In this document: piece after piece, positions 1-64,000 of the stretch
How positions within the stretch are numbered: the stretch's first letter is position 1
Layout: each line of letters begins with the position of its first letter
Program-made: the position numbers and the translations under genes
Notes under the pieces: model-generated
Told to the model about the DNA's origin: nothing
The model's database searches: none
Seen by the model: only the letters and a program-made list of their open reading frames with translations
Assembly (NCBI GenBank): GCA_031291575.1
Contig: JARLIT010000338.1
Span: 1 to 64,000 of the forward strand
DNA from: Ancalomicrobiaceae bacterium
GTDB taxonomy: Bacteria > Pseudomonadota > Alphaproteobacteria > Rhizobiales > Ancalomicrobiaceae
Direction: 5' to 3'
Length of the DNA: 64,000 nucleotides

Positions 1-111
1 CGGGACCTCGCAGGCCCGCAGCGCGGCCGGCAAACCACGGTTCGACCAAAGGCGGGTGAGAAGACATCGCCGCGTCGGGGCGCGTCGCTGTAGCGGGGCA
101 GGTTGTTTGCT

Positions 112-157
112 AAAAAAGGTCCTGTGGACCGTCTGGTGCCGGCCAGAGGCCGGCACC
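112..157 (-). terminator. Terminator downstream of the SDR gene
   Basis: Read on the minus strand just after the stop at 163 there are two hairpins in series. The first has 10-bp arms (135-144 and 148-157) around a 3-base loop. The second has 5-bp arms (118-122 and 126-130) with a 3-base loop and is followed by six T (117-112). The second has the classic form of a Rho-independent terminator. The remaining 1-111 shows nothing recognisable. Confidence 0.75.
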
Positions 158-162
158 ACACC

Positions 163-1089
163 TCACCCCCGCTTGAACTTCGGGCTCGCCTCGTCGCGAT
201 CGTCGGCATCGCCACGCCACGCCTCGTCCTGCCACAGCGCCTTCAGGCCCTCGCGGTAGCTCGGAAATGCCAGTTCGATGTCAAGATCGGACTTGATGCG
301 CGCATTGCGGATGCGTTTGTTGTCGGCATAGAAGCTCTTCGCCATCGGGCTCAACTCGGCTTCGTCGAAGGGAATCCCCTCCGGCACCGGCACGCCCATC
401 AATTCCGCCGCATAGGCGATGGCCGCTTCCGACGCTGCGGGCTCGTCATCGGTGACATTGAACGTGCCGCTTGCCCCGGTCACGGCCGCCCGTTCGACCA
501 CGCTGGCGATATCGTCGACATGGATGCGGTTGAACACCTGGCCGGGCTTGATGACGCGGCGCGCCGTGCCGGCTTCGAGGGTGACGAAATGGTTGCGGCC
601 CGGGCCATAGATGCCGGCAAGGCGGAGAATGGCGGTCGGAACCTCGGCCTGCTGTCCGACTGCCCGCCAGCCGTCTTCGGCGCCAAGCCGCCACTTCGAG
701 CGCTCTGACGTGGGATGGCAGACCGCGGTCTCGTCGACCCATTCACCGCCGGTGTCGCCATAGACGCCGACAGTGGAGAAATAGCCGATCCATTTCAGCT
801 GTCCGCCCGAGGCCGCGCGGGCGATGTCTTCGCCGTGCAGGCGCAGCACCGGATCGCCCTCGTCGTCCGGCGCGGCCGAGACGAGGATGTGCGTGGCGAC
901 GCCGAGAGCCTCCACGACTGGCTCGCTCTTCTCCTCGCCATCGAAGAGAATGGGAACGATGCCCTTCTCCTCCATGCGCACGGCTTTCTCTTCCGAGCGC
1001 GTCGTCGCGGCGACGGAATCGACGTGCGGCCCGAGAAACTCAAGGGAATAGCGCGCCGAATAACCGAGACCAAAAATCAGGAGGTGCAT
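163..1089 (-). CDS. SDR-family NAD(P)-dependent epimerase/oxidoreductase (YeeZ-like)
   Basis: A 308-residue Rossmann-fold protein. It begins MHLLIFGLGYSA, a GxGxxA nucleotide-binding loop at residues 7-12, and carries an extended-SDR layout with YFSTVGVYG near residue 105 and RLAGIYGPGR further on, matching the atypical SDR group of E. coli YeeZ and related NAD(P)-binding proteins. The reading frame stays open upstream for 56 more codons, but that stretch is Arg/Cys-rich and unlike the family, so the ATG at 1089 is preferred. The substrate is unknown; many of these proteins lack the full catalytic Tyr-Lys pair. It is probably transcribed alone and ends at a clear terminator. Confidence 0.75.
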   Translation of the reverse strand: MHLLIFGLGYSARYSLEFLGPHVDSVAATTRSEEKAVRMEEKGIVPILFDGEEKSEPVVEALGVATHILVSAAPDDEGDPVLRLHGEDIARAASGGQLKWIGYFSTVGVYGDTGGEWVDETAVCHPTSERSKWRLGAEDGWRAVGQQAEVPTAILRLAGIYGPGRNHFVTLEAGTARRVIKPGQVFNRIHVDDIASVVERAAVTGASGTFNVTDDEPAASEAAIAYAAELMGVPVPEGIPFDEAELSPMAKSFYADNKRIRNARIKSDLDIELAFPSYREGLKALWQDEAWRGDADDRDEASPKFKRG

Positions 1090-1435
1090 GATGCCGTTCC
1101 AGATGCTTGGGCGCCGGCAAGGGAGACGACAGGCGCACCGACAAGGGTGACGATAGCGACGCCGGCCGCGGCATGGCGCGCCGCCACTCGTCGAGATGGA
1201 CCGTCTTCCGTCGCGGACAAGGGTAGGTCGCAGGTCACGCCTTGCCCGGCCTTCCAAAATGCAGCGGCCGGCCCGGACGATAAGCGAACGGGCCGGCCGG
1301 AACTATCCGGTGACTGGTCGGACCAGTGGTTCTGCGAGTGCGACATTTGCTGCCCACTTGCCGCGGGCTCGAATGTCAAATTCGCTCCACTGGCCGGCCG
1401 CACTCGAACGCAGAGAGCGGCCGGAAACAGGCGGA
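1090..1435. other. Intergenic region between pnp and the SDR gene
   Basis: This 346-base gap holds the downstream end of pnp and the upstream region of the SDR gene. A hairpin with 8-bp GC arms (1394-1401 and 1417-1424) lies 12 bases past the pnp stop and may end pnp transcripts, though no T-tract follows. A second small palindrome, ACTGGT-CGG-ACCAGT, lies at 1313-1327. I see no gene here. Confidence 0.5.
1394..1424 (-). terminator. Candidate pnp 3' hairpin
   Basis: The arms CCGGCCGC and GCGGCCGG at 1394-1401 and 1417-1424 pair perfectly around a 15-base loop, immediately downstream of the pnp stop codon. There is no T-run, so it may stabilise the mRNA end or assist Rho-dependent ending rather than act as an intrinsic terminator. 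Confidence 0.4.
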
Positions 1436-3574
<2,139 letters not shown>

Positions 3575-3908
3575 GTCTTTCGGGTCCTTGCGTCATGGAG
3601 TTCCGGCTAGGAGCCATGAGCAAGACGGCGAGCCTCTCTTCACCCTGCGCGCTACGACGCTGCGGCACGCCGCGGGAAAAGAGACCGGCGATCCTGCCAT
3701 GGCAAACGGCTGCCGGAACAGGTGTCGGGCCGCCTGCCCGACTGCCGCGATCATCGCGGCGGGCTCGGGCGGGCAGCCGGTGAGGCCGTCAGGTCCGTGC
3801 CGGGTCGTCGTGACCACGGCCGGGGCCCCTCGGGCCTCGAAGGGATTCACTGAACAGCGGCGGCAAGGCGGCGCACGGCTGCCTGCCGCCGGACTTGGGT
3901 CGAGGGGA
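3575..3908 (-). promoter_or_regulatory. rpsO-pnp intercistronic leader with strong hairpins
   Basis: This 334-base stretch has no gene. It contains a two-tier stem-loop at 3734-3776: outer arms CTGCCCG (3734-3740) and CGGGCAG (3770-3776) enclose the 17-base palindrome at 3744-3760. A second hairpin with 8-bp arms (3858-3865 and 3884-3891) lies just after the rpsO stop. In E. coli the pnp leader is an RNase III processing and PNPase autoregulation site. The same role here is an inference from position and structure. Confidence 0.5.
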
Positions 3909-4178
3909 TCAGCGGCGCAGGCCGAGCTGCTCCACGACAGCGCGATAGCGCGCTTCGTCCTTCTTCTTCAGGTAATCAAGCAAGCTGCGGCGCTGGCTGA
4001 CCATCTTGAGAAGCCCGCGGCGGGAATGATTATCCTTGGCGTGGCTCTTGAAGTGCTCGGTCAGATTGGAGATGCGCTCGGACAGAATGGCGATCTGGAC
4101 TTCCGGCGAACCGGTGTCACCCTTGCCCTTGGCGAACTTGGCGATGACTTCCTGCTTACGCGCTTGCGTGATCGACAT
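3909..4178 (-). CDS. rpsO: 30S ribosomal protein S15
   Basis: An 89-residue protein starting [18 protein letters not shown], with the S15 signature region [34 protein letters not shown] and the C-terminal end typical of S15. It binds 16S rRNA in the 30S platform. The frame extends 7 codons upstream, but the ATG at 4178 is preceded by AAAGGAG at a good distance and gives the universal 89-residue length. pnp follows in the same direction. The usual upstream partner truB is absent here. Confidence 0.97.
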
Positions 4179-4609
4179 CGGGTGCTCCTTTTTCAACAAC
4201 TATGGCCCGGCCGGGATGTCGTCCAGCCGGGTTGTGAGCCGATCGAGATCGGTGAGGGGTGCTTATGCACGAGTTCGCCGGCAAAGGCTAGGGGAATCCG
4301 CAATTCCCGCAGCCCGCTGCCCTGGCGCGGTCGGGTCGGCGGGGTGATTGTGGTTCCGATCGACGTCCTGCGGCCGGTTGCGGACGGCAACTCGGGTTGC
4401 ATCCGGTCTTGACGATTGCATCACCCGGCGGCTTGCGCCAAGGAAGGATCGGGCGAAGCGCCACCGGCGATCGAGCCCTGCCGCATGCTTCCAACCGGAT
4501 CGAACCCATCTGGTCGACGGGACATTACGCAGATTCAATCGTTTGAGCGTATTCTTGCCGCTCAGGTCCGGTCAACTTGAGCCGAACACGCTCTAGCTGG
4601 AAGCGCGCG
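4179..4609. other. Divergent intergenic region upstream of rpsO
   Basis: This 431-base gap separates leftward rpsO from a rightward membrane protein gene. It should hold both promoters. Short frames on the minus strand (for example around 4193-4402) have no family resemblance. In many alphaproteobacteria this position is held by truB; no remnant of truB was recognised. Confidence 0.4.
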
Positions 4610-5320
4610 ATGTACAGACGCCTCGATCCCGATCTCATCATCGCCACCATCGAGCGCCTCGGAGCCCGCATCGCGGCGCGTTTCCCGGATTCGGAGTTGC
4701 TGAAGGTCTGCGGCGAACTTGCCGCCCTCGGCCGCGCCAGCGCCAGACGCGCCGAACGTCTCGGCCGGCCCAACTGGACGCTGAGGATCATCGTCGCCCT
4801 GATCGTCGTCGCCGGCCTTGTCGTGTTCGTCTATCTGGCGGCCAAACTCGACTTCGATCCGGGCACCCGCAGCCTGTTCTCGCTCGTCCAGAGCGTCGAT
4901 GCCTTCTTCAACCTCGCCGTGCTCGCCGGCGCCGCGATCTTCTCGCTGATGTCGATCGAGACCCGGATCGTGCGGGCGCGTGCCAGCGCCGCGCTCAACC
5001 CGATCCGCGCGATGGTGCATATCATCGACATGCATCAGTTGACCAAGGATCCCGGCATGGCCGGCCAGACGCATCTGATGACGCCCGCCTCGCCGCCGCG
5101 CGATCTCTCGCCCTTCGAACTGACCCGCTATCTCGATTACTGCTCGGAAATGCTGTCGCTCGCCGCCAAGCTCGCCGCGCTCGTCGCCGTTTCGACCGAG
5201 GATGCGGTCGTCGCTGCTGCGGTCAACGACATCGAGACGCTGGCCGGCACGATTTCCCAGAAGATCTGGCAGAAGATCATGATCGCCGATGTGACCGTTT
5301 CGCCGGCCGAGGCCGGCTGA
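4610..5320 (+). CDS. Conserved hypothetical protein with two membrane segments
   Basis: A 236-residue protein of unknown function. Two hydrophobic segments are visible, near residues 57-81 ([19 protein letters not shown]) and 100-117 ([16 protein letters not shown]), followed by a soluble helical C-terminal half with short His/Asp segments ([14 protein letters not shown]). The ATG at 4610 is chosen over an in-frame start 11 codons earlier because the shorter product begins [10 protein letters not shown], resembling a structured N-terminus. It lies immediately before dapE in the same direction and may be cotranscribed with it. The layout is that of a small membrane-anchored accessory protein; no enzymatic motif is seen. 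Confidence 0.6.
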
Positions 5321-5379
5321 ACCGGGCTCCGCCCGCGACACGGTTGACCGGCAGCGGCGCGGGCGGCTACACCGATACC

Positions 5380-6555
5380 ATGACGTCTTCAAACGGCCCG
5401 ACGGCCGATCCCGTCCAGATCCTCGCCAGCCTGATCGCCTGCCCCTCGGTGACGCCCGAGGAGGGCGGTGCGCTGCAGTATCTGGCGCGCCTGTTGGGAG
5501 AGACCGGGTTTGCGACCGAAATCGTCACGTTTTCCGAACCGGGCACGCCCGACGTCGCCAACCTCTTCGCCAGGATCGGCCGCGGCGCCCCGCACCTGAC
5601 GTTTGCCGGGCATACCGACGTCGTTCCCCCCGGCGACGCGGCGCTGTGGCGGCACGATCCGTTCTCGGGCGCCGTCGTCGACGGCGAGATCTTCGGGCGC
5701 GGCGCCGCCGACATGAAGGGCGGCATCGCCGCCTTCGCCGCCGCCGCACTCGACCATCTCGCCGAGGCCGGGCTCGAGCGCGGGACGATCTCGTTCCTCA
5801 TCACCGGCGACGAGGAAGGCCCGTCGATCAACGGCACGGTGAAACTGTTGCAGTGGGCTGCGGCCCGCGGCGAGCGTTTCGATGCGGCCATCGTCGGCGA
5901 GCCGACCAACCCCAGCGCATTGGGCGAAGCGATCAAGGTCGGCCGGCGCGGCTCGCTCTCCGGCACGATCACCGTCGCCGGCCGCCAGGGCCACGTCGCC
6001 TATCCGCATCTGGCCGAAAATCCGATCCCCGGCCTTGCCCGGCTGGTGGCCGCTGTCGCATCCGCGCCACTCGATGCCGGCAACGAGCGGTTCCAGCCGT
6101 CGAACCTCGAATTCGTCTCCTTCGACGTCGGCAACCCCACCTGGAACGTCATTCCCGCCGAGGCCAAGGCGCGCTTCAACATCCGCTTCAACGACCAGTG
6201 GACACAGAGTTCGCTCGCAGCGTGGCTGAACGAGACGCTGGCACGGGCCGCCGGCAACGAGGTCCCGTGGTCGCTCGGCTTCGAGCCGACTTCGAGCGAT
6301 TCCTTCCTGACCCACGATGCCCGGTTGATCGACATGCTGTCGGCCGCCATCCGCGACGTCACCGGCCGGACGGCCGAGCTGTCGACCGGTGGCGGCACGT
6401 CGGACGCACGCTTCATCAAGGACTACTGCCCGGTCGTTGAATTCGGTCTCGTCGGCAAGACGATGCATCAGGCGAACGAGCGCGTCGCGGTCGCCGATCT
6501 CCTCGACCTCAAGCGCATCTATCGGCGCTTCCTCGAGCGGTATTTCGCGCCATGA
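5380..6555 (+). CDS. dapE: Succinyl-diaminopimelate desuccinylase
   Basis: A 391-residue M20-family zinc hydrolase that removes succinate from N-succinyl-LL-diaminopimelate in the lysine/peptidoglycan precursor pathway. Metal and catalytic motifs are in order: GHTDVVP (His78), [10 protein letters not shown] (Asp111), GDEEG (Glu145/146), GEPT, a dimerisation lid, and the C-terminal KTMHQANE with the last metal His. The ATG at 5380 starts [26 protein letters not shown]; an upstream in-frame start would add 12 non-conserved residues. The stop overlaps the next gene by 4 bases (ATGA), indicating translational coupling. The partner gene dapD is also in this window (37453-38310) but not linked. Confidence 0.95.
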
Positions 6556-7142
6556 TCGCGTTTTCCGACATCGAGGAAGCCCTTGCCGGCTGCTGGCGCA
6601 TCGCCTTCGGCGACCAGTCGGCGATGCGGCACTTCGACCTGACGGCCGACGGCTTCTGGGGGTCGTTCCGGCTCGCCGGCATCATCGCCGTCTGCGACGC
6701 GGTCGATGCCACGGTCGGCCACTTCGCCGGCTATGACGGCAGCGCCGCCGATGCGGGGCTCGGCGCGGCGATCTGGGTCTTCATCGTCGCCGGTCTCACC
6801 TCGCTCGTCACCTTTACCGCTTTTCCGCTGCTCGTTGCCGCCGCCGCCCGGCCGATGGGCCTGTCGGAGCGCTTTGCCCCCTATGTGACGATCCGCAACT
6901 GGCTGACGTTCTTCCTGTCCTTTCCGATCTATCTCTTGAATGCCTTCACCTATGCCGAATGGCTGCCGCTCGACGTCATCGGTCTCGTGGTGCTCTCCTT
7001 CGAGGTCGTTGTGCTGCTGGCCGGTTACAGCGTCGCGCGCGTCGTCCTCGGCGCTGCGAAGTCGATTGCCATCGGCCTGTCGCTGATGGATTTTCTCCTG
7101 GCGCTCGTCATCGCCAAAGGCGCCACCATGCTGCTGTTCTGA
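6552..7142 (+). CDS. Hypothetical multi-pass membrane protein downstream of dapE
   Basis: A 196-residue hydrophobic protein with about four predicted membrane segments (residues about 75-97, 115-132, 138-160 and 175-196). The start overlaps the dapE stop by 4 bases, so it is translationally coupled to dapE. No catalytic motif is visible. The coupling is seen in the sequence; a role in envelope or peptidoglycan precursor supply is only guilt by association. Confidence 0.6.
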
Positions 7143-7161
7143 CCTCGAGTGGGCTTCCGCC

Positions 7162-8025
7162 ATGCCGTCCTTCGATCGCCGCCTCACCCCCGCCCGTCCC
7201 GACCTCGCCGCCGCCCATCTGAAGGGCATCATCGAGGCCGCAGACTATGCCGAAGGCGTCGCCGCGCGTGTGGTCGAGGCCCTGGCGCCGCTGCGTGTCG
7301 CGCCGCGCCCCGACGCCACCCTCGACACCGAGGCTCTCTACGGTGAGGAACTGACCATCTATGACGAGGACGAGGACGGCTGGGCCTGGGTGCAGCTCGC
7401 CCATGACGGCTACGTCGGCTACGCTCCGGGCGGCGCCCTCCTGAAGACCCCGCGCCGGATCGCCACCCATGTCGTCACCGCGCTCAGGACCTTCATCTTC
7501 CCCGCTCCCTCGATCAAGGAGCCGCCGGTCACCTGGGCCTCGCTCGGCGCAGAGCTGAACATCGTGCGCGAGGTGGAGGAAAAGGGTCGCCGCTTCGGCA
7601 TCCTCGATTCCGGCAGCGCAGTGGTCATGGCGCATGTGCGCGACATCGGCTTTCGCGAAGCGGATCCGGTGGCGGTCGCCGAGCGTTTCCTCGGCACGCC
7701 GTACCTGTGGGGCGGCAAGTCGAGCTTCGGCATCGACTGTTCCGGCCTCGTCCAGACCGCGCTGGCCGCTGCCGGCATCCGCTGCCCACGCGATTCCGAT
7801 CTGCAGGAGGCGAACCTCGGCGACGCCGTCTCGCTCGATCCCGCGCAGTGGCGGCGCGGCGATATCCTGTGCTGGCCCGGCCATGTCGCCTTCGTGCGCG
7901 ACGCCGACACCATCCTGCACGCCAACGCCCACCAAATGGCCGTTGCCATTGAAGGCCGCGACGCCGCGCTTGCCCGGATCACTGCGGCGGGGAGCCCGTT
8001 GAGGTCAGTGAAGCGGGTCGGGTAA
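7162..8025 (+). CDS. NlpC/P60-family cell-wall peptidase with SH3-like domains
   Basis: A 287-residue predicted gamma-D-glutamyl-diamino acid endopeptidase of the dipeptidyl-peptidase VI type. The N-terminal two thirds carry bacterial SH3-like repeats (SETLYGEELTIYDEDEDGW-type segment at about 53-75, and a second near 125-165). The C-terminal NlpC/P60 domain has GTPYLWGGKSSFGIDCSGL with catalytic Cys193, GHVAFV with His241, and a third polar residue around His253 (LHANAH). There is no obvious signal peptide, as is common in the alphaproteobacterial members, which act in peptidoglycan peptide recycling. It follows the dapE pair in the same direction with a 19-base gap. Confidence 0.85.
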   Translation: MPSFDRRLTPARPDLAAAHLKGIIEAADYAEGVAARVVEALAPLRVAPRPDATLDTEALYGEELTIYDEDEDGWAWVQLAHDGYVGYAPGGALLKTPRRIATHVVTALRTFIFPAPSIKEPPVTWASLGAELNIVREVEEKGRRFGILDSGSAVVMAHVRDIGFREADPVAVAERFLGTPYLWGGKSSFGIDCSGLVQTALAAAGIRCPRDSDLQEANLGDAVSLDPAQWRRGDILCWPGHVAFVRDADTILHANAHQMAVAIEGRDAALARITAAGSPLRSVKRVG

Positions 8026-8045
8026 GGCCCTTCAGCCTGAGGAGC

Positions 8046-8990
8046 TCAATACCCCGTCATTCGATCGACGACATTGTCGAGAGCGAGCCCGGCGCGATGC
8101 CGCTCGATCTGGTCGAGGACATAGCCGCAGAGCCGGCGCGGATCGGAATCGGCCGCCGCGTGCGGGGTGATGACGACATTCGGCGCCGCCCACAACGGGC
8201 TGTCGGAAGAGAGCGGCTCGGCTTCGAACACGTCGAGGCTGGCGCCGAGGAGGGTGCCATCGGCGAGGGCGGCGATGATGTCGGTCTCGACCTGCAACCC
8301 GCCGCGCCCGGCATTGATCAGCACCGGGCCGCCGAGCCGGCCGTCGCGGGCGAGCCTGGCAAACAGCCCGGCGTTGAGGATGCCGCGTGTCTCCGGCGTC
8401 AGCGGCAGCAGCACGACCAGGATATCGGTGCGGGCGAGAAAGGCGTCGAGCCCGGCCGCTCCGGCAAAGACCGGCACATCCGACGCCGCATCACCCCTGC
8501 GGCTCCAGCCGGCGACGTCAAATCCGAGGCGTCGCAGCGCGCTGGCCGCGTCGCGACCGAGCACGCCGAGCCCCATGATGCCGATACGGACGTCGCCGGC
8601 TGCCGGTTGGTCGGCGAGCGGTCGCCAGCGCCGTTCGCTTTGCGCACTGTGGAAATGGAAGCCGGCACGATGGTGATGCAGCACCTGCCAGACGACATAT
8701 TCGGTCATGCGCCGGGTGAGATCGGGATCGACGACGCGGACGACCGGCACAGCGGGCAGCGTCGCATCGGCGATGAGCGCATCGACGCCAGCGCCGAGGT
8801 TGAAGATCGCCTCGAGATGGACGAGGCCGGCGAGCAGGCCCGGCTTCGGCTTCCACACCGCGGCATAGCGCACCTCGGCCGGATCATACGGCGCCCGCGC
8901 GTCGACGACGGTCAGGCCGCGGGCGCTGCGTCCGAAATGATCGAGCCACATGTCCGGCTGCCAGCCGGTCACAGCGACGAGGAGCGACAT
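8046..8990 (-). CDS. Glyoxylate/hydroxypyruvate reductase A-type D-2-hydroxyacid dehydrogenase
   Basis: A 314-residue NAD(P)H-dependent D-2-hydroxyacid dehydrogenase resembling GhrA. The nucleotide-binding loop is IGIMGLGVLGRDAASAL. The catalytic triad context is present as INAGRGGLQVE (Arg), DVFEAEPL (Glu) and ITPHAAA (His). Such enzymes reduce glyoxylate or hydroxypyruvate in the cytosol. The frame is open for 29 codons upstream, but the ATG at 8990 (MSLLVAVTGWQPDMW) fits GhrA. It is convergent with the NlpC/P60 gene, 20 bases apart, and 96 bases downstream of rmuC in the same direction. Confidence 0.85.
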   Translation of the reverse strand: MSLLVAVTGWQPDMWLDHFGRSARGLTVVDARAPYDPAEVRYAAVWKPKPGLLAGLVHLEAIFNLGAGVDALIADATLPAVPVVRVVDPDLTRRMTEYVVWQVLHHHRAGFHFHSAQSERRWRPLADQPAAGDVRIGIMGLGVLGRDAASALRRLGFDVAGWSRRGDAASDVPVFAGAAGLDAFLARTDILVVLLPLTPETRGILNAGLFARLARDGRLGGPVLINAGRGGLQVETDIIAALADGTLLGASLDVFEAEPLSSDSPLWAAPNVVITPHAAADSDPRRLCGYVLDQIERHRAGLALDNVVDRMTGY

Positions 8991-9086
8991 CGAGGATCCT
9001 TTCAGGCGGGCGGCGCGAATCCGGCCGGGTGACACGTCGGATGGGCGCAGATTGGCCGGCGGCACGGCAAATGTCACCCCTGTGCC

Positions 9087-10199
9087 TCACCCGGCCCGGC
9101 CGACGGCCTCGTCCATCTCGACCTCGCCGATGCGTTCGCCGCGACGAGAGATCCGATCGGTGGCCGAGACGATCTGGTCGAGGTCGCGGCGCGCCTGATC
9201 ATGGTGGGAGAGGAGCTTTGCGACCCGCTCGCGCAAAGCCTCGACGTCGGCGACGAGATGGCCGACTTCTGTGCGGATTTCGCGTGCCGCCGCCTCGATC
9301 CGCCGATCGCGGTTGAGCGAGCGAATCACCTGGATCGCCAGCACCAACAGCGTCGGCGAAACGATGATGACGCGGGCCCGGTGCGCCTTCTGCACGAGAT
9401 CGTCGAATTCCTCGTAGAGCCGGGCGAACACCGATTCGGCCGGCACAAACAACAGCGCCATATCCTGCGTCTCGCCGGGCACCAGGTATTTGTCGCGCAC
9501 GTCGATGATGTGTTTGAGCATGTCTCGGCGGAACAGACCGCGAGCGCGGTTCTCCTCCTCCATAGTCTCAGCCGTGTCGATTGCCGTCGAACTTTCGAGC
9601 GGAAACTTGGCGTCGATCGCTAAGGGTGGACCACCCGGGATCTCGATCAGGCAATCCGGGCGTGCGCCACCCGAAAGCGTCGGCTGGAAGCGATAGGACC
9701 CGACGGGGAGGCAGTCGGCGACAATCGCCTCCATCGAGCCCTGGCCGAAGGCGCCGCGCGCCTGTTTGTTGGAGAAGATGGCACGGATATCTTCCATATG
9801 GCCGGAGAGATCGGCGATCCCGCGCTGGGCGCGGTCGATGACGGCGAGCCGCTCGTTGAGTTTGCCGAGTTCGGCGTGCGTTGCCTCGCGCCCATCGACC
9901 ATGGCGGAGCCGATGTGGCGGGTGAGGCCGTCGAGCCGGTCGGCGACGTGGCGGGCGAAATCCGACTGGCGCGAGCCGATGACGCCGGCCATGGTCTGCA
10001 TGCGGATGGAGATGTCCTCCTGCATGCGGGCGAGATCGGCGAGACGGTGGTCGATATCGCGGATGTCTTCGGCATCGGCCGCTGCGCCACGGCGCCGCAC
10101 GGCGCGGCCGAGCGCCAGAAAAAGCGCCGCAACGATGAGACCAACGGCTATGCCGAGGGCAATATCCGAGCTGAGCATCTTGAAAACCGTCTCATACAT
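9087..10199 (-). CDS. rmuC: DNA recombination protein RmuC
   Basis: A 370-residue protein with one N-terminal membrane segment (about residues 12-31), a long coiled-coil stalk (about 45-145) and the RmuC nuclease-like domain starting near LPVGSYRFQPTLSGGARPDCLIEI and including the conserved AIDAKFPLESS motif (a PD-(D/E)XK-like core). RmuC limits inversions between short repeats in E. coli. The ATG at 10199 (MYETVFKML) is preferred over an in-frame TTG two codons earlier. It is divergent from def with a 61-base gap that must hold both promoters. Confidence 0.92.
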   Translation of the reverse strand: MYETVFKMLSSDIALGIAVGLIVAALFLALGRAVRRRGAAADAEDIRDIDHRLADLARMQEDISIRMQTMAGVIGSRQSDFARHVADRLDGLTRHIGSAMVDGREATHAELGKLNERLAVIDRAQRGIADLSGHMEDIRAIFSNKQARGAFGQGSMEAIVADCLPVGSYRFQPTLSGGARPDCLIEIPGGPPLAIDAKFPLESSTAIDTAETMEEENRARGLFRRDMLKHIIDVRDKYLVPGETQDMALLFVPAESVFARLYEEFDDLVQKAHRARVIIVSPTLLVLAIQVIRSLNRDRRIEAAAREIRTEVGHLVADVEALRERVAKLLSHHDQARRDLDQIVSATDRISRRGERIGEVEMDEAVGRAG

Positions 10200-10260
10200 G
10201 TCCAAGAGAATAGACCAAATCCGTTTCGCCGAACGTTAATGTCCGAGGCCGGCCCTACCC

Positions 10261-10773
10261 ATGTCCAAACTCGACGTCATTCTCATCCCCGACCGCCGCC
10301 TGCGGCAGGTGTGCGAGCCCGTCACCAAGGTTGACGGCGCGGTCAGACGTACGCTCGACGACATGCTGGAGACGATGTATGCCGCACCGGGCATCGGGCT
10401 CGCCGCGCCGCAGGTCGGCGTGATGAAGCGCATGCTGGTGATCGACATTACGCGCGAGGGCGAACCCAAGCAGCCGTATTTCTTCATCAACCCGAAGGTG
10501 GTCTGGGCCTCGGAAGAGGTCTCGACCTACCAGGAAGGCTGCCTGTCGATCCCCGAATACTACGAGGATGTCGAGCGGCCGGCGCGGGTCAGGGTCGAAT
10601 ACGTCGACCACGACGGTTCCGAGCAGGAGATCGTCGCCGAGGGGCTCCTCTCCACCTGTCTGCAGCATGAGATCGACCATCTGAACGGCGTCCTCTTCAT
10701 CGATTACATCTCGCGACTGAAGCGCGAGCGGGTGATGAAGAAATTCATCAAGCGCGCCAAGTCCGTCGCCTGA
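10261..10773 (+). CDS. def: Peptide deformylase
   Basis: A 170-residue Fe/Zn metalloenzyme that removes the N-formyl group from nascent proteins. All three signature motifs are present: [10 protein letters not shown] (I), EGCLS (II, metal Cys) and QHEIDHLNG (III, metal His pair and catalytic Glu). It is the first gene of a def-fmt-truA operon, a widely conserved order that pairs deformylation with formylation. Confidence 0.97.
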
Positions 10774-10810
10774 CCGGCCGCGGCTTCGGAGCGGCCGGCG
10801 AAAGAGAGTG

Positions 10811-11743
10811 ATGAACCTTACGATCGTCTTCATGGGCAGCCCCGCCTTTTCGGTGCCGACACTCGAGGCCATTAAGGCTGCCGGACACAGGATCGTCGCT
10901 GTCTATTCGCAGCCGCCGAAGCCGGCCGGACGCGGGCTGGACTTGACGCCCTCGCCGGTCAACGCCCGCGCCGAGGCGATGGGGTTGGCCGTCCGCACAC
11001 CGAAGAGCCTCAGGAACGAGGCGGAACAGGCCGACTTTGCCGCGCTTGCCGCCGACGTCGCGGTCGTCGTCGCCTACGGGCTGATCCTGCCGAAGCCGAT
11101 TCTGGACGCGCCGCGGCTCGGCTGCCTCAATCTGCACGGCTCGATCCTGCCGCGCTGGCGCGGTGCTGCGCCGATCGAACGAGCGGTGATGGCGGGCGAT
11201 GCCGAGACCGGCATCGAGGTGATGAGCATGGAGGAAGGGCTCGACACCGGCCCGGTCGCCTTGTCAGGCCGAGTGACGATCGGACCCGACGAAACCGCCG
11301 GCGATTTGCGTGGACGCCTGTCCGGCATCGGCGCGGCCCTGATGGTGGACGCACTCGACAAGCTGGAGAAAGGCGAGCTTACCTTTGCAGCCCAACCCGC
11401 CGAGGGCGCGACCTACGCCAGGAAGATCGACAAAGCCGAGACGCGAATCGACTGGTCACTACAGGCCACCGAGGTGCACAACCGGATCCGCGGGCTCTCC
11501 CCCTTCCCCGGCGCCTGGTGCGAGATGCCCCTGGGCAAGCGGCTCGAGCGGGTGAAGATCTTTCGCACGGAGATCGCAGCGGGGTCCGGGCCGGCCGGCA
11601 CCATCCTCGACGAGCGCCTGACGATCGCCTGCGGCGAGGGCGCGATCCGCCTCACCGAACTGCAGAAGGCCGGCGGCCGGACGCTCGACGGGATCGCTTT
11701 CCAGCGCGGCGCGGCCATCGCACCCGGCACCCGACTGCCGTAA
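10811..11743 (+). CDS. fmt: Methionyl-tRNA formyltransferase
   Basis: A 310-residue enzyme that formylates the initiator Met-tRNA using 10-formyltetrahydrofolate. The N-terminal formyltransferase domain starts [20 protein letters not shown] and has the signature [17 protein letters not shown] with catalytic Asn-His near 105-108; the C-terminal OB-like domain spans about 205-310. A GTG one codon before the chosen ATG is also possible. A GA-rich ribosome-binding site (AAAGAGAG) precedes it. It lies 37 bases after def and 24 bases before truA. Confidence 0.97.
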
Positions 11744-11767
11744 CGGCCGCAACGGACAGAACGCGTC

Positions 11768-12568
11768 ATGTACCGCTACAGGCTCCTCATCGAATACGAC
11801 GGCACGCCGTTTTCAGGTTGGCAGCGCCAGGCGGGCTTCTCATCGGTGCAGGGCGCGATCGAGCAGGCCGTGTTGCGGCTCACCGGCGAGACGATCACGC
11901 TGAAGGGGGCTGGGCGCACCGACGCCGGCGTGCATGCGACCGGACAGGTGGCGCATCTGGATCTTGACCGCGATTGGCGGGAGACGGTCGTGCGCGACGG
12001 GCTGAACGCCCACCTCAGGCCGCAGCCGGTGACAATCCTCGAAGCAACGCAGGTCGACGCCCGTTTCGATGCCCGCTTCTCGGCCATTGGCCGGCACTAT
12101 CTCTACCGCATCATCGACCGGCGGGCCCCGCTGTCGCTCGAGCGTGCGCGCGCCTGGCACAGCCGCGAGCGGCTCGACGTCGAAGCGATGAACGTGGCGG
12201 CGCAATTCCTCCTCGGCCGGCACGATTTCACCACCTTCCGCTCGGCGCATTGTCAGTCGCGCTCGCCAGTGAAGACCCTCGACCGGCTGGAGGCGACACG
12301 GGCCGGCGACCTGATCGAGATCCGCGCCTCGGCACGCTCATTCCTGCACAATCAGGTACGCTCGATGGTCGGCACGCTCGAACGGGTCGGGCGCGGCAAA
12401 TGGGTGCCGGCGGATGTCGGCGAGGCGCTTGCGGCCGCGGACCGGTCCCGTTGCGGACCGGTCGCGCCACCATGGGGGCTGTACCTGACGCAGGTGGACT
12501 ATTCCGAGCCACCCCGCGACTACGCCTCAGTCCGCCCCGCCGAAGCGCTCGGCGATGAGGTCGAATAG
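11768..12568 (+). CDS. truA: tRNA pseudouridine(38-40) synthase
   Basis: A 266-residue enzyme that forms pseudouridine at positions 38-40 in the anticodon arm of tRNAs. The family signature [19 protein letters not shown] carries the catalytic Asp (RTDAGVHA). The C-terminal half has FRSAHCQS and [14 protein letters not shown], both typical of TruA. It is the last gene of def-fmt-truA. Its 3' end overlaps the convergent aminopeptidase gene by 42 bases. Confidence 0.96.
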
Positions 12569-13915
12569 CGCGCGGATGCCCTGCGCCTCGCCGCCCTCCG
12601 GCCGGCCGGGCTTAGCCGAAGGGTTCCAGGCGTAGATGTCGAGATGCACCCAGGCCTTCGCCTTCTCGACGAATTTCGACAGGAACAACGCCGCGGTGAT
12701 CGAACCGGCAAAGCCGCCGGAGGCGGTGTTGTTCACGTCGGCGACCTTCGAGTCGAGCATCGCCTCGTAAGGAGCCCACAGCGGCATGCGCCACAGGGGA
12801 TCGGCGAGGGCGAGGGCGAGCGCCTGCAGCCGCGCGGCCAAGGCGTCATCCCGGCTGTAGAAGGGCGGCAGATCGGGGCCGAGCGCGACGCGGGCGGCGC
12901 CCGTCAGCGTCGCCATGTCGATGAGGAGGTCGGGCGCTTCCTCGTCGGCGAATGCCAAGGCGTCAGCCAGCACCAGTCGGCCTTCCGCATCGGTATTGCC
13001 GATCTCGACGGTGATGCCCTTGCGGCTCGGATAGATGTCCGAAGGTCGGAAGGCGCGTCCGGAAATGGCGTTCTCCACTGCCGGGATCAACACCCTGAGG
13101 CGGACCGGCAACCCAGCGCCGATGATCAACTTGGCCAGCGCCAGCACGTTCGCCGCCCCGCCCATGTCCTTCTTCATCAGGAGCATGCCGGTATCGGACT
13201 TGATATCGAGCCCGCCGGTGTCAAAGACGACACCCTTGCCGACAAGAGTCACTTTCGGGTCGCCAGCATTCCCCCACGTCGCCTCGATCAGGCGTGGCGC
13301 CCGCTCCGAGCCGGTGCCGACGGCGTGGATCAGCGGAAAGCCGGGCAGCAAGTCGGCGCCGACGGTCTCGGTCACCGTCGCCCCGTCCGGCTCGAGGGCG
13401 GCGCGCACGGCGGACGCCAGTTCGGCGGGGCCGAGGTCGTTCGCCGGCGTGTTGACGAGGTCGCGGGCGAGCGTCACTGCCCCAACCAGCCGCTCGAGGC
13501 CGGCTCGGTTAGTGTCTGCGTCCAGCCGCAGGCGTGCGCCATCCGGCGCCGCCTTGTAGCGGAAGAACCTGTAGGCGCCGAGCCCCCAGCCGAGCGCCGC
13601 CAGCCGGCGATCGGCAATGCCCTCACCGAGGCGATAATCGCCCGCCGGCAGCACGCTCGGCAGCTTGCCGAAGACAAGGCCTTGCGGCTCCGACGCCGGC
13701 ACGCCGAACAGCACCGCCTGGATCCCGTCCGGTCCCGGCACGACAATGTGCTCGCCGACCTTCGCCTTGAAGCCCGAGGCACGGACGAAGGCGGCGGCGG
13801 GAGCCCCGAGCGCCTCGAGACTTGCGGCGAGGGTCTCCGGCGTCACGGCGTGGACGGGAATGGTGGGACAATCGGATTCGGACGGCAGGAAGGGATCGGA
13901 CACTTTCGACTCCAC
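12527..13915 (-). CDS. M17 leucyl aminopeptidase family protein
   Basis: A 462-residue cytosolic metallo-aminopeptidase. The catalytic C-terminal domain has the M17 metal and active-site motifs [15 protein letters not shown] and the signature [14 protein letters not shown] near residue 310, followed by [11 protein letters not shown]. The N-terminal domain is short and divergent, as in the smaller alphaproteobacterial M17 paralogues rather than E. coli PepA. The chosen start is a GTG at 13915; no strong ribosome-binding site settles it. The 3' end runs 42 bases into truA on the other strand. Confidence 0.88.
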
Positions 13916-14221
13916 GGCAGGACAGGCACTTCAGCGCAAGATGCGCCCGCTCGGACGCGCATCTTATCCTATCTCTTTGTTCGAGCGAGTTGTTCTTCTC
14001 AAGGCCGCGGATCACGTCCACGCCATGCCCTCATCGTCAGAGTAGCGGTTCAGGTCCATCTGTCCAGGGCAGACGGCGTCCGGATCGGCGGCTTAACCAT
14101 CCGTTAGGGTTAACGAACTACCAATGGAGCCGAAGCCGGGCACGTCCCCGGCCTCGGTTCGGGTCCGTGCGACCCGATCGAAACCGGCCCCGCCCCGGCC
14201 GGAACGCTGACGGAGATCTCC
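13916..14221 (+). promoter_or_regulatory. Promoter region of tadD with TTAACC/GTTAAC half-sites
   Basis: This 306-base divergent gap contains the octamer TTAACCAT at 14093-14100 and GTTAAC at 14109-14114, about 110-130 bases before tadD. These resemble CtrA half-sites. A GC hairpin (arms around 14130-14140 and 14143-14155) lies between them and tadD. CTGACGGAGATCTCC precedes the tadD ATG and contains GGAG. Confidence 0.45.
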
Positions 14222-15034
14222 ATGGCCAGACTGAACGCCGACCCGGTTTTCACCCTCTCCCGGCTCCTGCTCGCCGGCACGGTCGTCGCCGGGCTCACGC
14301 TCGGCGCCTGCGCCCGCTCGCCATCGGGAACCAGCGGCGACCCGTCGCTGAATGCCAGCGTGTCGCAGGCGACGCCAGGTTCGACGCTGGCCACCATGGA
14401 AGCCTGGGCCGCGCGCTACAAGTCGGCGCCAAACCGCGACAATGCCATCGCTTATGCACAGGCGCTTCGCGCCAACGACCAGTCGGCCCAGGCGGTCGCG
14501 GTCCTGCAGGAGCAGATGCTGAAAAACCCGAAGGATACGGCGATCGCGTCGGCCTACGGCAAGGCGCTCGCTTCAAACGGCGACTTCGATCAGGCGCTGA
14601 AAGTGGTCCGTGCCGCCAATTCGCCGACCAATCCGGACTGGCGGCTCCTATCGGCCGAGGGCGCCATCCTCGACCAGTTGGGCGATTCGGCCGGGGCGCG
14701 CGGTGCCTATTCCACCGCCCTGAAGATCGCGCCGGAGGAACCGACGCTTCTCAACAATCTCGCCCTCTCCTACCTCCTCACCAACAATCTGCAGCAGGCG
14801 GACGCGCTTCTGCGCCGCGCGGTGGCGAGCCCACGGGCCGACAGCCGCATCCGGCAGAATCTGGCGCTCGTGCTTGGCCTCGAGGGCAAATTCGCCGAAG
14901 CCGACCAGGTGGCGCGACAGGAAATGTCGCCGGATCAGGCCGCGGCCAACCTCGCCTACCTGAAGTCCATGCTGTCGCAGCAGAATACCTGGCGGCAGAT
15001 CAAGCAGGTCGACAAGCCGAAGACGAATGGGTAA
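14222..15034 (+). CDS. tadD: TadD-type tetratricopeptide pilus assembly lipoprotein
   Basis: A 270-residue protein with an N-terminal signal and lipobox-like LTLGAC (Cys near residue 36), followed by about four TPR helix pairs (residues 75-245; for example DSAGARGAYSTALKIAPEEPTLLNNLALSYL). TadD is an outer-membrane-associated lipoprotein that serves as pilotin/assembly factor for the tad secretin. It is transcribed towards the right, converging with the main cpa-tad operon that ends at tadC. The TTAACCAT motif upstream is shared with the cpaB promoter region. Confidence 0.88.
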   Translation: MARLNADPVFTLSRLLLAGTVVAGLTLGACARSPSGTSGDPSLNASVSQATPGSTLATMEAWAARYKSAPNRDNAIAYAQALRANDQSAQAVAVLQEQMLKNPKDTAIASAYGKALASNGDFDQALKVVRAANSPTNPDWRLLSAEGAILDQLGDSAGARGAYSTALKIAPEEPTLLNNLALSYLLTNNLQQADALLRRAVASPRADSRIRQNLALVLGLEGKFAEADQVARQEMSPDQAAANLAYLKSMLSQQNTWRQIKQVDKPKTNG

Positions 15035-15098
15035 CGCCCGGCATCCATTCGTCTCCTTTACCAACGGCCCTTCCGGCTGAGGCATCCGTCCAGTGGGG

Positions 15099-15133
15099 TG
15101 TCATCAAGTCAGTCGTGACATGACTTGATGACA
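15099..15133. terminator. Perfect 13-bp inverted repeat between tadD and tadC
   Basis: The arms TGTCATCAAGTCA (15099-15111) and TGACTTGATGACA (15121-15133) are exact reverse complements around a 9-base loop. It lies 65 bases after the tadD stop, between convergent genes, so a bidirectional transcript-ending hairpin is plausible. No T-tract follows on either strand. Confidence 0.5.
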
Positions 15134-15189
15134 TCAGTTGAGGCGAGATCGATCAACGATCAGGGCCATTGATCATAGAATTCTCACCC

Positions 15190-15261
15190 GTCATTGCGAG
15201 CGTGTGCACAAGCAATCCCTTCTTGGGATTCTGGATTGCTTCTGCTCACGCTCGCAATGAT
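15190..15261. repeat. REP-like palindromic element
   Basis: Two 29-base arms (15190-15218 and 15233-15261) are reverse complements at 26 of 29 positions around a 14-base loop. The core TCATTGCGAGCG at one end and GCAATCC at the loop side match a dispersed palindrome (GTCATTGCGAGCG...AAGCAATCC) that I recall from many proteobacterial intergenic regions. It sits in the tadD/tadC convergent gap. Only one copy is in this window. Confidence 0.75.
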
Positions 15262-15301
15262 GGATATCGAATCTGCCGGAGCGGTTCTGCGGAAGTCAGC
15301 T

Positions 15302-16279
15302 TCAGTCCCACTTGAAGATCTGGATGAAGGCCGGACCGAGGATGACGACGAACAGCACCGGCAAGAAGAACACGATCATCGGCACGGTCAGCTTCGGCGG
15401 CAGCGCGGCCGCCTTCTTTTCGGCCTCCGCCATGCGTGAATCACGGCTTTCCTGAGCCAGGACCCTGAGAGCCGTGCCGATCGGCGTGCCGTAGCGTTCG
15501 GCCTGGATCAGCGCCGTCACCACATTCTTCACGCCGTCGATGCCAGTGCGCGTGCCGAGGTTCTCGTAGGCCTTGCGACGCTCGGGCAGGAAAGCCATCT
15601 CCGCCGTCGTCAGCGACATTTCCTCGGCCAGCTCCGTCGACTGCGCACCGATCTCCTCGGCCACCTTGCGGAATGCCGGCTCGACGGCCATGCCGGATTC
15701 GACGCAGATCAGCAGGAGGTCGAGTGCATCCGGCCAGGCGCGGCGGACCGACAGCTGCCGCTTGCTGATGGCGTTCGAAATATAGAGGTTGGGCAGGTAG
15801 AGGCCGACGCCGGCGGCGAGGACCGACAGCATGACGCGGAAGCCCACCGGCTTGTCGGCCATCACGCCGATGACGAAGAAATAGAACAGCGCCAGCACGA
15901 GCAGGACGAAGGGCAACACGAACCGGGCGAACAGGAACGCGACCATCGGCGCGTTGCCGCGCAGGCCGGCCATCCGCAGCCGATTGGCGGTCGATTCGTC
16001 GGAGAGAACGTTCTTCAGGTCGAAGCGGTCGACGAGCTGCTGCATGTAGGGTTTCGCCGCCTGCCGCAATTGAACCTTGTCGGCACCGGCCATCAGTCGG
16101 GCCCGCTCGCGGCTGCGGATCTGCTCGCGTTCGATGGCAACGGCCCGCATGCGCGCCTTCAGCTTGTCGCCGTCCATCGCCGGCATCGCCAGCGTCAGAA
16201 TGGTGGCGGCGACGCCGATGGCGGTCAGCGACGCCAGCAGGAACTGCGGATTCAACAGGAGATCGAGAAAGGCTTTCAT
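15302..16279 (-). CDS. tadC: Tad pilus inner-membrane platform protein TadC
   Basis: A 325-residue T2SSF-domain membrane protein that forms the inner-membrane platform of the Tad pilus with TadB. It has an N-terminal membrane segment, a pair near residues 115-165, the cytoplasmic F domain (RRAWPDALDLLLICVESGM, about 180-270) and a C-terminal membrane helix (TVPMIVFFLPVLFVVILGPA). GGAGG precedes the ATG at 16279 by five bases. It is the last gene of the leftward operon, 10 bases after tadB. Confidence 0.93.
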   Translation of the reverse strand: MKAFLDLLLNPQFLLASLTAIGVAATILTLAMPAMDGDKLKARMRAVAIEREQIRSRERARLMAGADKVQLRQAAKPYMQQLVDRFDLKNVLSDESTANRLRMAGLRGNAPMVAFLFARFVLPFVLLVLALFYFFVIGVMADKPVGFRVMLSVLAAGVGLYLPNLYISNAISKRQLSVRRAWPDALDLLLICVESGMAVEPAFRKVAEEIGAQSTELAEEMSLTTAEMAFLPERRKAYENLGTRTGIDGVKNVVTALIQAERYGTPIGTALRVLAQESRDSRMAEAEKKAAALPPKLTVPMIVFFLPVLFVVILGPAFIQIFKWD

Positions 16280-16289
16280 CCAACCTCCA

Positions 16290-17291
16290 TCAAATATCGA
16301 AACTGATCATCTTGCGCATCACCAGGATACCGATGAACATATAAAGAAGACCGCCGATCAGAATCACATTGCCCATCTTCGTGGTGAACAGGATCAGCAC
16401 GTAATTCGGGCTCGTCAGGTAGACGAGACCGGTAACGATGATCGGCAGAGCGCCGATAATGCTGGCAGACGCCTTGGCCTCCATCGACATAGCGACGATC
16501 TTGGCTTTCATCTTCTTGCGATCGCGGAGCACCTTGGAGAGGTTGCCGAGCGCATCCGACAGATTGCCGCCGGCCTTCGCCTGGATGGAAATGACGATGC
16601 CGAAGAAGCTCGCCTCCTGCGCCGGGACGCGCTCGTGCAGCTTCATCACCGCATCGCCGATGGTCATCCCCATCTGCTGGGCCTCGTTGATGAGCCGAAA
16701 CTCGGTCTTGACCGGTTCGCTCGCCTCCGCAGCGATGATGCGCATGCAGTCGGCGAGCGGCAGACCCGACTTGATGCCGCGCACGATGATGTCGACGGCA
16801 TTCGGCAGTTCGTCGAGGAACTTGGAGATGCGCCGCTTGCGCAGGAAGTTGACCAACCAGCGCGGCAGGCCGAGCCCGCCCATGACGAGGAAGCCGAGCG
16901 CCACGAACGGCTTGCCGGAAATGAACAGTACGGCGGCGCCCGAGGCGGCGCCGATCAAGGCCGAGACGACATAGAACTTGCGCTTCGACCAGTGCAGGCC
17001 CGCCTGCTCCAACAACTGCGTCAACGGCGGCTTGTTGACCTGCTTGGCGATCGCCTTCTGCTTGGCCTCGAACTCCTTCAGCGAGTCCTGGATGCTCTTG
17101 CGGCGGGCGCCCTGTTCGGCCGCAACACGACGCTCGCTGGCGACCGCCGGGCGCTCGCTGATGGCACCAATCCGCTTGGCCACCGTCGCCTCATTGTTCA
17201 CCCGCGCGAACAGGAGAGCGTAGGCGATACTGCCGGCGGCAAACATCACCAGGCAGACAATGGCCAGCATGGTCAGGGTGTCGTTGAACAT
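16290..17291 (-). CDS. tadB: Tad pilus inner-membrane platform protein TadB
   Basis: A 333-residue T2SSF-domain protein, partner and paralogue of TadC. It shows an N-terminal membrane helix (MLAIVCLVMFAAGSIAYALLF), a cytoplasmic charged stretch, two central helices, the conserved FLDELPNAVDIIVRGIKSGLP segment (the family motif) and a C-terminal pair of membrane helices. It lies between cpaF/tadA and tadC in the usual order. Confidence 0.93.
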   Translation of the reverse strand: MFNDTLTMLAIVCLVMFAAGSIAYALLFARVNNEATVAKRIGAISERPAVASERRVAAEQGARRKSIQDSLKEFEAKQKAIAKQVNKPPLTQLLEQAGLHWSKRKFYVVSALIGAASGAAVLFISGKPFVALGFLVMGGLGLPRWLVNFLRKRRISKFLDELPNAVDIIVRGIKSGLPLADCMRIIAAEASEPVKTEFRLINEAQQMGMTIGDAVMKLHERVPAQEASFFGIVISIQAKAGGNLSDALGNLSKVLRDRKKMKAKIVAMSMEAKASASIIGALPIIVTGLVYLTSPNYVLILFTTKMGNVILIGGLLYMFIGILVMRKMISFDI

Positions 17292-17319
17292 CGCCCAAAG
17301 CTCCGGAGCCCATTGGCTC

Positions 17320-18768
17320 TCATGCCGCGTCCGTCACCGCAGCCGCGTCGAGCGCTGCCGCGAGGCGCTTCTCCTCGTTGTAGTAGCGTGCCCGCTCCCA
17401 GAAGCGCGGCCGTCCGATGCCGGTCGAGCGGTGGCGTCCCATCAGCTTGCCTTCGGGGTTCTCGCCGATGACGTCGTAGACGAACAGGTCCTGCGTGATG
17501 ATCACGTCGCCTTCCATGCCCATCACCTCGGTGATGTGGGTGATGCGGCGCGAACCGTCCCTGAGACGCGCCGCCTGCACGATGACGTCGACGGAGGAGA
17601 CGATCATCTCGCGGATGGTCTTGGAGGGCAGCGCATAGCCGCCCATGGTGATCATCGATTCGATACGGGCGAGCGCCTCGCGCGGGCTGTTGGCGTGCAG
17701 CGTTCCCATCGAGCCGTCGTGGCCGGTGTTCATCGCCTGCAACAGGTCGAAGGCCTCCGGTCCGCGCACTTCGCCGACGATGATGCGCTCGGGCCGCATG
17801 CGCAGGCAGTTCTTGACGAGATCGCGCATGTTCACCTGGCCCTCGCCTTCGAGATTGGGCGGGCGGGTTTCAAGGCGCACCACATGCGGCTGCTGCAGCT
17901 GCAGTTCGGCGGCGTCTTCGCAGGTGATGATGCGTTCGGTCGAATCGATATAGCGGGTGAGGCAGTTGAGGAGCGTCGTCTTGCCCGAGCCGGTGCCGCC
18001 GGAAACGACGACGTTGCACCTGACCCGGCCGATGATCTGCAGCACGGTGGCGCCTTCCGGCGAGATCGTGCCGAATTTCATCAACTGGTCGAGAGTGAGC
18101 TTGTCCTTCTTGAACTTACGAATGGTGAGCGCCGGTCCGTCGATGGCGAGCGGGGGGGCGATGACGTTGACGCGGGAGCCATCGGGCAAGCGCGCGTCGC
18201 AGATCGGGCTGGATTCATCGACGCGACGGCCAACCTGGCTGACGATGCGCTGGCAGATGTTCATCAGCTGCTGATTGTCGCGAAACCGCACCGACGTCAG
18301 CTGCACCTTGCCGCCAACTTCGATGAAGGTCCGGTCGCAGCCATTGACCATGATGTCCGAGATGTCGTCTCGGGCGAGCAACGGTTCGAGCGGGCCGTAG
18401 CCGAGCACGTCGTTGACGATGTCCTCGAGCAGGTCCTCCTGCTCGGAAATGGACATCACCACGCTTTTCAGCTGGATGATCTCGTTGACGACGTCGCGGA
18501 TCTCTTCCCGTGCCGATTCCAGATCGAGCCGGGCCAGCTGGGACAGGTCGATGGTGTCGATGAGCGCGGAGAAGATCGACGACTTGATATCGTAGTATTC
18601 GGTGCCGCGCGGCCGTTCGGACGGATTGTAGACCGGTGTCGGCGCGACCGGCTTGACCGGCAGGGGGGCATCGGTCGTTTCAGGCGCCGGACGCACGGCC
18701 GCTGCCGGCACCAGCGTCGCTGCCTGCCCGGTGACTTGTGTCGCTGTCGACCCTCGCTTGCCGAACAT
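17320..18768 (-). CDS. cpaF: Tad pilus assembly ATPase CpaF/TadA
   Basis: A 482-residue secretion ATPase that drives Flp pilus assembly. It has the N-terminal domain with [21 protein letters not shown], Walker [13 protein letters not shown], the Asp box and Walker B region ([26 protein letters not shown]) and the His box [16 protein letters not shown]. The first 75 residues are Pro/Ala-rich and low-complexity. GAGGAG precedes the ATG. It is followed by tadB (28 bases) and preceded by cpaE (209-base gap without features). Confidence 0.96.
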
Positions 18769-18977
18769 ACGCGCCTACTCCTCTTCTCCTCAGGCCTGCC
18801 GGCGCGGCGTCGGCGGTCGCGCTGAACGTTGGGCCGGCCTTCACCCCATTTCGTCGAGCGGCACTACCCGCTCTCACCAAACGCATCGGCGAGCCCCAGG
18901 CGGACCCGCGCAGCTCGACCATCCCGCATCCGGGGTTTCCAAAACGGAAACCCGATTGCGAAAAACCTCACCAAATC

Positions 18978-20243
18978 TCAGCCGGTCGCCTTGCCGCGCA
19001 GCCGCGACAGGAACGACAGCGTCGACGGTTTCTTCTGCCGCCGCACCTCTGCCCGCCCGGTGACGATCGAAGCGATCGAGCGGAACGTCTCGCCGATTGG
19101 ATGCTTGGGATCGACCTCGGCGATCATCTGGCCGTTGTTGGCGGCGGTGCCGAACAGACCCGGCTCGAACGGGATCACCGACAGGATCGGCAATTCCAGC
19201 GCGCGGGCGAAGTCTTCCGGCTTGATCTCGGGCCGTTTCGGCATGCCGACCATGTTGATGACGAGGCGCGGCGCGGCATCGTTCGGCCGCGTCTGCTTCA
19301 GAAAATCGCAGACATTCTTGGTATTGCGCAGCGAGGCCAGGTCCGGCACGGCGACGATAACCACCTCGTCGAGCTGGCGGAGCGTGCGCTTTGCCCAGGA
19401 CGTCCACAGATGAGGAATGTCGACGACGACCGCCGGCACGCTGGTTCTGACCACGTCGACGATCGGTTCGATCGCCATCTCGCCGAGATCGAAGGTCCGG
19501 TCGAGGGTGGCCGGAGCCGCCAGGATCGACAGGCGGTCATCAAAGCGGGTGAGCAGACGATCGATGAACACGTCGTCGATGCGGTCGGGCGTCGCCAACG
19601 CATCGGCAATGCCCACCGACGGATCCTGGTTGAAATCGATGCCGGCGGTGCCGAACGGCATGTCGAGATCGACGAGGACGACCGGCTGGTCGTAGCTCGT
19701 GGTGATCGCCCAGGCGACATTATGGCAGATGGTCGAAGCGCCGCAGCCGCCCTTGGCGCCGAAGAAGCCGATGGTGCGGCCGAGCGGTACCGTCGCAGTG
19801 GAGGAATAGAGATCAGCGATCGAGCGGATGAAATCGAAGATGCCGAAGGGCGCGACGACGTATTCGCTCACGCCCCGCCGCATCAGCTCGCGAAACAACG
19901 GCACATCGTTGACATGACCGATGACGAATACCTTGGTACCGTGATCACAGACCTCGGCAAGGCGATCGAGCTGCTCGAGCAGCTCCTCTCGCTCGACGCG
20001 CGACTCGACGATGACGAGGTTCGGCGTCGGCGCCCCGTGATAGAACTCGATGGCGACGTTCATGCCGCCCATCTGCACCTTGACGTGTGCCTTCGCCATG
20101 CGCCGGTCGGAGGCCGCTGCCTCGATGACGGCGGCAACCTCACGCGATTCGCAGAAGGCCTGCACGGCGATGCGCGGGACTGGCCGGATGTCCGGCGTCG
20201 CCTCGGCCGTCTGCGCCGTGTCGTCGGGCGTCTCCCGCATCAT
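18978..20243 (-). CDS. cpaE: Pilus assembly protein CpaE, ParA/MinD-like ATPase
   Basis: A 421-residue protein with a receiver-like N-terminal domain lacking an obvious phospho-acceptor (residues about 25-140) and a C-terminal deviant Walker A ATPase (FFGAKGGCGASTICHN, near 160-175; DLDMPFGTAGIDFNQ). In Caulobacter CpaE directs pilus components to the cell pole. Two adjacent ATG codons at 20243 and 20240 could start it, and GGGGA lies 7-10 bases upstream. The frame is open for another 86 codons upstream, but that part runs through cpaD and is not counted. Confidence 0.92.
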   Translation of the reverse strand: MMRETPDDTAQTAEATPDIRPVPRIAVQAFCESREVAAVIEAAASDRRMAKAHVKVQMGGMNVAIEFYHGAPTPNLVIVESRVEREELLEQLDRLAEVCDHGTKVFVIGHVNDVPLFRELMRRGVSEYVVAPFGIFDFIRSIADLYSSTATVPLGRTIGFFGAKGGCGASTICHNVAWAITTSYDQPVVLVDLDMPFGTAGIDFNQDPSVGIADALATPDRIDDVFIDRLLTRFDDRLSILAAPATLDRTFDLGEMAIEPIVDVVRTSVPAVVVDIPHLWTSWAKRTLRQLDEVVIVAVPDLASLRNTKNVCDFLKQTRPNDAAPRLVINMVGMPKRPEIKPEDFARALELPILSVIPFEPGLFGTAANNGQMIAEVDPKHPIGETFRSIASIVTGRAEVRRQKKPSTLSFLSRLRGKATG

Positions 20244-20259
20244 GGACGTATCCCCTTCA

Positions 20260-21063
20260 TCAGTTGCCCCCGGTGACGCTGTCGGCGACCGTCTGGGTCT
20301 TGGCACCGTCGTTCGCTTTGGTCTGCTCGCCCTTCTGGAATTTGGCGATGACGGTGGCCCGGCGGGTGCCGTCAGGCGGGTCCATGCCGGCCGGCGTGAC
20401 GAGATCGGTCGGATCCGCCACCATCGCGGCAACGTTGGCCTGGGTCGAGCAGCCGAATTCGAAGTCGTCCTGATTGTTGAACTTGTCAGTGGCGACCGCA
20501 TCCGGCCAGCGGCCGCAAGGGTGCGTCAACATGGCCTTGACGCGCGGATAGGCGATGCGGATCGGAGCGTCGGCGGCGGTCTGGTCGACGGTGTAGGGGA
20601 CGCGCGAGATGGCGGTCTTCGGGACGCCGCCGGCAGCAAGCGCAGTGACGATCTGCGCGGACATGCGGTAGGCGGCCGCTTCGTTCGGAGAGCCCGACGG
20701 CACCAGGATGGTCAGCCCGGTGGCGCCCTGGCGCCGGGAGTCCTGGGCGAACAGGGTAATCGTGTGGGCCATGCGCTGCGTCAGCACGCCGGACTGGCTG
20801 CCAACCGGCACATCGAGGGTCTCTGCCGATTCGGTCAGCACGATCGGATGGCGGGTGCGGTAGCCGTCGTTGAGGGTCGAGCCGGTGACCGTGGGCTCCA
20901 TCTTGTAGTTGGCGGCGCAGCCGGCGAGCGCCAGCGCCGAGCCGGAGATGGCGATGAGAAGAGCGAGGCCCGGCCCGGCCGCCGAACGGCTGGAGCCGAC
21001 GGGCGGGACTGCCGCCGCGCTCGCTAATCCGTGACTGATACGCATCGATCGATCCTCATTCAT
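20260..21063 (-). CDS. cpaD: Pilus assembly lipoprotein CpaD
   Basis: A 267-residue CpaD-family protein with an N-terminal signal and lipobox-like ALAGCAANY (Cys near 49). The family core is TRHPIVLTESAETLDVPVGSQSGVL, with CGRWPDAV and FGCSTQANVAAMVADP towards the C-terminus. It localises to the outer membrane with the CpaC secretin. The start overlaps the cpaC stop by 8 bases; an alternative ATG six codons in (21045) would leave no overlap. Confidence 0.92.
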   Translation of the reverse strand: MNEDRSMRISHGLASAAAVPPVGSSRSAAGPGLALLIAISGSALALAGCAANYKMEPTVTGSTLNDGYRTRHPIVLTESAETLDVPVGSQSGVLTQRMAHTITLFAQDSRRQGATGLTILVPSGSPNEAAAYRMSAQIVTALAAGGVPKTAISRVPYTVDQTAADAPIRIAYPRVKAMLTHPCGRWPDAVATDKFNNQDDFEFGCSTQANVAAMVADPTDLVTPAGMDPPDGTRRATVIAKFQKGEQTKANDGAKTQTVADSVTGGN

Positions 21064-22531
21064 AAATGAACCCGTACTGACCTTGGTACCTGCCGGGCGG
21101 GTCCCGGTCCGTCGAGCGGTAAACCTTGTTCAATCGGCCCAGGAAGTTGGCGGCGGCATCGGAAGCCGGCGCCAAGTTCTGGTCGGGCCGCACCAGCTTG
21201 CCGGGGGCGACGGGAACGACCAGCACAGGCTGTACGAAGACCGCCAGCTCTGTCTGCGAGCGCTGGAAATCGCGGCTTCTGAACAGCGTTCCGAGGATCG
21301 GCAGGTTCATCAGCCCGGGCGTACCGGCGATCGCTTGGCGCGTGTCGTCCGAGATGAGGCCGGCCATCACCATGGTCGAACCGGACGACATCTCGACCGT
21401 CGAGGAAGCACGTCGCACGCGCAGCGATGTGATCGACAGTTTGCTCGACGTAGACGTGCTCGAGCCAACGGTGATTGCTCCCTCCGACGACGGTTCGGAG
21501 ACTTCGGTCGACACCTTCAGGCTGATCCGGCCGTCGGACAGCACCACGGGAATGAAGCCGAGGCCGACGCCATATTTCTTGAAGGCGACAGTGACGACGT
21601 TGTTCTCGGAGGCGACCGGGATCGGATACTCGCCGCCGACCAGGAAGGTCGCTTCTTCGCCGGAGATCGCCGTCAGCGTTGGCTCCGACAGGACCTTCAA
21701 CAGTCCGTCCTGTTCGAGCGCGGTGACCGTTGCGGAGACGGAATTGGTTGAGTTGCCGAAGCCGATCGCCGTCGAGGATCCGGCCACCGGGGTGCCATTG
21801 ACCGGATAGGCGCTGGTGGAGGACAGCACGGTGGAGAACAGGCCAGCCGAGACCGCCGCGCTCAGGTCGATACCAAGGCTCTTGACGGCGGTGCGCTGCA
21901 CCTCGGCGATCACCACGCGCAGCATGACCTGATCCTTGCCGCGAATCTTCAGCGCGTTGATGACCTGGACGCCGGACGACGAGGTGCTGGCGGTGGTCGA
22001 ACCGGTCGTTCCCGACGAACCGTCGCCGAGGAACTTGGAGGCCATGTCGAAGGCCTGCTGGGCCTCGGTCGGCGAGCCGACGGAGCCGGTCAGCACCAGC
22101 GTGCCGGCGACGGCCTCGACGCGGATCTGTGCCTGCGGGATCAGGCGGCTGAGCAGGGCTTCGAGCGTCGCGGTGTCCGGCTGGATCTGCAGCTCGATAT
22201 TGGCGATCTGGTGGTTGTTGGCGCCATAGACGTAGATGTTGGTGACGCCGTACTTGTTGCCGATGATGTAGAGCCGGCGGTTGGTCCTGACCACGGCATC
22301 GGCGATCGCCGGATTGGCAACCAGGATGTCGCGGATATCGCTGTCGAAATCGATGATGGTCGACTTCGACATCGGCAGATTGATGCGGCGCGTCGAGGCG
22401 GCCGTCGTGACGGTCGGTTTGAAGGACTGATTGACCTGCGGATCCTGCGGCTGATCACCCGCCAAGGCCGGCACCGTCGCGGCGATGAGCGCCGCGAAGA
22501 GAATGGTCCTGGAAACAAGTCTGGCGAACAT
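21056..22531 (-). CDS. cpaC: Tad pilus secretin CpaC/RcpA
   Basis: A 491-residue outer-membrane secretin through which the Flp pilus leaves the cell. It begins with a signal peptide (MFARLVSRTILFAALIAATVPALA), then a Pil_N domain (INLPMSKSTIIDFDSDIRDILVANPAIAD), a BON-like segment and the secretin domain (about 240-440) with LKVLSEPTLTAISGEEATFLVGGEYPIP. A conserved Val-Pro-Ile-Leu-type end is replaced by NLPILGTLFRSRDFQRSQTELAVFVQP, as in other CpaC proteins. It is followed directly by cpaD. Confidence 0.95.
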   Translation of the reverse strand: MFARLVSRTILFAALIAATVPALAGDQPQDPQVNQSFKPTVTTAASTRRINLPMSKSTIIDFDSDIRDILVANPAIADAVVRTNRRLYIIGNKYGVTNIYVYGANNHQIANIELQIQPDTATLEALLSRLIPQAQIRVEAVAGTLVLTGSVGSPTEAQQAFDMASKFLGDGSSGTTGSTTASTSSSGVQVINALKIRGKDQVMLRVVIAEVQRTAVKSLGIDLSAAVSAGLFSTVLSSTSAYPVNGTPVAGSSTAIGFGNSTNSVSATVTALEQDGLLKVLSEPTLTAISGEEATFLVGGEYPIPVASENNVVTVAFKKYGVGLGFIPVVLSDGRISLKVSTEVSEPSSEGAITVGSSTSTSSKLSITSLRVRRASSTVEMSSGSTMVMAGLISDDTRQAIAGTPGLMNLPILGTLFRSRDFQRSQTELAVFVQPVLVVPVAPGKLVRPDQNLAPASDAAANFLGRLNKVYRSTDRDPPGRYQGQYGFIYE

Positions 22532-22630
22532 CGCGGTACCCTCGTGACTTTCGTTCCGCGCCCGGCTGAACCTGTCCGGGCAGTGCCAAGTCCAATTCCG
22601 TCGTCTGCGGCGCGGGTCGGCGCCGAACGT

Positions 22631-23443
22631 TCAATGCGGCGTGATCCGGGTCGAGACGCCGTAGCGCACGACCGTCACCGCGCCGCCCTGATCCCGCGTC
22701 TCGGGCTCCGTGTCCGGGATGACAGCATCGCGCAACGGCCTGAGCACCAGCGACAGCGTGCCCAACTGCTGCGCTTGCGCGATCATTTCGGACTGTTTGG
22801 GGCTCACTTCCAACGTTGCCGTGTTCTTCGCCACCACGGACGCTTCGCCCTTGTTCTCGGAAATCTGCTGGTCGATGGCGAGAACCTTGATGTTGGTCAG
22901 GAGTGTCTCGGACACGAAGGGATCGCCCTGCGGCGCGCCGCCGATGGTCTTCGGCGCCGCGCGCGTCAGGATCACGTCGACGTGATCGCTTGGCAGGATG
23001 AAGCCGCCGGCCGTGCCCACGGCGCGCACCTCGATGGCGATGGCCCGCATGCCCGGCGTCAGGATGACCGACATGAAGCCGCGCTCGGCCTTCATCAGCC
23101 GCGCCTCGCGCACCGGTTCGCCATTCAGGAACGAAGCACGGGCGACCGAGCCGGCCAGTTCGTCGATGGCGGTCGGCCGGGCGGCCTTGGTGATATAGGC
23201 ATCGGTCTGGCTGCCCTCCGGCCACGGCTCCCAGGCGATATCGTCCTTGGAAACGGTGGTTCCGACAGCGACGTCGCGGCGCGTCACCAGCACCTCGACG
23301 GCATTCTGCTTCTGCTGATCGGCCGCCGGCGCCTGCACCTGGATCTCGACCGGCGGACGCGACGCCATGCGATAGGCGAGCATGGCGGCCAGGCCGCCAG
23401 AGGCGACCGCTATCCCAATCACCAGACCGCGCGCAAGCTTCAT
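22631..23443 (-). CDS. cpaB: Flp pilus assembly protein CpaB/RcpC
   Basis: A 270-residue protein with one N-terminal membrane helix (LARGLVIGIAVASGGLAAML) and an SAF-like domain (VLVTRRDVAVGTTVSKDDIAWEPWPEG) followed by the RcpC domain (GMRAIAIEV-GFILPSDHVDVILT). It is thought to link the secretin to the periplasm. The chosen ATG at 23443 avoids 17 non-conserved upstream residues. The octamer TTAACCAT lies on the coding strand at 23529-23522, 79 bases upstream of the start. Confidence 0.92.
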   Translation of the reverse strand: MKLARGLVIGIAVASGGLAAMLAYRMASRPPVEIQVQAPAADQQKQNAVEVLVTRRDVAVGTTVSKDDIAWEPWPEGSQTDAYITKAARPTAIDELAGSVARASFLNGEPVREARLMKAERGFMSVILTPGMRAIAIEVRAVGTAGGFILPSDHVDVILTRAAPKTIGGAPQGDPFVSETLLTNIKVLAIDQQISENKGEASVVAKNTATLEVSPKQSEMIAQAQQLGTLSLVLRPLRDAVIPDTEPETRDQGGAVTVVRYGVSTRITPH

Positions 23444-23611
23444 CGAACCGACCTCAACATACCCAGCCGGACCAAAGGGCCAGTCCTGCTGCATTGAGTG
23501 TCGACCAGAAATGGTTCAGGTATGGTTAACGAGCCGTTGTGAAGTACCGTAAATGAATGGTTGAAGATTATCGGCCATTACGATCAGCTGGTTACGCGGA
23601 AAGCACGCGGA

Positions 23612-24106
23612 TCAGCCGGCAAGCTTCATCCAGACGGTCGCCGGGAACACCTGCAGCGCCGCGACGGTCAGCGCGATGCCGTAGGGCACGTGGCGGTGTT
23701 GATTGAACCGGTTGAGGAAGCCAACCTGCAGGATGGGCAGTGGTTCGATGAGCTTCGACAGGCTCAGCGCCGCCAATGTCAGCAGTCCCCCGTAGAGCGA
23801 GAACAGCACCGCGTATTCCAGGAGGTGGTCCCACCCCAGCCACAGCGCCACCACGGCGGCGAATTTCACGTCGCCACCGCCGACCCAACCGGCGGCAAAG
23901 CAGCCGAAACCAACAGCCAGCACCAGTCCGCCGCCGGCGAGCGACCAGCCGAACGCCGCCAGGGTCATGCCGGAGAACGGCGCAAGCAGCAGAAAGCCGA
24001 CGAGAAGCGCCAGCGACAGCCGGTTCGAAATCGTCATCGTCAGGAAATCGGTCGCCGCCGCGTAGGCGACGAGGGCCGGGAAAACGACGATGAAGACGTA
24101 GTGCAT
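23612..24106 (-). CDS. cpaA: Prepilin peptidase CpaA (A24 family)
   Basis: A 164-residue membrane aspartic protease that cleaves the leader of Flp and TadE-type prepilins. Six membrane segments fill the protein. The two catalytic Asp contexts are present: ATDFLTMTISN near residue 18 and the GGGDVKFA motif near residue 68. The chosen ATG at 24106 starts MHYVFIVVFPALVAYA; the 108 additional upstream codons are low in hydrophobicity and rejected. It lies between cpaB and flp1, as in Caulobacter. Confidence 0.93.
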   Translation of the reverse strand: MHYVFIVVFPALVAYAAATDFLTMTISNRLSLALLVGFLLLAPFSGMTLAAFGWSLAGGGLVLAVGFGCFAAGWVGGGDVKFAAVVALWLGWDHLLEYAVLFSLYGGLLTLAALSLSKLIEPLPILQVGFLNRFNQHRHVPYGIALTVAALQVFPATVWMKLAG

Positions 24107-24594
24107 GGTGCCGTCACTCCCGCAGGGTGCTTGCCGATCCAACGCATGCGCTGGCGTCGAGTGCGCCGCGACGCCGAACCCGCACGCGCCGCCCGAGTTA
24201 ACACGCAAAGCTCTAAAGCGGCGGTAAAGGGCCGTCCGCGCAGGCGCCCCGGCGCAGGCCCGCCCCGTACGCTCTCGGCGCTGGCCCCTCGCGATCGGCT
24301 GCGGAGTCCGATCAACCTGTGCGCGGCGGGGTCGACGGCTTGCGCCCACGAAAAATAGCGGGCCGGACGGGGGTCGCGGCCCGCAGATGGCACAATCCCC
24401 CGGTTCAGTTCCGGCAGGTTTCGTCGTCAAATGGCCGGGGCGGCAACGACATCGAGCGTCCGTCGCCGTCGACCATGGGATACTCTACCCGACCGAGCGA
24501 GGTCCGGACTGGATGGCGTCGCGGATCCCTGCCAGTCAGATCGGACCGTTCGGCCTGAACCGCTGCCGACAGCAGCGTCAGGCCGGCGCCGACG
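24107..24594 (-). promoter_or_regulatory. Region between flp1 and cpaA
   Basis: This 488-base gap has no recognisable gene. GTTAAC lies at 24197-24202, 91 bases upstream of the cpaA start. No intrinsic terminator for flp1 is obvious, but readthrough attenuation between an abundant pilin transcript and the assembly operon is common in such loci. Confidence 0.35.
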
Positions 24595-24762
24595 TCAGGA
24601 GGTCTTGACCTGGCCCTTGATATAGTTGAACGAGCTCGACAGCTGACTGCCGAGCGCGCTGGCCCCGGCGATGATCGCGATGGCGATCAGCGAGGCAATG
24701 AGGCCGTATTCGATCGCCGTGGCACCGGATTCGTCCTTCACAAAGCGGGAAATAAGCGTCAT
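24595..24762 (-). CDS. flp1: Flp-type type IVb pilin 1
   Basis: A 55-residue prepilin, the structural subunit of the Tad pilus. After a short basic leader ending KDESG, the processing site G-ATAIEYG (Gly at -1, Glu at +5, Tyr at +6) is followed by a long hydrophobic helix (LIASLIAIAIIAGASALG) and a short polar tail ending GQVKTS. AAAGGAG precedes the ATG at 24762. From KDES onward it is identical to Flp2 at protein level. It is too short for common ORF cut-offs but clear. Confidence 0.95.
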   Translation of the reverse strand: MTLISRFVKDESGATAIEYGLIASLIAIAIIAGASALGSQLSSSFNYIKGQVKTS

Positions 24763-25345
24763 CTGCTGCTCCTTTGCTCAGAATGCGGATCATAACAACC
24801 CATTGTGGGCGGTCGCTATCGGATCCCTGGACTTTCAGACCGAGCCGTTGCTACCGCCCCCGTCTTGTCCTCAATTTATACTCGTCACTTGTTTTTACCC
24901 GTTTAATAGAGAGAGTTAATATCCGCTTTTACATCGAGTTTTACGGAAACATTCAGTTCGTAGTCTGTTTACCATCCCAATCCCGCCCCGTTAACGCGCC
25001 CGCGCCGGCCGCGGATTCGCACTGAAACCTTTTGAATACATGTGGATGGTTCAGCATCTGCTGGTGGGTAGCGACGGGTGCCTCCGGCACCACCGACTGC
25101 CGGAGCCGGACAGCGCAACAAAAGCGACGCCGAACGGATGCCGATCCGGCTATCGCATCCAGTGCGCTTGCACGGCACGCAAGACGCACGGGCCGAGAGC
25201 GTCTCCGCTCCCGGCCCGTGCCATTTCGACGATGCTGGTTGTCAGGGGCTGCACGGCGGCGCTGCCTGCCGTGTTCGGCCCGACCGCGATGCGAGACGTC
25301 CGGGCGCCACCGGGTGGGCGGCGCGGCTCCGGTGCCGTCGACCGC
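24763..25345 (-). promoter_or_regulatory. AT-rich leader of flp1
   Basis: This 583-base gap separates flp2 from flp1. The part at 24770-24990 is markedly AT-rich against the genome. It includes a 20-base element TTAATAGA-N4-GTTAATAT at 24903-24922 that is shared with the flp2 leader, and GTTAAC at 24990-24995. The rest (25000-25345) is GC-rich without a convincing gene. Confidence 0.5.
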
Positions 25346-25513
25346 TTACGAGGTCTTGACCTGACCCTTGATGTAGTTGAACGAGCTCGACAGCTGGCTG
25401 CCGAGCGCCGAGGCGCCGGCGATGATCGCAATGGCGATCAGCGAAGCAATCAGGCCGTATTCGATGGCGGTGGCGCCGGACTCGTCTTTGATGAAGGCGG
25501 TGAAAGTGGTCAT
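25346..25513 (-). CDS. flp2: Flp-type type IVb pilin 2
   Basis: A 55-residue prepilin. Leader MTTFTAFIKDESG, processing site G-ATAIEYG, hydrophobic helix and tail FNYIKGQVKTS. Residues 9-55 match Flp1 exactly at the protein level, though the DNA differs at many third positions, so the copies are not a very recent duplication or are held by selection. It has its own AT-rich upstream region. Confidence 0.95.
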   Translation of the reverse strand: MTTFTAFIKDESGATAIEYGLIASLIAIAIIAGASALGSQLSSSFNYIKGQVKTS

Positions 25514-25941
25514 TGTATCGTCCTATCCTCTAGCTGGCGTTCGCGACTTTGCGCGGTATTCGATTTTTTCGTTCTCTTCGGCACTCGACCGGCAATTGTC
25601 CCGACACATCATCCGACTGTCAGTGCGTCGATCGCTTCCGTCGATGCAGGCGGTCTGCGGTCCCTGCCACTGCCGCCGTTCTGTTCACGTCAATCAGACT
25701 AGCGGGTGACCGCTTCGTCATGAGGCTATTTTTATAATAGAACCTCTTGTCCGGCTCTTAATAGAAGCGGTTAATATAACATTTTTAAGTAGAATTTTAA
25801 CGAGAGTTCGGATTAACTCTCTGTTTACTGAATGCCCGACGCTATGTATAATTACGATGTCTCGCAGCAGGTACGCGTGTGCGCCGCGCCGAAGCAACCA
25901 ACCTCGGCACGGGCCCGCGCGATGATGCTACCCTGCTGCGA
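25514..25941 (-). promoter_or_regulatory. AT-rich leader of flp2
   Basis: This 428-base gap between flp3 and flp2 is AT-rich at 25720-25860. It contains TTAATAGA-N4-GTTAATAT at 25758-25777, the same element as in the flp1 leader, and further TTAA-containing words (25780-25830). A TATAAT-like word (minus strand, near 25735) may be a promoter -10 box. No gene is seen. Confidence 0.5.
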
Positions 25942-26109
25942 TCAGGAGCTTTTCACCTGACCGGAGATGTAGTTGAACGAGCTCGACAGCTGGCTGCCGA
26001 GCGCCGAGGCGCCGGCAATGATCGCGATGGCGATCAGACTGGCGATCAGCCCATACTCGATGGCCGTGGCGGCCGACTCGTCCTTCACTAACTCTCGCAA
26101 TTTCCGCAT
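25942..26109 (-). CDS. flp3: Flp-type type IVb pilin 3, variant processing site
   Basis: A 55-residue prepilin paralogue. The leader is MRKLRELVKDESA and the mature part starts ATAIEYGLIASLIAIAIIAG. The residue before the cleavage point is Ala instead of the Gly found in Flp1 and Flp2, read as GCC-GCC in the codons S-A-A-T. The tail is FNYISGQVKSS rather than IKGQVKTS. AGGAG lies upstream of the ATG at 26109. An in-frame extension of 105 codons to 26424 lacks a ribosome-binding site and pilin-like features and is rejected. Confidence 0.9.
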   Translation of the reverse strand: MRKLRELVKDESAATAIEYGLIASLIAIAIIAGASALGSQLSSSFNYISGQVKSS

Positions 26110-26762
26110 TCCGGTCTCCTGTCCGACTGAGGATTCGATACCGCGCTCCTGCTGGCGCCGATGACGTGCTCGACCCCGAGGACCGTACCTGAGTTGCGAG
26201 CCAATCGACCTGATCTGGCGTTGCGCGGGCCACCCGATGCGACGCCTCGACGCCTGCAACAGCAATATGAGCACGCTGGTTGCTAACAACCCTTCATCAT
26301 TGATGAATAACAATTCGTTTATGACGACGAAACGACGGTATGTCCGCGTCTTCTGCGCGATCTCCATTACTTGTTCCTGCTTCACACCTTCATTAATAGT
26401 AGGTTCAATTGCATTTTGAGACATGACAGTTGAATAACAGCTAAATTATTGTGGTCTATACGTTGGTCTAACCGGGACTCAGGACTTCATGATCGGAACC
26501 TAATTTGGCAATTTGTCTAGATCCGAGCGTGTGGCTACTGATGGCCGACAGTACAACCCGTGCTTGATCTCGCGCGAACGATGGATACAACCGAAGGTCC
26601 GCGCAGAAGGCCAAGCCCAACGGGCGTTAGCACTTCATTCACCAAGCCGAGCGACAAATGGCGGCAGACTTCGCTCCAGCGCCGCAGACGACGGATCGCC
26701 GGCGACGGATGATCCGGAGGCCGCGTCGTCCAGGTTCTTGCCGTCCGAAAGGGATGAGTAGT
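26110..26762. promoter_or_regulatory. AT-rich divergent region between flp3 and the Pil_N gene
   Basis: This 653-base gap is the longest in the window and holds the divergent promoters of the leftward flp genes and the rightward Pil_N gene. It is AT-rich at 26270-26520. TTAATAG at 26393-26399 resembles part of the element seen in the other two flp leaders. No convincing gene is present on either strand. Confidence 0.45.
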
Positions 26763-27224
26763 ATGCGCCTAGTTCTGATCGCTGCCGCGACACTCGCCGC
26801 GTTGACGGGCGCCGTCCTGCCCGCTTGCGCCAAGGATCCGATCACCGTCGTCATCGACCGCGCCAAGGTCATGCGCCTGCCCGCCCCGGCCGGCACTGTG
26901 ATCATCGGCAACCCCGGCATTGCCGACGCCAATGTGCACGACCGTGTCACGCTGGTCCTGACCGGCAAGGCCGTCGGCCTCACCAACCTGGTCGTCCTCG
27001 ACGCCAAGGGCAATCCGATTGCCGACGAGGTGCTGTCGGTTTCGAAAAGCCAGGAGGGTCTGGTCACCGTACAGAAGGCGGCTTCGCGCTACAGCTACTA
27101 TTGCACGCCGGCGTGCAATCCGGCCGTCGAGGTCGGCGATGCACCCGATCACTACAGCCAGGCCACGTCGCAGATCCAGACCCGCAACACCTTCGCCCAG
27201 CAAACTGGCGCGACGCAGCCGTAA
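26763..27224 (+). CDS. Free-standing pilus/secretin N-terminal (Pil_N) domain protein
   Basis: A 153-residue exported protein. A signal peptide (MRLVLIAAATLAALTGAVLPACA) is followed by a single Pil_N domain of the type found at the N-terminus of T2SS/Tad secretins: DPITVVIDRAKVMRLPAPAGTVIIGNPGIADANV, comparable with INLPMSKSTIIDFDSDIRDILVANPAIADAVV in CpaC of this locus. The secretin barrel is missing. Two Cys flank YYCTPACNP near 118-124. The ATG at 26763 is chosen because AAAGGG lies nine bases upstream; ATG 26754 is possible. It probably assists secretin assembly or docking. Confidence 0.8.
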   Translation: MRLVLIAAATLAALTGAVLPACAKDPITVVIDRAKVMRLPAPAGTVIIGNPGIADANVHDRVTLVLTGKAVGLTNLVVLDAKGNPIADEVLSVSKSQEGLVTVQKAASRYSYYCTPACNPAVEVGDAPDHYSQATSQIQTRNTFAQQTGATQP

Positions 27225-27587
27225 CGCGACCTTTGACCGGAACGCTGCCGCTCGACCGCTCGGGCCAGTCGGCGGCGGGGACCGAACGGACCACGCCGGC
27301 ACGATGGAAATCGCATTGCCGGAGCCCGCGGTCGATATCGACATTTAACCCAAAGTCATCGCAACGGCGTTAACACCGGCTTCATCCATGCTTCGGTTTT
27401 CGAGGCAGACCCACACGTTTCTTCAATCTCTCTGGGGCATAGTCGCACTTGGCCGCCATGCGTCCGACTGCCCGCCGCCCGAGGTGACGGATTTCCCTCA
27501 AGGCTGGACCGGCCGGCGCGACAGCGGCAGGAGCGCGCGACAAGCGCGCTCGAGACGATCGCGTTTCAGCCGAGGTTGCCCCTGAAG
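27225..27587 (+). promoter_or_regulatory. Promoter region of the tadE-type genes
   Basis: This 363-base gap carries TTAACC at 27344-27349 and GTTAAC at 27368-27373, the same half-site pair seen before tadD, at about 215-245 bases before the start. No gene or terminator is evident. Confidence 0.4.
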
Positions 27588-28163
27588 ATGTCGCCGAGCA
27601 CCCGACCGATCTCTGCGCTCAAGCGTTTCGCCGCCCGATGGTTCGGTAGAGCCCGCCAGCTCCGCCGCGACGAGCGGGGCGTCGCCGCCATCGAATTCGG
27701 CATGATCGGCGTGCCGTTCTTCGCAATCATCTTTGCCATCGTGCAGACGACGCTGGTCTTCCTCGCGGATCAGTTGCTTGAGACCGCAGTGAACGACGCC
27801 TCGCGCCAGATCCGTACCGGCCAGGCCTACAGTAACGGCACCAACCAAGCCGCATTCAAAACAAATGTTTGCGGCAAACTGATGTTGCAATACCTGATCG
27901 ACTGCAACAGTCTCTACATCAACGTCACCACCGTTTCGAACTTCTCTTCCATCAGTCTGACGCCGCCGACCATAGACCCCAAGACCGGCAAGCTGCCGAC
28001 GACCACGACCTACAACATCGGTGGCTCGTCCGACATCGTCGTGGTCAGCGTCTATTACCTGTTCCCGACGCTGTTTTCGAACTTCGGTCTCTCCATGGCC
28101 GACCAGTCCAACGGCACGCGCCTGCTCGGTGCCGTCGCCGCCTTCCGCAACGAACCGTTCTGA
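27588..28163 (+). CDS. tadE: TadE-family minor pseudopilin
   Basis: A 191-residue TadE/TadG-like protein. A basic leader ends RRDERG and is followed by the type IVb processing site G-VAAIEFGMIGVPFFAIIFAIVQTTLVF (Gly -1, Glu +5). The rest is a periplasmic domain with two Cys (VCGKL, IDCNSL). Pseudopilins of this type are processed by CpaA and are needed for pilus assembly. The ATG at 27588 is preferred over a TTG four codons earlier. A second TadE-type gene follows after 21 bases. Confidence 0.85.
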   Translation: MSPSTRPISALKRFAARWFGRARQLRRDERGVAAIEFGMIGVPFFAIIFAIVQTTLVFLADQLLETAVNDASRQIRTGQAYSNGTNQAAFKTNVCGKLMLQYLIDCNSLYINVTTVSNFSSISLTPPTIDPKTGKLPTTTTYNIGGSSDIVVVSVYYLFPTLFSNFGLSMADQSNGTRLLGAVAAFRNEPF

Positions 28164-28184
28164 TAGGGATCGAGGGAGGCCACC

Positions 28185-28799
28185 ATGCGCACATCGACCT
28201 CTGAGTTCCAGCCCCGAACGCCGTCCGGGCGCGGCCTCCTCGCCCGGTTTCGCCGCAACCAACGCGGCGTATCGGCGGTGGAATTCGCGCTCTTGCTGCC
28301 GTTGATGCTGACGATCTACATCGGGGGAGCGGAGCTCGGCCAAGCGATCTCGATTTACCGCAAGGTCGGACAAACCGCCTTCTCGCTCGCCGATCTGGTG
28401 TCGCAGGTGTCCAACTTGACCACGAGCGACATGAACAATGTCCTGGCTGCTGCAACGGCGGTGATGTCGCCCTATCCGACCTCCGGCACGACGATGATCG
28501 TTTCCTCACTGTGCTATTCCTCCGCCGGCAAGCTCACGGTGGACTGGAGCGTCGCCAACAGCGGCTTGGCCTGGACGGCCGGCGCAGCACCGCCGTCCAC
28601 GGTCAGCGTGCCGAACAACATCCTGGTCAAGGGGACGAATACGATCGTCGCCTACGTCACCTACACCTACGATACGGGCTTCGCCCCGTTCCTGAAGGAC
28701 GCCACCGGTAGCACGCTCATCAATCTGTCGGACGTCGCCTACCTGAGGCCGCGGATGTCGTCCTTCATCTCCTACAACAGCGTCACCAACTGCTCGTAG
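28185..28799 (+). CDS. TadE/TadF-family minor pseudopilin
   Basis: A 204-residue paralogue of the preceding gene. Leader ending RRNQRG, processing site G-VSAVEFALLLPLMLTIYIGGAEL, then a periplasmic region with SLCYSSAGKL and a C-terminal NCS. A classical TadG with a von Willebrand domain is absent, so this locus uses two TadE-type proteins. The ribosome-binding site GGGAGG lies seven bases upstream of the ATG. A good terminator follows 78 bases downstream. Confidence 0.83.
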   Translation: MRTSTSEFQPRTPSGRGLLARFRRNQRGVSAVEFALLLPLMLTIYIGGAELGQAISIYRKVGQTAFSLADLVSQVSNLTTSDMNNVLAAATAVMSPYPTSGTTMIVSSLCYSSAGKLTVDWSVANSGLAWTAGAAPPSTVSVPNNILVKGTNTIVAYVTYTYDTGFAPFLKDATGSTLINLSDVAYLRPRMSSFISYNSVTNCS

Positions 28800-28877
28800 G
28801 GACGTTATCGCTCGCAGATGCGCTCGTCCGCGGGCGCATTGCTTGGAGCGCCAGCGGGTGAATTGGAATCAGGTTGG

Positions 28878-28907
28878 TGCTCCATCTCTTTGATGGAGCA
28901 TCTGTTT
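28878..28907 (+). terminator. Intrinsic terminator of the tadE-type operon
   Basis: Perfect 9-bp arms TGCTCCATC (28878-28886) and GATGGAGCA (28892-28900) enclose a 5-base loop and are followed by TCTGTTTGTC. It stands between the pseudopilin pair and mbfA. Confidence 0.75.
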
Positions 28908-29005
28908 GTCCCGGAGCCGGTTGCCACTTCCGGGTCCGATGCCCAACCGCATGGCTTCTGCGAAGGGCCGTTCCCTTGCGCCCGTAACCACGAGCGGGCA
29001 TAGTC

Positions 29006-29026
29006 AGATTTGAAAACTTCCAATCT
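29006..29026 (+). promoter_or_regulatory. Irr/ICE-box-like palindrome before mbfA
   Basis: An imperfect 21-base palindrome with arms AGATT and AATCT and inner GAA/TTC, symmetric at 16 of 21 positions. It resembles the iron control element bound by Irr in rhizobia (recalled consensus TTTRGAA-N3-TTCYAAA). It lies 11 bases before the mbfA ATG, over the ribosome-binding region, a place where Irr binding would repress. Confidence 0.5.
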
Positions 29027-29037
29027 GGCTGGGCATT

Positions 29038-30027
29038 ATGGCACTCTTCGGATCACTCTTCAGTTTTGGCAAGCGCAGCTTCTCCGACCTGAGCGAGCAG
29101 GAGATCCTCGCGGTGGCGATTTCCGCCGAGGAGGACGACGGCCGCATCTATCAGGCCTACGCCGAAGCGCTCAGGGACACCTATCCCGCCTCTGCCGCGG
29201 TGTTCGACGACATGGCGGCCGAAGAGAGCGAACACCGGCGCATGCTCATCGAAATCCACCGCCGGACGTTCGGCGAGCGCATCCCGCTCATTCGGCGTGA
29301 GCATGTCCGGGGCTTCTTCGAGCGGCGGCCGGTGTGGCTGATGCAGAACCTGTCGCTCGACACCATCCGCCGGGAAGCCGAGATCATGGAGGGCAGCGCC
29401 GCCCGTTTCTACCGGCAGGCGGCGTCGCGCGCCAGCGACGCCTCGATCCGCAAGCTGCTCGTCGATCTCGCCGAGGTCGAGACGGGCCACATTTCCCTGG
29501 CGCACCGGCTGGGCGTCGAGCATCTGAAGACCGCCGCCGGCGACGATGAGAAAGTCACGGCGCGCCGCCTGTTCCTGCTGCAGGTCGTGCAGCCCGGCCT
29601 CGTCGGACTGATGGACGGTTCGGTGTCGACATTGGCGCCCTTGTTCGCCACCGCCTTCGCCACCCACAATACCTATGACACGCTCCTGGTCGGGCTGGCC
29701 GCCTCGATCGGTGCCGGCATCTCCATGGGCCTTGCCGAGGGTTTGTCCGACGACGGCGCGCTGTCGGGCCGCGGCAGCCCGTGGATCCGCGGCCTCGCCT
29801 CCGGCATCATGACCATGCTTGGCGGCCTCGGCCACGCGCTGCCCTATCTGATTCCGCACTTCTGGACGGCAACCATCGTCGCCTTCGCCATCGTCGTCAT
29901 CGAACTCGGGGTGATTTCCTGGATCCGCTGGCGCTACATGGACACGCCGATCTTTAGGGCCATCCTGCAGATCGTGTTCGGCGGTGCACTGGTGTTCCTC
30001 ACCGGTATTCTGATAGGAAGCGCCTGA
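29038..30027 (+). CDS. mbfA: Membrane-bound ferritin-like iron exporter MbfA (Er-VIT1 fusion)
   Basis: A 329-residue fusion. Residues about 18-165 form an erythrin/rubrerythrin-type diiron domain with several Glu and His in place (SAEEDDGRIYQAYA, AEESEHRRML, EAEIMEGSAARFY, EVETGHISLAHRL). Residues about 185-327 form a VIT1/CCC1-type iron transporter domain (LVGLMDGSVSTLAPLFATAFAT, GLAASIGAGISMGLAEGLSDDG) with membrane helices. In Agrobacterium and Bradyrhizobium MbfA exports iron and protects against peroxide, and is controlled by Irr. The palindrome just before the start fits that control. The gene is monocistronic. Confidence 0.92.
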   Translation: MALFGSLFSFGKRSFSDLSEQEILAVAISAEEDDGRIYQAYAEALRDTYPASAAVFDDMAAEESEHRRMLIEIHRRTFGERIPLIRREHVRGFFERRPVWLMQNLSLDTIRREAEIMEGSAARFYRQAASRASDASIRKLLVDLAEVETGHISLAHRLGVEHLKTAAGDDEKVTARRLFLLQVVQPGLVGLMDGSVSTLAPLFATAFATHNTYDTLLVGLAASIGAGISMGLAEGLSDDGALSGRGSPWIRGLASGIMTMLGGLGHALPYLIPHFWTATIVAFAIVVIELGVISWIRWRYMDTPIFRAILQIVFGGALVFLTGILIGSA

Positions 30028-30132
30028 CCGCCGTCGCAGTCCTGGCGTCGCTCGTTCGCCGACCGCATGGTCCGGAGGACCGGTGGATTGCGGGTCGGCG
30101 ACTGGCTCTCACGCTCTCTGGAATTGCCCGAA

Positions 30133-30582
30133 ATGATCGTTCCGTTCGTTCAGCTGCCGCATGCGGCCGGCCTTGCCGAGCCGCGCTACCAGACCGAAGG
30201 CTCGGCCGGGCTCGATCTTCTGGCCGCCGTGCCGGACGACCAACCCGTCGTACTCGCCCCCGGCGGGCGGGCGCTGGTGCCGACCGGCCTCGTCCTCGAA
30301 CTGCCGCCCGGCAGCGAAGGCCAGGTCAGGCCGCGCTCCGGACTGGCGCTGAAGCACGGCGTCACCGTACTCAACAGCCCCGGTACGATCGATTCCGACT
30401 ACCGCGGCGAGGTGAAGGTCATCCTGATCAACCTCGGCGAAGTCCCCTTCACCATCCGACGCGGCGAACGCATTGCCCAGCTGATCATCGCTCCGGTTGA
30501 GCAGGCGGATCTGCGCGGCGTTGCGATGGTCGCAGCCAGCGAGCGCGGCGCAGGCGGCTTCGGCTCGACCGGCGTGAGTTGA
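30133..30582 (+). CDS. dut: dUTP diphosphatase
   Basis: A 149-residue trimeric dUTPase converting dUTP to dUMP. The five motifs are in order: AGLDLLA (I), RPRSGLALK (II), [14 protein letters not shown] (III, uracil-binding Tyr hairpin), RGERIAQLI (IV) and [10 protein letters not shown] (V, P-loop-like tail). The ATG at 30133 ([11 protein letters not shown]) gives the family length; 22 upstream codons in frame are not conserved. It stands alone between mbfA and cysK. Confidence 0.96.
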
Positions 30583-30891
30583 GGCCGCATCCGCGGCCAC
30601 GGATCCAACGGGCGGGACCCAGACCGGGCCAGCATCGGATGCCGTGCGACGCGACGCCGCGTGAGCTGCCGGCACGGCCCTCTCTCTGGAATGACATTCT
30701 CCCATTCCCGACAGATGCGCAAAGCCGATAGTTGTCATTTGCGCGATTTCGTCATTCTAGAAAATGTCATTCCGATCCGCAGGGGGATTCCGGGTCGCGG
30801 CGGACTCGCCGCTGGCCGCTCGACGCTCTACACTCCGCGCCAAGGTTCGCATCGATCGGCTCTGCATCGACATTTGAACTGGGAGACCTCC
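30583..30891 (+). promoter_or_regulatory. cysK upstream region with nested palindromes
   Basis: This 309-base gap contains two inverted repeats that share one centre (30730.5): outer 11-bp arms GGAATGACATT (30688-30698) and AATGTCATTCC (30763-30773), and inner arms GCGCAAA (30717-30723) and TTTGCGC (30738-30744). The hexamer GTCATT occurs directly three times (30734, 30751, 30766) and once inverted (30690). It may be a regulatory array or a degenerate REP element. GGGAGACC precedes the cysK ATG. Confidence 0.5.
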
Positions 30892-31857
<966 letters not shown>

Positions 31858-31916
31858 GGCTGCCGCGCGACTGACGCCGGTCGTCGCGCCAAACGGCCAT
31901 CGTCACACGATCTTTT

Positions 31917-31953
31917 CGGCCTGTCCGGGATCCCCGGACAGGCCGTTTCTGTT
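31917..31953 (+). terminator. Intrinsic terminator of cysK
   Basis: Perfect 13-bp arms CGGCCTGTCCGGG (31917-31929) and CCCGGACAGGCCG (31933-31945) with a 3-base loop, followed by TTTCTGTT. This is the strongest terminator in the window. Confidence 0.92.
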
Positions 31954-32118
31954 GCCGGATGCCGTTGAAATGCGGATGAGGTGCCCCCGCCCCTACCGTT
32001 TTGGCTTCAACCGTGCTCCTATCCGCGGCGAACCGCAGGTCCGCTGCCGGACGCTAGGGCCTCTCATGCGCCCTCTGAAGACGTCAGATCCAGGCATCCG
32101 CAGCTCCTGTGCAAGAAG

Positions 32119-32149
32119 ACACAAAATTGCAATGAATTGCGTTTTGTGT
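32119..32149 (+). promoter_or_regulatory. Palindrome before the kinase-zwf-edd operon
   Basis: Arms ACACAAAA (32119-32126) and TTTTGTGT (32142-32149) are exact reverse complements, with partly symmetric AT-rich words GCAAT and ATTGC inside. It is centred 28 bases before the kinase ATG, so a repressor there would block the operon. Which regulator binds is unknown; HexR- or LacI-type sugar regulators would fit the genes. Confidence 0.5.
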
Positions 32150-32161
32150 ACCCTCTAGCGG

Positions 32162-33124
32162 ATGCGAGACTCCCCGATGATCCTTTCTGCCGGCGAAGCC
32201 CTGTTCGACATGATCCAGAAGCCAGGCGAGCGCCTGATCGAGCCGGTGATCGGCGGGTCGACGCTGAATGTGGCGCTGGGCCTCGCCCGGCTCGGGCGCA
32301 AGACCGGCTACCTCACCCGGCTGTCGACCGATTTCTTCGGCACCATGCTGTGGGATTTTCTCGTCCGCGAAAGCATCGACACGTCGTTCGTCACGCGCGC
32401 TCCGGCGACCCAGACGACGCTGGCCTTCGCCTTCCTGTCGGCAGACGGGCATGCGGATTATAGTTTCTACGCCGAAGGCGCCGCTGACCGGTCGATGACG
32501 CCGGGCGACCTGCCGCAGGGCCTGCCGACTGAGCTGAAGGCAGTGCACTTCGGCTCGATCTCGCTGGCGCTGGAGCCGACCGCAACGACGCTCGCCGATT
32601 ATCTCGTCCGAATCGCACCGGACCGCTTCATCTCGCTCGATCCCAACATCCGGGCGAGCCTGATCCCGGACAAGGCAGCGTGGCGCAGCCGCTTCGACCG
32701 GCTTCTCGCCCATGCGGACTTCGTCAAGGCGTCGATCGAGGACGTCGCCTGGATCTATGGCACGGCGGACGCGGCTGAGACCGCCAAGGCCTGGTCGCTC
32801 GCCGGACCGAAAGTCGCTGTCGTCACCGACGGCGGCAACGGTGCCACCGTGGCGGTCGGCGGCGAGGCGGCTTTCGTTCCCGCCCACAGCGTCAAGGTGA
32901 TCGATACGGTCGGCGCCGGAGACACGTTCCAGGCAGCCTATCTCGCTCGGCTCGACGAATTCGGGCTTCTCGACAAGCGTGCGATCCGCGGCATCGAACT
33001 TGCAAAAGCCGAGGAAGTTGCCCATTTCGCTGTGGCAGCCGCCGCAATCACCTGCACTCGCCGCGGCGCCGATCTGCCGCGCCGCGGCGAAGTGGATGCC
33101 TTCCTCTTGTCAAAGGGTAGCTGA
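32162..33124 (+). CDS. PfkB-family carbohydrate kinase (fructokinase/KDG kinase-like)
   Basis: A 320-residue ribokinase-fold sugar kinase. The N-terminal substrate site is GEALFDMI-GGSTLNVALGLARLG, and the C-terminal PfkB signature is VIDTVGAGDTFQAAYLA with the catalytic Asp in GAGD. It overlaps the zwf start by one base (TGATG), so the two are cotranslated. The substrate is not certain: fructokinase or 2-keto-3-deoxygluconate kinase would both feed the Entner-Doudoroff genes that follow. An internal ATG five codons in (32177, MILSAGEALFD) is also a credible start. Confidence 0.85.
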   Translation: MRDSPMILSAGEALFDMIQKPGERLIEPVIGGSTLNVALGLARLGRKTGYLTRLSTDFFGTMLWDFLVRESIDTSFVTRAPATQTTLAFAFLSADGHADYSFYAEGAADRSMTPGDLPQGLPTELKAVHFGSISLALEPTATTLADYLVRIAPDRFISLDPNIRASLIPDKAAWRSRFDRLLAHADFVKASIEDVAWIYGTADAAETAKAWSLAGPKVAVVTDGGNGATVAVGGEAAFVPAHSVKVIDTVGAGDTFQAAYLARLDEFGLLDKRAIRGIELAKAEEVAHFAVAAAAITCTRRGADLPRRGEVDAFLLSKGS

Positions 33125-34602
33125 TGGCCAGCCGACTGATCACCGTCGACACGTTCGATTTCATCGCCTTCGGCGGCACGGGCGACCTCGCCCGCCGCAA
33201 GTTGCTGCCGTCGCTCTACTTCCGCGACTGCGCCGGACAGATCGATGGCGCCAGCCGGATCATCGCCACGGCCCGCTCGCATATGACGAGCGAGGCCTAT
33301 CGCGAACTGGCAAAGACGGCGATCGAGACCCACGTCAAGCCGGAGGAACGCGACGCCAACGGGCTCGCGCGCTTCCTCGCCCGACTTGAGTACGTGTCGG
33401 TCGACGTCAACGGCGAGGACGGCTGGGATGAACTCGCCAATCTGCTGAAGCCGAACGAGAGCCGCATCCGCGTCTTCTATCTCGCCACGGCGCCGGAGTT
33501 GTTCGGCACGATTTCGGCCAAGCTCGGCGCGCATGGCATGGTGACGCACCAGGCCCGTGTCGTCGTCGAGAAGCCGGTCGGCAAGAGTCTGGCTTCGGCC
33601 AAGGTCGTCAACGACGCTGTCGGGCAAGTGTTCGCCGAGCAGCAGATCTACCGCATCGATCACTATCTCGGCAAAGAGACGGTGCAGAACCTGATGGCGC
33701 TTAGGTTCGCCAACGCGCTGTTCGAGCCGGTGTGGAATGCCGCCCATATCGACCACGTGCAAATCACGGTGGCCGAATCGATCGGCGTCGAGGGGCGCGG
33801 CGGCTATTACGATACCGCCGGGGCGCTCAGGGATATGGTGCAGAACCATATGCTGCAGCTCCTCTGCCTCGTTGCCATGGAGCCGCCGGCGGCCTTCGAC
33901 GCCGATGCCGTCCGCGACGAGAAGCTGAAGATTCTGAAGAGCCTGAAGCCGATCAACGAATCGAACGTCGGGCAGCTTACGGTGCGCGGTCAATACGAGG
34001 CCGGCGCCTCGGCGCAAGGGCCGGTGCCGGGCTACCTCGAGGAAATCGGCGCCAGCCAGAGTTCGAACGAGACCTTCGTCGCCCTGAAGGCCGAGATCGC
34101 CAACTGGCGCTGGGCCGGCACGCCGTTCTACCTCAGGTCGGGCAAGCGTTTGGCGCAGCGTGTCTCGGAGATCGTCGTCGCCTTCCGGCCGATCCCGCAT
34201 TCGATCTTCGACGCTTCGGCCGGCCCGATCCAACCCAACCAGTTGGTCATCCGGCTGCAGCCCGACGAGGGCGTCAAGCTGCAGATCATGATCAAGGATC
34301 CAGGTCCCGGCGGCATGCGGCTCAGGGCCGTGCCGCTTGACATGAGCTTTGCCGAGTCCTTCGGAGAGCGCAACCCGGATGCCTATGAGCGCTTGGTGAT
34401 GGATGTCGTGCGCGGCAATCCGACCCTGTTCATGCGCCGTGACGAGGTGGAGGCGGCTTGGCATTGGGTCGACCCGATCCTGGAAGCCTGGGCGTCGACC
34501 AATATGGCGCCGCGCCTCTATCGTGCCGGCACGTGGGGTCCGTCGGCCGGCGTGGCGCTCGTCGAGCGTGACGGCCGCACCTGGCACGAGGACGGCATCT
34601 GA
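33124..34602 (+). CDS. zwf: Glucose-6-phosphate 1-dehydrogenase
   Basis: A 492-residue enzyme oxidising glucose 6-phosphate to 6-phosphogluconolactone with NADP(+). The dinucleotide loop is FGGTGDLARRKLLPSLY and the active-site motif is RIDHYLGKETVQN, with KPVGKSL before it. It is the second gene of a kinase-zwf-edd unit. The usual 6-phosphogluconolactonase gene (pgl) is missing between zwf and edd. Confidence 0.97.
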   Translation: MASRLITVDTFDFIAFGGTGDLARRKLLPSLYFRDCAGQIDGASRIIATARSHMTSEAYRELAKTAIETHVKPEERDANGLARFLARLEYVSVDVNGEDGWDELANLLKPNESRIRVFYLATAPELFGTISAKLGAHGMVTHQARVVVEKPVGKSLASAKVVNDAVGQVFAEQQIYRIDHYLGKETVQNLMALRFANALFEPVWNAAHIDHVQITVAESIGVEGRGGYYDTAGALRDMVQNHMLQLLCLVAMEPPAAFDADAVRDEKLKILKSLKPINESNVGQLTVRGQYEAGASAQGPVPGYLEEIGASQSSNETFVALKAEIANWRWAGTPFYLRSGKRLAQRVSEIVVAFRPIPHSIFDASAGPIQPNQLVIRLQPDEGVKLQIMIKDPGPGGMRLRAVPLDMSFAESFGERNPDAYERLVMDVVRGNPTLFMRRDEVEAAWHWVDPILEAWASTNMAPRLYRAGTWGPSAGVALVERDGRTWHEDGI

Positions 34603-34691
34603 CCAATGGTCGGTATCGAGCGCAGCGCAGCCGGTGAGGGATACCGGTGCGCTGCGGCACTGCTGACGGCCGCCAAGGAGGAGGATTTGGC

Positions 34692-36506
34692 ATGACCATC
34701 CACGCCCGCATCGGCGAAGTGACCGAGCGTATCGCCAAGCGCAGCCGCGACAACCGTTCGCGCTACCTCGACCGGCTGCACGAACTCGCCGCCAAGCAAC
34801 CGACGCGCCGAAAGCTCGGCTGCGCCAATCTCGCCCACGGCTTCGCCGCCTGCGCACCGGGCGACAAGGCGGAACTCAGCGGCGGCGATGCGCCCAACAT
34901 CGGCATCGTCACCGCCTACAACGACATGCTGTCGGCGCATCAGCCCTACGAGCGCTTCCCCGAACTGATCCGTGCCAAGGCGCGGGCTCTGGGGGGCGTG
35001 GCACAGGTCGCCGGCGGCGTGCCGGCGATGTGCGACGGCATCACGCAGGGCGAAACGGGGATGGAACTGTCGCTGTTCTCGCGCGACGTCATCGCGCTCG
35101 GCACGGCCGTCGCCCTCTCGCACCAGATGTTCGACGCCGCGCTCTATCTCGGCATCTGCGACAAGATCGTGCCCGGCCTCGTCATCGGCGCCCTTTCGTT
35201 CGGCCATCTGCCCGGCATTTTCGTGCCCTCGGGGCCGATGCCGTCGGGTCTTTCCAACGACGAAAAGAACCGCATCCGCCAATTGCATGCCGAGGGCAAG
35301 GTCGGCTGGCCGGAGCTCCTCGACGGCGAGAGCCGCTCCTACCATTCGCCGGGCACCTGCACCTTCTACGGCACGGCCAATTCCAACCAGATGCTGATGG
35401 AAATGATGGGGCTGCATCTGCCCGGCGCCTCCTTCGTCAACCCCAACACGCCCTTGCGCGATGCACTGACCGGGCTCGCCGTCAAGCGCGCGCTGGAGAT
35501 CACCGCCGGCGGCAACGACTTCACGCCGATCGGCGAGGTCTTGGACGAGCGCGCCTTCGTCAACGGCATTGTCGGGCTGCATGGCACCGGTGGCTCGACC
35601 AATCACACGATGCACCTGGTCGCCATGGCCAAGGCCGCCGGCATCAAGCTGATGTGGGAGGATTTTTCCGAGATCGCCGAAGTGGTGCCGCTTGTCGCCC
35701 GGGTCTACCCGAACGGCTCGGCCGACGTGAACGGCTTCCGCGACGCCGGCGGCATCCAGTACATCATCCGCGAGTTCCTGAAAGAGGGGCTCCTGCACAA
35801 GGACGTCAAGACGGTATGGGGCACCGGGCTCGACGGCTATCTGGTCACGCCGTCGCTCGATGCCGACGGCAGTCTCCAATATGCTCCGAGCCCCGAAGCC
35901 TCGCAGAACGACACGGTGCTGAAGCCGGCAAGTGCGCCGTTCCAGGCGACGGGCGGGCTCAAGGTCCTGTCTGGCAACATCGGCCGCGCGGTGATCAAGA
36001 CCTCGGCGGTCAAGCCGGACCACCGCGTGATCGAGGCGCCAGCGAAGATCTTCCACTCGCAGGAAGAGATGCAGGCGGCGTTCAAGGCCGGGACGCTCAC
36101 CGGCGATTTCGTCGCCGTCGTCCGCTTCCAGGGACCGAAGGCCAATGGCATGCCGGAGCTGCACAAGCTGACGCCGCCGTTGGGCGTGTTGCAGGACCGC
36201 GGCCAGAAGGTGGCGCTCGTCACCGACGGCCGCATGTCCGGCGCTTCGGGCAAGGTGCCGGCGGCCATCCATGTGACGCCGGAAGCCGCCGACGGCGGGC
36301 CGATCGCCAAACTCAGGGATGGCGACATCGTTCGACTTGACGCGGTCGTGGGTACGCTCGAGGCCCTGGTGCCGGCGGCCGACTGGGCGACACGCGTTGC
36401 TGCGACGGCGGATCTGTCGGCCAATGAGTTCGGCATCGGCCGCAATCTGTTCGCCAACTTCCGCCGCATCGTCGGTCCGGCCGACGAGGGGGCTTCGGCG
36501 CTCTAG
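34692..36506 (+). CDS. edd: Phosphogluconate dehydratase
   Basis: A 604-residue IlvD/Edd-family iron-sulfur dehydratase that converts 6-phosphogluconate to 2-keto-3-deoxy-6-phosphogluconate, the committed step of the Entner-Doudoroff pathway. Motifs include [40 protein letters not shown] (split here for brevity), [14 protein letters not shown] and [18 protein letters not shown]. Cluster Cys are in CDG and GTCTFYG. ATG 34692 is chosen for its match to family starts and a GGAGGA 8-13 bases upstream. eda is not in the window. Confidence 0.97.
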
Positions 36507-36520
36507 GGCTGGATGGGGCC

Positions 36521-37255
36521 TTAACCGCCGATCACCTCGATCGCCGTCACCGCGTCGATGACGACATCGGCGTACGGGGCGAGGATCGTGTGGTCCGCCA
36601 CGCCGGAGAGGACCGCGACGGCGAGCGCGGCCCCGGCACGGCGGGCCGTCACCAAATCGCCGATCGCATCGCCAACCATGGCAACCCTGGCAAGCGGCAC
36701 TCCGGCGGCGCCGGCCAGGGCCACCAGCCCGTGCGGCTCCGGCTTCGCCCCGTGGCGGTCGTCGGCGCAACCAAGCGCCGTGACGTGCCGCGCCAGTCCC
36801 AGATGCGACAGCGTCGCCTCGGTGCCGAGCCGGTCGTCGTTGGTGAGGACGCCGACCGCGACGCCCGCCGCGCGAAGCCGTGCGAACAGGCCGGCGACGT
36901 CGCCGAGTGTGCGCAGCTCGTCAGCCGCCGGGGCCGATGCGAAGAACGGCTTGAGCGTGCGCTCGGCCGAACTGGTGGCCTCGGTCCAGGTTTCGCCCCG
37001 CTGATAGAGAACGGTGGCCGCGACGATTGTCGCCTCGGCAAGCGAGCCCACCACCAGCGGGCTTTCCGCAATGGCGCGGCCGGTCGCAGGGTCGACGCCG
37101 ATCGTGGCAAGGAGGACCGAGCGCGCCGCCGCCCGCTCCGGTCGCTCGGCGATCAGCGCGTCGACCGCACGTTCACAGCGCCTGCTCCAGGTGAAGTCGA
37201 AGTCGATCAGCGTACCGTCCTTGTCGAAAACGACGAGGTCGATGTTGCGAATCAC
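36521..37255 (-). CDS. HAD-superfamily phosphatase (Gph-like)
   Basis: A 244-residue haloacid-dehalogenase phosphatase, class of phosphoglycolate phosphatases. HAD motif I is VVFDKDGTLIDFD near the start, motif II is VLTNDD, and motifs III/IV are KPEPHG and MVGDAIGDLVTARRAG. The frame is open to 37417, but that stretch covers a REP-like palindrome (37290-37334), so the GTG at 37255 (VIRNIDLVVFDKDGT) is the preferred start. It converges with edd, 14 bases apart. Confidence 0.8.
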   Translation of the reverse strand: MIRNIDLVVFDKDGTLIDFDFTWSRRCERAVDALIAERPERAAARSVLLATIGVDPATGRAIAESPLVVGSLAEATIVAATVLYQRGETWTEATSSAERTLKPFFASAPAADELRTLGDVAGLFARLRAAGVAVGVLTNDDRLGTEATLSHLGLARHVTALGCADDRHGAKPEPHGLVALAGAAGVPLARVAMVGDAIGDLVTARRAGAALAVAVLSGVADHTILAPYADVVIDAVTAIEVIGG

Positions 37256-37289
37256 GTCGGCGAAGCGGAGGCGGGCCAAGGGCGGAAGG

Positions 37290-37334
37290 CCTTCATGGTG
37301 AGGTGCAAGCGAACGCGAGCTCGAACCATGAAGG
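37290..37334. repeat. REP-like palindrome, copy 1
   Basis: Exact 10-bp arms CCTTCATGGT (37290-37299) and ACCATGAAGG (37325-37334) enclose a 25-base GC-rich middle. The pattern, with GAGG next to the left arm, matches a dispersed palindrome that I recall from Hyphomicrobiales intergenic regions. A related element lies 47 bases further on. Confidence 0.65.
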
Positions 37335-37380
37335 TCGCGGTGCTCGGGCTCGACGGCGGGGAGCGCTAGTTGCCCTGCGT

Positions 37381-37422
37381 CCTTCGAGGCTCGGCTTTGC
37401 CTCGCGCCTCTAGGCATGAAGG
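37381..37422. repeat. REP-like palindrome, copy 2
   Basis: It starts CCTTCGAGGC and ends TAGGCATGAAGG, with an internal hairpin GAGGC...GCCTC. Its outer CCTTC/GAAGG ends match those of the element at 37290-37334, from which it appears to have diverged. It lies downstream of dapD. Confidence 0.5.
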
Positions 37423-37452
37423 GCGCACGTGCGCTCCCTCACACGAAGGAGC

Positions 37453-38310
37453 TCAGTCGCGCAGGAGTTCGTTGATCGAGGTCTTCGAGCGGGTCTTCTC
37501 GTCGACGCGCTTGACGATGACGGCGCAGTACAGCGACGGGCCGGGCTGGCCATTCGGCAAAGGCTTGCCCGGCAGGCTGCCGGAGACCACCACCGAATAG
37601 GGCGGCACCTTGCCGTAGAACACTTCACCGGTGGCGCGGTCGACGATCTTGGTCGACACGCCGATGAACACGCCCATCGAAATGACCGAGCCCTGGCCGA
37701 CGACGACGCCTTCCACCACCTCGGAGCGGGCGCCGATGAAGCAGTCGTCCTCGATGATGGTCGGTCCGGCCTGCAACGGCTCCAAAACGCCGCCAATGCC
37801 GACGCCGCCGGACAGATGCACGTTCTTGCCGATCTGGGCGCAGGAGCCGACGGTCACCCAGGTATCGACCATGGTGCCGGTATCGACGCGAGCCCCGACG
37901 TTGACGAAGGACGGCATCAGCACAGCCCCCGGCGCCACATAGGCCGAGCGGCGAACGATGCAATTCGGCACGGCGCGGAAGCCGGCCGCCTCGAATTCGG
38001 CGGCGCCCCAGCCTTCGAACTTCGACGGCACCTTGTCCCACCAGCCCGAACCGCCCGGGCCACCGGCGATGACGCTGGTCGGCGTCAGGCGGAAGGAGAG
38101 AAGCACCGCCTTTTTCAGCCACTGATGCGTGACCCATTCGCCGTCGAGCTTCTCGGCGACGCGCAAGCGCCCGGCATCGAGTTCAGACAGCGCGGTCTCG
38201 ACCGCATCCCGCAATTCGCCACCGGTCGACGTGCCAACGGAGGCACGGGCTTCCCAGCCAGTGTCGATCGTGGCGGCGAGTTGGGCAGTGGCGGCTGAGG
38301 ACAGGGACAT
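37453..38310 (-). CDS. dapD: 2,3,4,5-tetrahydropyridine-2,6-dicarboxylate N-succinyltransferase
   Basis: A 285-residue left-handed beta-helix acyltransferase that succinylates tetrahydrodipicolinate in the lysine/diaminopimelate pathway, the step two before DapE. The N-terminal part has [30 protein letters not shown], the trimeric hexapeptide region starts near [18 protein letters not shown], and the Gly-rich end [21 protein letters not shown] is typical. It lies 63 bases after the nucleotidase gene in the same direction. Confidence 0.96.
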
Positions 38311-38373
38311 CGGTATACTCCGGCTTGGAACGCATCAGAAAGCCGCCGGACCTTAATCACCACCGTCCTTGTG

Positions 38374-39135
38374 TCAACGACGATTGCGCGGGGTAGTCAT
38401 TCGCCCGGCCGTCAGCCCAGCCAGGAAGCCGGCGAGATCATCGGTGACGAAGTCGACGTAGGGCGACCTGTTGCCGGTCTCGTCGGATGCATCGCCGAAC
38501 GTGGTTGGAGCCCCCTTCGGCACGACCAGCACGGTGCGCAGACCGTTGGCATGCGGCACGGCCAAATTGCGCGAGAGGTCCTCGAACATCGCGGCGCGGG
38601 CGGGGTCGATCGCGTGCAGCGAAAAGAACATGCGATAGGCCTCCGCGCTCGGCTTCGGCACGAGTTCGGCGGCGACGATGTCGAAAATATCGTCGAAGTG
38701 CTGGGCGATCCCGAGTTGGGCGGCCGTCTTCTCGGCGTGTTGCCGGGTGCCGTTGGTCATGATGAAGCGACGGCCCGGAAGCGACGCGATTGCCTTGGCC
38801 AGGCGCGGATCGGCATCGAGCACGGAATGGTCGATGTCGTGTACATAGTCGAGGAACGGCGCCGGCGCGACGCCGTGCTCGGTCATCAGTCCGCGTAGCG
38901 ACGTGCCGTAGCGGCGATAGAGATCCTTCTGCAGCTTGTGTGCCTCTTCGAGGCTGAGGCCGAGTTCGCGCGACACGAAGGCACGGATGCGGTCGTCGAT
39001 CTGGCCAAAGAGATTGGACTGCGCGGGATACAGCGTGTTGTCGAGATCGAAGATCCAGGTGTCGACGTGGTCGAAGGCGGCATTCCGCTCGACGTCAGCC
39101 TCAATACGCGCCGGATTTCCGAACATCACTGTCAT
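38374..39135 (-). CDS. HAD-type pyrimidine 5'-nucleotidase
   Basis: A 253-residue HAD phosphatase of the SDT1/pyrimidine nucleotidase group. Motif I WIFDLDNTLYPA (family-specific DLDNTLYP), motif II FIMTNGTRQH, Lys in ELVPKPSAEAYR and motif IV MFEDLSRNL are all visible. It probably removes phosphate from pyrimidine nucleotides. It is cotranscribed with dapD, a pairing common in Hyphomicrobiales. An exact CtrA-type site (39244-39259) lies 109 bases upstream. Confidence 0.88.
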   Translation of the reverse strand: MTVMFGNPARIEADVERNAAFDHVDTWIFDLDNTLYPAQSNLFGQIDDRIRAFVSRELGLSLEEAHKLQKDLYRRYGTSLRGLMTEHGVAPAPFLDYVHDIDHSVLDADPRLAKAIASLPGRRFIMTNGTRQHAEKTAAQLGIAQHFDDIFDIVAAELVPKPSAEAYRMFFSLHAIDPARAAMFEDLSRNLAVPHANGLRTVLVVPKGAPTTFGDASDETGNRSPYVDFVTDDLAGFLAGLTAGRMTTPRNRR

Positions 39136-39243
39136 CCTCAGACCCTGTCAGCGGGACGGTTTGCCACAATAGCTGACGTCTCCCGCCGCCAGTACGGCCG
39201 GAGTTCCCGCGAGCAAATCAGTATGACAGCGATTTATTGAGAA

Positions 39244-39259
39244 TTAATGGCGATTTAAC
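39244..39259. promoter_or_regulatory. CtrA-type site upstream of the nucleotidase-dapD operon
   Basis: TTAATGGCGATTTAAC matches the CtrA recognition pattern TTAA-N7-TTAAC exactly. It lies in the 158-base gap between argB and the nucleotidase gene, 109 bases before the latter. The match is direct; binding is an inference. Confidence 0.5.
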
Positions 39260-39293
39260 GGATGGATGCGGAAAACTGCCACCATGCCCGACC

Positions 39294-40199
39294 TCAGCCG
39301 GTGATCAGCGTGCCGGCACCATGCTCGGTGAACAGTTCCAACAGCACCGCATGCGGAACCTTGCCGTTCAAGATGACGGCCGCCTCGACGCCGCGGTCGA
39401 GCGCTTCGAGGCAGGTCTCCACCTTGGGGATCATGCCGCCGGAGATGGTGCCGTCGGCAATCAGTTCGAGCGCCTGGGCCCGCGACAGCTCGCGGATCAA
39501 CTGCTTGTTCTTGTCGAGGACGCCTTGCACGTCGGTCAGGAACAGCACGCGGGTGGCGCCGAGCGCGCCGGCGATGGCGCCGGCGAAAGTGTCGGCATTG
39601 ACGTTGAAGGTCTCGCCGTTCTCGCCCGGGCAGACCGGGGCGAGCACCGGGATGATCTCGGATTTTTTCAGCACTTCCAAGACTTCGGTCCGAACGATCT
39701 TCGGCTCGCCGACGAAGCCGAGGTCGAGTTCACGCTCCTCGCCGGTAATCGGATCGCGCACCTTCCTGACCATGCGCGAGCAGATGACCATGTTGCCATC
39801 CTTGCCGGTCAAGCCGATGGCGCGGCCGCCCGCCTCGCCGATCGTCTGCACGATCTCCTTGTTGATGGCGCCGGCCAGCACCATTTCCACGACGTCGACC
39901 GTCGCCTGATCGGTGATGCGGATGCCGTCAGCGAACTCGGACTTGATATCGAGCCGTTTCAGCATGGCGTTGATCTGCGGACCGCCACCGTGCACCACCA
40001 CCGGGTTCAGCCCGGCGAGCTTGATCAGGGTGATGTCCTCGGCAAAGGCCTTGCCGAGCGCCTCGTCGCCCATGGCGTGGCCGCCGAATTTCACCACGAC
40101 CGTCTTGTCGTCGTAGCGCAACATGTAGGGGAGCGCTTTCGACAGAATCTCGGCCTCGGCAATCAGTTGGGTTTCCGACTTCTCGGGCGCATCGGTCAT
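39294..40199 (-). CDS. argB: Acetylglutamate kinase
   Basis: A 301-residue amino-acid kinase that phosphorylates N-acetylglutamate in arginine synthesis. The nucleotide site is [13 protein letters not shown] (Lys near 38), the substrate loop [10 protein letters not shown], and the C-terminal [15 protein letters not shown] and [19 protein letters not shown] motifs are complete. GGGGATC upstream of the ATG may help initiation. It lies 158 bases before the nucleotidase gene in the same direction. Confidence 0.97.
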
Positions 40200-40436
40200 G
40201 GGGGATCTCGGCCATCACTTGCGAGGTCAGGACCACGGTTTAACATCGCGCGGTCCACGGGAAGCGTCGATGCCGGGGAAAGCGATCCGTACGATCGCCG
40301 CCCTTGGCACCCGGCGACGGCTAATAGCGGAAGGGGCCGAAAAGTCCATCGCAATTCACCGAATGGCTTCCATCCGCGAGCCGTGGCTCGCCCCGATCGT
40401 GAAGGCCGGCGGGCGCCGAAGGCAGGATCCAGCGGC

Positions 40437-43400
40437 TCAAGCCATGATGCTTTCGAAGAACCTGGCGACAGCCGGGTAATCGATTTTGCCGGAGCCGAGC
40501 AACGGCAGTTTTTCCATGACGATGATTTCGGCCGGCAGCATCAGCTCAGCGGCGCCGAGCGCCCTGGCCTTGGCGACGAAGTCGATGCGATCGGCGCCGG
40601 GCATCTGCGTCAACAGCACCAGCCGCTCGCCCTTGCGCGGATCGGAGCGCGCTACGACGGCCGACAGATGCTCCGGCCAGACCTTTTCGGCGATTGCTTC
40701 GACCGCGGCGAGCGACACCATCTCGCCGCCGATCTTGGCGAACCGCTTGGCCCGACCCTTGATGGTGATGAATCCGGTTGCATCGATGTCGACGATGTCG
40801 CCGGTGTCGTGCCAACCGTCCAAGGGCGGCTGCAGCACGCCCGGCCGGTCAGCCTTCAGATAGCCGAGCATGATGTTGGGGCCGCGCAGAAACAGCCGTC
40901 CACCGCCAGCGATGCCCTCGACCGGCTCCAGCCGCGCCACCATGCCCGGCAGCAGGCGGCCAACCGAGCCGGAGCGGTAGTACATCGGGGTGTTCACCGC
41001 CACGACCGGCGCAGTCTCGGTGACGCCATAGCCCTCCATGATGCGCAGACCGAACTTCTCCATATAGGCCCGCCGCGTCTCGGCCTTCACCGCTTCGGCG
41101 CCGGCGACGACCAGCCTGAGCGAACGGAAGTCGTAGGCATGCGCCGTACGGACGTAGCCGTTGAGGAACGTATCGGTGCCGAACAGCATGGTGGCGTTGG
41201 TCCAGTAGACCAGTTCCGGCACGATGCGGTAGTGCAGCGGCGAAGGATAGAGATAGACCGGAACCCCGTAGACCAGCGGCAGTATCAATCCGATGCTGAA
41301 GCCGAACGAGTGGAACATCGGCAGCGCATTGAACACCTTGTCGGTGCGGCCGAAGTCGATGCGCGCCTGGGCCTGGGCGAGGTTCGACAGAATGTTTCTG
41401 TGCGACAGTACCACGCCCTTCGGAATGCCCTCCGAACCCGACGTGAACAGGATGACGGCCGGCGTGTCCGCCGGTGGCTGCAGCGCCAACGGCCGGTGCC
41501 AGTGCATCAGCCCGGCGATCTTGTCGGCAAGGCCGATCTCGGTGCGGATGTCTTCGAGATAGACGAGCGTGACGTGTGCGGCGATCGCCTCGACGAGGTC
41601 GGTCAGATCCGCCTTGTCGACGAAGCTGCGCGAGGTCAGGATCGTCTTGATCCCGGCGGCGCGGGCTGCCGCCAGAATGTTCGCCACGCCGGAGGTGAAA
41701 TTGATCATCGCCGGCACGCGCGCTGCCGACATCAGTGCCAGAACCGTGACGGCCGCCCCGTTGGCGTTCGGCAGCATGACGCCGACAGCCTCGCCCTGCG
41801 GCACCCGCTGCATCAGCTTGGCACCGAGGACGCGCGCCGCGGTCAGGAGCTTGCGATAGCCGAGCGCGCCGCCGATGGGGTCCTCGACCGCCACATGCTT
41901 CGGGCCTTCGCGCAGAGCTGCCGCAAGAATCGTCTGAAACAGGCTGCGGTCGGTGTGGGCGCTCAGAAAGAGCGCATCCGACATGATGTCGTAGAGCGCG
42001 TGTCCGGCCGCCTGATGGCGGTGCTTGCCCCTCAGCGCCTCATCGAGGACGAGCGAGCGCGGCGGCAGGATGGTCACCGTCACCTTGGGAAACCATGCCT
42101 TGCGGATCTGGTTCGGCCGCATGAAGGATAGGGGCGTGCGTTCCAGCCCGTCGATGCGCACGGGCAGCACCAGCGCGTTGCTGCGGTCGGCAATGAGGCC
42201 TGCGCCGTCGTAGACCTTCATCAATGTGCCGGTGACAGTCAGCCGCCCTTCCGGGAAGATCACAAGATGGCGGCCTTCGCGCACGGCCTGGATGAGCGAG
42301 CGTGTCGACATCGGCTCGAACGGGTCGATGGTCATCACGCTGGTGAACACCAGGAACGGCTTCACCCACCATTTCTGCGACATGCCGATGTCGATGGCGA
42401 ACACCGGGTCGCCGTCGAGCAGCGACATGATCAGCCCGGCATCGAGGAAGCTGACGTGGTTTGGCGCGATGACGGCGTTGTGGCCGTCGATGGCTTTGAG
42501 GTTCTCCTGGCCGATGATCTCGACGCGGAAGAGGACGCGGTAGATGAGCGCCAGCAGGTCGTGCACAGCGTTGACCGGTAGCGTGCGGAAGATCGCGACG
42601 GCGACGGCGAGCGTGGCGACGCCTAGGCCGATCAGCAGGCCTGCGATGCCGACGCCGGCCGATTGGATCAGGGCCATGCCGATGCCGCCGACGGTCATGT
42701 AGAAGGCGTTGAGAATGGCAACCGCGGCGATCACCCGAGCCCGGCGCCCGGGGTTTGCCCAGGCCTGCAGCGCCACGAAGGTCGGCACCACATAGAGCCC
42801 GCCGGCGATCGCCAGACAGAAAAGGTCGATGGCGACATGAATTCCGCGCCCGCTGGCGAGAAATTGCTCTGCCCCGAGCGTGATCGATGGCGGGTCGGCA
42901 AAGACGGCAACGAGGCCGAGATCGATGGAGAACAGGCCGATCAGCACGGCAGCGATCGGGGTCGGGATCAGAGTGACGCGATGGGCCGACAACAGCGACG
43001 CCAGCCCGGATCCGAGCGCAATCGCCACGGCGAAGATGGCGGTGAACAGCGTCACGACATTTTCGTTGCCGCCGAGCACGGCGGTGACGAACTGCGGCAG
43101 GAGCGACAGGATGATGGCGCCGATCAGCCAGAACCAACTGTTGACCTGGCCGAGCCAGAACAACCGCTTGTCCGCATAGAGCGCCTTCAGCTCCACGAAG
43201 GTGGAGCGGAAGATGTTGAAGGTGATCTTCAAGTTCGGGTCGGCTTCGCCGGTCGAGGGGATGTAGCGCGACGAGGCCCAGGAAACGAGCGCGAGCGCGA
43301 TCATCAGACCCGACAGCGTCGCCGGGCTGCCACCGCCGGAGGCGGCGAAGCCGGCGCCGATCGCCCCGAGCAGTACGGCAAGAAAGGTACCGCCCTGGAC

Positions 43401-43829
43401 GAGCGCGTTGCCGGCCGGCAATTCCCCCTCTTTGAGGTGGTCCGGCAGGATGCCGTATTTCACGGGGTCGAACAGCGCCGCGATGGTGCCGTAGAGGGCG
43501 AGCACGACGAACAGAAGGTCGATCGACTGGAGCCAGAAGCCGATGACGGCCAGAAAGGCGATGCCGATCTCGGCGAATTTCAGCCGGCGGGCGAACAAGG
43601 CCTTGTCGTAGCGGTCGGCGATTTCGCCGCCGAGTGCGGAGAGAAGGAAGTAGGGAGCCATCAGCGCGGCGCCGGCCAATTGCGACAAGGGGCCGCGCAA
43701 CTCCGCCGCCAAATGGAAATTGATGAGAAATAACAAGGAGGTCTTCAGAAAATTATCGTTGAGAGCGCTGAAGAACTGACAGAGGAACAAAGGCAGGAAG
43801 CGGCGAGTGGAAAGAAGTGTGGCTGACAT
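40437..43829 (-). CDS. Trifunctional MFS transporter / acyltransferase / acyl-ACP synthetase (LplT-Aas type)
   Basis: A 1130-residue membrane enzyme. Residues 1 to about 415 form an MFS permease of the LplT lysophospholipid flippase type (CQFFSALNDNFLKTSLL at the start). Residues about 430-640 form a PlsC-type acyltransferase with NHVSFLD (His458, Asp463) and FPEGRLT. Residues about 660-1125 form an AMP-dependent acyl-ACP synthetase with LFTSGSEGIPKGVVLSHRN (Lys804 in PKG) and GYGVTETAP. E. coli carries the same activities as separate LplT and Aas, which take up and re-acylate lysophospholipids. Twin palindromes upstream suggest specific control. Confidence 0.93.
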   Translation of the reverse strand: MSATLLSTRRFLPLFLCQFFSALNDNFLKTSLLFLINFHLAAELRGPLSQLAGAALMAPYFLLSALGGEIADRYDKALFARRLKFAEIGIAFLAVIGFWLQSIDLLFVVLALYGTIAALFDPVKYGILPDHLKEGELPAGNALVQGGTFLAVLLGAIGAGFAASGGGSPATLSGLMIALALVSWASSRYIPSTGEADPNLKITFNIFRSTFVELKALYADKRLFWLGQVNSWFWLIGAIILSLLPQFVTAVLGGNENVVTLFTAIFAVAIALGSGLASLLSAHRVTLIPTPIAAVLIGLFSIDLGLVAVFADPPSITLGAEQFLASGRGIHVAIDLFCLAIAGGLYVVPTFVALQAWANPGRRARVIAAVAILNAFYMTVGGIGMALIQSAGVGIAGLLIGLGVATLAVAVAIFRTLPVNAVHDLLALIYRVLFRVEIIGQENLKAIDGHNAVIAPNHVSFLDAGLIMSLLDGDPVFAIDIGMSQKWWVKPFLVFTSVMTIDPFEPMSTRSLIQAVREGRHLVIFPEGRLTVTGTLMKVYDGAGLIADRSNALVLPVRIDGLERTPLSFMRPNQIRKAWFPKVTVTILPPRSLVLDEALRGKHRHQAAGHALYDIMSDALFLSAHTDRSLFQTILAAALREGPKHVAVEDPIGGALGYRKLLTAARVLGAKLMQRVPQGEAVGVMLPNANGAAVTVLALMSAARVPAMINFTSGVANILAAARAAGIKTILTSRSFVDKADLTDLVEAIAAHVTLVYLEDIRTEIGLADKIAGLMHWHRPLALQPPADTPAVILFTSGSEGIPKGVVLSHRNILSNLAQAQARIDFGRTDKVFNALPMFHSFGFSIGLILPLVYGVPVYLYPSPLHYRIVPELVYWTNATMLFGTDTFLNGYVRTAHAYDFRSLRLVVAGAEAVKAETRRAYMEKFGLRIMEGYGVTETAPVVAVNTPMYYRSGSVGRLLPGMVARLEPVEGIAGGGRLFLRGPNIMLGYLKADRPGVLQPPLDGWHDTGDIVDIDATGFITIKGRAKRFAKIGGEMVSLAAVEAIAEKVWPEHLSAVVARSDPRKGERLVLLTQMPGADRIDFVAKARALGAAELMLPAEIIVMEKLPLLGSGKIDYPAVARFFESIMA

Positions 43830-44277
43830 CGGGAGAATCTCTCCGCCTGAATTTTCGGCGACTGTCGCCCGAATTGACGGACGCTGGCAAGCCGATGGTA
43901 CGAATTCAGCTAACGTTAGACGTCGATGAGGTCAGGCAATGGTCCTTCAGGCCCCGACTCTGGACCCACTTGGAGGAACGAACTTGAGTGAACAGTGCTC
44001 AACACTGTCGGTGTCACATAGTTGAGCGTTGTTCAAGCACCTCTGCCTGCTGAGCCGGGCCGACCCGCGCCGGGGGCGCTTGCCGGACGGTCTGCCGTTG
44101 CCGACAATTGCCCAACGACGTAAGAGCTAACCCACCGGATGGCTTTATCCTGACCAGGATGCCCCCGGGGTGATGCAGGCGCTAGCGCGACCCCTCTCCT
44201 CCGGTGCAGACGCCAGGGCGAGCGGATGCCCCTCGCCCTTCGGCGCCGACCCGATCCCAGCCGCTAAGAGGCCTTCA
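43830..44277. promoter_or_regulatory. Divergent region between the acyl-ACP synthetase fusion and the aldo/keto reductase
   Basis: This 448-base gap has no gene. It carries two related palindromes (43989-44001 and 44022-44036), described separately, about 160-210 bases before the leftward gene. GGCGGAGAGA precedes the leftward ATG and GAGG the rightward one. Confidence 0.5.
43989..44036. promoter_or_regulatory. Twin TetR-type palindromes
   Basis: TGAACAGTGCTCA (43989-44001) and TTGAGCGTTGTTCAA (44022-44036) share the pattern TGARC-N3-GYTCA. Their centres are 34 bases apart, just over three helical turns. The two also form a larger inverted repeat of 14-base arms (43990-44003 and 44021-44034) matching at 12 of 14. 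This is the layout of paired operators for a dimeric repressor such as the TetR regulators of fatty acid genes. Confidence 0.5.
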
Positions 44278-45111
44278 ATGCAATCCATCTGCCTGCCCAA
44301 CGGTGAAACGATCCCCCAGCTCGGCCAGGGCACCTGGATGATCGGCGACAGCCGCGGCCGTCGCGCCGAGGAGATCGCAACGCTGCGCGAGGGGATCGAC
44401 CTCGGCCTCAGCCTGATCGACACGGCGGAAATGTACGGCGAGGGCCATACGGAAGAGGTGGTCGGCGAGGCGATCGCCGGTCGCCGCGACGCGGTGTTCC
44501 TCGTTTCCAAGATTTATCCGACCAATGCCACACGGACCGGAACGCTGGCAGCCTGCGAGCGCTCGCTGAAGCGGTTGAAGACCGACCGGATCGATCTCTA
44601 CCTCCTGCACTGGCGTGGGCGAGTGCCCCTGGCCGAGACGGTCGCGGCGATGGAAGGCCTGAAGGAAAGCGGCAAGATCCGCCACTGGGGCGTCTCCAAC
44701 TTCGATGCCGACGACATGCAGGAGCTCTCCGGCGTGCCACACGGCGGCGAGGTGGCGACCAACCAGGTGCTCTACAACCTGACCCGGCGCGGCATCGAAT
44801 GGGATCTCATCCCGTGGTGCGTGAAGCACCGAACCCCGGTCATGGCCTATTCCCCGGTCGAGCAGGCGCGGCTGCTGGCACACCAGGGTCTGAAGACCCT
44901 CGCTCAGGAGATCGGCGCGACGCCGGCGCAACTGGCGCTCGCCTGGGTGATGGCGAAGAACGGCGTCATCGCCATCCCGAAGACCGGCCGGCGTGAGCAC
45001 CTGCGCGAAAACGTCGGCGCGCTCGAGATCAAGATCACGCCGGAGATTGCGGCAAAGATCGACGCACTGTTCCCGCCGCCGAAAGAGGCGACTTCGCTCG
45101 AGATGCTGTGA
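44278..45111 (+). CDS. Aldo/keto reductase
   Basis: A 277-residue NADPH-dependent (beta/alpha)8 oxidoreductase. Family residues are visible: GLSLIDTAEMYGEG (Asp and Tyr of the catalytic tetrad), VFLVSKIYP (Lys), YLLHWRG (His), GVSNFDADDM, and the C-terminal IPKTGRREHLREN cofactor site. ATG 44278 (MQSICLPNGETIPQLGQGTW) is the family-like start. The substrate cannot be told from sequence. It lies upstream of the hydrogenase operon but with a 522-base gap. Confidence 0.9.
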   Translation: MQSICLPNGETIPQLGQGTWMIGDSRGRRAEEIATLREGIDLGLSLIDTAEMYGEGHTEEVVGEAIAGRRDAVFLVSKIYPTNATRTGTLAACERSLKRLKTDRIDLYLLHWRGRVPLAETVAAMEGLKESGKIRHWGVSNFDADDMQELSGVPHGGEVATNQVLYNLTRRGIEWDLIPWCVKHRTPVMAYSPVEQARLLAHQGLKTLAQEIGATPAQLALAWVMAKNGVIAIPKTGRREHLRENVGALEIKITPEIAAKIDALFPPPKEATSLEML

Positions 45112-45633
45112 GATCCGCTTCGGGGCCGGCGGTCAAGGCTTGCCCATCTCCTGCGCCGACGAACGCCTGGCCACCTGGGCAGAGAATCGTCCTTGGTCCC
45201 CCCGATGGAGACCGCGGCGCGCGACCGCGCATTCGCTTGCGCAAGATTCGCACAAGCGCCATTCGGGTTAGCGCGGGGGGCGGTGGGAAGCACTGAGGGC
45301 CGACAATCGCCGGGCATTCGCCGGGAAGTCTCATGCCGCCAAGGCCATAGCCCGCATCCGGCGCATTCGCCCGGGCGCTGCGCAATTGCGGGTTCGGACT
45401 ACTACCAAGCCCTTAGTGTTGAGGCATCTCATTGCTTCTATCCGCAGCCTTAGTCAGGGTCCGGACAGCGCGTTCCGCCCCACCGGGCCAACCGACACAC
45501 CATCGAGACGTTCGCTGCGACCCGACCGTGCTTACGCCGGCGGCCGGGACGAGGGGAACGGCGATTGTGGAGGGGTGGCCACCCGCGCCGCGGCAGCCTG
45601 CCGATGGCGCGACAGCTCCTTCACGGAGGTCAC
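45112..45633 (+). promoter_or_regulatory. Upstream region of the [FeFe]-hydrogenase operon
   Basis: This 522-base gap has no gene that I can support. No clear FNR box (TTGAT-N4-ATCAA) or sigma-54 site (TGGCAC-N5-TTGC) is seen. An imperfect palindrome at 45234-45258 with outer arms CGCTTG and CAAGCG is the best operator candidate. GGAGG lies six bases before the ATG at 45634. Confidence 0.45.
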
Positions 45634-47631
45634 ATGACAGAGATCGCCTATGGCGTTTGGCAAGGCGTCGTCCGCAATAGCCGGACGGATCAGCTACCCT
45701 CGACGGACGACTTCCCGGAGCTGAAGAACTTCGCAGAGTTCAACGAGGGCAATCCCGTGCGAGCCTTCTTCGGCGACAAGGGGTTCTTCGTCTTTGACGA
45801 CAAGGTCAGCCTCGTCGACTCGTTCTGGCACTATTTCAACAAGGCGGCCGAACAGTCCTGCGGCAAGTGTACGCCGTGCCGGGTCGGCACGGTGCTGGTG
45901 CGCGACGCGCTCGACGCCATGCGTCGCGGGCTTGACTCCTCGCTCGACCTCGACCAGGTCCAGATCCTCGCCGAGCAGATGCGCGCTACGTCGCTGTGCG
46001 GCCTCGGGCAGACCTGCGCCAATGCCTTCCTCGACGCGCTCACGCATTTCCGCGACAGAATCGAAGCCGAAATCGCCCGCAAGGTGCCGATCCGCGCCCA
46101 GAACGCCATGACCTACATGACGGCGCCCTGCATCGAGGCCTGCCCGTCGAAGATCAACGTTCCCCGCTACATCGACTATATTCGCGACGGCCGCCCGGCG
46201 CATTCGCTCGGCGTCATCCTGCAGAAATATCCGATGGCGGCCACCTGCGGCCGCGTCTGCGTCCGCTTCTGCGAGATCGCCTGCCGGCGCAACCTCGTCG
46301 ACGAGGCGGTCGGCATCAAGACGCTGAAGCGTTACGTCGCCGACCAGCAGAAGAACGGCCACTCCATCATCTTCAATCACGAGATGATCGCCGAGACATT
46401 GAAGCCGAGCATGAAGGTGGCGGTGATCGGCGCCGGCCCGGCCGGCATCTCCTGCGCCTACCACCTGTTGCTGCACGGCTATCATGTCGACGTGATCGAG
46501 GCGATGGATACCGGCGGCGGCATGGCGGCGATCGGCATCCCGAGCTACCGGCTGCCCAAGGACGTGCTGAAGTCGGAGACCGACATCATCCTCGCCCTCG
46601 GCGGACGCTTTCTCTACAATCAGGCGCTCGGCCGTGACTATTCGATCGATGACCTGTTCAAGCGCGGCTACAAGGCGGTGTTCCTGGGCCTTGGCTGCCA
46701 GCAGGGCACGAAGATGGGCGTCGCCGACGAGGATCCGACGCTCGAAGGCTACGAATCCGGCATCGGCTTTCTGCTCAAGGTGCACGACCACGTCGCTGGC
46801 ACCAAGCCGGTCAAGCTGGAAGGCAAGGTCGTCGTGGTCGGCGGCGGCAACGTCGCGATGGATTGCGTGCGCTCGGCCATCCGCATGGGGGCATCAAGTG
46901 TGCACCTCGTTTACCGCCGCACCGAGGCTGACATGCCGGCCGATCACGAAGAGGTCGAGGCGGCGCATGCCGAAGGCATCTTCTTCCATGTGCTGACCAA
47001 CCCGTCGCGCATCCTCTCGGAAAACGGCAAGGTTACCGGCGTCGAACTGGTCTCGATGGAGCAGACCGATCCCGACGCCAGGGGACGGCGGAACGTCAAG
47101 CCGATTCCAGGCTCGGAACACGAATTGCAGTGTTCGACGATCATCGCTGCCATCGGCCAGCAGGTGCAGTCCGGCGCCGTCCTGCCGAAGGATGGCGTCA
47201 AGCTCGACCGCTGGAACTGCATCGACGTCGATCAGGCCGGACAGACCTCGCGCCCCGGCGTGTTCGCCGGTGGCGACTGCGCCTCCGGTCCCTCGACGCT
47301 GATCTCGGCCATGGCCGCCGGCCTGAAGGCAGCGCGGTCCATCGACGACTGGATCAAGCTCGGCCACGTCCGCTTCTTCCCGCGCTCGCGCATCCGCAAG
47401 ATGCTGACCGAAAACCATCTGCTCGTCACCGACCTCGTCGAGGTGCCCGTCCGGAACGAGTACCGGGTACATCACCCCGAACTCGATCCGGAAGTGCGCA
47501 AGAACATGTTCGAGGAAGTCGAACAGACGATCAGTCCCGAAGCCGCCTATGCCGAGGCCAAGCGCTGCCTCCGCTGCTACCGCGTCTACGAGGTGATCAC
47601 CGAACAACCCATCCCGGAAGGAGCGGCCTGA
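45634..47631 (+). CDS. NuoF-stub/GltD-type FAD- and NAD(P)H-binding iron-sulfur oxidoreductase (hydrogenase partner)
   Basis: A 665-residue fusion. Residues about 45-150 match only the C-terminal iron-sulfur domain of NuoF/HydB (CGKCTPCRVG with Cys76, 79, 82, and SLCGLGQTCANAF), without the FMN/NADH domain. Residues about 165-240 form the GltD N-terminal double-cluster domain (CIEACPSKINVPRYIDY; CGRVCVRFCEIAC). Then come an FAD Rossmann fold (VAVIGAGPAGISCAYHL) and an NAD(P)H fold (VVVVGGGNVAMDCVRSAIRMG), and a Cys pair CLRCYR near the end. This is an NfnB/GltD-like NAD(P)H:acceptor module. It ends 2 bases before hydA and almost certainly forms a complex with it. Confidence 0.9.
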   Translation: MTEIAYGVWQGVVRNSRTDQLPSTDDFPELKNFAEFNEGNPVRAFFGDKGFFVFDDKVSLVDSFWHYFNKAAEQSCGKCTPCRVGTVLVRDALDAMRRGLDSSLDLDQVQILAEQMRATSLCGLGQTCANAFLDALTHFRDRIEAEIARKVPIRAQNAMTYMTAPCIEACPSKINVPRYIDYIRDGRPAHSLGVILQKYPMAATCGRVCVRFCEIACRRNLVDEAVGIKTLKRYVADQQKNGHSIIFNHEMIAETLKPSMKVAVIGAGPAGISCAYHLLLHGYHVDVIEAMDTGGGMAAIGIPSYRLPKDVLKSETDIILALGGRFLYNQALGRDYSIDDLFKRGYKAVFLGLGCQQGTKMGVADEDPTLEGYESGIGFLLKVHDHVAGTKPVKLEGKVVVVGGGNVAMDCVRSAIRMGASSVHLVYRRTEADMPADHEEVEAAHAEGIFFHVLTNPSRILSENGKVTGVELVSMEQTDPDARGRRNVKPIPGSEHELQCSTIIAAIGQQVQSGAVLPKDGVKLDRWNCIDVDQAGQTSRPGVFAGGDCASGPSTLISAMAAGLKAARSIDDWIKLGHVRFFPRSRIRKMLTENHLLVTDLVEVPVRNEYRVHHPELDPEVRKNMFEEVEQTISPEAAYAEAKRCLRCYRVYEVITEQPIPEGAA

Positions 47632-47633
47632 TC

Positions 47634-49478
47634 ATGGATACAATCGCCAACCCGTCCGCGGCTGAGGCCACCGTGTCCCTGACCATCAACGGCAAGCCGG
47701 TGATGGGCCAGGAGCACGAGACGATCCTGCACTGCGCCAAGCGCCACGGGTTCTTCATCCCGACGCTGTGCGAACTGGAAGACATCGACCATACGCCGGG
47801 CACGTGCCGCGTCTGTCTCGTCGAAATCGAGCAGTCGGGCGGCGACAACAAGCATATGGTCACCTCCTGCAACACGCCGGTTCGCGAGGGCATGAAGATC
47901 GAGACGCGCTCGAAGCGGGCGCGCGACATGCAGAAGCTGCAGGTCGAATTGATCCTGGCCGACCACAATCAGGACTGCGCCACCTGCACGCGGCACGGCT
48001 CGTGCGAGCTGCAGGATCTCGCCCAATACGTCGGCTTGAAGGAAAACCGCTTCTACGATCCGGAGCGCGTCGCCGCCCGTATCGTCGACACCTCGTCGCC
48101 GGCGATGGTGCGCGACATGTCGAAATGCGTGCGCTGCCAACGCTGCGTCACCGTCTGCCGTAATTTCCAATCGGTCGACGCACTGGTGATGGTCGGTACT
48201 GGCTTCGACACCGCCGTCGGCCTGAAGTACGGCCTCGACCAGAAGAACAGCGCCTGCGTTACCTGCGGCCAGTGCGTCCTCGTCTGCCCGACGGGCGCTC
48301 TCGGCGAGAAGGACGAGACCGATCGGGCGCTCGACTACATCTACGATCCCGAACTCATCACCGTGCTGCAGTTCGCGCCTGCCATCCGCGTCGGCTTCGG
48401 CGAGGAATTCGGCCTGCCGCCCGGCACCAACGTCGAAGGCAAGATCATCGCCGCGGCGCGAAAGCTCGGCGTTGACATCGTGCTCGATACCAATTTCGGC
48501 GCCGACGTCGTCATCATGGAGGAAGGCACCGAGCTTCTGCGTCGCCTCAAGCATCGCGGCCAGCCGACGTTCACCTCGTGCTGCCCGGCCTGGATCAACT
48601 TCGCCGAGATGCATTATCCCGACATCCTGCCGCTGTTGTCTTCCACTCGCAGCCCGCAGGCGGTCGTCGGCAAGATCGCCAAGACCTACCTGCCGGAAAA
48701 GATGGGGCTTGATACCAAGAAGATCCGCGTCATCTCGATCATGCCGTGCACGGCCAAGAAGGACGAGATCGTGCGGCCGCAGCTCGGCGAAGACGGGGTG
48801 CCGGATGTCGACGTGGTGCTGACCACGCGCGAATTCGCCCGACTGTTGCGGCGCGAGGGGATCGACTTCGTCGCACTGGAGCCGTCGAGCTTCGACAACC
48901 CCTACATGAGCGAATACACCGGCGCCGGCGCCATCTTCGGTACCACCGGCGGCGTGATGGAGGCCGCGCTGAGGACGGTCTACAAGGTCGTCAACGGCAA
49001 GGAGCTCGACAAGATCGAGCTGACGCAGTTGAGGGGCTTCGAGGGCGTCAGAGCGGCGGTCGTCGATCTCGGCGGAACGGTCGGCGAGGTGAAGATCGCC
49101 ATGTGTCACGGCCTCGGCGAGACGCGCGCGCTGGTCGAGCAGATCCGCGCCGGTACGGTCGATTTCGACTTCGTCGAGGTCATGGCCTGCCCCGGCGGCT
49201 GCGTCGACGGCGGTGGCACCTTGAGGTCGAAGAAGCAGTATCTGCCGCATGCGTTGAAGCGGCGCTCGACGCTGTTCAAGATCGACGCCGATCGCAAGGT
49301 GCGGCAGTCGCATAACAACGTCCAGGTTCAGGCGCTCTACCGCGACTTCCTCGAAGCGCCGAACTCGGAGAAGGCCCACCACCTCCTCCACACGTTCTAC
49401 ACCGACCGCAAGCGCGCCATGTCGCTGACGGTCAAGGAAGTGTGGGAAGAAATCACCATGAGCACCAGCGTCTACTGA
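47634..49478 (+). CDS. hydA: [FeFe]-hydrogenase catalytic subunit
   Basis: A 614-residue multi-cluster hydrogenase. Order: 2Fe-2S ferredoxin domain (about 12-95; CELEDIDHTPGTCRVCLVEI), His-ligated 4Fe-4S (HNQDCATCTRHGSCELQ), two 4Fe-4S clusters (CVRCQRCVTVCRN and CVTCGQCVLVCPTG), the H-cluster domain and the small-subunit tail (HHLLHTFYTDRKR). All three signatures are intact: L1 TSCCPAW (314-320), L2 MPCTAKKDE (370-378) and L3 MACPGGCVDGGG (517-528). The H-cluster Cys are 317, 372, 519 and 523, and Cys316 is the proton-relay position. AAGGAG precedes the ATG. No maturase gene (hydE, hydF, hydG) is in the window. Confidence 0.97.
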   Translation: MDTIANPSAAEATVSLTINGKPVMGQEHETILHCAKRHGFFIPTLCELEDIDHTPGTCRVCLVEIEQSGGDNKHMVTSCNTPVREGMKIETRSKRARDMQKLQVELILADHNQDCATCTRHGSCELQDLAQYVGLKENRFYDPERVAARIVDTSSPAMVRDMSKCVRCQRCVTVCRNFQSVDALVMVGTGFDTAVGLKYGLDQKNSACVTCGQCVLVCPTGALGEKDETDRALDYIYDPELITVLQFAPAIRVGFGEEFGLPPGTNVEGKIIAAARKLGVDIVLDTNFGADVVIMEEGTELLRRLKHRGQPTFTSCCPAWINFAEMHYPDILPLLSSTRSPQAVVGKIAKTYLPEKMGLDTKKIRVISIMPCTAKKDEIVRPQLGEDGVPDVDVVLTTREFARLLRREGIDFVALEPSSFDNPYMSEYTGAGAIFGTTGGVMEAALRTVYKVVNGKELDKIELTQLRGFEGVRAAVVDLGGTVGEVKIAMCHGLGETRALVEQIRAGTVDFDFVEVMACPGGCVDGGGTLRSKKQYLPHALKRRSTLFKIDADRKVRQSHNNVQVQALYRDFLEAPNSEKAHHLLHTFYTDRKRAMSLTVKEVWEEITMSTSVY

Positions 49479-49501
49479 CGGGTGCCGCATACCGAACTGA
49501 A

Positions 49502-49540
49502 AGCCGGGGCGTCGGAGACGACGTGCCCGGCTTTTTCTTG
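49502..49540 (+). terminator. Intrinsic terminator of the hydrogenase operon
   Basis: Arms starting AAGCCGGG (49502-49509) and ending CCCGGCTT (49527-49534), with the inner pairs GTCG/CGAC extending the stem, are followed by TTTTTCTTG. It lies 23 bases after the hydA stop. Confidence 0.9.
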
Positions 49541-49566
49541 TCCGCCGACCGGACCGACGCCACCCC

Positions 49567-49827
49567 TCACCGGTCGATCCATTGCGACAAACGCGCCCGC
49601 GCCGCATCGTAGACGTCGGCGACGTGCAGCTTGTGCGAGGCCGCGTCGAAGGCATGGGCGACGCTGCCCAAGGCCCTCGCGGCCGCCCAATCAGCGTGAT
49701 CGTCGCACCAGTCGGCGACCGGACCGGGAAGCACAAGCAGCAGCGCGGCGAACGTGCCGTAGAGGACGATCGCGGTTGTCTTGACGCTGCCGTTTGCGGG
49801 CGAGGACTGGTGGCTGTCGGGTTCCAT
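49567..49827 (-). CDS. Small single-pass membrane protein of the O-acylation cluster
   Basis: An 86-residue protein starting MEPDSHQSSPANGSV with one membrane helix (TAIVLYGTFAALLLVLPGPVADW) and a helical C-terminal tail rich in Ala, His and Asp. It starts 10 bases after the MBOAT stop, so it is the last gene of that operon. I recognise no family. Small partners of this kind occur next to AlgI-like acyltransferases. Longer in-frame starts inside the MBOAT gene are rejected. Confidence 0.6.
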   Translation of the reverse strand: MEPDSHQSSPANGSVKTTAIVLYGTFAALLLVLPGPVADWCDDHADWAAARALGSVAHAFDAASHKLHVADVYDAARARLSQWIDR

Positions 49828-49837
49828 CGGGATCCCC

Positions 49838-51253
49838 CTAGAATTGGAAGTAGATGAAGGGCGGCACGCCCAAGGGCGCGACGAGGACGACGCCATAGAT
49901 GACCGCGGCCGGGACGAGGATCTTGCCCGTCCATCCCAGGCGCTCGTAAGCGGCTCCAAGCGCGACATAGAGGTGGGCCGGGACGAGATGGGTGAGCGCC
50001 GCGGCGGCGAGCACCAGCGCGACGAAGGGCGTCAGAGTCGATGCGCCGCCGGTCATGGAAACAAGCGTCGTGAGATAGGCGAGCGCATCGTCGAGCGTGC
50101 CGGCGCGGAAGAACACCCAGGCCACGCAGACAAAATGGAACGTCAGCACCCAAGCCGCTACCTTGAAGCCGGTGGGAAAGCGGCGGGCGAAGGGTTCGGC
50201 GATCGGTGCCAGCAGCCGCGTTGCCACCAGGGCGATGCCGTGCAGGCCGCCCCAAACGATGAACTGCAGCCCGGCGCCATGCCACAGTCCGCCCAACAGC
50301 ATGGTGATCAGGAGGTTGCGGGCGGTCATCAGGCTGCCGTGGCGATTGCCGCCCAAGGGAATGTAGACGTATTGCCTCAGCCAGTTCGACAGCGTCATGT
50401 GCCAGCGGCGCCAGAACTCGGCGACCGAGAGCGCGCGGTAGGGCTGGTCGAAATTCTGCGGGAAGCGGTAGCCCAGGAGGTTGGCGATGCCGATGGCGAT
50501 GTCGGTATAGGCGGAGAAGTCGCAATAGATGACCAGCGCATAGGCATAGAGCCCGATCCACAGGTCAAACGACGTCTGCGACGCCGGTGTCACATAGAGC
50601 GGATCGACGAAGAGGGTGGCCAGATGGCTGGCCAGCACCACCTTCTTGAACAGGCCGCCGAGGATCAGCCGCATGCTGTCGCCGAGACGAATGCTGCGAG
50701 AATCCGACGGCCCCGCCAGCTGTGGCAGGAACAATTCCGCCCTGACGATCGGCCCGGCGACCAGATGCGGGAAGAACGCAATGTAGAGGAGGAGGTCGTC
50801 GTAGGAGCGGGTCGCCTTCACCCGCCCATCGTAGACGTCGACGACGTAGGAAATGGCGTGGAAAGTGATGAAGGAGATCGCCACCGGCAGCGCCATTTCG
50901 TAGGTGCCGAGGTCGATCGGCGTGCCGATCAGACCCGAGACATTGGCCACTTCGGCGCTGAGGAAGTTGATGTATTTGAAGTAGCCGAGGACGGCGAGGT
51001 CGGCCGCGATCGCCCCCCACAACACCAGCCGCTTGAGGCGGCCGCCACTCAGGTCGATCAGCAGGCCCGCGGCGAAGGCAAGTGTCGAAGAGACCAGCAG
51101 CAACAAGCAGAAGTGCCAGTTCCAGGACGCATAAAAGAGATAGCTTGCTGCGACCAGAAACAGCTTCTTGACTGAATTGACCCGATTGAGCGCCCAGGTG
51201 ACAGGAAACACCAGGGCAAAGAACAGGGCGAAATCAATTGTTGGAAACAGCAT
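49838..51253 (-). CDS. MBOAT-family O-acyltransferase (AlgI/DltB-like)
   Basis: A 471-residue polytopic membrane protein with about 10-12 helices. The family hallmark is ITMLLGGLWHGAGLQFIVWGGLHG with the catalytic His325, preceded by FWRRWHMTLSNWLRQYVYIPLGGNR. AlgI-type proteins pass acetyl groups across the inner membrane to an SGNH partner that modifies a polysaccharide. The start overlaps the end of the upstream SGNH gene by 20 bases, indicating a coupled pair. The target polymer is unknown; no alginate genes are present. Confidence 0.93.
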   Translation of the reverse strand: MLFPTIDFALFFALVFPVTWALNRVNSVKKLFLVAASYLFYASWNWHFCLLLLVSSTLAFAAGLLIDLSGGRLKRLVLWGAIAADLAVLGYFKYINFLSAEVANVSGLIGTPIDLGTYEMALPVAISFITFHAISYVVDVYDGRVKATRSYDDLLLYIAFFPHLVAGPIVRAELFLPQLAGPSDSRSIRLGDSMRLILGGLFKKVVLASHLATLFVDPLYVTPASQTSFDLWIGLYAYALVIYCDFSAYTDIAIGIANLLGYRFPQNFDQPYRALSVAEFWRRWHMTLSNWLRQYVYIPLGGNRHGSLMTARNLLITMLLGGLWHGAGLQFIVWGGLHGIALVATRLLAPIAEPFARRFPTGFKVAAWVLTFHFVCVAWVFFRAGTLDDALAYLTTLVSMTGGASTLTPFVALVLAAAALTHLVPAHLYVALGAAYERLGWTGKILVPAAVIYGVVLVAPLGVPPFIYFQF

Positions 51254-52907
51254 TGGGCACCAGGCTGTTTGCTTCCAGGATGAGTGTCAGGAATTGCACG
51301 AAGCGCTCGGCGCTGCGGCGATAACCTTCGATGGTGAAATGCACGTGGTCGGGGCTCATCAACTTTGGCGTCGATTTCACCCAGGCGTGCGCGCCGCAGG
51401 TCGTCGCCGTCATCTCCGACCAATCCCAGGTCGGGATCTTCTCGTTCTCGGCGATCTGGCGCTGGGTGTCGCGGACGAGCGCCAAGTTGGGGATCGTGTG
51501 CCAGGCACAGGCCTTGTCGGCGAGGAGTGCCTGCGGTCCGCCGGGCGGATTGGGCCGGCAGTCGGCCGTCGGACCCTGCCCCTTGCAATGCTCGGAGAAG
51601 CGCTCGCCGTCGGGCGGCAGGATCATCACCAGTACGGCCGCGGGCAGCGCGCGGCGGATCTTGTCGATGACGGCCAGATACTTCTGCCGGTAGCGCGCGA
51701 TGTCGATCCCGTCATTGTCGGCCTCGTTGGTGCCGAACGACAGGACGATCAATTGCGGCGCCAGGCGCTGCAACTCGTCATTCAGCAGCGCCGGTTCGAA
51801 TTTGTTCAGGATGTCGACCGTGGCGCCGGGAAAGCCGACCGGCGAATAGGCAATGCCGCCCGCCTTGTAGACGCCGAGGCTGGAAATGACGACCGGCCTG
51901 TCGTCGACGGTCGAGATCGTCAGCCGTCTGAACGTTTCCGGCGCGCCCGGCGGGCGAATCATGCGGAACGCGGTGCGCTGCGGCGCGGTTGCCTCGAGCG
52001 AGCAGCGACAGATGAGCACGCCGTCGGCGCGGATCTCGACCATGCCGCCGCCCGGACGCTGCAGCGCTTCGACCTCGATGGTGTCGTAGGCGACCGGCTG
52101 ATGGGCGGCAAACGTCAACGTCTCGCCGGCCTTGGCAGCGGCGGAATTGAAGCCGGACAGGGTGAAATCGGCGATGTCCGAGGAACGCTGGATGGCCGAA
52201 TAGGTCCAGCCGGGCGTTGCCTCGATTTCGAATGCTTCGCTCATGACGTTGGCCGGCAGGCCGGCGACGACATAGCCCGGGCCGCCGACGCCATAGCGCG
52301 TCTGCAGCAACTTGCGGATGGCGCCGGTGAAGAAATCCGCCGAGGTGTGGCTGTCGCCGATGTGAAGGATGCTGAGCCCGGCGTGTGGCGGCGGCACGGC
52401 GACAACGGGCTGCGGCTGCGGTTGCGGCGGCACGGCCGGTTCGGGCGGAAGATAGGCCAGAGAATTCGGTGGCGGCGCGTTGGCGGCCGGTGAATCGGGG
52501 CCCGGAGCACTCGGGGCCTGCGGCGGCGCCGGAAGTTCGGGCGCGACGGTCGGCGGTGGCGGCGTGCTCACCGCTGACGGATCGGCGAGCGCAGCCGACT
52601 GCTGCGGGCCGGCGAATTCCGCGGCGCCGAACCGCTGAGCCGCTATCGGTTCGGACGGCGCTTCCGCGGGTTTGCGTTCTTCCCAGGCGGGCGTTGCAGG
52701 CGTCAACGAGACGGTCACGGCGCGCGGCTCCCCTGGCTTCGTCGGGCGGCCACCCAGGAGATCGAAATGGCGGATCACCGCATAGCCTCCCGCCGCGGCC
52801 GCGATCCCGACGACGGCGGCAAGGGCGAAGGCGACGATGTGGCGGCTGCCATGAGCCAATACCGATCTCCCAGCGCATGGTCCCGATCGACGGACGACGG
52901 TCCGCAC
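51234..52907 (-). CDS. Membrane-anchored SGNH/GDSL-family hydrolase or acyltransferase with Pro-rich linker
   Basis: A 557-residue protein with an N-terminal membrane anchor (IVAFALAAVVGIAAAAGGYAVI), a 100-residue Pro/Ala-rich linker (about 90-175) and a periplasmic SGNH domain. The nucleophile block is ILHIGDSHTSADFF (Ser186), Gly/Asn blocks follow (SFGTNEADND near 390), and a C-terminal DHVHFTIEGY supplies the Asp-His pair. It resembles the acyl-acceptor enzymes AlgX/AlgJ and PatB in role. It is directly upstream of and overlapping the MBOAT gene. The GTG start at 52907 is not well supported; no in-frame ATG lies nearby. Confidence 0.82.
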   Translation of the reverse strand: MRTVVRRSGPCAGRSVLAHGSRHIVAFALAAVVGIAAAAGGYAVIRHFDLLGGRPTKPGEPRAVTVSLTPATPAWEERKPAEAPSEPIAAQRFGAAEFAGPQQSAALADPSAVSTPPPPTVAPELPAPPQAPSAPGPDSPAANAPPPNSLAYLPPEPAVPPQPQPQPVVAVPPPHAGLSILHIGDSHTSADFFTGAIRKLLQTRYGVGGPGYVVAGLPANVMSEAFEIEATPGWTYSAIQRSSDIADFTLSGFNSAAAKAGETLTFAAHQPVAYDTIEVEALQRPGGGMVEIRADGVLICRCSLEATAPQRTAFRMIRPPGAPETFRRLTISTVDDRPVVISSLGVYKAGGIAYSPVGFPGATVDILNKFEPALLNDELQRLAPQLIVLSFGTNEADNDGIDIARYRQKYLAVIDKIRRALPAAVLVMILPPDGERFSEHCKGQGPTADCRPNPPGGPQALLADKACAWHTIPNLALVRDTQRQIAENEKIPTWDWSEMTATTCGAHAWVKSTPKLMSPDHVHFTIEGYRRSAERFVQFLTLILEANSLVPNAVSNN

Positions 52908-53068
52908 CAGACTACGCGCAAAACAACCCCTCGGGCATTTCCCCGCGTTTCCTCACTATGACGGTGCCCCCCGGCGCCTGTCCCAGATTGGTCGACCGTT
53001 TGCCGGACCGGATCAGGCGTAAACAGCCTCGACGTCTTTTCCAGTCTTCACCCTGCGACAGCAAGGCT

Positions 53069-53842
53069 TCAGTGCGAGTGGCAGTCCTCGGGCAGTTTCA
53101 CGCCGTTCGAGGCGAGGTGGTCGATGACCTTCGGGAACATGTAGGATCCGAGCAAGTCATGGCCGGCGGTGGTGAAATGCTCGCCGTCGTTCAGACGGAT
53201 CTGGACGACGTTGCCCTTCAGATCCGGCCCGATCGACTTGAACACCTCCTCGCCGGTCGGGTTCAACCGCCACGGCGCGACGAAGGCGACGCGCTTGTCG
53301 CCGAAAGCCGAGATGACCGCGGCATAGAGCTTGTTCTTCACCCCGGCGTCGTCATTGGCCTCCGCTTCGCGCAGCGCGGGAACGCCGAGCCACAGCACGC
53401 CAGCCCGCGCGCTGGCGGCCGCCTCGAGCATATGCCGGACTTCCTCGCCATACTTGATCGACCATTGCGCCGAACCCCAGGCGGCCATCGACTTGTCCGG
53501 CTCAACCACCGACTGGCGATCATTCAGCCCCATCATGACGACGACCAGATCGGGCTTGTAGCTCTCGGCGATGCGTCTCGATTCCTCCGGCCAGTTGAAC
53601 TTGTCGACGCGGGTGAGCCCGGTCGAATTCTTGGCGAAGCGGCCGAACTCGAACACCTGCTTCAGGCAGGCATCGCGGGCGGCATAGCGGGCCATGCCCT
53701 CCCATACGCCGTCGACCATCGAATCGCCCTCGAACGCAATGCGGATCTTCACCGGATCCTCGGCCCGCGCCCGGCCCGGTTCGGCGGTCAATGCCAGAAT
53801 CATGCATGCGAGGGCGACGGGAATGAGGGGCAATCGAAGCAT
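53069..53842 (-). CDS. Exported SGNH-family protein (DUF459-like)
   Basis: A 257-residue protein with a signal peptide (MLRLPLIPVALACMILALTA) and an SGNH fold: block I AFEGDSMVDGVWEG (Ser41), the Asn block VVMMGLNDRQSV, and block V LNDGEHFTTAGHDLLG with the Asp/His pair. DUF459-type proteins are common in alphaproteobacteria beside MBOAT acyltransferases. An ATG ten codons earlier (53872) is possible, but the shorter form gives a cleaner signal peptide. Two Cys lie outside the catalytic core (CLKQ and the tail EDCHSH). Confidence 0.82.
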   Translation of the reverse strand: MLRLPLIPVALACMILALTAEPGRARAEDPVKIRIAFEGDSMVDGVWEGMARYAARDACLKQVFEFGRFAKNSTGLTRVDKFNWPEESRRIAESYKPDLVVVMMGLNDRQSVVEPDKSMAAWGSAQWSIKYGEEVRHMLEAAASARAGVLWLGVPALREAEANDDAGVKNKLYAAVISAFGDKRVAFVAPWRLNPTGEEVFKSIGPDLKGNVVQIRLNDGEHFTTAGHDLLGSYMFPKVIDHLASNGVKLPEDCHSH

Positions 53843-53887
53843 CAGGCACCTGACAAAAATGACTAAATCCACAGAACCTGCACCTAG

Positions 53888-54937
53888 TTAACAAAAGAAC
53901 CAGCCGAAGATGCAAGGCCCTTGTCTGACCTTCGCCGGCGGTGGCGCGGCGGCCGGTGGCGGCACAGGTTTCGGTGGCGGTGCGATGGACTGCACCATCG
54001 GCGGCTCCACCTTGGCGATAGGCTCGGCTGCGAGCGGGATTGGCGCCGGGGGGATTGGCGCAGGCTCGGCAACCGCCGGCGGAGCGGCCACCTGGGGAAC
54101 GGCGGCAGGCCGCGGCGCCACCTGTTCCTCTTCCACCGGCTTCGGCGCTAAGTGCGGCAAGTTCGACTTGTCGGCGACTGACTTCTTGGTGCCGAGATTG
54201 GGCTTGACTGGCGGCAGCGGGAAATTGACCGGGCGAAGCGGCGCCGGGACCACAGCAGGCGATGTCGCCGGGGCCGGCGCGGTTGCCAAAGGAGCCGTTG
54301 GCGCGGGCGCCGGGGCGACCTGGGCAGGCGGCGTCGGGGCCGCAGCCGGAGGTTCGACCTTGGCCAAGACCGGCTGCTCGCTGGCTTCCGGCCAGCCGGC
54401 GACGCGCGCGAGGTCCTGCCAGATGCGCTTCGATCCGGCATCGCGCATGTGCTGGCCGTCGCGGGCATGCAGATCAGGCGAACACAGCTCCGGCGTATGC
54501 AGGCTGACGTAGGTGACCGTCGTCGCCTTCAGCCGGTTGGCGAGGATGCGGTCGAGTTCCTCGGCACGCGCGGCCGAACCGGTCGTCACGCAGACCGGTC
54601 CGAGCCAATAGGCCTTCAGGCGGTGTTCGTTCAAATAGGCGATCAGCGCGTCGATGTGCTTGCCGAGGTGGCGGACCCCGTTCGTTTCATCGGCATCATT
54701 GGTGCCGATGGTGAGGACAACGGTCGCGCCGTCCGGCACGCTCGGCAGTTGCCGGTAGATCCAGCGGTTGGCGAGACTGACGCTGATCTTGGCAAATGTC
54801 GTCTGCTTGGCGACGCGGCCCAGATCCTGGCCGATCGAATCGCCGACGACGTAGACGGGCGCAGCGGCGGCTGGCACCACCATGCCGGCCAGAAGCGCCA
54901 CGGCCACTCCCATGCCGGACCTCCTCGGCGGCATCAT
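53888..54937 (-). CDS. Exported SGNH-type protein with long Pro/Ala-rich tail
   Basis: A 349-residue protein. Signal peptide, then an SGNH domain at residues 27-185 (VVGDSIGQDLG with Ser34; LTIGTNDADE; and HARDGQHMRDAGSKRIW with the Asp/His pair), then about 150 residues of Pro/Ala-rich sequence ending CIFGWFFC. The tail would span the periplasm or peptidoglycan. It is the first gene of the leftward acylation cluster. A second ATG directly follows the first. The short Cys-flanked hydrophobic end is unusual. Confidence 0.78.
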   Translation of the reverse strand: MMPPRRSGMGVAVALLAGMVVPAAAAPVYVVGDSIGQDLGRVAKQTTFAKISVSLANRWIYRQLPSVPDGATVVLTIGTNDADETNGVRHLGKHIDALIAYLNEHRLKAYWLGPVCVTTGSAARAEELDRILANRLKATTVTYVSLHTPELCSPDLHARDGQHMRDAGSKRIWQDLARVAGWPEASEQPVLAKVEPPAAAPTPPAQVAPAPAPTAPLATAPAPATSPAVVPAPLRPVNFPLPPVKPNLGTKKSVADKSNLPHLAPKPVEEEQVAPRPAAVPQVAAPPAVAEPAPIPPAPIPLAAEPIAKVEPPMVQSIAPPPKPVPPPAAAPPPAKVRQGPCIFGWFFC

Positions 54938-55107
54938 TCCCGACCTCGCGCCAAACGAATCAATTGCGACGCGGCGAGTATGGGGCAGGGACGGCCGGGG
55001 GAAAACAGGCTGGAGTTGTCGATCCGACCGGTATCACCCTGGGAAAAGTGCGGATTTCCGTGGAACTGATCGCTCATTGGGTGGCGCTCCGGGCTGCCTC
55101 GCCCCGC

Positions 55108-55686
55108 TCAGGCCAGGGCGTGGACACCAAGGAGGCCGGCCAGCAGCACCAGGATGGTGGCGCTCAGCCGGTAGCCGACGCGGGGTCCGAGGACCCCGGA
55201 AAAGCCGCGCCGCAGCGCCGAGCCGAGGACGATCCAGCAGCCGCCCGCGGCCGCGATCTCCACGGCCAGCACGGTCAGCCATGGCCGCAGCTCCAGCAGT
55301 CCGAGCCCATCGGGCAGCAACGTGAAAGCGAAGATGACCGCCTTCGGATTGAGCAATGTGGTGAGGAAGATGCGCAGAAGCGTAATCGGACGGCCCCCGT
55401 CCCCCTCGCGCGACCCGTGCTGCCACAGCATCGCCGCCAGATAGACGAGATAGAGCGCGACTGCAGCGTGCAGGGCGAGTTTCAACACCGGGCTTGCGGC
55501 GATGATCGGCCCGAGGAGACCGCGCAGAATGAGGATCGACACGAAGTAGCCAGCGAGCTCCGCGGGCAGCAGTCGCAGCGACCGGCGCGCACCGGCGGCC
55601 GCGGCCGAGGTCGCCAACAGGGTGTTGGTCGGCCCCGGTGTCGCCAACAAGGACAGGGCAGCGAGCGAGAAGGCGAAAAGATCCAT
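55108..55686 (-). CDS. LysE/RhtB-family amino acid exporter
   Basis: A 192-residue membrane protein with six predicted helices. The family start FSLAALSLLATPGPTNTLLATSAAAAG contains the conserved TPGP(T/N) motif, and LLNPKAVIFAFTLLP is the second LysE signature. It exports amino acids or related compounds; the substrate is not readable. A 30-base palindrome with arms GATCGAA and TTCGATC lies 110-139 bases upstream. Confidence 0.9.
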   Translation of the reverse strand: MDLFAFSLAALSLLATPGPTNTLLATSAAAAGARRSLRLLPAELAGYFVSILILRGLLGPIIAASPVLKLALHAAVALYLVYLAAMLWQHGSREGDGGRPITLLRIFLTTLLNPKAVIFAFTLLPDGLGLLELRPWLTVLAVEIAAAGGCWIVLGSALRRGFSGVLGPRVGYRLSATILVLLAGLLGVHALA

Positions 55687-55795
55687 GGTGATGATTCAGC
55701 CTGGGCGAAGCGGTGGCGGCAGTGTCGCGGACCAACCGACCGGCGGGATCCTCGGGCGTCAACCTACGACATCTGCCGCTCGAACGGAATTATCC

Positions 55796-55825
55796 GATCG
55801 AAATGGGGTAGCACCAAATTCGATC
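55796..55825. promoter_or_regulatory. Palindrome upstream of the LysE-type gene
   Basis: Arms GATCGAA (55796-55802) and TTCGATC (55819-55825) are exact reverse complements in an AT-richer stretch. LysE-family genes are often controlled by LysG or Lrp-type regulators; none is encoded nearby. Confidence 0.4.
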
Positions 55826-55912
55826 CTATCATCTGCCCTTGTCGGGAGGATCCGTTCGGCCGACCGGGGCGCACTCGCGGCTCGGCCCAGCGGCTGACCC
55901 CACAACAGCAAT

Positions 55913-55968
55913 GGGGCGACACCTCGCGATGCCGCCCCTTGCGTCAAGCGTCTCGGGCTCGAAGCCCG
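55913..55968 (-). terminator. Candidate terminator of the ABC importer operon
   Basis: Two hairpins follow the binding-protein stop on the minus strand: CGGGCT/AGCCCG (55954-55968, 3-base loop), and a longer stem from GGGGCG to CGCCCC (55913-55938). Neither has a clear T-tract. Confidence 0.4.
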
Positions 55969-55975
55969 TCAATCG

Positions 55976-56983
55976 TCAGAAGTTGTACTTGCCGACCGTT
56001 TCCTTGGTGAAGATCAGCGGCTTGCCGTAGACGACCTCGCCATCCTTGAAGGTGGTGAACTTGCCGGCCTTCGGCACGTCGAGCACGGCGCCTTCGGTCG
56101 GTTCGAACTTGCCGGCGAGCTTCTGGTGCACGGCATAGGCGGCGACATAGCCGAGTTCCCACGGATCCCAGAACGCGAAGGCCTTCTCGGAGCCGTTCTC
56201 GAGGTAGCGCTTGATGGCGCTCGGCAGTGCGAAGCCGGTGGCCCACACCTTGCCGACATGACCCGTCGCTTCGATGGCGCGGGCGGCCGACGGCGCGGAG
56301 ACGGCGGACGAGGAGATGATCACCTTCAGATTCGGATGCGCCTGCATCAGGTTGACGGCAACGTCGTAGCTCTTGGCGTCGTCGTCGTTGGCAAACTGCG
56401 TGTCGACCGGCTTGAACACCTTGTACTTGGCGTCCTTCTGCGTCAGATCGGTCATGATCTTGATGTGAGCCATGTGGTTCGGCGATGTCGGCGAGGCCGC
56501 GATGAAGGCGATTTCGCCGCCCTCAGGCGCATCGATCAGCGCGGCATCGAGCATGACGCGGGCCGCCTGCTCATAGGAGAGCTGGTTGACGAACAGGTCG
56601 CGCGCCGGCACGGCGGCATCGGCGTCATAGGTGCCGACGACGATGCCCTTCTTGCGGGCGTCCTTCAGCACGGGGGCGACGGCGTTCAGGTCGATGGCGG
56701 CGAGAATGATGCCATCGGGCTTCTGGGTGACGAAGTTCTGCAGGGTCTCGACTTGCAGCGAGACTTCGGCATGGTCGGCACCGGCGTAGACGAGCGTGTC
56801 GCCCAGTTCGGTGGCGGCGGCCTTGGCGCCCTCGCCGGTCAGTTCGAAATAGGGGAAGCCCGTCCACTTCGGCGTCATCATCAGCTTGAAGCCGGACGTC
56901 TTCTGCTGGGCGAGCGCCGGGGCGGCCGCCAGACCGACAACGAGCAGGGCCGCGCCGAGCGCGGCGAGAATCTTCGATTTCAT
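55976..56983 (-). CDS. Sugar ABC transporter substrate-binding protein (RhaS/LsrB-like)
   Basis: A 335-residue periplasmic binding protein with signal peptide (ILAALGAALLVVGLAAAPALA). The body is a two-lobe type I fold: FKLMMTPKWTGFPYFELTGEGAKAAA, YDADAAVPARDLFVNQ, and VGKVWATGFALPSAIKRYLENGSEKAFAFWDPWELGY, ending VGKYNF. The order and these segments resemble LsrB (AI-2) and rhizobial RhaS (rhamnose). The segment matching the LsrB Asp166-Gln167 ligand pair reads SPTSPNHMAH, without Asp-Gln, so an AI-2 role is doubtful. It is the last gene of the four-gene importer operon. Confidence 0.9.
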   Translation of the reverse strand: MKSKILAALGAALLVVGLAAAPALAQQKTSGFKLMMTPKWTGFPYFELTGEGAKAAATELGDTLVYAGADHAEVSLQVETLQNFVTQKPDGIILAAIDLNAVAPVLKDARKKGIVVGTYDADAAVPARDLFVNQLSYEQAARVMLDAALIDAPEGGEIAFIAASPTSPNHMAHIKIMTDLTQKDAKYKVFKPVDTQFANDDDAKSYDVAVNLMQAHPNLKVIISSSAVSAPSAARAIEATGHVGKVWATGFALPSAIKRYLENGSEKAFAFWDPWELGYVAAYAVHQKLAGKFEPTEGAVLDVPKAGKFTTFKDGEVVYGKPLIFTKETVGKYNF

Positions 56984-57005
56984 CCTATTTTCCTCCGTTC
57001 CTCGT

Positions 57006-58022
57006 TCATTCTTGGCCGCTCGACTCAACTCCCTGCGGGCCAGCGGCCTTGAGCCGGGCAGGGTTGGACAGCCGGGCCAGGGCAGCTGCGGCGGCAGGAC
57101 GCAACACGCCCGCCACCAGAAGGCTGCCGAGGACCACGGTCTGGGTCGGGCCGCCGATATTGGCCAGACCCATGCCGTTGCGGATGGTGCCGAGCAGGAA
57201 CAGCGCCAGCACCACACCGGAAATCGTGCCGCGGCCACCATTGATGTCGATGCCACCGAGGACGACAGCGGTGACGACGAAGAGGATGGAGCCGTCGGCG
57301 TTGTCGCCACGCGCCGAGCCGTACTGGCCGATCCAGACGATGGCGGCCAGCCCGGCAAGCGCGCCTGCAAGCGCATAGGCACGGATCTTCGTCTCGGTCA
57401 CGTCGACGCCGGCAAACCAGGAGGCATCGGTATTGAGGCCGATCGAGAAGCATCGCCTGCCATAGACCGTGCGGTGCATCAGGAACCACACGAGGATCGC
57501 CATGAGGGCGAAAACGATGAGCGATACCGGCACGATGCCGTGGAAGATGTATTCGGATCCCAGCCACAGGTAGCTGTCATCGAAATCGGTGTAGCCGACC
57601 TCCGAGCCGATGATAAAGGCGAGGCCGCGATAAGCGCCCATGGTGCCGAGCGTCACGGCAAGCGAGGGAAGCCGCCACTTGGCGACAAGCAGTCCGTTGA
57701 AGGCGCCGCACAAGGCACCGATCGCAACCACGATCGGCGCGGACACGCCCAAGGGCACGCCGGCGGCGGAAAACTTGGACAGCGTGACGGTGCCGACAGC
57801 GATGATCGAGGCGAGCGAGATGTCGATTTCGCCAAGCGAGACGACGACGGCAAGACCGAGCGCCAACAGGCCTGGAATGATGAAGGCGCGAGTCGAGCCG
57901 AACAGCTGGTCGACCGACAGGTAATAGGGCGACAGGGTCGACGACCACGCCCCGGCGCCGAGAATGGCGACGATCAGCGTGAACTCCCAGAAGGGCCACT
58001 GACGTTTCGCTTTGGCTGCCAT
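57006..58022 (-). CDS. Sugar ABC transporter permease 2
   Basis: A 338-residue BPD_transp_2 permease (LsrD/RhaQ position) with about 8-10 helices. The conserved cytoplasmic stretch is FSIGLNTDASWFAGVDVTETKIRAYALAGALAGLA, the EAA-like loop contacting the ATPase, and GGRGTISGVVLALFLLGTIRNGMGL is typical of the group. ATG 58022 (MAAKAKRQWPFWEF) lies 20 bases after the previous permease stop; a much longer frame through that gene is rejected. Confidence 0.92.
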   Translation of the reverse strand: MAAKAKRQWPFWEFTLIVAILGAGAWSSTLSPYYLSVDQLFGSTRAFIIPGLLALGLAVVVSLGEIDISLASIIAVGTVTLSKFSAAGVPLGVSAPIVVAIGALCGAFNGLLVAKWRLPSLAVTLGTMGAYRGLAFIIGSEVGYTDFDDSYLWLGSEYIFHGIVPVSLIVFALMAILVWFLMHRTVYGRRCFSIGLNTDASWFAGVDVTETKIRAYALAGALAGLAAIVWIGQYGSARGDNADGSILFVVTAVVLGGIDINGGRGTISGVVLALFLLGTIRNGMGLANIGGPTQTVVLGSLLVAGVLRPAAAAALARLSNPARLKAAGPQGVESSGQE

Positions 58023-58042
58023 GATCCGCCTTGCCCCCTCGC

Positions 58043-59062
58043 CTAGCGCCGCCGGCCGGCCGTCGAACGCCGGATCGCTTCGGCGATGAGCGCATCGACG
58101 GCCACCGCCGCGACGATCGCCGCCCCTTGGATGAACATGCGCCAGAATTCCGGCACGCGGAGCAGCACGAGGCCGTTGTCGATCGCGGCGAGCACCACGG
58201 CGCCGAGCGCCGCGCCGATCACCGTGCCAGACCCGCCGGAGACGCTGACGCCGCCGATCACCGCGGCGGCAAGCGAACTCATTTCCCAACCCGATGCCAA
58301 CACCACGTTCACCGTGCCGACGCGGGCGGCGTACAACAACCCGGCGATGCCGCAGAGGAAGCCGCAGAGCACATAGGCGAACATCACCACGCGTTCGGCC
58401 CTGAGCCCGAAGAACCAGGCGGCGACGCCATTGGAGCCGACGGCATAGATGCGGCGCCCGAGCGGATAGGCGTAGAGGAACCAGGCCACCGCCATGACGA
58501 TGATGATGGCGATGATCACGTAGATCGGACACCCGGCGATGCGGATGTCGGCGCTTTCCAGCATCCAGTGCGGCAGCCGGCTGGAGGAGACTTCCTGGCC
58601 GTGGGCGTAGATGTAGGTCAGGCCGCGATAGAGCGACATGGTGCCGAGCGTGCCGATCAGCGCCGGCACCTTGCCATAGGCGACGAGGAGCCCATTGATG
58701 GCGCCGAGCCCGATGCCGAGCACGACCGCGATGGCGACGACCTCGGCCGGGGAGATGCCCGGATGGTTGGCAGTCCAGTCGGCGGTGAGGTAGGCGACCA
58801 ACCCCATCATCGAGCCGACGGAGACGTCAAGGTTGCGGGTGATCAAGACCACGCCTTGAGCACAAGCGGCGATCGCCAGGATGGCGGCCGAGGAGGCGAC
58901 GATCGTCAGGTTCTGCACTGACAGGAAGCGGTCATTCAACAGACCGAAGGTCAGGCCGAGCAGCACCAGGAAAACGACGACACCGGCCTCGCGCAGTCTC
59001 AGCACGAATTGCACGAGATTGCGGGAGGGGGCGGCCTCCGCGGGCACCGGTTGATCGCTCAT
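58043..59062 (-). CDS. Sugar ABC transporter permease 1
   Basis: A 339-residue BPD_transp_2 permease (LsrC/RhaP position). It shows NRDLDVSVGSMMGLVAYLT-like residues (RNLDVSVGSMMG), LPALIGTLGTMSLYRGLTYI (read as VPALIGTLGTMSLYRGL) and IYAVGSNGVAAWFFGLRAERV, followed by GGVSVSGGSGTVIGAALGAV. The start ATG overlaps the ATPase stop by 4 bases, so these two are translationally coupled. Confidence 0.92.
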   Translation of the reverse strand: MSDQPVPAEAAPSRNLVQFVLRLREAGVVVFLVLLGLTFGLLNDRFLSVQNLTIVASSAAILAIAACAQGVVLITRNLDVSVGSMMGLVAYLTADWTANHPGISPAEVVAIAVVLGIGLGAINGLLVAYGKVPALIGTLGTMSLYRGLTYIYAHGQEVSSSRLPHWMLESADIRIAGCPIYVIIAIIIVMAVAWFLYAYPLGRRIYAVGSNGVAAWFFGLRAERVVMFAYVLCGFLCGIAGLLYAARVGTVNVVLASGWEMSSLAAAVIGGVSVSGGSGTVIGAALGAVVLAAIDNGLVLLRVPEFWRMFIQGAAIVAAVAVDALIAEAIRRSTAGRRR

Positions 59063-60594
59063 CCCCGCCTCCGTCCGCTTTGGCGCGCTGCAGCCAGCAT
59101 GACCTTCTCCTGCGTCGCCTCGTCATGGGCAAATTCGGCGACCAACGCCCCTTCGGCGATGACCAGGATACGGTCGCTCATGGCGATGAGTTCCGGCAGG
59201 TCCGAGGAGATCAGCACCACGGCGAGGCCGCGATCGGCCAGTTGCGACACCATGGCATGCACCTGCGCCTTCGACCCGATGTCGATGCCGTGGGTCGGCT
59301 CGTCGAGGATCAGCGCCACCGGCTCGGTTGCCAGCCATTTGGCGAAGGCGACCTTTTGCCGGTTGCCGCCCGACAGCGAAGAGACGATCGCCTCGACCGA
59401 CGGCGTCCTGACGTTGTAGGTCTCGGATGCCTTGGCGGCGACGCGGCGTTCGCCGGCCCGGTCGATGACCGCCCAGCGCGACAGAGTCTTCAGGATCGGC
59501 AGGGTGATGTTGTGCGTGATCGTTTCCGGCATGATCAGCCCGTCGCGGTCGCGATCCTCGGGCAGATAGGCAAGGCCCTTGCCCAGCATCTGCCGCGGGC
59601 TGTTGGGCGCCACCTTCTCGCCCTTCAGATAAAAGTCGCCAGAGGTCGGCGGCGTGATGCCGAACAGGGTCTGGGCGATTTCCGTGCGGCCGGCGCCGAC
59701 AAGGCCGCCCATGCCGACGATCTCGCCGGCCCTGACCGAAAACGACACATCGGCGAAGACGCCTTCCAGCGACAGATGCTCGACCCGCAACACCTCAGCC
59801 CCGAAGCTCGGCCGGTCACGGCGGGTAAACAGGGTTTCAAGCGGCCGCCCGACCATCAGCTGCACGAGTTTTGCCCGGTCGACCTCGGCACGCGGCAGCG
59901 TCGCCACATGGCGTCGGTCGCGCAGCACGGTGATCGTGTCCGACAGCGCCTCGATCTCTTCCAGCCGGTGGGTGATGAAGATGACGGCGGTGCCGCGATC
60001 CCTGAGAGCGCGCATGACGGCAAACAGCCGCTCGGCTTCGGTCGGGGTCAGGGCCGAGGTCGGCTCGTCGAGGATGAGCACCCGCACGTCGGCGGAGAGA
60101 GCGCGGGCGATCTCGACGAACTGGTGCTCGGCCACCGACAGGCCGGCCACCGTGCGGCGGGGATCGAGGTCAGAGCCGAGGCGGGCGAGATGATGCCGCG
60201 CGGTCTCGATCATCCGCCGTCGGTCGAGCCCGCCGAGCCAGCCGGCCGGATAGGCGCCCATGGCGATATTCTCGGCAACCGAGAGATGCGGGAACAGCTT
60301 CGGATCCTGGTAGACCGCGGCGACGCCGTGGCTCCTCGCCTCGATGGGCGTGCGGAACGCCACGGACTTGCCGGCAAGGATGACCTCGCCCTCGTCGGCC
60401 TGTTCGAGCCCCGTGATGATCTTGACCAAGGTGGATTTGCCGGCACCGTTCTCGCCGACGAGGCCGTGCACGCAGCCCGGATAGACGTCGAAGCCGACGT
60501 CCTCAAGCGCCTTGACCGGGCCGAAGGACTTGCCGATGCCCTTCAGCGCCATGATCGGTTCGCGTATCGGTTGTCCCGATTCGATCGCCGACAT
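59059..60594 (-). CDS. Sugar ABC transporter ATP-binding protein (double domain)
   Basis: A 511-residue tandem ATPase energising sugar import. The first domain has Walker A GENGAGKST, signature LSVAEHQFVEIARAL and Walker B ILDEPTSALTP. The second has the degenerate Walker A GLVGAGRTE, signature LSGGNRQKV and Walker B LILDEPTHGIDIG, the usual asymmetric state in the RbsA/LsrA/RhaT group. It is the first gene of the operon; MALKGIG 14 codons in (60552) is an alternative start. Confidence 0.94.
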   Translation of the reverse strand: MSAIESGQPIREPIMALKGIGKSFGPVKALEDVGFDVYPGCVHGLVGENGAGKSTLVKIITGLEQADEGEVILAGKSVAFRTPIEARSHGVAAVYQDPKLFPHLSVAENIAMGAYPAGWLGGLDRRRMIETARHHLARLGSDLDPRRTVAGLSVAEHQFVEIARALSADVRVLILDEPTSALTPTEAERLFAVMRALRDRGTAVIFITHRLEEIEALSDTITVLRDRRHVATLPRAEVDRAKLVQLMVGRPLETLFTRRDRPSFGAEVLRVEHLSLEGVFADVSFSVRAGEIVGMGGLVGAGRTEIAQTLFGITPPTSGDFYLKGEKVAPNSPRQMLGKGLAYLPEDRDRDGLIMPETITHNITLPILKTLSRWAVIDRAGERRVAAKASETYNVRTPSVEAIVSSLSGGNRQKVAFAKWLATEPVALILDEPTHGIDIGSKAQVHAMVSQLADRGLAVVLISSDLPELIAMSDRILVIAEGALVAEFAHDEATQEKVMLAAARQSGRRRG

Positions 60595-60726
60595 ATCGGC
60601 GGCCCTCCTCAGCGTACGACGGTCAGGACAATCGGAGGGGCGAGGCAGTCGCGAGCAACCGACATTTTTGCACGGCTAAGCATCTGCTCAGCCGCCCTCC
60701 CCGGCGGTTTCAGATCATATCGTCTG

Positions 60727-60751
60727 ACAAGTATTATAATAGAACATTTGT
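60727..60751 (-). promoter_or_regulatory. Promoter/operator of the ABC importer operon
   Basis: A 25-base imperfect palindrome with outer arms ACAA and TTGT, symmetric at 18 of 25 positions and centred on 60739. On the coding (minus) strand it contains TATAAT, a perfect -10 box. It lies 133 bases before the ATPase ATG in a locally AT-rich patch. A repressor bound here would cover the promoter. Confidence 0.5.
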
Positions 60752-60868
60752 TGCATGCGTCGGCGAAAAATACAAGGGTCCCATGTCATCTGTCTGTCAG
60801 GAATGTTCCTGTCCGGGATGCGTCGTGGTGTGCTCCAGGCGCTGCAACCCGTCGCGATCGGATCGCGT

Positions 60869-62197
60869 TCACCCGGCGCGCGGCAACCTCAACTGGACCT
60901 CCGCCCCGCTCGACGACGGCAGCGCCACGATCTCGCCGCCGTGCTCGCGCGCGATCGCATAGGAGATCCACAGCCCCAGCCCGGTGCCCTCGCCGACCGA
61001 TTTGGTGGTGAAGAACGGCTCGAAGATCTTGTCGGCCGCCTCCGCCGGGATGCCCGGGCCATTGTCGGCGACCCGCACCTCGACAAAGCTGCCGGCCTCC
61101 GCCACCGTCACCCGCACGCGCGGCTCAGGAGTGGTCCTCACCGCATGCAGCGCATTTTCGATGAGGTTCACCAGCACCTGGTGCAACTGCCCCTCCTGTC
61201 CGGCGACGAAAGTCGCGACGGGCGCGACGACCTCCACCTGCACGCTGGCACCCTTCGCCTTCGATGCCCACAGCGCGGCGTTCCTGGCCACTTTGGCGAT
61301 GTCGACCGCCTCGAATTCGCCGGGCCGGGCAAAGGAGATGCGGCGCAAGTTGCGCACGATGTCGGAGATCCTCACCGCGCCTTCGAGCGTGCCCTCGATC
61401 AGCGGCTCGAGATCCTCGAAGATCGCATCGACGCGATGGGCGGAGATGATCCCGTCCGCATCGCCGCCGCGCTTCAAATCGTCGAGGAAGGCAGCCAGCC
61501 GCCGGCGGTAGCGTTCAAGCGTATGGATGTTGCCGAAAACGAAGCTGATGGGATTGTTGAGTTCGTGCGCAACGCCGGCGACGAGCCGGCCGAGGCTCGC
61601 CATCTTCTCCTGTTCGATCAGCCTCTTCTGCGCCTGCTGCAAGTCCTGATGGGCACGGTGGAGGGCCGAATAGGCGCGGCGCAATTCGCCGATCGGCCGG
61701 CCGGTCATGACCGAGCCGACCCGCCGCCCGGCATGGTCGCGGCGCGAGGAAACGGCGACCGCCATCAGTTCGCCAGGGCCGTCGCGGGTCTGAAACCGCA
61801 GTTCCGCGTCGCCATCGCCGGGCGCGGCGGGCGGCGCACCGGCGGCATCGGGCACCAGCCAGTCGGAGATCTTCGACCCGACCAGGGCGTCGTCGGTCGC
61901 CCCGGTCAGCGTCAGGAAGGCTGGATTGACCTGCTGGATGATGCCGCCCGCGTCGATGACCACCAGGATGTCGGAAACGGATGCGATCACCGAGGAGATG
62001 AAATCCTGCGCCTCTTCCAGCTCGGCGTTCTTGGCCTCCAGTTCGGTCTCGTAGCGCAGCAGGTCGGAATAGACCTGATCCATCTTGGCGATGACTTCGA
62101 GCCACATGGACTCGCGTTCCGCCTCTGCCGAACCCGGACCGCCGTCCGATCCGTCCGCCGGGCCGATGGTTGCGCCGTCAGGTTCCCTCGGCGTCAT
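60869..62197 (-). CDS. PAS-domain sensor histidine kinase (HupT/HoxJ-like)
   Basis: A 442-residue soluble kinase. A coiled N-terminal region precedes a PAS domain (about 75-165; [34 protein letters not shown]), a HisKA region ([21 protein letters not shown], phospho-His211) and a HATPase_c domain ([35 protein letters not shown]). This is the layout of HupT/HoxJ, which represses hydrogenase genes when no H2 is sensed. The ATG at 62197 overlaps the regulator gene by 20 bases. No membrane segments. Confidence 0.85.
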
Positions 62198-63626
62198 CGC
62201 CCCGCCCCCGCAAGCAATAGCGGTCCATCTTCGCCCTGAGCCCCACGCGCGACAGGCCGAGTTCCTCGGCCGTCTGACTGATGTTGCCGGCATGGCGCTT
62301 CAAGGCCGCCTCGATCGTCGTCGTCTCGACCGCCTGGACGATGTCCCTCAACAGCGCCGACGTCCCGTTGGCCGCTGGCCGCGGCACCCCGCCCAACCGC
62401 AGCGACGGCGACAGCGCCTCCGCGCCGAGCAGAGTGTCGTCGTCCGTCAGCGTCACCATGCGCTGGATCTCGTTGGCCAGTTCGCGCACGTTGCCTGGCC
62501 AGTCGTAGGCGGCAAAGGCGGCCAGCACGCCCGCCGAAAATCCCGGCAGGTTGCGGCGGAAGCGCTGATTGACATCGGCGAGCAGGCGCGCGGCAATCGC
62601 CGGAATATCCTTCGGACGATCGCGCAGCGCCGGCAGGTGCAGGGGAAAGGCGGCGAGCCGGTAGTAGAGGTCGCGGCGGAAGCGGCCGGCCTTCACCTCG
62701 GCGTCGAGATCGCGGTTTGTCGCCGAGATGACGCGGACGTTGACCTTGCGCGGTCTCGGCGCGCCGAGCGGACGGATCTCGCCTTCCTGCAGGACGCGCA
62801 ACAGCTTCACCTGAAATGACGGTGAGGTTTCGCCGATCTCGTCCAGAAAGATCGTGCCGCCGTCGGCCACCTCGAACAGGCCGATGCGGTCCTCGTAGGC
62901 GCCGGTGAACGCCCCCTTCTTGCAACCGAACAGCTCGCTTTCCAGAAGTTCGTCGTGCAGGGCACCGCAGTTTTCCAGGACGAAGGGTTTGTCCGCGCGC
63001 GCCGAGGCATAGTGGATGGCGCGGGCGAGCAGCTCCTTGCCGGTGCCCGATTCGCCGGTAATCAGCACCGAGATGTCGTAGCGCGCGGCGCGGCGTCCGA
63101 GGTCGAGAACGCCGCCGACTGGGCTGTCGACCTCATGCACGATGCGATCGAAATCGAACCGGTTCCGTTCGTCGCGCCGGCGCTTGCCGACAGCCGCCAA
63201 CAGGCTCGCCGGACTGGGCTTGGCCTCCGCCGCGCCGATCGATTCCCGCTGCAGGCGATATAGCTGGGCTGCCTCGCCGACGCAGGCAATCAGCTTGTCC
63301 GGATGCCAGGGCTTGGTGATGTACTGATAGATGCCCGCCTCGTTGACACCGGCGATGATGTCCTCGCTCTCGGTGTAGCCGGAGATCAGGATGCGGATCG
63401 GGTCGGGCCACAGGTCGCGGACGCGCTTCAGGAAGGCGACGCCGCTCAACGACGGCATCCGCTGGTCGCACAGGATGACCTGCACCAGGTCGGCCTTCAG
63501 CATCGCTTCGGCCTCGTCGGTGTCACGGGCGACCATGACGTCGAAATCCTCGGCGAGCACGCGCTTCAGCGCTTCGAGCGAGCGCACCTCGTCGTCGACG
63601 ATCAGAACCGTTGCCCGGAGCGACAT
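62178..63626 (-). CDS. Sigma-54-type response regulator (HupR/HoxA-like)
   Basis: A 482-residue NtrC-family activator. The receiver has Asp11/Asp12 and phospho-acceptor Asp54 (LCDQRMP), then SGYTES and [13 protein letters not shown]. The AAA domain has Walker A GESGTGKE (191-198), GAFTGA (238-243) intact and [11 protein letters not shown]. The C-terminal Fis-type HTH is [27 protein letters not shown]. The receiver and end match HupR/HoxA, activators of [NiFe]-hydrogenase genes. ATG 63626 is preferred over a GTG three codons upstream. It is cotranscribed with the kinase and placed after hypA. Confidence 0.88.
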
Positions 63627-63719
63627 GGCCCCCACCCTCTCATCCGCCGGGACCGTTCGCGCCCGGCGGCCTCAGCCCCCTATACACTGTCTCCGTCGCG
63701 CCTGTACTGGTCGCCGGCC

Positions 63720-64000
63720 TCATTCCACCTCGATGTCGAGAACCCGCAACTCCTCGCCGGAGGTGACCTGCAACCGGCCGCCGCCACACTTCGGGCAGGG
63801 ACTGAGGCGGTCGTCGAGCGGCACGCTCGCTTCGCAGTCGAAGCACCAGGCGCCGCCCTCGGTCCGGCGGATGACGAGTTCGGCCCCATCGGCAAGCGTG
63901 CCGCGACTGACGGCATCGAAGCAGAACAGCATCGCCTCGGGCAGCACATGGCCGAGGCGGCCGAGTTCGAGGGTGACGGATTTCACCCGGGCGAAGGACT
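63720..64000 (-). CDS. hypA: Hydrogenase nickel-insertion protein HypA (partial)
   Basis: Only the C-terminal 92 codons or so are in the window; the frame stays open to the right edge (reads SFARVKSVTLELG at the edge), so the true start lies outside. The zinc site CFDCE...CPKC is visible, with GRLGHVLPEAMLFCFDAVSRGTLADGA before it, all typical of HypA. HypA delivers nickel to the large subunit of [NiFe]-hydrogenase with HypB. A GTG at 63986 should not be taken as the start. It lies upstream of the HupR/HupT-like pair in the same direction. Confidence 0.93.
   Translation of the reverse strand, partial: SFARVKSVTLELGRLGHVLPEAMLFCFDAVSRGTLADGAELVIRRTEGGAWCFDCEASVPLDDRLSPCPKCGGGRLQVTSGEELRVLDIEVE

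Follow-up and report, generated by a model that had tools for sequence, protein, structure and literature searches.

The two adjacent genes at positions 45634–49478 of the window, the whole 64,000-nucleotide stretch of Ancalomicrobiaceae DNA analysed here, probably encode a soluble, heterodimeric, non-bifurcating [FeFe]-hydrogenase linked to NADPH. The catalytic subunit HydA is preceded by a partner that, judged from its sequence, is not a plain GltD but a fusion of the C-terminal [4Fe-4S] domain of NuoF/HydB with a GltD domain. On our best reading, an NADPH/FAD module has taken the place of the NADH/FMN module of HydB, whose docking cluster has been retained. An earlier note on this DNA had proposed a soluble NAD(P)H-linked complex; this still stands as the best interpretation, except that the signatures described below appear to favour NADPH over NAD(H).

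Organization of the two-gene locus

The gene for the GltD-like partner (45634–47631, plus strand; 665 aa) and the HydA gene (47634–49478, plus strand; 614 aa) both start with ATG and are separated by two bases. The upstream neighbour, an aldo/keto reductase gene, ends at 45111, leaving a leader of 522 bases (45112–45633, plus strand) in front of the pair. At the other end, HydA is followed by an intrinsic terminator, in which a hairpin of 16 pairs precedes a T-run (49499–49535, plus strand; folding ΔG –27.4 kcal/mol, z –3.7), and the gene beyond it lies on the opposite strand. A simple terminator scan overlooked this hairpin, which was recovered by folding. The open reading frame coordinates, the two-base gap, the leader length and the separate terminator reported in the earlier note are all correct. 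The leader is partially conserved in a sister genome; it matches no Rfam family and contains neither an FNR consensus site at up to one mismatch nor sigma-54-like sites, the latter not exceeding chance across the window. As the earlier note had stated, the pair comes without HydC/NuoE and without a full HydB, neither of which adjoins it.

HydA is an intact group A [FeFe]-hydrogenase

HydA belongs to the group A M3 type. Its NuoG-like accessory-cluster part (47667–48302, plus strand) holds four clusters, whose ligands are invariant in 26 sequences: a [2Fe-2S] cluster (C46/C58/C61/C79), a His-Cys [4Fe-4S] cluster (H111/C115/C118/C124) and two further [4Fe-4S] clusters (C165/168/171/218 and C175/208/211/214). 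The H-cluster domain (48360–49214, plus strand; Fe_hyd_lg_C, E 9.7e-88) carries L1 (FTSCCPAW, residues 313–320), L2 (IMPCTAKKDE, 369–378) and L3 (VEVMACPGGCVDGGG, 514–528), all intact as the earlier note had recognized, and an Fe_hyd_SSU segment is fused at the C-terminus (49254–49409, plus strand; E 1e-19).

That such an enzyme might be silent or serve as an H2 sensor is suggested by R. rubrum, a relative said to lack maturases (PMC4967309). By comparison, the present genome encodes HydE, HydF and HydG, with hydG-aspA-hydF and hydE located on contigs other than that of the pair, and the protein has no sensor domains and retains intact, conserved HydA motifs, making this explanation highly improbable.

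Domain architecture and cluster ligands of the GltD-type partner

The partner (45634–47631, plus strand) is predicted to be the FAD subunit that oxidises NADPH and to bind three [4Fe-4S] clusters. The GltD domain noted earlier is present, but its fusion with the NuoF/HydB C-terminal domain had been overlooked. In profile searches the latter domain spans residues 43–147 (PF10589, E 7.6e-23, residues 66–145; 45829–46068, plus strand) with the ligands C76, C79, C82 and C122, and is predicted to provide both the electron exit and the docking site for HydA. The same searches show that the partner lacks the FMN/NADH part of NuoF, and the match to nuoF_fam, at 62.5 bits, lies under the cut-off of that model. 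Residues 156–575 correspond to the GltD/NfnB family, its Fer4_20 part being followed by its FAD/NAD(P) part: the Fer4_20 domain (residues 156–241; 46099–46356, plus strand) contributes C166, C170, C205, C209, C213 and C217, and the Rossmann core for FAD and NADP(H) (residues 260–575; 46411–47358, plus strand) contributes R306, equivalent to StnC R239, as well as R428-R429 within a YRR motif. The segment with the first CxxC of the GltD family has moved to the last 90 residues (576–665), and its CLRC (C645, C648; 47566–47577, plus strand), assigned to the distal [4Fe-4S] cluster, aligns with the N-terminal CLQC of NfnB and with StnC at 565. In NfnB this segment, ~35 residues long and ending in CLQC, is N-terminal; StnC and the NfnA of Nfn-Bfu have it at the C-terminal end, as does the partner.

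K232 (46327–46329) aligns with K170 of StnC, and V176 takes the place of C114. In StnC, the FAD of the GltD domain is reduced by NADPH without bifurcation, the proximal cluster being ligated by three Cys and K170, whereas bifurcating NfnB has Glu at this position (PMC10482914). The K170 cluster chemistry has been demonstrated for StnC alone. Lys rather than Glu occupies the FAD-proximal position in 56 of the 56 distinct fusion sequences, and the 12 proposed cluster Cys, R306 and R428-R429 are likewise invariant among them. The B2 ligands C438/H525/C531 are replaced in this clade, by S/N/D, mostly by E, and mostly by A/I/V/Q, respectively.

These residues bear on whether the GltD flavin bifurcates in the manner of NfnB, coupling H2, NADP(H) and ferredoxin. 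R306 does occupy the position of NfnB R201, in a domain homologous to NfnB; the Arg is shared, however, by StnC, whose proximal Lys the partner also has, and we found no adjoining NfnA subunit, no B2 ligands, no ferredoxin domain and no HydBC in the genome. Bifurcation was dropped as the leading idea on account of the Lys and the missing HydBC and B2 ligands, and we now consider it improbable.

The same heterodimer could instead use NAD(H) as its physiological partner, as does the dimeric, NADH-dependent, non-bifurcating HydAB of Syntrophus aciditrophicus (PMC7311640). The best NCBIfam match of HydA is indeed the NADH-dependent group A6 model NF040763, at 743.7 bits, below the curated cut-off of 765. 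The FMN/NADH domain that gives such enzymes their use of NADH is missing from the partner, though, and the invariant YRR motif is common to the NADPH-using StnC and NfnB, which leaves NAD(H) as an unlikely, if still the more credible, of these two alternatives. Preference for NADPH is thus suggested by the YRR motif together with homology, bearing in mind that nucleotide specificity is not safely read from sequence.

Structural comparison

The AlphaFold model of the partner (pLDDT 78.4, pTM 0.76) has low confidence in the cluster-binding loops 165–175 and 203–226. Its best structural matches are 9n5v_A (Z 40.0, rmsd 3.7) and 9bov_A (Z 40.0, rmsd 3.4); together with 8oh5_C (Z 38.4, rmsd 3.4, 466 residues), they cover 466–477 residues and rank ahead of NfnB and GltD. 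In alignment as well as in fold, the GltD part is closest to StnC and to the NfnA of Nfn-Bfu, the relocated CxxC included. A read-through model of both proteins, built with the genes from locus L063, reached a pTM of 0.67, as compared with 0.76 for the partner alone, and its joint arrangement matched none of the solved chains.

Proposed electron route

In the NADPH-linked heterodimer that we favour, NADPH would reduce the FAD of the GltD domain, from which electrons would pass to the proximal [4Fe-4S] cluster (three Cys and K232) and then to the distal cluster completed by C645/C648. The NuoF-C cluster (C76/79/82/122), presumably docked on the NuoG-like front of HydA, would be next, and would deliver electrons through the accessory clusters of HydA to the H-cluster, where protons would be reduced to H2. 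We infer this order, which would involve no ferredoxin, from the StnC-type ligands, the retention of B1, the loss of the B2 ligands and the missing HydBC. Non-bifurcating HydB homologues pass electrons to the HydA-type subunit through the B1 cluster alone (PMC9304861), and it is exactly the B1-equivalent cluster of HydB that the fusion retains. Alternatively, electrons may travel from the distal GltD cluster straight to the NuoG-like clusters of HydA, as they do inside StnC, in which case the NuoF-C domain would serve mainly as a dock.

The chain should be reversible, venting NADPH as H2 during anoxic growth when H2 is low and making NADPH when H2 is high. By simple thermodynamics, the estimated equilibrium H2 pressure is 68 Pa at an NADPH/NADP+ ratio of 1 and 3.4 kPa at a ratio of 50, so that NADPH could drive H2 production to roughly 0.07–3.4 kPa depending on that ratio.

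Conservation and phylogeny of the pair

Conserved adjacency, which the earlier note had suggested as a check, was borne out: HydA lies directly downstream of the GltD fusion, on the same strand, in 74 of 74 records (genome duplicates included; 56 distinct sequences), with spacings from –43 (overlap) to +34 nt, the stop codon counted. Queried with the fusion, the named genomes yielded 64 loci, to which searches of the family and order added more. Because the pairs were found mostly via the GltD protein, the direction from HydA to partner is less well tested; a HydA search in the family of the window gave five proteins, four with the partner adjoining on the same contig and a fifth cut by a contig end, with its partner on a different contig.

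The hosts are mostly Proteobacteria, comprising Alphaproteobacteria (Pleomorphomonas, Magnetospirillum, Tropicimonas, Blastochloris, Rhizomicrobium and Siculibacillus) and, among others, Betaproteobacteria (Paludibacterium, Formivibrio and Uliginosibacterium) and Desulfovibrionales; the closest named genome is an Ancalomicrobiaceae MAG (91%). The distribution is patchy within the order of the window (32 of 397 genomes, 7 of 141 genera), and in an even sample of the phylum the fusion occurs in 1 of 398 genomes, namely that of the window itself.

In a HydA tree built by a quick method and without bootstrap, the 49 HydAs with a GltD partner group together in a single clade (SH-aLRT 100), to the exclusion of 22 other HydAs, most of which are partnered by HydB. 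The branches leading to the three reference enzymes are long, and we therefore make no claim on where the clade stands with respect to A1 or A3. A tree of the GltD domains likewise unites those of the fusions in one clade (100/100), separate from Stn, Nfn and the HoxF-GltD protein of the same genome.

The rest of the genome

A bifurcating HydBC elsewhere in the genome, which the earlier note had named as evidence against its reading, was looked for and not found; since the assembly is a draft of 388 contigs (99.3% complete), this absence is strong, not absolute. The genome contains no further [FeFe]-hydrogenase and no detected BfuB-like protein with a ferredoxin domain, and the BfuBC core is absent. 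The NuoF-type proteins found are only HoxF-GltD, a formate dehydrogenase subunit and that of complex I. HoxF-GltD is collinear with the partner in its NuoF-C domain, GltD domain and C-terminal CLRC (36% identity over 617 aligned columns); unlike the partner, it retains the FMN part and B2-type ligands and serves a [NiFe]-hydrogenase. The partner may have arisen by truncation of HoxF-GltD, as the collinear layout might suggest, but the GltD tree does not join the two, placing HoxF-GltD elsewhere (84/82) on a long branch. PFOR and nifH are both encoded in the genome, and fermentative venting and H2 recapture are accordingly both plausible.

Comparison with known systems

The earlier note had related the pair to HydDB group A2, described as glutamate synthase-linked with a role listed as undetermined or putative and defined by a GltA/GltD-type domain immediately downstream of HydA, with no NuoF (PMC5037454). 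Membership of A2 as so defined is not supported. Both do combine a group A HydA with a linked gene for a GltD-type protein, but here the partner lies upstream, a terminator follows HydA and the partner contains the C-terminal domain of NuoF, though not its FMN domain, so the published rule would not call the pair A2. The function that HydDB lists as putative for A2, H2 oxidation supplying reductant to glutamate synthase, agrees with the GltD-like character of the partner; it is nonetheless very unlikely here, since no gltB adjoins the pair, the N-terminus of the partner is a NuoF docking domain, and the genes around the pair in relatives encode hydrogenase maturases, with hydG, aspA, hydF and sometimes hydE adjoining it in many of them.

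StnABC and Nfn-Bfu (8oh5, 9n5u, 9bov) share with the pair the C-terminal CxxC of GltD, the proximal Lys and NuoG-like acceptor clusters. In Stn, GltD forms one protein with the NuoG-like part and supplies electrons to a bifurcating HydBC core, whereas in the pair it is fused to NuoF-C and would feed HydA. Bifurcating HydABC (A3) and Bfu enzymes are distinguished by an FMN/NADH HydB with HydC and by Cys/His/Cys B2 ligands, which the pair lacks. The S. aciditrophicus HydAB is likewise a two-subunit, pyridine-nucleotide-linked [FeFe]-hydrogenase working without ferredoxin, but its beta subunit, unlike the partner, is an FMN/NADH NuoF-type protein (PMC7311640).

The concept of an NADPH-linked, GltD-partnered [FeFe]-hydrogenase is not new, having appeared as the putative HydDB A2 and as Cthe_3003/Cthe_3004 of C. 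thermocellum, a proposed NADPH-linked dimer from an organism whose extracts have high NADPH-hydrogenase activity (PMC3492117); going by the published description only, the latter resembles the pair in that an [FeFe] HydA adjoins a gene like that of the NADPH subunit of glutamate synthase. A 2016 study noted HydAs and maturases of Alphaproteobacteria, those of Pleomorphomonas and Phaeospirillum among them, with no mention of the GltD partner (PMC4967309). In the literature searched, which left most subscription journals outside, we found no description of this partner in Alphaproteobacteria, nor of its fusion with NuoF-C, its ligand set of the StnC type, its strict adjacency to HydA or the clade, and no bench study of the pair.

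Beyond this locus, we are evenly balanced on whether these pairs make up a distinct and widespread class of two-subunit [FeFe]-hydrogenases, NADPH-specific and non-bifurcating, in which an NADPH/FAD module like that of StnC, its proximal cluster ligated by Lys, is combined with only the docking cluster of HydB. The clade offers a specific architecture that can be tested in cultured bacteria, namely Pleomorphomonas, Magnetospirillum, Blastochloris and Rhizomicrobium, and reveals that the downstream-gene rule of HydDB can miss GltD-linked enzymes with this layout. As a putative minimal NADPH-to-H2 enzyme, the pair may also be of interest for biohydrogen.

Variation in the GltD–HydA pair and its surroundings

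In two early-branching pairs (loci L097 and L101), the L1 motif of the H-cluster in the [FeFe]-hydrogenase HydA reads FTSCSPGW rather than FTSCCPxW, and A. woodii HydA1 likewise carries TSCSPGW. Within the 522-base leader upstream of the window pair, TTGAGGCATCTCATTG (window 45419–45434) forms a loose FNR/FixK-like inverted repeat, which falls below the consensus even with one mismatch allowed. This element is almost completely conserved in the sister genome.

In the tree, the copies on Eisenbacteria- and Verrucomicrobium-labelled contigs (L074 and L084) nest among alphaproteobacterial ones, for which mis-binning and transfer are equally likely explanations. A second HydA, 37–40% identical, lies no more than a few kb from the GltD–HydA pair at L064, L065, L067, L119 and L074, in Rhizomicrobium-type genomes and one Eisenbacteria-labelled MAG, and is preceded by a NuoF-type gene in L067 and L074. 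Paludibacterium yongneupense harbours two differing pairs (L092 and L094), only one of which is adjoined by maturase genes. Most hydG/hydF maturation clusters of the clade also contain an aspartate ammonia-lyase gene (aspA), usually between hydG and hydF (L085, L089, L092, L095, L096, L099, L105, L106, L107, and L004 on contig C150 of the window's genome).

A HoxF–GltD fusion in the [NiFe]-hydrogenase cluster

The window's genome (G000) also encodes a 1055-aa HoxF–GltD fusion on the minus strand of contig C346 (G000:C346:12092–15256, corresponding to L149:9093–12257), within a [NiFe]-hydrogenase cluster in which hoxU, hoxY and hoxH follow downstream, reaching L149:6321. Still present in the fusion are the N-terminal [2Fe-2S], FMN and B1 parts. 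An unusual feature is that it also keeps B2-type ligands as in bifurcating HydB (DNCMVD and DHIRAKRCRAGTC). By comparison with bifurcating HydB, GltD occupies the place expected for the ferredoxin domain. The fusion is present in only two of 297 genomes of the window's order, both from the window's genus. This HoxF–GltD protein of G000 may be a three-way H2/NAD/NADP enzyme.
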